Source: a virus. From it: a stretch of 21,941 nucleotides of DNA. Positions within the stretch are counted from its first letter, which is position 1; the number at the start of each line of letters is the position of its first letter. This document shows positions 1-21,941 of this stretch, piece by piece. Where the stretch lies: positions 1-21,941 of the IMG/VR virus record IMGVR_UViG_3300022413_000046. One strand, 5' to 3'. The position numbers were made by a program, and so were the translations under genes. Under the pieces are notes generated by a model. It had not been told where the DNA came from, did not search any database, and was given only the letters and a program-made list of their open reading frames with translations.

Positions 1-99
1 TGGATGAGGTATGCTGGTGAGGTGCGAACTCCATGGAAGATAACGAGCTGATGACTAAGGCAGAGGCGATAGAGATCCGCGAGCTGATAGATCAGCATC
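1..99. repeat. 99-bp inverted copy of 21293-21391
   Basis: Every base from 1 to 99 is the reverse complement of 21391 to 21293. The match breaks at base 100 (T here, G expected). It cannot be followed to the left because the window begins inside it. It carries the leader, ribosome binding site and first 22 codons of the leftward gene at 21129-21359. It may be a true inverted repeat flanking the non-coding right end of a circular or terminally repeated genome, or an assembly or amplification chimera. A round length of 99 at a contig edge makes an assembly k-mer effect a serious possibility. Confidence 0.95.
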
Positions 100-134
100 T
101 CGTGTTATGCTATAGGCTTGCAAGTACTTACTAA
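33..134 (+). pseudogene. Truncated copy of the 5' end of the leftward membrane-protein gene
   Basis: An ATG at 33 opens a 33-codon frame whose first 22 residues (beginning MEDNELMTKAEAIEIR) equal the N-terminus of the 76-residue protein encoded on the minus strand at 21129-21359. After the repeat ends at base 99 the frame continues with 11 unrelated residues to a TAA at 132-134. The transmembrane part of the parent is missing, so this is a fragment and not a working gene, unless the short peptide acts as a leader. A GAGG at 19-22 lies ten bases before the ATG and could still load ribosomes. It shares the origin of the inverted repeat, so it may be an assembly artefact. Confidence 0.6.
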
Positions 135-150
135 CTCGGAGAACCAACCG

Positions 151-276
151 ATGCCCAAGCAGCACGCAGGTAACAAGCGCGAACCCATGGGCGGCAAGAC
201 CGATCGAATGCGCCCGAACAAGTCGCCAAACCCTATAGGCCCGTCTAGCGGCGTTCCTGCGCCGAAGAAGGGCTAA
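151..276 (+). CDS. Small basic protein of unknown function (41 aa)
   Basis: The frame starts at ATG 151, preceded by GGAGA at 138-142 with good spacing, and ends just four bases before the terminase start, which suggests coupled translation. The protein is short, rich in Lys, Arg, Pro and Gly (it begins MPKQHAGNKREPMGGKTDR) and predicted to be disordered, with no membrane segment. I recognise no family. Its place directly before the large terminase is where many phages keep the small terminase, but at 41 residues it is far too short for a usual small terminase with its helix-turn-helix and oligomerisation parts. It could be a DNA-binding accessory or a decoration peptide. The call as a gene rests on ribosome site, spacing and composition. 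Confidence 0.6.
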   Translation: MPKQHAGNKREPMGGKTDRMRPNKSPNPIGPSSGVPAPKKG

Positions 277-280
277 ACCA

Positions 281-1606
281 TTGCCAAGGGCTGCTATCAA
301 GCCGAAAGCCGCTCCTGCTCCAGTGTGGGAGCTTCACGATGGGCAGCAGGAAGTTTGGGATGCGTTCGAGCAACCAGATACGAGATTTGTTGTCGTTGCG
401 GCTGGTCGAAGGTGGGGAAAGACGCATTTTGCCGCTTGCTGGCTTATCTCTAATGTGCTGAAGACGAAAGCGGGCGGCAAGGTTCTGAATGACTTCGATG
501 TCTACTATGTGGCGCCCACGTTTAGCCAAGCGAAAGACATCATGTACAGGCTTGTCGAGCGACTGGGCGAGAACTACATCACGAAGGCATGGCCAAGCTC
601 CCTCACATTCGAGTTCTGCAACGGGCGAGTACTTCAGCTCAAGGGGGCCGATAGGCCCGATCGCTTGCGTGGCGTTGGCTTGTCTCATCTTTGCGCAGAC
701 GAGTACGCAAGTATGCGGGCTGAGGTGTGGACGTACGTCTTGAGAGCAACGCTCGCGGACCTGGCGCCAGAATCAAAGGCGTTGTTTATCGGCACGCCAG
801 ACAGGCGCAACCATTTTTATTCGCTTTTCCAAGCCGAGAAGAACGGTGCGAAAGGCTGGCGCTCGTTCAAGTACTTCACGAAAGATTCGCCGTTCATACT
901 TGATTCGGAAGTCGAAGACGCTCGAGCAACGATGCCTGAGGCCGTATTCAAGCGCGAATATGAGGCGGACTTTGGCGACGTTGCAACGGTCGTTCTCAAT
1001 CCTGACTTGATAAAGGTCGAGCCGAAGGCACATCTAAAACCGCGCGAGGCGCATACGGTCGTTGGTGTGCGGTTGCGAAGCTTTGACGAGCAAGGCCAGG
1101 ACGAGTGGGGGCAGATGGTCATTTCGATGTCATCGATCGCGGTTGTGCGGATCGTTGGCGACAAGTATCACGTGCTCGATTTCTTTCGAACGAATGACTC
1201 GGCGCGATGGCTGGCTACTAAGTTATTCGCGCTCGACCGTGAGTATGCGCCGGATACGTTTCTGATCGGCGCGCAGCAATACGCATCGATTGCCGACCAC
1301 ATCGAAGAGCGCGAGAGTCGCTTCAACCGTGGTTTGTACTTCGAGAGCATCAAGGACACGGACTCGGGTTATTCGGATCGGGCTACGTGGATCATTGAAC
1401 CATTGCTGGAGAGCGGGCGGATCACGTTTGAGCCTGGCGATTACGTGCAGGAAATGACGGCCCAATTCGGAATGTTTCCGACTGGCAAAGGATCTGACGA
1501 TATGGTGAGAGCGCTTGCGCTAGCGTGTGGCGTGAATTATGGCGAGGTTGGCGACGATGAGCCGCTCGAGGAATGGCAACCTATGGATAAGGCGGTGGGT
1601 TACTAG
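281..1606 (+). CDS. terL: Terminase large subunit (packaging ATPase)
   Basis: This is the motor that pumps DNA into the prohead through the portal. The 441-residue length fits the family. The ATPase domain shows Walker A AGRRWGKT (41-48), Walker B ending in LCADE (137-141) and a coupling motif GTP (171-173). A C-terminal RNase H-like nuclease region follows (about 255-420). Its usual acids look changed: the first Asp position reads VGVR (R264), the second acidic strand reads FLIGAQQ (327-333), and the last motif SDDMVRAL keeps D406/D407 but has Arg at 410 where Asp is common. The start is TTG at 281, chosen because an AAGAAGG lies nine bases upstream and no ATG exists before the ATPase domain. 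The upstream 41-residue gene ends at 276. The identity is sure; the nuclease state is inference. Confidence 0.95.
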   Translation: MPRAAIKPKAAPAPVWELHDGQQEVWDAFEQPDTRFVVVAAGRRWGKTHFAACWLISNVLKTKAGGKVLNDFDVYYVAPTFSQAKDIMYRLVERLGENYITKAWPSSLTFEFCNGRVLQLKGADRPDRLRGVGLSHLCADEYASMRAEVWTYVLRATLADLAPESKALFIGTPDRRNHFYSLFQAEKNGAKGWRSFKYFTKDSPFILDSEVEDARATMPEAVFKREYEADFGDVATVVLNPDLIKVEPKAHLKPREAHTVVGVRLRSFDEQGQDEWGQMVISMSSIAVVRIVGDKYHVLDFFRTNDSARWLATKLFALDREYAPDTFLIGAQQYASIADHIEERESRFNRGLYFESIKDTDSGYSDRATWIIEPLLESGRITFEPGDYVQEMTAQFGMFPTGKGSDDMVRALALACGVNYGEVGDDEPLEEWQPMDKAVGY

Positions 1607-1609
1607 TTA

Positions 1610-3370
1610 ATGAGTGACGTTCTAGCAGAAGACCTAATCGCCAAGGCGACAGATTGGCGTCGATTCCGCGATCAAGAACACGGCCAACGCTGGCGCGAAT
1701 ATTATCGCACTTGGCGCGGCGAGTGGACGACCGAAGAAAAGAACCGCGATAGTGAGCAGTCTAGGATCATCATGCCGAGCACGGCGCACGCTATCGACGC
1801 GGCCGTGTCCGAGGTGATCGAGGCGCTATTTTCAAAGGAGCAATGGCTTGACACGGGTAATCCGCTGCTTGACGATCTTTTACTGGCTGATTTATGGACC
1901 GATCGGCCGAATATCGAAGAAGCGGTATTGCTCGGCGCTCTTTATGGCAACGTCGTTTCGAAAATCGATGTTAGTTTCGATGGGAATACGCCGAAATTGA
2001 CGACCCAAGCGCTCGCCCCGACTGAATTAATCGTCGATCCGGCTGCAAACTCATTTAATGAGTCGATGGGCATCGTTCATCATATTTTCGTCCCGAAGCA
2101 TGTGGTTGAGCGCGGCATGGATGAGGGTAAATATCGATCGGTTAATCTCGACACGTCGCCGAATTTCGTTATTCGCAACGAAAATGAAGCGCAGCCGCGC
2201 GATTCTGACTACGTTGAAATCCATGAATGGTGGGGATTGATCCCCGTAAGCGAGGTCGAGTCGCGCCAGTCGAAAGACCAGCTCAGCGACGAAGCGATCG
2301 GCGAGGATAATCTAGTCGAAGCGGTTTGCACGATCGCCAACGAAGACGTTGTTTTACGCTGCGAGGCGAATCCTTTCGGCGCAGATCGGCCGTTCGTTTC
2401 TGCGCAATGGCATACGGTGCCGCGCCGGATATGGGGTAGAGGAATCGCCGAAATGGCGTACTGGCCACAAAAGGCGCTTGATGCGGAGATGCGCGCTCGA
2501 ATAGATGCGCTCGCGTTCTCGACGGTGCCTATGATGGCGGTTAGCACGCGCCAAGTCCCGCGCAGCGAGCGATTCTCGGCGCGGCCTGGGCGCAATATTC
2601 CAGTGCGAGGCGATGCGCGCACAGCATTGCAACCGATTTCTTTTGGCGGGCCAGATCCAGGCACCTATCAGCAATCAATAGAACTGCAACGGATGATAGA
2701 GGTAGCCACGGGTCAAATGACGGCAGCGTCACCGCTTGGCGACATGTCGCGTACTGGTAGCGGTCCGCTTTCGGCGGTTCTCGGCGCATCGGTGAAGCGC
2801 TCCGCTCGAACGCTCATGAACATCGAGCGAGATTACATCGTTCCGCTGATAGAAAAGGCAGCGAAGCGCCTCAATGCGCTAGACCCGAACCGCTACCCAG
2901 CGCTCGAGAGTCGACCGAAGATAAACAGCGGGATCGGCATCATGATCCGCGAGCTGGAGAACCAGCAGATGGCGCAATTGATGACGCAATTACCGAATGG
3001 CGCGGCGCAGCTTTCCATTTTGCGGCTCATCGTCGAGGGCTCGGCGATCCGCGAAAAGACAAACGTGCTTCAGATCGTGGATCAGCTCATCGAGCAATCG
3101 ATGGCGCCGGATCAAATGACGCCAGATCAAGAGCTGATCATGGCCCAGCTCCAGGAGCAACAAGCGGCACGTGAGCAGAGCGGCCGCGAGACGCTAGCAG
3201 GACTTCGCATCAAGCAAGAGGAGGCCGAAACCAATCGACTTGAAGCAACTCAACGACATCAACGCGAGCTACTTAATCTCGGGATCAAGGCTGACGAGGC
3301 CGAAGCAAAACGAGAGCAACAGCTAGCACTTAGGGAGTTCAACGAATCACAGAACGAAACGACACAGTAA
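1610..3370 (+). CDS. Portal protein (head-tail connector)
   Basis: A 586-residue protein encoded three bases after the terminase stop. Portal rings form the DNA gate of the capsid and dock the terminase. Position between terminase and scaffold, length, and general look (N-terminal DWRRFRDQEHGQRWREYYRTW, a middle region with GRGIAEMAYWPQKALDAEM and a long helical C-terminus rich in Gln, Glu and Ala from about 495) agree with podovirus portals of the P22-like style. The Gln/Glu-rich C-terminus is a predicted coiled coil or barrel helix. Start ATG 1610 follows the terminase TAG directly, so translation is probably coupled. The last 25 bases overlap the next gene in another frame. No single motif proves the role; the call rests on order, size and fold style. 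Confidence 0.88.
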   Translation: MSDVLAEDLIAKATDWRRFRDQEHGQRWREYYRTWRGEWTTEEKNRDSEQSRIIMPSTAHAIDAAVSEVIEALFSKEQWLDTGNPLLDDLLLADLWTDRPNIEEAVLLGALYGNVVSKIDVSFDGNTPKLTTQALAPTELIVDPAANSFNESMGIVHHIFVPKHVVERGMDEGKYRSVNLDTSPNFVIRNENEAQPRDSDYVEIHEWWGLIPVSEVESRQSKDQLSDEAIGEDNLVEAVCTIANEDVVLRCEANPFGADRPFVSAQWHTVPRRIWGRGIAEMAYWPQKALDAEMRARIDALAFSTVPMMAVSTRQVPRSERFSARPGRNIPVRGDARTALQPISFGGPDPGTYQQSIELQRMIEVATGQMTAASPLGDMSRTGSGPLSAVLGASVKRSARTLMNIERDYIVPLIEKAAKRLNALDPNRYPALESRPKINSGIGIMIRELENQQMAQLMTQLPNGAAQLSILRLIVEGSAIREKTNVLQIVDQLIEQSMAPDQMTPDQELIMAQLQEQQAAREQSGRETLAGLRIKQEEAETNRLEATQRHQRELLNLGIKADEAEAKREQQLALREFNESQNETTQ

Positions 3371-3597
3371 GAGCAGAAGCGCTTGAAAGGCTTCTCGATC
3401 TTGCTGATTTCAACGTCTATCTCGACGAGCTGCGCGAGGCTCGTGCCGAGATAATGGAAGATTTTCCGTTCAGCATCGATAGTGAGCGGGGATTATGGCG
3501 GGCGCAAGGTTTGATCGAAGCGTATGACTTCGCTATCGATCGAGCTGCCGCCGCCCGCGATTATCTGCAATCAGTAGAGGACTTTAGCGATGAATGA
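3346..3597 (+). CDS. Small acidic protein (83 aa) with apparent ATC start
   Basis: An open frame runs from after a TAG at 3331-3333 to TGA 3595-3597. It encodes a coherent, helical, acidic protein (interior DLADFNVYLDELREARAEI) like the small proteins that often sit between portal and scaffold genes in podophages. No ATG, GTG or TTG occurs before codon 37 (ATG 3454), which lacks a good ribosome site. An AGGGAG at 3332-3337 sits eight bases before ATC 3346, so I place the start there. It overlaps the portal 3' end by 25 bases and the scaffold start by 8. The alternative is a -1 frameshift out of the portal, but I see no slippery heptamer in the permitted interval after 3333. A 47-residue product from 3454 is also possible. 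The function is unknown. Confidence 0.65.
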   Translation: MTERNDTVRAEALERLLDLADFNVYLDELREARAEIMEDFPFSIDSERGLWRAQGLIEAYDFAIDRAAAARDYLQSVEDFSDE

Positions 3598-4297
3598 GTC
3601 GCAACGACTAGTTGACGCGACGCCGAATGAGGCGCCAGCAGACGAAAACAGAGGCAATCGTTTCGAGGGTCAAACCTTCGAAGGACGTGCGCCGCTCGAT
3701 GCGCAAGCGGAGACAGGACCGGATTTCGCGGCAGAGAATGAGAATCTAAAGCGAAAGCTTGGCCAGCAAGGCAATGAGATAGGAGAGCTGCGAAAGGCTC
3801 TAAGCGCGATCCAGGCGCAGCAACCAGCGCCTGAGCCGATCGACTATTTCGACAATCCAGCGGGCGCGATCGAGCAAAAGATCGATCCAGTAAAACACGA
3901 ACTCGACCAGATGCGCGGCGAGATGCTAAAGCAGCAATTGCGCGCGAAGCACGGCGACTTCGAACAAGTGGTAGCAACTCCAGAATTTGCGGAGTGGGTA
4001 CAGTCAAAGCGGCAACGCATGGCGGCGTACTCACAAGCGGATTCGGGCGACATTGAAGCGGCCGACGAATTGTTGTCCGACTTTAAATCGGAGCGTGGCG
4101 GCAATACGCCAACGAAAGCAAATGCGAAGCAAAAGGCATCGGCGGGCAGTGGCGAGCGTGGCTCATCTAAAGCCCCGCGCGGCAACGTCTATCGACGCAA
4201 AGAGCTTCAGAATATGTTGGCGTTTAATCCGCAACGTTATAACGAGCTGCTACCGGACATCAAACAAGCGTACAAAGACGGGCGCGTAGTTGACTAA
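3590..4297 (+). CDS. Capsid scaffolding protein
   Basis: A 235-residue, highly charged protein lying between portal and coat genes, the standard place for the scaffold that directs coat assembly and is then lost. It has a disordered acidic N-terminus, a coiled-coil stretch with NENLKRKLGQQGNEIGELRK (about 50-70), a helical centre and a Lys/Ser/Gly-rich linker (about 165-200). The basic C-terminal segment YRRKELQNMLAFNPQRYNEL is followed by IKQAYKDGRVV. That C-terminal pattern (basic helix, Asn-Pro-x-x-Tyr, then AYxxGRV) is typical of scaffold-like proteins next to podovirus coats. ATG 3590 overlaps the upstream small gene by eight bases. The call is based on context and composition, not on an enzyme motif. 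Confidence 0.8.
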   Translation: MNESQRLVDATPNEAPADENRGNRFEGQTFEGRAPLDAQAETGPDFAAENENLKRKLGQQGNEIGELRKALSAIQAQQPAPEPIDYFDNPAGAIEQKIDPVKHELDQMRGEMLKQQLRAKHGDFEQVVATPEFAEWVQSKRQRMAAYSQADSGDIEAADELLSDFKSERGGNTPTKANAKQKASAGSGERGSSKAPRGNVYRRKELQNMLAFNPQRYNELLPDIKQAYKDGRVVD

Positions 4298-4334
4298 GGG
4301 CGAAACATCTCGGCTCTTGGTCGAGGTTAATTAA

Positions 4335-5252
4335 ATGGCAGCTTGGGATCCGACAAATTTTCAGGGGATCACCGCTTCGGATGATTTCATTCCGGAACTT
4401 TGGTCCGATCAGGTTATCGGCGCATACAAGGCTAATCTTGTCATGGGGCAACTGGTAACTAGTTTCAACCACGTCGGCCGCAAGGGCGACATTATCAATA
4501 TTCCGGTTCCTGGCCGTTTGGCTGCGGTCGACAAATCCGAAGGAACGCCGGTTACGGCACAAAACGACACGTCAACGACTAAGCAGGTTTTGCTAAACAA
4601 GCATAAAGTCGTCCCGATGATCGTTGAAGATAACGCCTCGGTTAAGGCGCTGGGCTCAATGGAGCAGTTCTATACTGACGATATGGGCTATCAAATCGCC
4701 AAGGTGATCGATTCCGACTTGCTGGCGCTTTATTCAGGCGTTCAAGGCGGCGTTGAGGTCATCGGCGGCGATGGTACGACCGCATGGAGCGCTTCAAGTT
4801 CGGGCAACGGCACGGCGCTAACCGATGAAGGCGTTCGAACGATGATGCAAACGCTCGACGATGTCGACGTACCCGAGAACGATCGAGCGATCGTGATCCC
4901 CCCGGTAACTAAAAAGACGTTGCTTGGATTGCCAAGGTATACCGAGCAAGCGTTCATCGGCGAAGGCGGGCAGGGCAACTCGATCCGAAACGGTCGCATC
5001 GGCAGCATTTACGGCATGGATGTTTTTGTGTCGACGCAGTGCCCGACGATCACGAACACATCCGGGACGACGAGCTATCGCGTTGGGATGATGTTTCACA
5101 AATCGGCCTTGGCGCTGGCGATGCAAACCAACGTCAAATTCGAAACCCAACGCAAAGCGGAATACATCGGCGATTTGATCATGGCTCACGTGATCTATGG
5201 CGTTGCCGAGCTTCGCGATGACGCAGCCGTTGCGTTTGTCGTGCCCGCTTAA
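4335..5252 (+). CDS. Major capsid protein (HK97-fold type)
   Basis: A 305-residue protein directly after the scaffold, with a GAGG at 4323-4326 ahead of ATG 4335. Family-like features are the N-terminal FIPELWSDQVIGAYKANLVM segment, a strand-rich stretch GDIINIPVPGRLAAVDKSEG, a central helix with MGYQIAKVIDSDLLALYSG and a late segment in which NDRAIVIPPVTKKTLLGLP (about 186-204) is followed by a C-terminal beta domain. This order (arm, E-loop-like strands, spine helix, A and P domain strands) matches HK97-fold coats of podophages. No protease gene or cleaved delta domain is apparent, so scaffold removal probably does not use a protease encoded here. It should be the most abundant virion protein. 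Confidence 0.9.
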   Translation: MAAWDPTNFQGITASDDFIPELWSDQVIGAYKANLVMGQLVTSFNHVGRKGDIINIPVPGRLAAVDKSEGTPVTAQNDTSTTKQVLLNKHKVVPMIVEDNASVKALGSMEQFYTDDMGYQIAKVIDSDLLALYSGVQGGVEVIGGDGTTAWSASSSGNGTALTDEGVRTMMQTLDDVDVPENDRAIVIPPVTKKTLLGLPRYTEQAFIGEGGQGNSIRNGRIGSIYGMDVFVSTQCPTITNTSGTTSYRVGMMFHKSALALAMQTNVKFETQRKAEYIGDLIMAHVIYGVAELRDDAAVAFVVPA

Positions 5253-5261
5253 GAGGCGCTT

Positions 5262-5849
5262 ATGATTGATTGGCGAGATTGCGAGCTAGAACCCATACCG
5301 ACGCTTCGGCGCGGAGTTCTCGAGAGGATGGAGCACGAAAAGGTCGTGCCCGGTTTTGTGAACTTCAATCCGGCGACTGGCAGCATAGGCGGACTTCCGT
5401 CTGGGATGGGCTTCCAAAATTGGCGCGTTCGATTGCGCGGCCCAAAAGTCATCCTCGAGTCAAGCCAAGCGATCATGAAGTCTCTCGACGAAGACGGCCA
5501 GATCAACCCCGCCTTGCTTTGGGCAAGAAATGGGCGCCTCTGGTCGTCTTATGGCGGGACGCGGGTGCTTTGGGCAGTTCAAGGTGGCCATCCATTGAAG
5601 TGCTTAATAGTCGATTACGATGGCGCCTATAGCGAGTGGGAAAGGGTCGAGTATCACGCAATACTCGATGAGTTCACGATCCCGCCGATCGGCATCGTTC
5701 CGCTGTCGTTCGGATGGGTCAATGGCGAGCACTATATGATTCAGGATTCGCGGGAGTGGGAGCTACTGACTGAAGAAGAACTCATCGCAGCCAAGGAAGC
5801 GGCGAAACCTAAACGCAAGCGCGGGAGGCCGAGAAAAAATGCAGCCTGA
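5262..5849 (+). CDS. ParB-like domain protein with C-terminal AT-hook
   Basis: A 195-residue protein with AAGAGG (5251-5256) just before ATG 5262. Residues about 60-120 resemble the ParB/sulfiredoxin-like fold: an INPALLWARNGRLW strand-turn is followed by YGGTR (97-101), recalling the ParB GxxR signature, then a helix and the strand CLIVDYD. The extreme C-terminus is very basic and contains the AT-hook core RGRP (187-190), which binds the minor groove of AT-rich DNA. A DNA-bound role is therefore likely: late regulator, packaging aid or a nuclease like some ParB relatives. It lies between the coat and tail genes, an unusual place for ParB-like proteins. It overlaps the next gene by 11 bases. 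The ParB link is by pattern only. Confidence 0.5.
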   Translation: MIDWRDCELEPIPTLRRGVLERMEHEKVVPGFVNFNPATGSIGGLPSGMGFQNWRVRLRGPKVILESSQAIMKSLDEDGQINPALLWARNGRLWSSYGGTRVLWAVQGGHPLKCLIVDYDGAYSEWERVEYHAILDEFTIPPIGIVPLSFGWVNGEHYMIQDSREWELLTEEELIAAKEAAKPKRKRGRPRKNAA

Positions 5850-6408
5850 ACCATTTTACCTAGTGACTGGTCCGCATCGTTCAGGCACATCGATGATGAT
5901 GCGAACGCTGCGCGATTCTGGATTGCCGATCAACTACGTGCAAGAGGCAGACTACCAGCTAGCCAACACGATCAAGCTTGTCGATAAATCTTACGCACCG
6001 AATCCGTTTGGTTTCTTCGAAAAGGGTCGATTCGAGCAAGGTAAAGCGGTTAAGCGCATCGCTCGAGCATTGCTGTCGACTAAGCTGCCAGGGCCTGCAC
6101 ACATTGTCAGAATGTCGCGGCCAAAGGCAGAACGAAAGCAATCGCTGTCGAAATGGGGGTTCAAAGGCTCTGAGATGCTTGTCAGGCTAGAAGAAGCGGA
6201 TTTTCTTCAAAAGTTTTACAATGTCAATCGAGACAACATTTTATCCATAACTCGTGTCGAGTACGCAGATATGGTGAGCTATCCACTCGTTGAACTTAAT
6301 CGATTGGTCGAGGCTGGCTGGAATTTGCCGAATATCGAAGAAGGCGCGAAAGTCCCGAGTCCAGAACTATACCGGCATCGAGGCAGCGCAAGCCGCGTTC
6401 AATTGTAG
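5839..6408 (+). CDS. Sulfotransferase-like P-loop protein
   Basis: A 189-residue protein that begins with a strand and the loop TGPHRSGTSMM (10-20), the pattern of the 5'-phosphosulfate binding loop in PAPS-dependent sulfotransferases. A second segment IVRMSRPKAERKQSL (89-103) fits the 3'-phosphate binding motif (Arg at 91 and 94, Ser at 102). Family members usually run 250 or more residues, so this is a short form, perhaps lacking part of the acceptor domain. It has no signal peptide and would act in the host cytoplasm. Sitting just before the spike genes, it might modify a virion protein, a host glycan precursor or a small molecule. It overlaps the preceding gene by 11 bases. A nucleotide or adenylylsulfate kinase is the main alternative. 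Confidence 0.65.
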   Translation: MQPEPFYLVTGPHRSGTSMMMRTLRDSGLPINYVQEADYQLANTIKLVDKSYAPNPFGFFEKGRFEQGKAVKRIARALLSTKLPGPAHIVRMSRPKAERKQSLSKWGFKGSEMLVRLEEADFLQKFYNVNRDNILSITRVEYADMVSYPLVELNRLVEAGWNLPNIEEGAKVPSPELYRHRGSASRVQL

Positions 6409-6420
6409 GAGTATCTAAAC

Positions 6421-6705
6421 GTGAGCAGATTATCAGGATTTTATGCAGAGACGACATGGAACCCCAGTTCGATTTTAGATGGGGCGCAGACCAATCTGGC
6501 GGTTACTGTTCAAGGCGCGAGAGTTGGCGATTTTGTCATGGCGAGTCTGGAGGTTTCGCAGCTTGGGACGGTAATCTCGGGATATGTGGGATCGGATGAT
6601 ACGGTGACAGTGATTTTGCAGAATCTTAGCGGAGTGACCCGAGACCTTGGGAACGGGACACTGAGAGTTGCGGTTGTTCCAAAAGCAATCATGATGATGT
6701 CATGA
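6421..6705 (+). CDS. Small beta-rich virion protein, possible decoration or fibre part
   Basis: A 94-residue protein from GTG 6421, with a TAGGAG-like site about nine bases before. The pattern GAQTNLAVTVQGARVGDFVM, then a strand pair ending in SGYVGSDDTVTVILQNLSG and DLGNGTLRVAVV, is a compact beta sandwich or prism seen repeatedly in phage proteins near head and tail genes, where it occurs as capsid decoration or fibre head domains. There is no signal peptide or membrane segment. Its stop overlaps the start of the spike gene (ATGA type), so the two are probably made together. It may sit on the capsid or form an adaptor for the spike. The family resemblance is from memory of the pattern; the role is inference. 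Confidence 0.55.
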   Translation: MSRLSGFYAETTWNPSSILDGAQTNLAVTVQGARVGDFVMASLEVSQLGTVISGYVGSDDTVTVILQNLSGVTRDLGNGTLRVAVVPKAIMMMS

Positions 6706-8348
6706 GCAAAGTCACTCATCGCCGGATAGCGTTGCTAGGCGAATCGCTGGCCAATCCTAGTGACATACCTGGTTTGGTTTGCGATATTGATCTAACCGAC
6801 TTATCCGTGATGTTTTCCGACACAGCAGGAACGACAAAGGCAACGGCCACGAGCGAGATAGGGTACGTCCTGGACAAGACAGGGAACGGACATCATGCCA
6901 TCGCTGATAGCGATGCGGTTCGTCCTCACTTCGAAGATGGCATCGCTTCATTCGACGGAACCGAAAAACTAACGATTGCATCGTCTACCGAGCTGGACTT
7001 GCCGAACCCGACTTATGTAATCGTTGCGCGCTATAGGGCTCTGTCTCTTGATGGGTTTTTGATTAATAAGGACTCGACCAGTCCTGATTCGGTATCAATC
7101 AGAACGAACAATTTTAGGTTTGAGGCTCACTGCCGATATGCTGGGGATGCTGGGACGCTAATCACGACAAACCCAGAAGGCTCAGACGATGACGTGATCC
7201 GATGTCATGTCGTGACAAAAACCGCAACAGCCTTCCAGCACTGGATCGATGGCTATCTTGCGGCTGAGGATGCCAATACCGACACGATTGACACAACGTC
7301 AGGGCCTTTGGTCATTGGAGGTCATCCAGATGTTGTCGATTCAGGAATGACAGGAGAGATTTATCGGGTACTGGTTTACGACTCGGGTCTTTCAGAAGGC
7401 GAAATCCTTGGCATTTCGAGGTGGGCTAACCGTGCCTACCAGTACTATAGTTATGTAAAGGAGATCGACAACTTAGGCGCGAACATTGACGGCCACGCAA
7501 CCGTTAGCGTAGGGAACACGTTGTATCTCTACTATGCGATCAACGGCCAAAACGAATTTCAGTTAGCGACCGCGTCAACGAATGATCCGCATAACTGGAC
7601 GGTCGCGAGTACAAACGTTTATTCTTCGGCGGGTCGTCGAGGTATCTGCGCAGTTTACTATGGGTCTACTTTTTATGTCTTTTATGACAACAGCGGCACT
7701 GGCGAGATTTTTTTGGCCACCGGGTCAGATCCAGAAGCGTTAACAGTTGCGAATGGCGGGACAGCGATTCTAACGGGAACGGGCATTGTCGCCGATCCGC
7801 TTAGGTACGCGAGACATCCTGCCGTTGTTACGCCTGAATTTTCGCCAGATGGCGACTGGCACATGATATTCGACGGTCGCACAGCTTCGCCAGCAGGAAC
7901 GGCCGGCGCCTTAGGTCATGCTTCAGCTCCAGTCGCGGATGTTACAGATTGGACGATCACAGCATCGCCTGTTCTTTCGCCATCCGCCGGGGATTCCTGG
8001 GATCGTCACGATCTAACAGGAACCTCGATCTTGGTTGCGTCTGGAGGTTACGAGTTGCTGTATACGGGATATAACCATTTGCTAAAAACAGACTTCAACA
8101 CAGACTCTGGGCATTCGTCTTGGCCGCACTTTCTGGCGAAGGCAACCTCGACGGATCTCCTCACATGGACAGCGAACTCAAGCAATCCGCTAGGCTCTAA
8201 TCGATTGGGCTCGGCTACCAACGATATTGGAGCGCTAGGGATCCCAGACTTTTTTTTAGATGACAAGGGGCGCGAGTTTGTCTTATATCAAGGCACAAAT
8301 TCCGACGTGAGCAGCCGTTATTTGATGATGTTAAAGCGAAGCTTGTAA
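6702..8348 (+). CDS. Tail spike/fibre with LamG-like and beta-propeller glycosidase-like domains
   Basis: A 548-residue protein in two parts. Residues about 22-245 look like a concanavalin A/LamG jelly roll: LDKTGNGHHA (58-67), the strand YVIVARYRAL, then HWIDG (180-184) and the closing signature GEIYRVLVYDSGLSEGEI (218-235). Residues about 255-545 carry repeated strands ending in YLYYA, FYVFYD, WHMIFDG, YELLYTG and REFVLYQG, the blade pattern of five-bladed beta-propeller glycosidases (GH43/GH32/GH130-like). Candidate acids lie at D264, D385 and D516, but I cannot assign catalysis. It probably binds and possibly cuts a host surface polysaccharide. The usual podovirus N-terminal virion anchor is not evident, so the small neighbour at 6421-6705 might supply attachment. 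No signal peptide. Confidence 0.7.
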   Translation: MSKVTHRRIALLGESLANPSDIPGLVCDIDLTDLSVMFSDTAGTTKATATSEIGYVLDKTGNGHHAIADSDAVRPHFEDGIASFDGTEKLTIASSTELDLPNPTYVIVARYRALSLDGFLINKDSTSPDSVSIRTNNFRFEAHCRYAGDAGTLITTNPEGSDDDVIRCHVVTKTATAFQHWIDGYLAAEDANTDTIDTTSGPLVIGGHPDVVDSGMTGEIYRVLVYDSGLSEGEILGISRWANRAYQYYSYVKEIDNLGANIDGHATVSVGNTLYLYYAINGQNEFQLATASTNDPHNWTVASTNVYSSAGRRGICAVYYGSTFYVFYDNSGTGEIFLATGSDPEALTVANGGTAILTGTGIVADPLRYARHPAVVTPEFSPDGDWHMIFDGRTASPAGTAGALGHASAPVADVTDWTITASPVLSPSAGDSWDRHDLTGTSILVASGGYELLYTGYNHLLKTDFNTDSGHSSWPHFLAKATSTDLLTWTANSSNPLGSNRLGSATNDIGALGIPDFFLDDKGREFVLYQGTNSDVSSRYLMMLKRSL

Positions 8349-8350
8349 CG

Positions 8351-8872
8351 ATGCTGATCACGCCCAATTACAAAAAGCTGCTAGAGCAGGACCACGAAAA
8401 GAACCCGAATTGGGGGACGACAGGTGCGCGCTATGCGGACGTGATCAAGCGTCTTTGCGTCGAGCACAAGACGCTAAACGTTTTGGACTATGGAGCGGGC
8501 AAAGGGAGACTAGCCGAGTCCATGGGCTTTCCTGTTTCGGAGTATGATCCAGGCGTAGAGGGCAAGCAAGATCTGCCGAAGCCAAGCGATATAGTGGTCA
8601 GCACAGATGCGCTCGAGCATGTCGAGCCGCAATGCGTGCGTTCGGTTCTCGACCATATCCGCGAGCTCACGAAGGTTGCTGGATTTCACGCGATTTCGAC
8701 CTGCAAGGCGGCTCACAAGCTGCCCAACGGGCGCAATGCTCATCTGATTGTGCAGGGTCGCGATTGGTGGCATATGGCGCTTCAGCTTGCAGGCTTCGAG
8801 GTCGAAGATGTTCGACTCGATTGCAATAAACCGCGCTACGAAGAGGTTTGTTATACGGTGATAGTCAAATGA
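8351..8872 (+). CDS. Class I SAM-dependent methyltransferase
   Basis: A 173-residue protein with the Rossmann SAM-binding loop LDYGAGKGRL (45-54), an acidic end of strand 2 in EYDPG (64-68) and the segment DIVVSTDALEHVEP (80-93), a hallmark of small-molecule or type 11 methyltransferases. A later element LPNGRNAHLIVQGRDWW (124-140) and AGFEVEDVRLD complete the fold. It lacks the NPPY-type motif of DNA amino-methyltransferases, so the substrate is more likely a small molecule, sugar, lipid or protein. Located between the spike and tail adaptor genes, it may act together with the sulfotransferase-like protein in surface modification. Its stop overlaps the next start (ATGA). The substrate is unknown. 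Confidence 0.8.
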   Translation: MLITPNYKKLLEQDHEKNPNWGTTGARYADVIKRLCVEHKTLNVLDYGAGKGRLAESMGFPVSEYDPGVEGKQDLPKPSDIVVSTDALEHVEPQCVRSVLDHIRELTKVAGFHAISTCKAAHKLPNGRNAHLIVQGRDWWHMALQLAGFEVEDVRLDCNKPRYEEVCYTVIVK

Positions 8873-9570
8873 GCCGAAAGACACTGATACAAACCGTTAA
8901 CGCAGTGATGCGTTTGCTCCGCCGCTCCGAAGTGGGTTCGTGCTCCGATACGCCTTATTCTCGCCTGGTTTGCGACTTGGTAAACGATGCGGTTGAGCAC
9001 GTCGAAGGTGAATACAGATGGTCGGCGCTCTATACCGAAACCTCATTCTCGACCGTTTCTGGCACGCAAGAATACGCGCTGACTAGCTGGCAAGACCGGG
9101 GCGTTCTGGGCGTTGCCGACGAAACGTCAAAACAGGTTCGCCCTGGCAAGGCGATCAGGCTCGTCGATGGAAGCGCGAACTATTACCCAGTCGTGAAAAG
9201 CGATCAGTTTTTCAATCAGCTATCAACGACGATCGACAATGCACGACCTTATTACTATCGCCCGTATGCCCCAGACTCATCTGGAGACTTGCAGGTCCAG
9301 TTCTACCCAACGCCGGATGCGGCCTATAGCTGCACGGCTTACGGCTACGTCGGGCAGGGCTCGATTACGGCCGATGCTACGCTATTGCTGGTGCCATCGA
9401 CGCCGGTGATCTTGTTCGCGTTTGCGCAAGCTATCCGCGAGCGTGGCGAGGATGGCGGTACTTCTGCCGTAGAAGTCCTCGAGCAAGCAGAAGACGCGCT
9501 GCAAAAAGCTATCGATGTCGACCAGGGCTCTAGGGCTGGCGGCAATGTCTTCGCTTGGAGCGTCGTCTAA
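8869..9570 (+). CDS. Head-tail adaptor / tail tubular protein A (P22 gp4- or T7 gp11-like)
   Basis: A 233-residue protein. I place the start at ATG 8869, which overlaps the methyltransferase stop and has GGTGA seven bases before, rather than at a TTG seven codons earlier. The N-terminal helix region (LIQTVNAVMRLLRRSEV), SRLVCDLVNDAVEHVEGEYRW and the closing helix with EQAEDALQKAIDVDQ are typical of the adaptor ring that binds under the portal in P22-like and T7-like phages. The immediately following gene encodes the partner tail protein, the standard pairing. It works in the virion neck. The TAATG overlap with the next gene suggests balanced production. The call rests on pattern plus gene order. 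Confidence 0.8.
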   Translation: MSRKTLIQTVNAVMRLLRRSEVGSCSDTPYSRLVCDLVNDAVEHVEGEYRWSALYTETSFSTVSGTQEYALTSWQDRGVLGVADETSKQVRPGKAIRLVDGSANYYPVVKSDQFFNQLSTTIDNARPYYYRPYAPDSSGDLQVQFYPTPDAAYSCTAYGYVGQGSITADATLLLVPSTPVILFAFAQAIRERGEDGGTSAVEVLEQAEDALQKAIDVDQGSRAGGNVFAWSVV

Positions 9571-11156
9571 TGGCGGGTCAGCTTGTACCGTTTCAGCTTC
9601 GAAGTCCTGGTGTCTTCGGAGTCGTAACCGAACAAGAGGGAGCGATACAGGATCCGCGATGGGCGACGGTGCTCAAAAACGCGGTGATCAACGCAAGCAA
9701 CCGGATCGCCGCGCGCAATGGTTGGGTGCTTGCGACGACTGGCGGCAACCATGGCGAAGACACCGAGACGATTTATGAATTCGTCGAAGATGCAGATACT
9801 ACTTACATCATAAGCGCGGCGGGAACTGGCGCCGACGCTCAGGTCTACTCGGGAACGGTTACGCTAATCGATCGCTCGAATGCGGCCGATCCGCCGCTAA
9901 CACAGCCGACCGCAAGCGATTGGCAATTCGTTAGCTTAAACGGGTTCTGTCTTGGCTTCCAGGCGGGACATGAACCGATCTTTTGGGAGCCATCCGGCAC
10001 GACTGAAGCGAGCCAAAGCGACGATTTCGAAGATATCACGGGTGCAACAGGCTACGTTGCCACGCATCCAGACGGCAACGCGGCCGTTGCGACACATGGG
10101 CGTATCTTTGCGTTTGATGACGATATGCAGACCGTTAAATGGTGCGCCCTACTCGATCCGTTCGATTGGGGCGGCGCGAGCGCTGGCGCGATTGACTTGC
10201 GCAATATCTGGCCTAGGGGTGGAGACGTTGGCGTCGCGCTCGAGGAATGGAACGACTATCTTGTTATTTTCGGCGAACGCTCGATATTGGTCTTTTCTGG
10301 GCTCGAAGATCCAAACGTTAAATTTGGGCTAGCTGGCGGAACGGTCGATACGGCCGAAGGGCAACAGGATGCGGTTACGGGCGATGGGCTTGTCGCTCGC
10401 GATGCGTTTGCTTCGGTTGGTACTGAACTGATCTATCTGTCTCGTTCGGGACTTCGCAGCTTGCGGCGCGCCTTGATCGGGCAGAATTTGCCGTTAACCT
10501 CGATCGCTCCTCAAATTCAGCTTGCGCTGACTGTCGACATCAATGCAGCGATCAATGCGGGACTGTCGATCAAGGTGGAATACCACCGACCGCTTGGCGC
10601 AATTGTCGCCAAGATCGGCGCGAAGTATTGGTATTTTGACGTTCGCGATCAGCGTCAAGTTAAAGCGTCGACCTGGGAAGGGATCGGATGGCTGGCTGCC
10701 GCATCTATCGGCGGTACGTTGTATTTGGGCGAAAATGACGGGATCGCGACTTATACGGGGTTCGCCGATGGCGGCGAGTCCTATCTTTGGGAATATAAAA
10801 GCCCATGGCTTCCGCTAACCGGGCGCAGCGCGCAAAGCGTGATCGTGAAGCAAGCCGAAGGCTATTACGAAGCGGATTTAAGCCAGTCTGTGAGCTTGTC
10901 TTGGTCGTTCGACTACGTAAGCGAGAGCTTTAGCGAGGCTGCGTTGCTTGATGTCGGCAACGTGAGCGAATGGAACGAGGACGAATTCGGGATCGCCGAG
11001 TGGGGTACTTCTGGTACGTTGGTTCGGCAGAAGTACGAAGGCGCGGGCGATGGCGCATTAATTCAATTCGGCGTTCGGGCTACAATCAATGGCGGTAATT
11101 TTGCCGTTCAAGAGGTCGATTTTATCGGCAAGCTCGGCAGGATCTTAAACCGATGA
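9570..11156 (+). CDS. Packaged DNA stabilisation / tail tubular protein B (P22 gp10- or T7 gp12-like)
   Basis: A 528-residue protein starting at ATG 9570, one base inside the previous stop; a TTG five codons earlier is less likely. The N-terminus LRSPGVFGVVTEQEG and LKNAVINASNRIAARNGW, together with many propeller-like blades (for example YLVIFGERSILVFSG and KYWYFDVRDQ), match the tail hub/stabilisation proteins that plug the neck and form the tail nozzle in P22- and T7-like particles. It partners with the adaptor encoded upstream. The C-terminus is beta rich and ends four bases into the collar-fibre gene (ATGA overlap). Family features are clear enough for the class; which of the two archetypes it is closer to needs a profile search. 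Confidence 0.82.
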   Translation: MAGQLVPFQLRSPGVFGVVTEQEGAIQDPRWATVLKNAVINASNRIAARNGWVLATTGGNHGEDTETIYEFVEDADTTYIISAAGTGADAQVYSGTVTLIDRSNAADPPLTQPTASDWQFVSLNGFCLGFQAGHEPIFWEPSGTTEASQSDDFEDITGATGYVATHPDGNAAVATHGRIFAFDDDMQTVKWCALLDPFDWGGASAGAIDLRNIWPRGGDVGVALEEWNDYLVIFGERSILVFSGLEDPNVKFGLAGGTVDTAEGQQDAVTGDGLVARDAFASVGTELIYLSRSGLRSLRRALIGQNLPLTSIAPQIQLALTVDINAAINAGLSIKVEYHRPLGAIVAKIGAKYWYFDVRDQRQVKASTWEGIGWLAAASIGGTLYLGENDGIATYTGFADGGESYLWEYKSPWLPLTGRSAQSVIVKQAEGYYEADLSQSVSLSWSFDYVSESFSEAALLDVGNVSEWNEDEFGIAEWGTSGTLVRQKYEGAGDGALIQFGVRATINGGNFAVQEVDFIGKLGRILNR

Positions 11157-11935
11157 CAGATTACACATTCGGCAACGACTTTAGCGTCAAAGATGGCCTA
11201 GCGACTGGCGATCCCAACAAGATCATTGTCGGCCAAGACATGGACGACGAGTTTGAGGCGATCGAGCTTCACATCGCGACCAAGGTTGACGAGCCGAGCA
11301 ATCCTGAAGATGGCGAATCGCTTGTCTGGGATGACGGCGGATCCACGGTAACTTGGGGGCGAGAGCTTCCAGTCGCTTCGATGATCGCTTATGGCGGAAC
11401 GTCTGAGCCTTCCGGGTGGGTGTTTTGCGACGGGCGCTCGCTGTCGGACACAGGAACCTATGCGGCCCTGTTTGCCATCATTGGCACGACATACGGCAAC
11501 TCGGGTGGAGCTGGCACGTTCGATTTGCCCGATTTGCGCTTTCGCGTACCAGTCGGCCCTGACGACATGGGAACGGCTGAGGGCGCAGCGAGCCGAGATA
11601 CGGGCGTCACGTATGCGACGGGGACGGGCGACGAAGGATCGGATGGTGGAGCAGGGACGCAATCCGATCCGCCCGACCATACGCATGACGTAGGAACGCT
11701 AGCGACCGCATCGGATGGCGGGCACTCGCACTCGATCCCAGCGTATTCAGGGGCCGGAAGCACTGCGGGTGTCGTCTATACCGCAAGCGGCGACACCCTT
11801 GAGACCGTGAACACGGGAACTGAATCGGCACATACCCACTCGCTTTCTGGAGCTACCGCGAGCACAGGGGGCGGCGCAACGGTCGACATTATGAATCCGT
11901 TCGTGATCTGCAACTGGGTCATCAAGTACAAATAA
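11153..11935 (+). CDS. Tail collar-domain fibre protein
   Basis: A 260-residue protein with a phage tail-collar domain: PVASMIAYGGTSEPSGWVFC (73-92) plus DGRSL, followed by YAALFAIIGTTYG and FDLPDLRFRVPVG (123-135). Downstream, three His-x-His motifs (HTH 176-178, HSH 191-193, HTH 227-229) lie in Gly/Thr/Ser-rich repeats, as in distal fibre tips of T4 gp37-like proteins where such pairs hold metal ions. The C-terminus ends with NPFVICNWVIKYK, the usual closing strand of this family. The N-terminal 70 residues probably attach it to the tail. It likely trimerises and binds a host receptor. It begins inside the stop of the tail protein upstream. Confidence 0.85.
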   Translation: MTDYTFGNDFSVKDGLATGDPNKIIVGQDMDDEFEAIELHIATKVDEPSNPEDGESLVWDDGGSTVTWGRELPVASMIAYGGTSEPSGWVFCDGRSLSDTGTYAALFAIIGTTYGNSGGAGTFDLPDLRFRVPVGPDDMGTAEGAASRDTGVTYATGTGDEGSDGGAGTQSDPPDHTHDVGTLATASDGGHSHSIPAYSGAGSTAGVVYTASGDTLETVNTGTESAHTHSLSGATASTGGGATVDIMNPFVICNWVIKYK

Positions 11936-11945
11936 GGAGGATCCA

Positions 11946-12719
11946 ATGGCTGTAATCGCTCCGCTCATTTCCGCAGGTGTTGGCTTTCTTGGTCAGCAGC
12001 TCACGCAAGGCGATCAGGACGATCGCGGACAGCAGTTGCTTAGCGCCTCGCAAGGTCCGACCTCCGTCAATTCTCCATTCGGCAGCTTCCAACGAGAAGG
12101 TGACGCGATCACGCTTGGCCTAACGGGTGGTCAGCAAAACGATCTAAACCGAATACGCGGATCGCGCGCCAACCTATTCGGTACCTTCCAAGATCCCGAA
12201 TTCGTGCAAAACGAGGTAGACAGGCTTCGCGGCATTGCTCGGCCGCGCGAAGATGCGCTAAGAGCTTCGCTTCGCTCTCAGCTCTTCAACCGTGGGCGCT
12301 TAGGCGTTGGCGTTGGCGGTGGGGTAGCCGGGCAAATGTTCAATCCCGAACTCGCAGCGCTTGAGGAAGGCTTGGCACGTGCGGATATGTCACGAATTGA
12401 CCAAGCTCGGCAAGAGCAAGGGCGCCAGCTTGGCATGATCGGCGGACTCTTCGGGCTCGAAAATAATCTCAACAACCAGATTGCGCGCACAGCCGGTATT
12501 GCCTCGGCTTTTCGCCCGTCGAATGCTGGATTGTCGGGAATAGCTAGCGCAAATCAACGTGCAGGCGATTTCAACGATTCTTTCTTTTCGATCTTGGGGA
12601 ACTCTATTGGAGGCTTCGCTGGAGGATTGTTTGGCGATTCAGGACAGACGCAAGCGCCAGGCGCCCAAAGCGTGGGCTCAAGTCAAGGCGTTCTCGGCGC
12701 ACTTCAAGGGGTTTTCTAA
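11946..12719 (+). CDS. Putative internal virion / DNA ejection protein 1
   Basis: A 257-residue protein with one of the best ribosome sites in the window (AAGGAGG spanning the previous stop). It has a hydrophobic Gly/Ala N-terminus (PLISAGVGFLGQQL), a helical centre with RLRGIARPREDALRASLRSQ and LEEGLARADMSRIDQARQE, and a Gly/Phe-rich tail (SFFSILGNSIGGFAGGLFG). Such low-complexity, amphipathic proteins placed after tail genes are usually ejected with the DNA and help form a channel across the envelope. I see no enzyme motif or lysozyme domain. The stop overlaps the start of the next gene, a likely second ejection protein. The function is by position and composition. Confidence 0.6.
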   Translation: MAVIAPLISAGVGFLGQQLTQGDQDDRGQQLLSASQGPTSVNSPFGSFQREGDAITLGLTGGQQNDLNRIRGSRANLFGTFQDPEFVQNEVDRLRGIARPREDALRASLRSQLFNRGRLGVGVGGGVAGQMFNPELAALEEGLARADMSRIDQARQEQGRQLGMIGGLFGLENNLNNQIARTAGIASAFRPSNAGLSGIASANQRAGDFNDSFFSILGNSIGGFAGGLFGDSGQTQAPGAQSVGSSQGVLGALQGVF

Positions 12720-14713
12720 TGCCTAATATCTTCGGATTGCCAACGCCTCAAGAAACCCAGCAAGCGCAGTTCGCGCAGAACCTACAGCTCCTCTCAAGAG
12801 CGCGCCCGGGGCAAGCGCTCGGCGCCGTCGCTGGTCAAGGCTTAGGCAGCGCGCTAGGCGGCGCTCTAGGGCTCGAGAGCGGCAAAATGCAGCGGGCAAG
12901 GCTCATGCAAGAGGCGCAGGCTGAAGTTGCACAGAGCGGCTTGCAGCCAGGGCAGGAAGGCTACCTAGACGCAGTCACGCGCGCGCTTTCTGGGCGCGGC
13001 CTCAATGCCGAAGCGCAGATGGCGCGAGTCAATGGCGCGAAGATGGAGCAAGAGGTACTGAAGGCTGAGAAGCTGAATCAGGAAGTTGGTGCAGTTCGCC
13101 GGAAGAATGAGGCGCTAAAGGCTCGCGGTCCTTATGCGCAAATGTTTTCTTTGTTGCAAGAAGGCGCGACAGCGGACAAGAAGAATGCGCTAAATATCGC
13201 AGGTTCTACAGATGCGGCAACACAGCTAGCCCGAGCAGGTATCGACACGTCTTTGTATTCAGGCTTTCTCGAAGGTGTCGCTAACGACATTCAAGCGACC
13301 ATGGCAACGAATGTCTCAACGACCGCCAGCTCGTCAGTCTCTGATCTTGATGCTGGCGTGGACCGTACCGGAAGCACGAGAAGCGCTCGTATTTCTCGAG
13401 GGCAACTGGATGCGATTGTCGCGAAGAATCTACAAGAACTCGGAATTGATTTGCGCCAACTTCAGCCGAGCGTTGCAGTTCAAGGCCAACAGATCCAGCC
13501 AACGCAACCGCGACCGCGTTCGTTACCATCGCCAAGCAGAGCGGACACTAGTCCAATCACTAATCAGCCCTATATTCGAGGCGAACCACTGCCGACCATA
13601 GCGGCGCCAAGGCAGAAGCAAACCGCGCTTCCAACGCGACAAGGCAGAACGTTGCCTCAAAACGAAGTTAGACGCGGTAGGGTTTTAGAAGGTGGCCGAG
13701 ACTATACGTTAGAAGATGTCGCGCAAAATTCGTCTAACGGAAAAGTGGCCTTCGGTAGCCAATACACGAAAAATCAGCTTCGAAACGACTTCGGGCATGG
13801 CGAAAAAACTATCCAAGCTCAAAATAAAGAATCACTAGCAGATCTAAAAGTGATCCGCAGCCAGGTCAGCGGTATCAATGATCTAGCAAATTACATCGAA
13901 GAGAACGGGCAGGCTTTCCCCTCGCTGATGAACTCGATTGTTAGAGCCTTTGGAGAAGCTGGTCGAAGCGGCGATAACATTTTGGCGTCAGCGGCAACGT
14001 TGAGCGCATCAATACTGAAGATATTGCCTGACGTTTCCGAAATTACCGGACTACGGAGTCGAGACGAGCGGCGCGTGCTCGATGGGATTTCACGGCGCAT
14101 CATTGCGATGCGGTTGACGGAAAAAGAACGACAAAAACTTGGCGTACTGACCGGCAACGATTACGAATTGGTATCTCGGTTGTTCCCTTCGCCTTCAGAG
14201 TACACCAGCCGAGTTACAGGCGTGCGTGCTTGGTTCGAAAACATTTCTGGCGTACAAGAATCGCTCTATAGAGGCGCATCGAATGCCGTTAACGATGGCG
14301 CAATCAAAAGATTCGACCTGGCAGCGCCATCATCATTGACGCGCTTGGCGGGAATGACCGCAGAACAAGACATTAGGGCCGTGCTCGCCCAAGCGGAAAC
14401 CGGAAGAACTACGCCAAAAGCAGCAGCAGATAATTTGTCGTCAATGCTAGGTTTCCGCGTGACGCCTAGGATGGTTAACATCATGACCGCACAAAATGAT
14501 TTCGGCGTTCGCGGTGATTTTGCTCAACAAGCTATCGGCACCGTTCAGCAAGGCGCGGAAGCGGTTAGAGGCGCGGCGAGTCAAGCTAGAGAAGGATTTA
14601 GACAACTAGCGGCGCCAGTCCCAGGTCAACCCCCTCCACGACCAGCCCCAACAGCTCCAGGTGACTTTTCTAGTTTCGCAACAGATCTTATTCGGAGGCA
14701 GCTCGGACAATGA
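12719..14713 (+). CDS. Putative internal virion / DNA ejection protein 2
   Basis: A 664-residue protein starting at the TAATG junction. It has a Gln/Ala-rich helical N-terminus, then a long Pro/Gln/Arg-rich disordered middle (about 250-340), then a mostly helical C-terminal half with DERRVLDGISRRIIAMRLTE and YTSRVTGVRAWFENISGVQE, and a Pro-rich end. There is no lytic transglycosylase or peptidase motif. Its size and place after ejection protein 1 and before the holin-like gene fit the larger ejected proteins of podophages. A long tail-associated protein is the alternative. Its stop overlaps the next start (ATGA). I do not recognise a named family. Confidence 0.6.
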   Translation: MPNIFGLPTPQETQQAQFAQNLQLLSRARPGQALGAVAGQGLGSALGGALGLESGKMQRARLMQEAQAEVAQSGLQPGQEGYLDAVTRALSGRGLNAEAQMARVNGAKMEQEVLKAEKLNQEVGAVRRKNEALKARGPYAQMFSLLQEGATADKKNALNIAGSTDAATQLARAGIDTSLYSGFLEGVANDIQATMATNVSTTASSSVSDLDAGVDRTGSTRSARISRGQLDAIVAKNLQELGIDLRQLQPSVAVQGQQIQPTQPRPRSLPSPSRADTSPITNQPYIRGEPLPTIAAPRQKQTALPTRQGRTLPQNEVRRGRVLEGGRDYTLEDVAQNSSNGKVAFGSQYTKNQLRNDFGHGEKTIQAQNKESLADLKVIRSQVSGINDLANYIEENGQAFPSLMNSIVRAFGEAGRSGDNILASAATLSASILKILPDVSEITGLRSRDERRVLDGISRRIIAMRLTEKERQKLGVLTGNDYELVSRLFPSPSEYTSRVTGVRAWFENISGVQESLYRGASNAVNDGAIKRFDLAAPSSLTRLAGMTAEQDIRAVLAQAETGRTTPKAAADNLSSMLGFRVTPRMVNIMTAQNDFGVRGDFAQQAIGTVQQGAEAVRGAASQAREGFRQLAAPVPGQPPPRPAPTAPGDFSSFATDLIRRQLGQ

Positions 14714-14904
14714 AATTCGCAGAATACAGAAAAGCGGTTGCAGCTATTGCGGTTCCTGTCTTATCCGGATTTGCAACTTTACTAGGGCTCCAAAACGACC
14801 TAAGCGGAGAAGTGATCAATGCACTCACAACGATCTTTACCGTTATTGCAATTTCCACTGGCGCAATCGTCTACCTCGTTCCGAACGAAAAGCCTAACGT
14901 TTAG
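14710..14904 (+). CDS. Holin-like small membrane protein
   Basis: A 64-residue protein with a short charged N-terminus (MKFAEYRK), a first hydrophobic segment (about 10-27, AVAAIAVPVLSGFATLLG), a loop with Asn, Asp and Glu, a second hydrophobic segment (about 38-57) and a short tail VPNEKPNV. Two membrane spans in a 60-70 residue protein after the ejection genes suggest a class II-type holin, which would open the inner membrane at the end of infection; similar small proteins ending in a YLVPN-like motif are common in phage lysis regions. The lipoprotein gene starts inside it in another frame. The alternative is another small phage membrane protein such as an exclusion factor. Confidence 0.6.
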   Translation: MKFAEYRKAVAAIAVPVLSGFATLLGLQNDLSGEVINALTTIFTVIAISTGAIVYLVPNEKPNV

Positions 14905-15115
14905 TCTCAGCTTAGCCGCAGCGCTCATTACTATTCTTATTTCTGGCTGTGCGATGACGCCAGAGCAAAAAATAGCGACATGCCAGACCTATGATCAGCT
15001 TATCGCAGTGGCTGAATCTCTCGAGCAAACTCCGGAACGAATGAAGCGGATCGAAACCTATCGAACCTTGAAAGCGATCGCTGCTTGTCCTTTGGCGGAA
15101 ATTCCGGCAGGATAG
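14819..15115 (+). CDS. Lipoprotein, candidate outer-membrane spanin component
   Basis: A 98-residue protein starting at ATG 14819, eight bases after GGAGA (14806-14810), and overlapping the holin-like gene by 86 bases in another frame. After a long N-terminal region come a hydrophobic stretch (FSLSLAAALITILISGC) and the lipobox LISGC with Cys at 44, so signal peptidase II would release a lipidated 55-residue mature protein (CAMTPEQKIATCQTYDQLI and a helical rest). The signal peptide is unusually long because the start is fixed by the overlap. Small lipoproteins beside holins can be outer-membrane spanins, but no inner-membrane partner is obvious and the mature part is not Pro-rich. It is the last gene before the terminator. 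Confidence 0.65.
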   Translation: MHSQRSLPLLQFPLAQSSTSFRTKSLTFSLSLAAALITILISGCAMTPEQKIATCQTYDQLIAVAESLEQTPERMKRIETYRTLKAIAACPLAEIPAG

Positions 15116-15152
15116 GGCCTAGGCATAGGTGGTCTGATTCTCCTCCTCTCTT

Positions 15153-15180
15153 AGCCCGGATTTCTTCCGGGCTTCTTTTT
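15153..15180 (+). terminator. Intrinsic terminator of the virion operon
   Basis: A perfect 7-bp stem, AGCCCGG (15153-15159) with CCGGGCT (15167-15173), a seven-base loop and then the tract TCTTTTT. It lies 38 bases after the last virion-operon stop and just before the promoter of the next operon, so it separates the two units. Confidence 0.92.
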
Positions 15181-15192
15181 GCCAAATACTTG

Positions 15193-15220
15193 TTGACAAG
15201 CGAAAATCCTTTGCTATACT
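15193..15220 (+). promoter_or_regulatory. Sigma-70-type promoter with extended -10
   Basis: A perfect -35 TTGACA (15193-15198), a 16-base spacer and a -10 TATACT (15215-15220) preceded by TGC, giving an extended -10. The likely start of transcription is near 15227. It should be read well by the host's main RNA polymerase, as expected for an early operon, and drives the genes from 15272 onward. Confidence 0.9.
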
Positions 15221-15229
15221 ACGTGCATG

Positions 15230-15248
15230 GCTTTCGAAACACGAAAGC
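15230..15248. promoter_or_regulatory. Perfect 7-bp dyad next to the start site, candidate operator
   Basis: The sequence GCTTTCG-aaaca-CGAAAGC is a perfect inverted repeat centred at 15239, about 12 bases after the expected start of transcription and before the ribosome site. It could bind a dimeric regulator, such as the helix-turn-helix protein encoded second in this operon, or form a leader hairpin in the RNA. Confidence 0.55.
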
Positions 15249-15271
15249 TACCACCACAGAGGAGCCTTGAG

Positions 15272-15484
15272 ATGAACGAGAAAAGCCTGACCATCGAAGA
15301 TCGCGAAATTCTCAACAATCTTAAGAATAACGATTTCGTTCGCATTCACGAATACGCAAACTTAAGCGTGATCCCTTCCCGAACCTTCATGCAGCATGGC
15401 GGCGTCGCGAACTGCGTCGCAAGCCAAATCAATCTAGTCCACAACTATCTGCACAGCGAAGGCGAGCCCAATGAGCGATATTAA
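15272..15484 (+). CDS. Hypothetical early protein (70 aa)
   Basis: The first gene of the second operon. I start it at ATG 15272, seven bases after AGAGGAG (15258-15264). An in-frame ATG at 15227 coincides with the expected transcription start and would leave no ribosome site, so it is rejected. The protein begins MNEKSLTIEDREILNNLKNN, is mildly acidic, and has no membrane segment, Cys pair or recognisable motif. The first position under a strong early promoter often holds a host takeover or regulatory protein, but nothing in the sequence shows which. Its stop overlaps the start of the helix-turn-helix gene (TAATG), so both are made together. Confidence 0.7.
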   Translation: MNEKSLTIEDREILNNLKNNDFVRIHEYANLSVIPSRTFMQHGGVANCVASQINLVHNYLHSEGEPNERY

Positions 15485-15717
15485 TGCAAAACTGTAGATT
15501 CCGACATATCGGCCAGGTGCTCTATGGCCGCGAATGGGCTTCGCAGCTAGCCGAAGATTTCGGCGTCGAACCGACTACGATTAGAAATTGGGCTAAAGGC
15601 GAAACTCAGCTACCAACCACAGCGCCGATCGTATTGCTGGCAGCAGCTCGGCGCAGACTAGAACAAATCAAAGCGGCGATTGAACTCGCCAAGAAGGAAG
15701 AATTGAACCATGGCTAA
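15484..15717 (+). CDS. Helix-turn-helix DNA-binding protein
   Basis: A 77-residue protein whose centre reads as a compact helix-turn-helix: ASQLAEDFGVEPTTIRNWAK (about 19-38), with the DFGV turn and TTIRNW recognition helix typical of Cro/XRE- and excisionase-like regulators. It is followed by a C-terminal helix (LLAAARRRLEQIKAAIELAKKE) that may dimerise. It starts in a TAATG overlap with gene 15272 and overlaps the next gene by eight bases. The perfect dyad at 15230-15248, in the leader of this same operon, is a natural candidate target, which would give feedback control. This is inference; the fold call is fairly safe. Confidence 0.75.
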   Translation: MQNCRFRHIGQVLYGREWASQLAEDFGVEPTTIRNWAKGETQLPTTAPIVLLAAARRRLEQIKAAIELAKKEELNHG

Positions 15718-16144
15718 GGCAAGTGCAAAACCGATGAAGCTCCGCAGCGGCGAATGGGGAATTCGCGTAGTCGGACACGAAGAAGAGCTACAACGCGGCT
15801 CGGTCGTCAAGATATACACACGTGAAAGCGACTATCTAGCCATCATCCGAAACCTAGTCTTTTCAGGGCACGACCGTCACGAAGACGCAACCGTGTCGCT
15901 CTACGGAGTCAATCGCGTACCAGACGACCGCATCTGCCAAATATGCGGAACCAAGATGGAAATTGACGACAAAGAGATTTTCGACTTCGGCCGACCAGTT
16001 TGGCGTGAAGGTAACAACGAAGGTACACAAGAAAACCGATCCAACGTTCGAAGCGGATTCAAGAAGCGTAGACCGGAATCGAACGGCAATGGCGAAGCGC
16101 TACTGCCACAGAAATCAGATCCCGATGACGAGATACCGTTTTAA
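15710..16144 (+). CDS. SSB-like protein with zinc motif and DDEIPF tip
   Basis: A 144-residue protein from ATG 15710 with AAGGAAGA upstream. The N-terminal 70 residues are a beta-rich domain (RSGEWGIRV, RGSVVKIYTRES, LAIIRNLVFSG) resembling a small barrel. CQICG (76-80) looks like half a zinc site. A basic disordered linker (about 100-130) then leads to the C-terminus SDPDDEIPF. That acidic tip ending in Ile-Pro-Phe is the hallmark of bacterial single-strand DNA-binding proteins, where it docks helicases and repair enzymes. The helicase gene follows in a TAATG overlap, which supports a role in replication. The barrel is not an obvious standard OB fold. I am fairly sure of the tip and less sure of the domain. 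Confidence 0.6.
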   Translation: MAKASAKPMKLRSGEWGIRVVGHEEELQRGSVVKIYTRESDYLAIIRNLVFSGHDRHEDATVSLYGVNRVPDDRICQICGTKMEIDDKEIFDFGRPVWREGNNEGTQENRSNVRSGFKKRRPESNGNGEALLPQKSDPDDEIPF

Positions 16145-17175
16145 TGCGAAATCCTATCGTCAATAGATTGCGGGACATTGAACCGCGCGACGTCGACTGG
16201 CTTTGGCACGAGAAAATTCCACGAGGACGTATCAGCTTGATCGCTGGAGATCCAGGTATCGGGAAAAGTTGGTTGTCTTTAGACATTGCATCTCGAGTCA
16301 GTACGGGCACTGATTGGCCAGACGGTCAGGAAGGCAAACAAGGGAACGTCATTTTAATCAATTGCGAAGATGATTTCGGAGATACCGTACGGCCTAGGCT
16401 GGAAAGGCTTGGCGCAGACCTGGACCGAGTCTTCGAGCTTCAAGGATGGGCTCAAGATGAAGAAGAATTCGTACATCAAATCACGCTTGAAGATATCGAC
16501 ATATTGGAGAGCGTTATAGAGGAATACAAACCAAGCCTGATCATCCTAGACCCTATATCAGCATATTTCGGCGAACAAACCGACAACTATCGAGATACCA
16601 GCGTTAGGCGAGCGCTAAGACCTATCGCAGAGATGATCATGGAAAAGAATGTCGCTTTTCTCATCATTGCTCATCTGAACAAGAGCAGCGACCAAGCAGG
16701 GCTTTATCGAGTATCAGGCTCGATCCAGTTTAGCGGAGCAGCAAGGACAAGCTATCTGGTCGCTTTCGATCCAACGGATCCGGATAGACGATTGATGCTT
16801 TGCATCAAAAATAACTTAGGACCTGCTCGATTTGGGTTCGCCTACAAGGTCGACCCGGACAACGAAGAGAACCCGGTCGAATGGGATAGCGAGCCACTGC
16901 ATGAAGAAGATCTAGACATGCTTTCGGCGTCCACGAATCGACTCGATGAAGAAATCCGCGAACTTATGCTATGGCTAGAAGCAACCTCAAAGGAACAAGG
17001 CGGCGTTCTGATCCCTAGCGACATGCGAAAGGATAGCCAAGGTGGCGGGTACTCCTGGAATACGGTTCAAAAAGCACGACGCATAGCCGGGTTTCGAGCG
17101 GTCAAGGTTGGCGAAGGCTGGCAATGGATAGCCCCAGACACTCCGGATGCTGGCAAAGGATGGAAAGAAGAATGA
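16144..17175 (+). CDS. RepA-like hexameric replicative helicase / AAA ATPase
   Basis: A 343-residue RecA-fold ATPase. Walker A is GDPGIGKS (35-42), the catalytic Glu lies in NCEDD (73-77), Walker B is LIILD (132-136), and the sensor-like IIAHLNK (174-180) matches the His motif of RepA/DnaB-type helicases. The region SGSIQFSGAARTSYLVAF (191-208), with Arg201, is also typical. The C-terminus (about 265-335) looks like a winged helix (WNTVQKARRIAGF, VGEGWQWIAP), as in RepA-like primase-helicase accessory proteins. It would unwind DNA at the fork or help start replication, and is encoded between the SSB-like and RuvC-like genes. No primase domain or polymerase is seen, so host enzymes are presumably used. 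Confidence 0.88.
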   Translation: MRNPIVNRLRDIEPRDVDWLWHEKIPRGRISLIAGDPGIGKSWLSLDIASRVSTGTDWPDGQEGKQGNVILINCEDDFGDTVRPRLERLGADLDRVFELQGWAQDEEEFVHQITLEDIDILESVIEEYKPSLIILDPISAYFGEQTDNYRDTSVRRALRPIAEMIMEKNVAFLIIAHLNKSSDQAGLYRVSGSIQFSGAARTSYLVAFDPTDPDRRLMLCIKNNLGPARFGFAYKVDPDNEENPVEWDSEPLHEEDLDMLSASTNRLDEEIRELMLWLEATSKEQGGVLIPSDMRKDSQGGGYSWNTVQKARRIAGFRAVKVGEGWQWIAPDTPDAGKGWKEE

Positions 17176-17669
17176 AGCTCGTAATCGGTATTGATCCAGG
17201 CTTAATAGGCGCGTTCACAATATGGAGCATGGAACACAACAACATCGTTATTGCAGCTAACTTCAAGATAGAAACTAAACCTTACGGCAAAGGAAACCAA
17301 ATTGATGCGAGATATTTTTCTAATTCTATCAACTACTTAGCAAAGCCAGGAAACGAAGTGAGTGCTTACATCGAAAGGGTTTCAGCAATGCCAGGACAAG
17401 GCGTTACCTCGATGTTCGGATTCGGTCGAAGCGTAGGGGTTATCGAAGGGGTGATCATGGCCTTTGGATGGCCTATCGCTTACCCAACACCGAACGAATG
17501 GAAGAAACACCACTCGATCCAAGGTAAAGACAAAGCAGCTAGTTTATCGATGTTCGGCGCAATGGAGCCGAGCTATAGCCTGGAACATTTGAGCAAAGAG
17601 AAACGGATAGGAATTGCAGATAGTTATTTAATCGCTCGATACGGAGCTTGGAGGATCAAAAATGCTTAG
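17172..17669 (+). CDS. RuvC-like Holliday junction resolvase
   Basis: A 165-residue protein starting at ATG 17172 inside the helicase stop (ATGA); a longer start 16 codons earlier is less likely. Motifs of the RuvC nuclease fold are IGIDPGLIGAFT (D8), AYIERVSAMPG (E68), the helix FGFGRSVGVIEGV (82-94) and the C-terminal GIADSYLIARYG (147-158, with D150). Phage members of this family cut branched DNA before or during packaging. Its position after SSB and helicase fits recombination-linked replication. If the terminase nuclease is weak, this enzyme could also help prepare DNA for packaging, but that is speculation. It overlaps the next gene by eight bases. Confidence 0.85.
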   Translation: MKLVIGIDPGLIGAFTIWSMEHNNIVIAANFKIETKPYGKGNQIDARYFSNSINYLAKPGNEVSAYIERVSAMPGQGVTSMFGFGRSVGVIEGVIMAFGWPIAYPTPNEWKKHHSIQGKDKAASLSMFGAMEPSYSLEHLSKEKRIGIADSYLIARYGAWRIKNA

Positions 17670-17940
17670 CTTTGAAGAAAAAATAGACTTGCAAGAAGTG
17701 CTTGCGTTAAACGATTACCGCACCACGATAACACTATCAAGCTATGAGGTATGCGCAAATCTAGCCCTTCATGATGAACGTCTCACCAATGAAGAAAGGC
17801 AAGCTATGACCGAAATACTCGATAAATTTATTGAGCTGATCAACGTCGCTGCAGAATTCGCAGCTACATTAGATAAGACAGATCAGGTAATCAGCCTCTA
17901 TAAAGCGAATCTCTTAGATATAGACAGTCCAAATGACTAA
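17662..17940 (+). CDS. Hypothetical helical protein (92 aa)
   Basis: The protein begins MLSFEEKIDLQEVLALNDYR, is acidic and predicted mostly helical. It has one Cys, no membrane segment and no motif I recognise. Segments such as LTNEERQAMTEILDKFIELI suggest a helical bundle that could bind another protein. It overlaps the resolvase by eight bases and the next gene by eight bases, so it belongs to a tightly coupled run of small genes. Such runs after replication genes often hold host-interaction factors, but nothing more specific can be said. The coding call rests on the overlaps and composition. Confidence 0.65.
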   Translation: MLSFEEKIDLQEVLALNDYRTTITLSSYEVCANLALHDERLTNEERQAMTEILDKFIELINVAAEFAATLDKTDQVISLYKANLLDIDSPND

Positions 17941-18115
17941 GAAGGAACACAAAGTAGCCTACTGCTTTAGATGCGCAATGCTAGTAAGCGGCCAATCAGA
18001 AATATGCTGGCATTGCGGTGAAACAATCAGTAAGCATCCGATAAAGACAGTCTACGAACACTTTAAAAAGAGAACGAAGGAAGACAATGAGCGAAAGACT
18101 AAATCTAACACTTGA
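17933..18115 (+). CDS. Zinc-ribbon-like small protein (60 aa)
   Basis: A basic 60-residue protein with two Cys pairs, CFRC (11-14) and CWHC (25-28), spaced as in a zinc ribbon or rubredoxin-like knuckle, then a Lys-rich helical tail (YEHFKKRTKEDNERKTKSN). Such a layout suits a nucleic acid or RNA polymerase binding protein. The start ATG overlaps the previous stop; no clear ribosome site is visible, so coupling is likely. The 3' end overlaps the next gene by 29 bases. The function is not assignable from sequence. Confidence 0.65.
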   Translation: MTKKEHKVAYCFRCAMLVSGQSEICWHCGETISKHPIKTVYEHFKKRTKEDNERKTKSNT

Positions 18116-18332
18116 GTTCTTACGTCAAGAAAAGAGCACAGAACTTGACAAGTACATCATAGCACTAATAGGAGACGGAAACGCAACTTCTGGATGCAAC
18201 AGCTATACCGATTTAGATCAACGAGCTATGAATATCGTTTACTTCGCGACTCGGGTCGCTGCTTATCGAGAAGAAGCGGAACGACGCGTAATCGAACGTG
18301 AGATGCAGAAGGAACAAGGCGATGAAGGCTGA
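18087..18332 (+). CDS. Hypothetical small protein (81 aa)
   Basis: The frame starts at ATG 18087 with AAGGAAG just before. The protein (MSERLNLTLEFLRQEKSTEL) is acidic and helical with a charged C-terminus, and contains a short Gly/Asn/Cys-bearing loop (GDGNATSGCNSY). No domain is recognised. It overlaps both neighbours, 29 bases with the zinc-ribbon gene and 11 with the following one, in the same coupled run of accessory genes. Confidence 0.65.
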   Translation: MSERLNLTLEFLRQEKSTELDKYIIALIGDGNATSGCNSYTDLDQRAMNIVYFATRVAAYREEAERRVIEREMQKEQGDEG

Positions 18333-18531
18333 ATGGATAGGCGGGCAAATCCACCCGGCAAAAGCTGGTTGGTACTTCTATCAAAGCACAAGCGGAGTTC
18401 CGCCCAAAATAGCATATTACGACGAATGGCATGGATGGTGCGAATCCGACTATCTGAAAGCTAAGAATACGCACATACGAAAGCCTAAGTACTGGGCCAC
18501 GATCGATATGCCAGAACCAAGAAGCGAATGA
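18322..18531 (+). CDS. DUF551-like small protein (69 aa)
   Basis: I start it at ATG 18322, preceded by AAGG sites, rather than at an in-frame GTG eight codons earlier. The pattern of an early Trp, AGWYFYQSTSGVPP, a central DEWHGWCESD and the end KYWATIDMPEP resembles the small DUF551-type proteins widespread in phages, in which a Trp-rich sheet closes with a W..LPEPP-like tail. The role of that family is not known to me. It sits in the accessory run, with four bases between its stop and the next start. Confidence 0.6.
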   Translation: MKAEWIGGQIHPAKAGWYFYQSTSGVPPKIAYYDEWHGWCESDYLKAKNTHIRKPKYWATIDMPEPRSE

Positions 18532-18535
18532 AATA

Positions 18536-18697
18536 ATGAAAACCGTCTATATTCCGATGCATATGCACGCCTGGGATGACGCAGCATTAGAAAACCCTGG
18601 GATAGGCTTTCTAAGCTGCTACGACAACGTAGCAGACGCTATAGCAGAAAACGAAGAGGATACCGAAATACTCGAATTGGTCGTGATCGATGAATAA
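18536..18697 (+). CDS. Small acidic protein (53 aa)
   Basis: A short frame from ATG 18536, four bases after the previous stop, ending at TAA 18695-18697 and overlapping the methyltransferase start by eight bases. The protein is acidic, begins MKTVYIPMHMHAWDDAALEN, then has GFLSCYDNVADAIAENEEDTE and ends in a hydrophobic strand LELVVIDE. It may be a small alpha/beta protein. It fills what would otherwise be the only gap in a fully coupled run, which supports coding. No family is recognised. Confidence 0.6.
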   Translation: MKTVYIPMHMHAWDDAALENPGIGFLSCYDNVADAIAENEEDTEILELVVIDE

Positions 18698-19205
18698 AAC
18701 CGACAAATATTATACGCCCCAATGGTGCATCGATGCGATCTTTAAAGAACTCGAATGGGGCAATGTCGAGACCTTTATTGAGCCATGCGCTGGCGATGGA
18801 CGAATAATAGATTCTATTTTCAATCTGAATGAATTTGCCGATGTAAAGGCCACATCTTATGAACTTGATGATGGCGACGACTATTTGTCCTTTGAAATCG
18901 CCATCGACACATATTCATTATGCGTTACAAACCCACCATTTAGCCTATGGATCCAATTTGCAGAACGACTTTTGCTGGAATGTCAATCAGTAATTTTTCT
19001 AGGTCGCTTATCAATGCTAGGAAGCCAAGCTAGAAAACCATTCTGGGAAGAGAACCCGCTATCGCATCAATGGGTTCTCAGCAAAAGAGCCGCTTTCGAA
19101 GGTCCGGCAGCAAACGGAAAAGGAACAGACAACAGCGAATATGCCTGGTTTGGTTGGCGTTGCGACGAAATAGCGAAACGAAAACCGGGGATCTATCACT
19201 TATGA
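18690..19205 (+). CDS. DNA adenine (N6) methyltransferase-like protein
   Basis: A 171-residue protein with the start KYYTPQWCIDAIFKEL (6-21), the SAM loop EPCAGDGRI (31-39) and the catalytic motif NPPF (81-84), the classic (D/N)PP(Y/F) of amino-methyltransferases acting on DNA bases. The C-terminal GTDNSEYAWFGW (145-156) recalls the end of phage Dam-like enzymes. It is shorter than full methyltransferases and has no obvious target recognition domain, so its specificity cannot be read. It may protect phage DNA from restriction or mark it for replication timing. The stop overlaps the next start (ATGA). Confidence 0.75.
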   Translation: MNKTDKYYTPQWCIDAIFKELEWGNVETFIEPCAGDGRIIDSIFNLNEFADVKATSYELDDGDDYLSFEIAIDTYSLCVTNPPFSLWIQFAERLLLECQSVIFLGRLSMLGSQARKPFWEENPLSHQWVLSKRAAFEGPAANGKGTDNSEYAWFGWRCDEIAKRKPGIYHL

Positions 19206-19381
19206 ATGAACGTGACGAATGGATAGCAGAAAGAGCGGCCATCATCTGGGAAGGCTCCAGCTTCCCTCTAGACGACAATCGATGGGGGTATGGGGTAACC
19301 ATAACCAAAGCTCGAAAAATGGCTGAGAATGAATATGAGGCGTTACAAAAATGGAAAGCAAAACAGGAACCGAACACCTAG
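19202..19381 (+). CDS. Hypothetical small protein (59 aa)
   Basis: The frame starts at ATG 19202 within the previous stop. The protein is MNERDEWIAERAAIIWEGSS, then DDNRWGYGVTITKARKMAEN and a Lys-rich end. It is helical with Trp-rich patches and no cysteines. It resembles the short WxxERAxxxW-type phage proteins of unknown role. It overlaps the following zinc-finger gene by 31 bases. The function is unknown. Confidence 0.6.
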   Translation: MNERDEWIAERAAIIWEGSSFPLDDNRWGYGVTITKARKMAENEYEALQKWKAKQEPNT

Positions 19382-19575
19382 ATCGAAGACGTTGCTCCGG
19401 ATGTGGAGCGTATGTATCAAAAGATCGCTTTGCTAGCTCAAAATGGCCTGGGAATGTCTGGCCCCTGTGCAAAAGATGCGAGCCGTTGCCCTTTCGTTAT
19501 CACATCGAAGACGAACGAAAGCGTCCGAAAAGAAACCCATTGAAAGTCGACTTGTCTGGAGATTTAGAGCCATGA
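19351..19575 (+). CDS. Small zinc-finger-like protein (74 aa)
   Basis: A basic protein with paired cysteines RRRCSGCGAY (CSGC 15-18) and LCKRCEP (CKRC 40-43), the spacing of a treble-clef or HNH-type zinc site, but the His-Asn-His catalytic core of an HNH nuclease is not present. The rest is Arg/Lys/Pro rich (ERKRPKRNPLK). It is probably a nucleic acid or protein binder. It overlaps the upstream gene by 31 bases and the next one by an ATGA junction. Confidence 0.6.
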   Translation: MESKTGTEHLDRRRCSGCGAYVSKDRFASSKWPGNVWPLCKRCEPLPFRYHIEDERKRPKRNPLKVDLSGDLEP

Positions 19576-19670
19576 ATGATCAGGAACTATCAAAGCTCGC
19601 AAAGACCATTATCGCTTATGCAATCGTTATCAGCCTTGCGATCTCTGCTTGGTATGGATTCTCAGTCTAA
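19572..19670 (+). CDS. Single-span membrane peptide (32 aa)
   Basis: A very short frame from ATG 19572 inside the previous stop to TAA 19668-19670, which in turn overlaps the endolysin start. It has a charged N-terminus (MNDQELSKLAK) and one hydrophobic span (TIIAYAIVISLAISAWYGF). Located directly before the endolysin gene, it might be an accessory holin, a pinholin-like peptide or an antiholin. Its tight coupling supports translation. The role is inference. Confidence 0.5.
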   Translation: MNDQELSKLAKTIIAYAIVISLAISAWYGFSV

Positions 19671-20044
19671 TGAAAAACAGAAGATTCAGCAAACGCAGCA
19701 TGCGGAACCTACGTGGCGTTGACCCCAGGCTGATTGTGATGGCTACAGAAGCGTTGCATACCAGCCCCATAGACTTCGTCATCATAGAAGGTCTACGCAG
19801 CAAGAAACGCCAGCGAGAGCTTGTACGCATCGGGGCTAGCAAGACGATGAACAGCTACCATCTGACAGGACATGCTATAGATCTAGCCGCACTGGTTGAC
19901 GGCAAGATCAGATGGGATTGGCCATTGTATGAATATCTGGCTAGAGCAATGAAACGATCCGCATCGCAGCATAGGTTCGATCTGACATGGGGCGGCGATT
20001 GGCGCTCGTTCAGGGACGGCCCGCACTTCCAAGTTAGTCGATGA
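19670..20044 (+). CDS. Endolysin, VanY/M15-type peptidase
   Basis: A 124-residue protein starting at ATG 19670 (TAATG), preferred over a TTG seven codons earlier. It is a zinc peptidase of the D-Ala-D-Ala carboxypeptidase / L-Ala-D-Glu endopeptidase group: the motif SYHLTGHAIDL (62-72) gives zinc ligands H64 and D71, and GGDWRSFRDGPHFQ (108-121) gives D116 and H119. The length is usual for single-domain phage endolysins of this type (T5-like). It has no signal peptide, so it needs a holin to reach the wall. It cuts peptidoglycan stems at lysis. It is encoded in the replication operon, about 5 kb from the holin-like gene, so the lysis genes are split. Confidence 0.88.
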   Translation: MKNRRFSKRSMRNLRGVDPRLIVMATEALHTSPIDFVIIEGLRSKKRQRELVRIGASKTMNSYHLTGHAIDLAALVDGKIRWDWPLYEYLARAMKRSASQHRFDLTWGGDWRSFRDGPHFQVSR

Positions 20045-20143
20045 AAAAAATGCGGCCTAAGGCAACCAGACAACAAATTTAGGAAGGAGCTTCTTTCGTG
20101 ATTTGCTAAGGTCAAAGGAAACGCAAAACCTACCTTAGGCCGC
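20044..20143. other. Structured intergenic element: perfect 11-bp inverted repeat with alternative hairpins
   Basis: GCGGCCTAAGG (20052-20062) pairs perfectly with CCTTAGGCCGC (20133-20143). Inside, CTAAGGT (20106-20112) can instead pair with ACCTTAG (20132-20138), so the two stems exclude each other. CAAAT (20074-20078) pairs with ATTTG (20101-20105). On the minus strand the closing stem is followed by seven T, giving a terminator-like end with a long loop, or a small RNA. On the plus strand it is the leader of the sigma-like gene and holds its weak ribosome site TTAGG (20135-20139) in the stem. Either reading is inference; the pairings are exact. Confidence 0.65.
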
Positions 20144-20147
20144 GTAT

Positions 20148-20648
20148 GTGACAATACAACAAAAACTGGCGTCGCACTACTCTATCCCTGAAGAAGAAAT
20201 TTCAGACATTCTAAGAAGCTTAGCTATAGAGGTAAATTACTGGGTCAGACGGGCTAACGGCTACCTAGATCGAGACGAAGCAACCAGCGAATCCTATTTA
20301 GCCTTAGTCGAAGCGATCCAAACTTACGACGAAAGCAAGGGCTCAACGCTCAAGCATTACGCAAAACTAAAGACCCGATGGGCGATTGTCAGCCACCTAA
20401 GAAGCTTCCCCAAGGCCAAAGAGGAAATAGAGCGTGATGCAGACATTACATATCCAGACACTGCAGAAGACTACTACAGACTGCATGAAGCGCTAGAAGC
20501 CTTAAAGAAGCATGACGAACTAGAAGCAGAGATCATCACCCGAATGGTGCTTGGCGAAAGAAGAGATACCATAGCTGAAGAATTGGGGGTAACAGAACGT
20601 CAACTCAATAGAATATTGAGAAAATATAGATCAATCATTCAACGTTAG
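20148..20648 (+). CDS. Sigma-70-like RNA polymerase sigma factor
   Basis: A 166-residue protein with a region 2-like block (about 27-85) that contains SYLALVEAIQTYDESKG (49-65) and a YAKLKTRWAIVSHLR helix (71-85), as in sigma regions 2.1-2.3. A region 4-like end (about 112-162) carries the helix-turn-helix RRDTIAEELGVTERQLNRIL. The size fits small phage or ECF-type sigma factors. The start is GTG 20148, the only good one; an ATG two bases before it is followed at once by TGA (start-stop). The weak ribosome site TTAGG lies in the 3' arm of the hairpin element upstream, so translation may be controlled by RNA folding. It probably directs host polymerase to later phage promoters. It meets the leftward gene end to end with a 14-base overlap. 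Confidence 0.75.
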   Translation: MTIQQKLASHYSIPEEEISDILRSLAIEVNYWVRRANGYLDRDEATSESYLALVEAIQTYDESKGSTLKHYAKLKTRWAIVSHLRSFPKAKEEIERDADITYPDTAEDYYRLHEALEALKKHDELEAEIITRMVLGERRDTIAEELGVTERQLNRILRKYRSIIQR

Positions 20649-21195
20649 ACAATGGTCCTATAACGATGAACGGCATATCACGGTGCGAACGCCATACAAC
20701 CCCACGATAACACTCCGCTAGCTCAATAGCACGCCAAACCCAACGTCCAGTATAGAGAAACGGCGGAGTAACCTGGCTCACGCTGAAGCTGTAATCGCCT
20801 GGGCGAACGTACGTAGCATCAAGCGCAGGAACCTTCTCGATTCGCTCAAAGTCGCCCTGAACCCGAATAAAATGACGCAAGTACGTCACTTTCTGACACT
20901 CTCGCCTTATCTCGCCTTCGAAGTGAGCAACAAGCGTATCGCCTGGTCTTATCGCTGGATCCTTCGTGCCCTTCAAGTCCGTAACGTATGGATCCACCGT
21001 ATAACGGAATATAGGCGAATCTGAGACGATTTGCGGCTCGAACAATAGGTAGGCAATGGTTACTACCAAAACGGCGCTTAGAATCGATTTGAGGCTGAAA
21101 ACGGACCGCTTTATACCCCTGGGTTGCTTTAGCTCGCGATGCTCGACTTCAACCACTGCCAAATTGCGATTCCTGTGCCTACGACGACGATCCAT
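20635..21195 (-). CDS. Single-pass membrane protein of unknown function (186 aa)
   Basis: The protein starts with an Arg-rich cytoplasmic segment (MDRRRRHRNRNL), then a transmembrane helix (about 33-52, including SILSAVLVVTIAYLLF), then a larger outer domain (about 53-186). The outer domain holds the beta-rich pattern RPGDTLVAHFEGEIRRECQK and later GDYSFSVSQVTPPF, and two Cys (about 109 and 168) that could form a disulfide in the periplasm. The basic N-terminus predicts N-in topology. It starts 67 bases inside the other leftward gene. Its role might be in envelope modification, exclusion of other phages or lysis control; I do not recognise the family. Confidence 0.65.
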   Translation of the reverse strand: MDRRRRHRNRNLAVVEVEHRELKQPRGIKRSVFSLKSILSAVLVVTIAYLLFEPQIVSDSPIFRYTVDPYVTDLKGTKDPAIRPGDTLVAHFEGEIRRECQKVTYLRHFIRVQGDFERIEKVPALDATYVRPGDYSFSVSQVTPPFLYTGRWVWRAIELAECYRGVVWRSHRDMPFIVIGPLSNVE

Positions 21196-21359
21196 ACGAG
21201 ATGACCTAACGTTGATTCGGTAATCCTTGCCATCATAGCCTTTCGCTTAGACGCGCTAGACATCTCCATCTTGGCCCATTCAAGAACCTCACGATGCTGA
21301 TCTATCAGCTCGCGGATCTCTATCGCCTCTGCCTTAGTCATCAGCTCGTTATCTTCCAT
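21129..21359 (-). CDS. Small coiled-coil membrane protein (76 aa)
   Basis: A 76-residue protein with a charged helical N-terminal part (MEDNELMTKAEAIEIRELID and further to about residue 45) and one C-terminal transmembrane segment (about 52-71, HLVWIVVVGTGIAIWQWL). Proteins of this shape (helix plus tail span) are common in phage genomes and could be holin, antiholin or inner-membrane spanin-like factors. GAGG lies ten bases before the ATG. It is the first gene of the leftward pair and its first 22 codons are copied in inverted orientation at the left edge of the window. Confidence 0.7.
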   Translation of the reverse strand: MEDNELMTKAEAIEIRELIDQHREVLEWAKMEMSSASKRKAMMARITESTLGHLVWIVVVGTGIAIWQWLKSSIAS

Positions 21360-21391
21360 GGAGTTCGCACCTCACCAGCATACCTCATCCA
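21293..21391. repeat. Mate of the inverted repeat at 1-99
   Basis: An exact reverse complement of bases 1-99. It covers the leader, ribosome site and first 22 codons of the leftward gene at 21129-21359. The match may continue beyond 21391 if sequence existed left of base 1. Confidence 0.95.
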
Positions 21392-21402
21392 GGATAGCAA
21401 AG

Positions 21403-21432
21403 GGTATAGCCGTTAGGTCGAATCAGTTACAA
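21403..21432 (-). promoter_or_regulatory. Candidate leftward promoter
   Basis: Read on the minus strand, TTGTAA (-35, 21432-21427), an 18-base spacer and TATACC (-10, 21408-21403) give a 4/6 plus 4/6 match to sigma-70 sites, about 45 bases before the ATG at 21359. It would drive the two leftward membrane genes. It is weak and unproven; a phage sigma factor could use other signals. Confidence 0.35.
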
Positions 21433-21443
21433 ATCGTTACAAA
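21426..21443. repeat. Tandem octamer GTTACAAA, candidate operator
   Basis: GTTACAAA tc GTTACAAA places two identical octamers ten bases apart, one helical turn, overlapping the -35 of the candidate leftward promoter. Two half sites on one face of the helix would suit a regulator binding in tandem. Confidence 0.5.
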
Positions 21444-21522
21444 ATTAACCGCTTTACATGGTGGGTTCGAATGTGATACCCTCTAGTCTACGTCTCGTCT
21501 CTCTCCTACTCCTGCCAGCTAA

Positions 21523-21613
21523 GGCGAAACCGTTCAACTATAATTGAGAATCGCCAGGTTCTCCACCAAGAGGTTCTGGTGACTCGGAAAGTATCGACCC
21601 ATTAGGTTTCGCC
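21523..21613. ncRNA. Candidate structured RNA or cis element closed by a 9-bp stem
   Basis: GGCGAAACC (21523-21531) pairs perfectly with GGTTTCGCC (21605-21613). Inside lie TCAA/TTGA (21534-21547), GAGAA/TTCTC (21546-21550 with 21559-21563), CACCA/TGGTG (21564-21568 with 21577-21581) and the competing pair CCAG/CTGG with CTC/GAG (21554-21579). AGGTTCT occurs twice, 15 bases apart. The fold looks like a multibranched RNA or a cruciform-prone control site. The strand and transcription are unknown. No known RNA family is recognised. Confidence 0.45.
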
Positions 21614-21662
21614 GTTCCAGCCCGTTAGGGTCTCAGCGAGACGAACAACCTCTCCCATAGGT

Positions 21663-21681
21663 GGCGGTCCCGCCCGGTTTT
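21663..21681 (+). terminator. Weak terminator-like hairpin
   Basis: GGCG (21663-21666), a four-base loop and CGCC (21671-21674) are followed after CGG by TTTT (21678-21681). The stem is short and the T run small, so this is a tentative end point for a transcript of the structured element upstream. Confidence 0.3.
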
Positions 21682-21763
21682 GCTCCCGACACCGTATAGT
21701 CGAGCGCACCGAATTAAGGACTAGATGCCCCTGTCCATGGGAGGCCCAAGCATCGTCTCGTCG

Positions 21764-21788
21764 AAAATTGCAACGTTACGACAATTTT
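21764..21788. repeat. AT-rich 7-bp inverted repeat
   Basis: AAAATTG (21764-21770) and CAATTTT (21782-21788) form a perfect inverted repeat around an 11-base centre containing AACGTT. It lies directly beside the palindrome at 21789-21800 and may be part of the same protein-binding or melting site. Confidence 0.5.
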
Positions 21789-21800
21789 TGTATCGATACA
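21789..21800. promoter_or_regulatory. 12-bp palindrome TGTATCGATACA in a cluster of TATCGA sites
   Basis: TGTATCGATACA is a perfect 12-bp palindrome. Related sites follow: ATCGATAC (21851-21858), TATCG...CGATA (about 21862-21879) and GTATCGAATCGAC (21910-21922). The cluster is about 135 bases long at the window end and could be iterons or operators for a phage initiator or regulator. Confidence 0.5.
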
Positions 21801-21941
21801 GTACCGTAATTGTCTTCATGGAATGCAAAGGCTTTTAGAACACGTATAGAATCGATACCTCTATCGTAAGGACTCGATAAGATAGGGGGACTAAGCCATA
21901 CTCAATACCGTATCGAATCGACACAATACAGGATGCGAACC

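Follow-up and report, generated by a model that had tools for sequence, protein, structure and literature searches.

Introduction

All phage large terminases (TerLs) have been described as conserving the catalytic acids of their nuclease domain (PMC9958956), and the phi29-like phages are described as the sole ones with a non-cutting domain, the other tailed phages being reported to cut with it (PMC7672431). The nuclease of the phi29 motor ATPase gp16 is vestigial, which has been explained by the unit-length genome of this phage (PMC7672431). Nuclease mutants of T4 keep their ATPase and package pre-cut linear DNA, while circles are not packaged (PMC9958956). In the TerL of Thermus phage G20c cutting requires every one of the metal ligands D294, D347 and D429; the strand-1 Asp is expected to coordinate both metals, a D-to-N change at this position gives the lowest activity, and D429 comes directly after H427-D428 (PMC5389553).

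Here we describe a TerL gene on the virus contig IMGVR_UViG_3300022413_000046 of IMG/VR (positions 1-21,941). The whole stretch of 21,941 bases is referred to as the window.

Results

A large terminase with an intact ATPase

The gene set of the window reads as that of a small podovirus. It comprises a 41-aa ORF, TerL, portal, a gene intervening between portal and capsid, major capsid and tail genes, and further a protein with an SSB-like tail, an AAA_25 ATPase, a RuvC-like resolvase, a DNA methyltransferase, an M15 endolysin and a sigma-like factor. A small ORF at 19357-19575, which overlaps the end of the preceding gene, carries a CxxC...CxxC zinc-ribbon pattern. The terminase region contains:

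151-276, plus strand: basic 41-aa ORF, conserved, immediately 5' of TerL at the position where a small terminase often sits
281-1606, plus strand: TerL, 441 aa, with an ATPase and an RNase H-like nuclease fold without the nuclease acids (Pfam, PHROG, full-length relatives, AlphaFold2)
401-424, plus strand: Walker A AGRRWGKT (residues 41-48), intact in the family alignment
698-703, plus strand: Walker B Asp and catalytic Glu (D140-E141), intact and invariant in alignments A1-A3

TerL matched Pfam Terminase_6N (3.4e-10) and a PHROG terminase family (8.9e-33). The packaging ATPase domain is present with Walker A, Walker B and the catalytic Glu, in agreement with the original prediction, read from the letters of the DNA alone, that the ATPase motifs are intact. 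The 41-aa ORF had no match in family scans or in databases. It shares 56% identity with its counterpart on a related contig, G001, and a reading frame resembling it, a third copy, was spotted by eye at the left end of another, G002; it could be a small terminase stand-in.

Relatives of the window TerL

A single-protein TerL scan of viral contigs gave no match, and an alignment query was needed to recover relatives. The alignment-based scan of IMG/VR then revealed full-length TerLs on G001 (L011, 77% identity) and G002 (L051, 52% identity), which were the only close relatives found, and many at 31-37% identity. The window TerL, L011 and L051 form a clade with 100/99 support. Two capsid-based scans and one portal-based scan yielded no fourth member, and scans of GTDB genome contigs with TerL and portal alignments yielded no relative. 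TerLs located beside related capsid genes all keep the acids. Isolated phages provided only distant TerL matches, most of them spanning the ATPase alone.

G001 is colinear with the window. At 1520-4302 of its TerL locus two genes, encoding a 101-aa protein and an 824-aa BNR-repeat protein, are inserted between TerL and portal, the former resembling window 6421-6705. On G002 the replication module (AAA_25 ATPase, RuvC-like protein and SSB-tail protein; locus L136, 4068-8450, minus strand) is inverted relative to the window and G001.

Replacement of catalytic acids in the nuclease domain

Residues were compared column by column in a 147-row family alignment of TerL. A MAFFT alignment that took in highly divergent phage TerLs misplaced phiFa motif III and was left out of the column claims. 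The positions concerned are:

1070-1072, plus strand: R264, replacing the catalytic Asp that ends strand 1 (T4 D401, G20c D294; alignment and hhalign)
1268-1270, plus strand: G330, replacing the catalytic acid that ends strand 4 (T4 E458, G20c D347; alignment)
1496-1501, plus strand: D406-D407, kept acids, of which D407 corresponds to T4 D542 and G20c D429 (alignment; PMC5389553)
1508-1510, plus strand: R410, replacing the family-invariant Asp of HDDxxDA (alignment)

The window TerL reads VVGVRLRSF around R264 and FLIGAQQYAS around G330. Of 145 rows, 142 have Asp in column 264; the only sequences with Arg are the window, L011 and L051. Glu occupies column 330 in 131 rows, where the window has G, L011 has S and L051 has N. 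In column 410 Asp is found in 135 rows and Arg in the same three sequences only. About 140 other relatives retain the acids. Profile alignment by hhalign of the three clade TerLs with 34 acid-keeping relatives (Prob 100, E 3.9e-89) confirmed columns 264 and 330, with D247 and E314 of the relative L139 facing R264 and G330, respectively. A HMMER alignment to T4 gp17 matched E458 to column 330 and D542 to D407, the second D of (H)DD. The positions of T4 D401, E458 and D542 are thus taken by R264, G330 and D407.

The nuclease had been proposed to lack its usual catalytic acids. This was borne out for motifs I (R264) and II (G330); motif III retains its catalytic D407. The Arg in SDDMVRAL had been read as the lost catalytic Asp, which proved mistaken, since alignment with T4 D542 and G20c D429 identifies the second D of SDD as the metal-binding Asp. 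The Asp lost at 410 is family-invariant, yet has no metal-binding role known from T4 or G20c. The loss therefore comprises two of the three canonical acids and one additional family-invariant acid. That three independent contigs, with TerLs as far apart as 52% identity, share the changes rules out a sequencing error or chance. The window protein is thus a TerL by descent and motor, and probably not an active terminase nuclease.

Predicted fold and selection

We next consider the structure predicted for the domain:

983-1540, plus strand: nuclease-fold domain, residues 235-420 (VIA-align Z 16.9, rmsd 2.9 A to the G20c TerL nuclease 5m1f)

The AlphaFold2 model of the window TerL (pLDDT 87.8) contains a complete C-terminal RNase H-like domain of TerL topology, with Z-scores of 13.7-16.9 to the G20c, RB49, Sf6 and SPP1 nucleases; its fold matches further included E217 and herpesvirus terminase nucleases. 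In the model R264 ends strand 1 (258-264), G330 ends strand 4 (326-330) and D407 opens the last helix (407-416). A control model of L139 has D247, E314 and D392 at the positions of R264, G330 and D407. A search of the window model for acids that could form an alternative two-metal site found D269/E270 past the end of strand 1, in a low-confidence loop, and D325 ahead of strand 4, at the end opposite to the active site; D407 is the first residue of the last helix, as in L139.

Between the window and G001, synonymous differences in the nuclease domain are saturated (pS 0.94), while pN is 0.18. From these values the domain is under strong purifying selection, which argues for a maintained non-cutting domain and against decay or error. 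A decaying pseudogene was rejected on the open frame and the low pN against saturated pS.

An inverted repeat at the contig ends

The two ends of the window share an inverted sequence:

1-99, unstranded: inner 99 nt of the left copy of an inferred inverted terminal repeat; reverse-complementary to 21293-21391 without mismatch
21293-21941, unstranded: inferred terminal inverted repeat, right copy, at least 649 nt (repeat search)

A gene is complete at 21129-21359, and its truncated start sits in the left repeat copy. The outer approximately 580 nt of the right copy contain no ORF above 42 aa. De Bruijn assemblers such as metaSPAdes and MEGAHIT leave end sequences of maxK length at repeats, a maxK of 99 being one in use (PMC10914622), which may not be that of this contig. 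The simplest reading of the sequence is that a terminal inverted repeat, 649 nt or longer, collapsed in the assembly graph, with the right side fully assembled and the left side cut to its inner 99 nt; in principle the window might also stem from a larger genome in which the inverted repeat lies internally. The window, G001 (21.2 kb) and G002 (24.3 kb) all begin 80-150 nt 5' of the 41-aa gene. No inverted overlap was detected at the ends of the G001 and G002 contigs, the repeat being known from the window alone.

A 24-mer from the outer repeat had no match in viral contigs, and scans of the ends for sigma-70 promoters and terminators gave results no better than shuffles. Motifs that recur in degenerate form (CGTATAGAATCGATAC-like, GTATCGATAC) were observed close to the outer end of the repeat, at 21776-21941; they are possible protein-binding sites.

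Replication genes and a RuvC-like resolvase

Downstream of the structural genes the window encodes:

15710-16144, plus strand: protein with the SSB-like acidic tail DDEIPF, conserved in 3/3 phages, no match in family scans
16144-17175, plus strand: AAA_25/RepA-like ATPase, replication helicase candidate (Pfam AAA_25, 7e-35)
17124-17669, plus strand: RuvC-like Holliday junction resolvase, candidate end-processing enzyme (phrog_1770, 4.3e-23; alignment)

The D, E and D acids of the RuvC-like protein are kept in all three phages. RuvC-like resolvases are widespread in phages, including epsilon15 and Caulobacter phages. An intact resolvase would allow end formation by such an enzyme without showing it, and the protein is a candidate only. 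No HNH or other nuclease was recognised among the window proteins scanned. Neither a protein-primed PolB nor a terminal protein nor a protelomerase was recognised in the scanned window ORFs; a terminal protein could escape detection, and the outermost bases may be absent from the contig.

Discussion

Comparison with described terminases

The closest solved folds are those of the TerL of Thermus phages P74-26/G20c (ATPase 4znl, Z 26.1; nuclease 5m1f, Z 16.9). The equivalents of D428-D429 are kept in the window TerL, whereas those of D294 and D347 are lost. With gp17 of T4 and RB49 it shares the two-domain organization, a profile match that spans the two domains (3ezk, E 2.1e-17) and the equivalent of D542, but it has R264 and G330 in place of D401 and E458. 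TerLs of environmental podoviruses (L139, L141 and L057 among others) are 34-36% identical over their full length, and many of these loci carry homologous portal, tail and capsid genes. These TerLs, in contrast, all keep D, E and HDDxxD, and several are found on larger contigs (about 36 kb).

The likeness to phi29 gp16 consists in a motor ATPase, an RNase H-like C-terminal domain without catalytic acids, a unit-length genome (presumed for the window) and a small podovirus (PMC7672431). However, gp16 has lost fold elements and has no sequence homology to other TerL nucleases, whereas the window TerL keeps both, and the sequence relatives listed for it are ordinary TerLs. A PolB or terminal protein as in phi29 was not recognised in the window, and an Rfam scan of the window for pRNA gave no match. 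Our verdict is that the window TerL is functionally like gp16 in having a nuclease domain without catalytic acids, but probably not a member of the gp16 family found in Salasmaviridae and their relatives.

A probable non-cutting motor for a linear genome

We consider it rather probable that this TerL is a nuclease-dead but folded and selected motor that packs a fixed, unit-length linear genome with inverted terminal repeats and makes no cut of its own. The sequences show the acid loss, the intact ATPase, the selection and the clade, and the model predicts the fold. The motor would thread a pre-formed linear genome, initiation and termination cuts by TerL would be unnecessary, and the nuclease domain would now serve only in gripping or positioning DNA or in docking to the portal. 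By analogy with the T4 nuclease mutants and phi29 gp16, packing of unit-length linear DNA is most likely what the window motor does. The loss of the acids alike in three related viruses suggests that their genomes are packed with ready-made ends, and the inverted repeat together with the common starts of the 21-24 kb contigs points to a linear unit-length genome packed without cutting. Within the ordinary (T4/P74-26-like) TerL family, a state like that of phi29 gp16 would then have evolved independently. We infer the absence of activity, the unit-length packaging and the independence from phi29. Weighing against the account, the evidence comprises three sequences, with the inverted repeat in the window only, and no PolB or protelomerase that could replicate inverted-repeat ends was recognised.

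Alternative explanations

Tailed phages mostly replicate as concatemers, and a nuclease-dead TerL may depend on cutting of these concatemers in trans by a phage or host nuclease, e.g. the RuvC-like resolvase or an undetected small nuclease. We hold this to be unlikely: the RuvC-like protein has all three acids in the three phages and shares the fold class of the nuclease, but nothing links it to packaging, phages commonly carry such resolvases, the proteins scanned yielded no other recognised nuclease, and the inverted repeat points to unit-length ends. The original prediction, that DNA cutting must come from another enzyme, perhaps the RuvC-like protein, overreaches in this respect; the inverted repeat suggests that these phages may do without cutting altogether.

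The same enzyme figures differently in a poxvirus-like scheme. The resolvase A22 of vaccinia belongs to the RuvC family, and a resolvase has been proposed to turn concatemers into hairpin-ended genomes (PMC9415595). Correspondingly, a lineage of ordinary tailed phages might independently have given up terminase cutting and replicate through inverted or hairpin ends into inverted junctions, the RuvC-like enzyme resolving the extruded repeats into hairpin-ended unit genomes for the non-cutting motor to pack. The inverted repeat at the contig ends, the intact RuvC-like acids, the lack of a recognised PolB and the non-cutting TerL would all fit. We nevertheless judge the scheme improbable, as hairpin ends are without support, the repeat is documented in one contig, and resolvase genes commonly occur in phages with ordinary terminases.

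It is more doubtful still that the domain itself continues to cut, via D406/D407 with non-canonical ligands (Q332/Q333, D269/E270 or others) or with a single metal. D406 and D407 are kept and could bind one metal, and all members of the clade share Q333, Y334 and an acid at 269. However, the strand-1 Asp expected to bind both metals is Arg here, where D-to-N alone gives the lowest activity (PMC5389553), and strand 4 and the stretch just after it are without an acid.

A sequencing error or decaying pseudogene, for which no support was found, has a negligible probability in view of the same substitutions in three independent contigs, the open frame and the low pN.

Implications

Under the account that we prefer, of a non-cutting motor packing a unit-length genome, selection has preserved a fully folded but acid-less nuclease in a canonical TerL, which would add to phi29 a second non-cutting case of independent origin. 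Cutting could then be told apart from the roles of the domain in the motor and in portal docking, and there would probably be a lineage of tailed phages that makes its genome ends differently.
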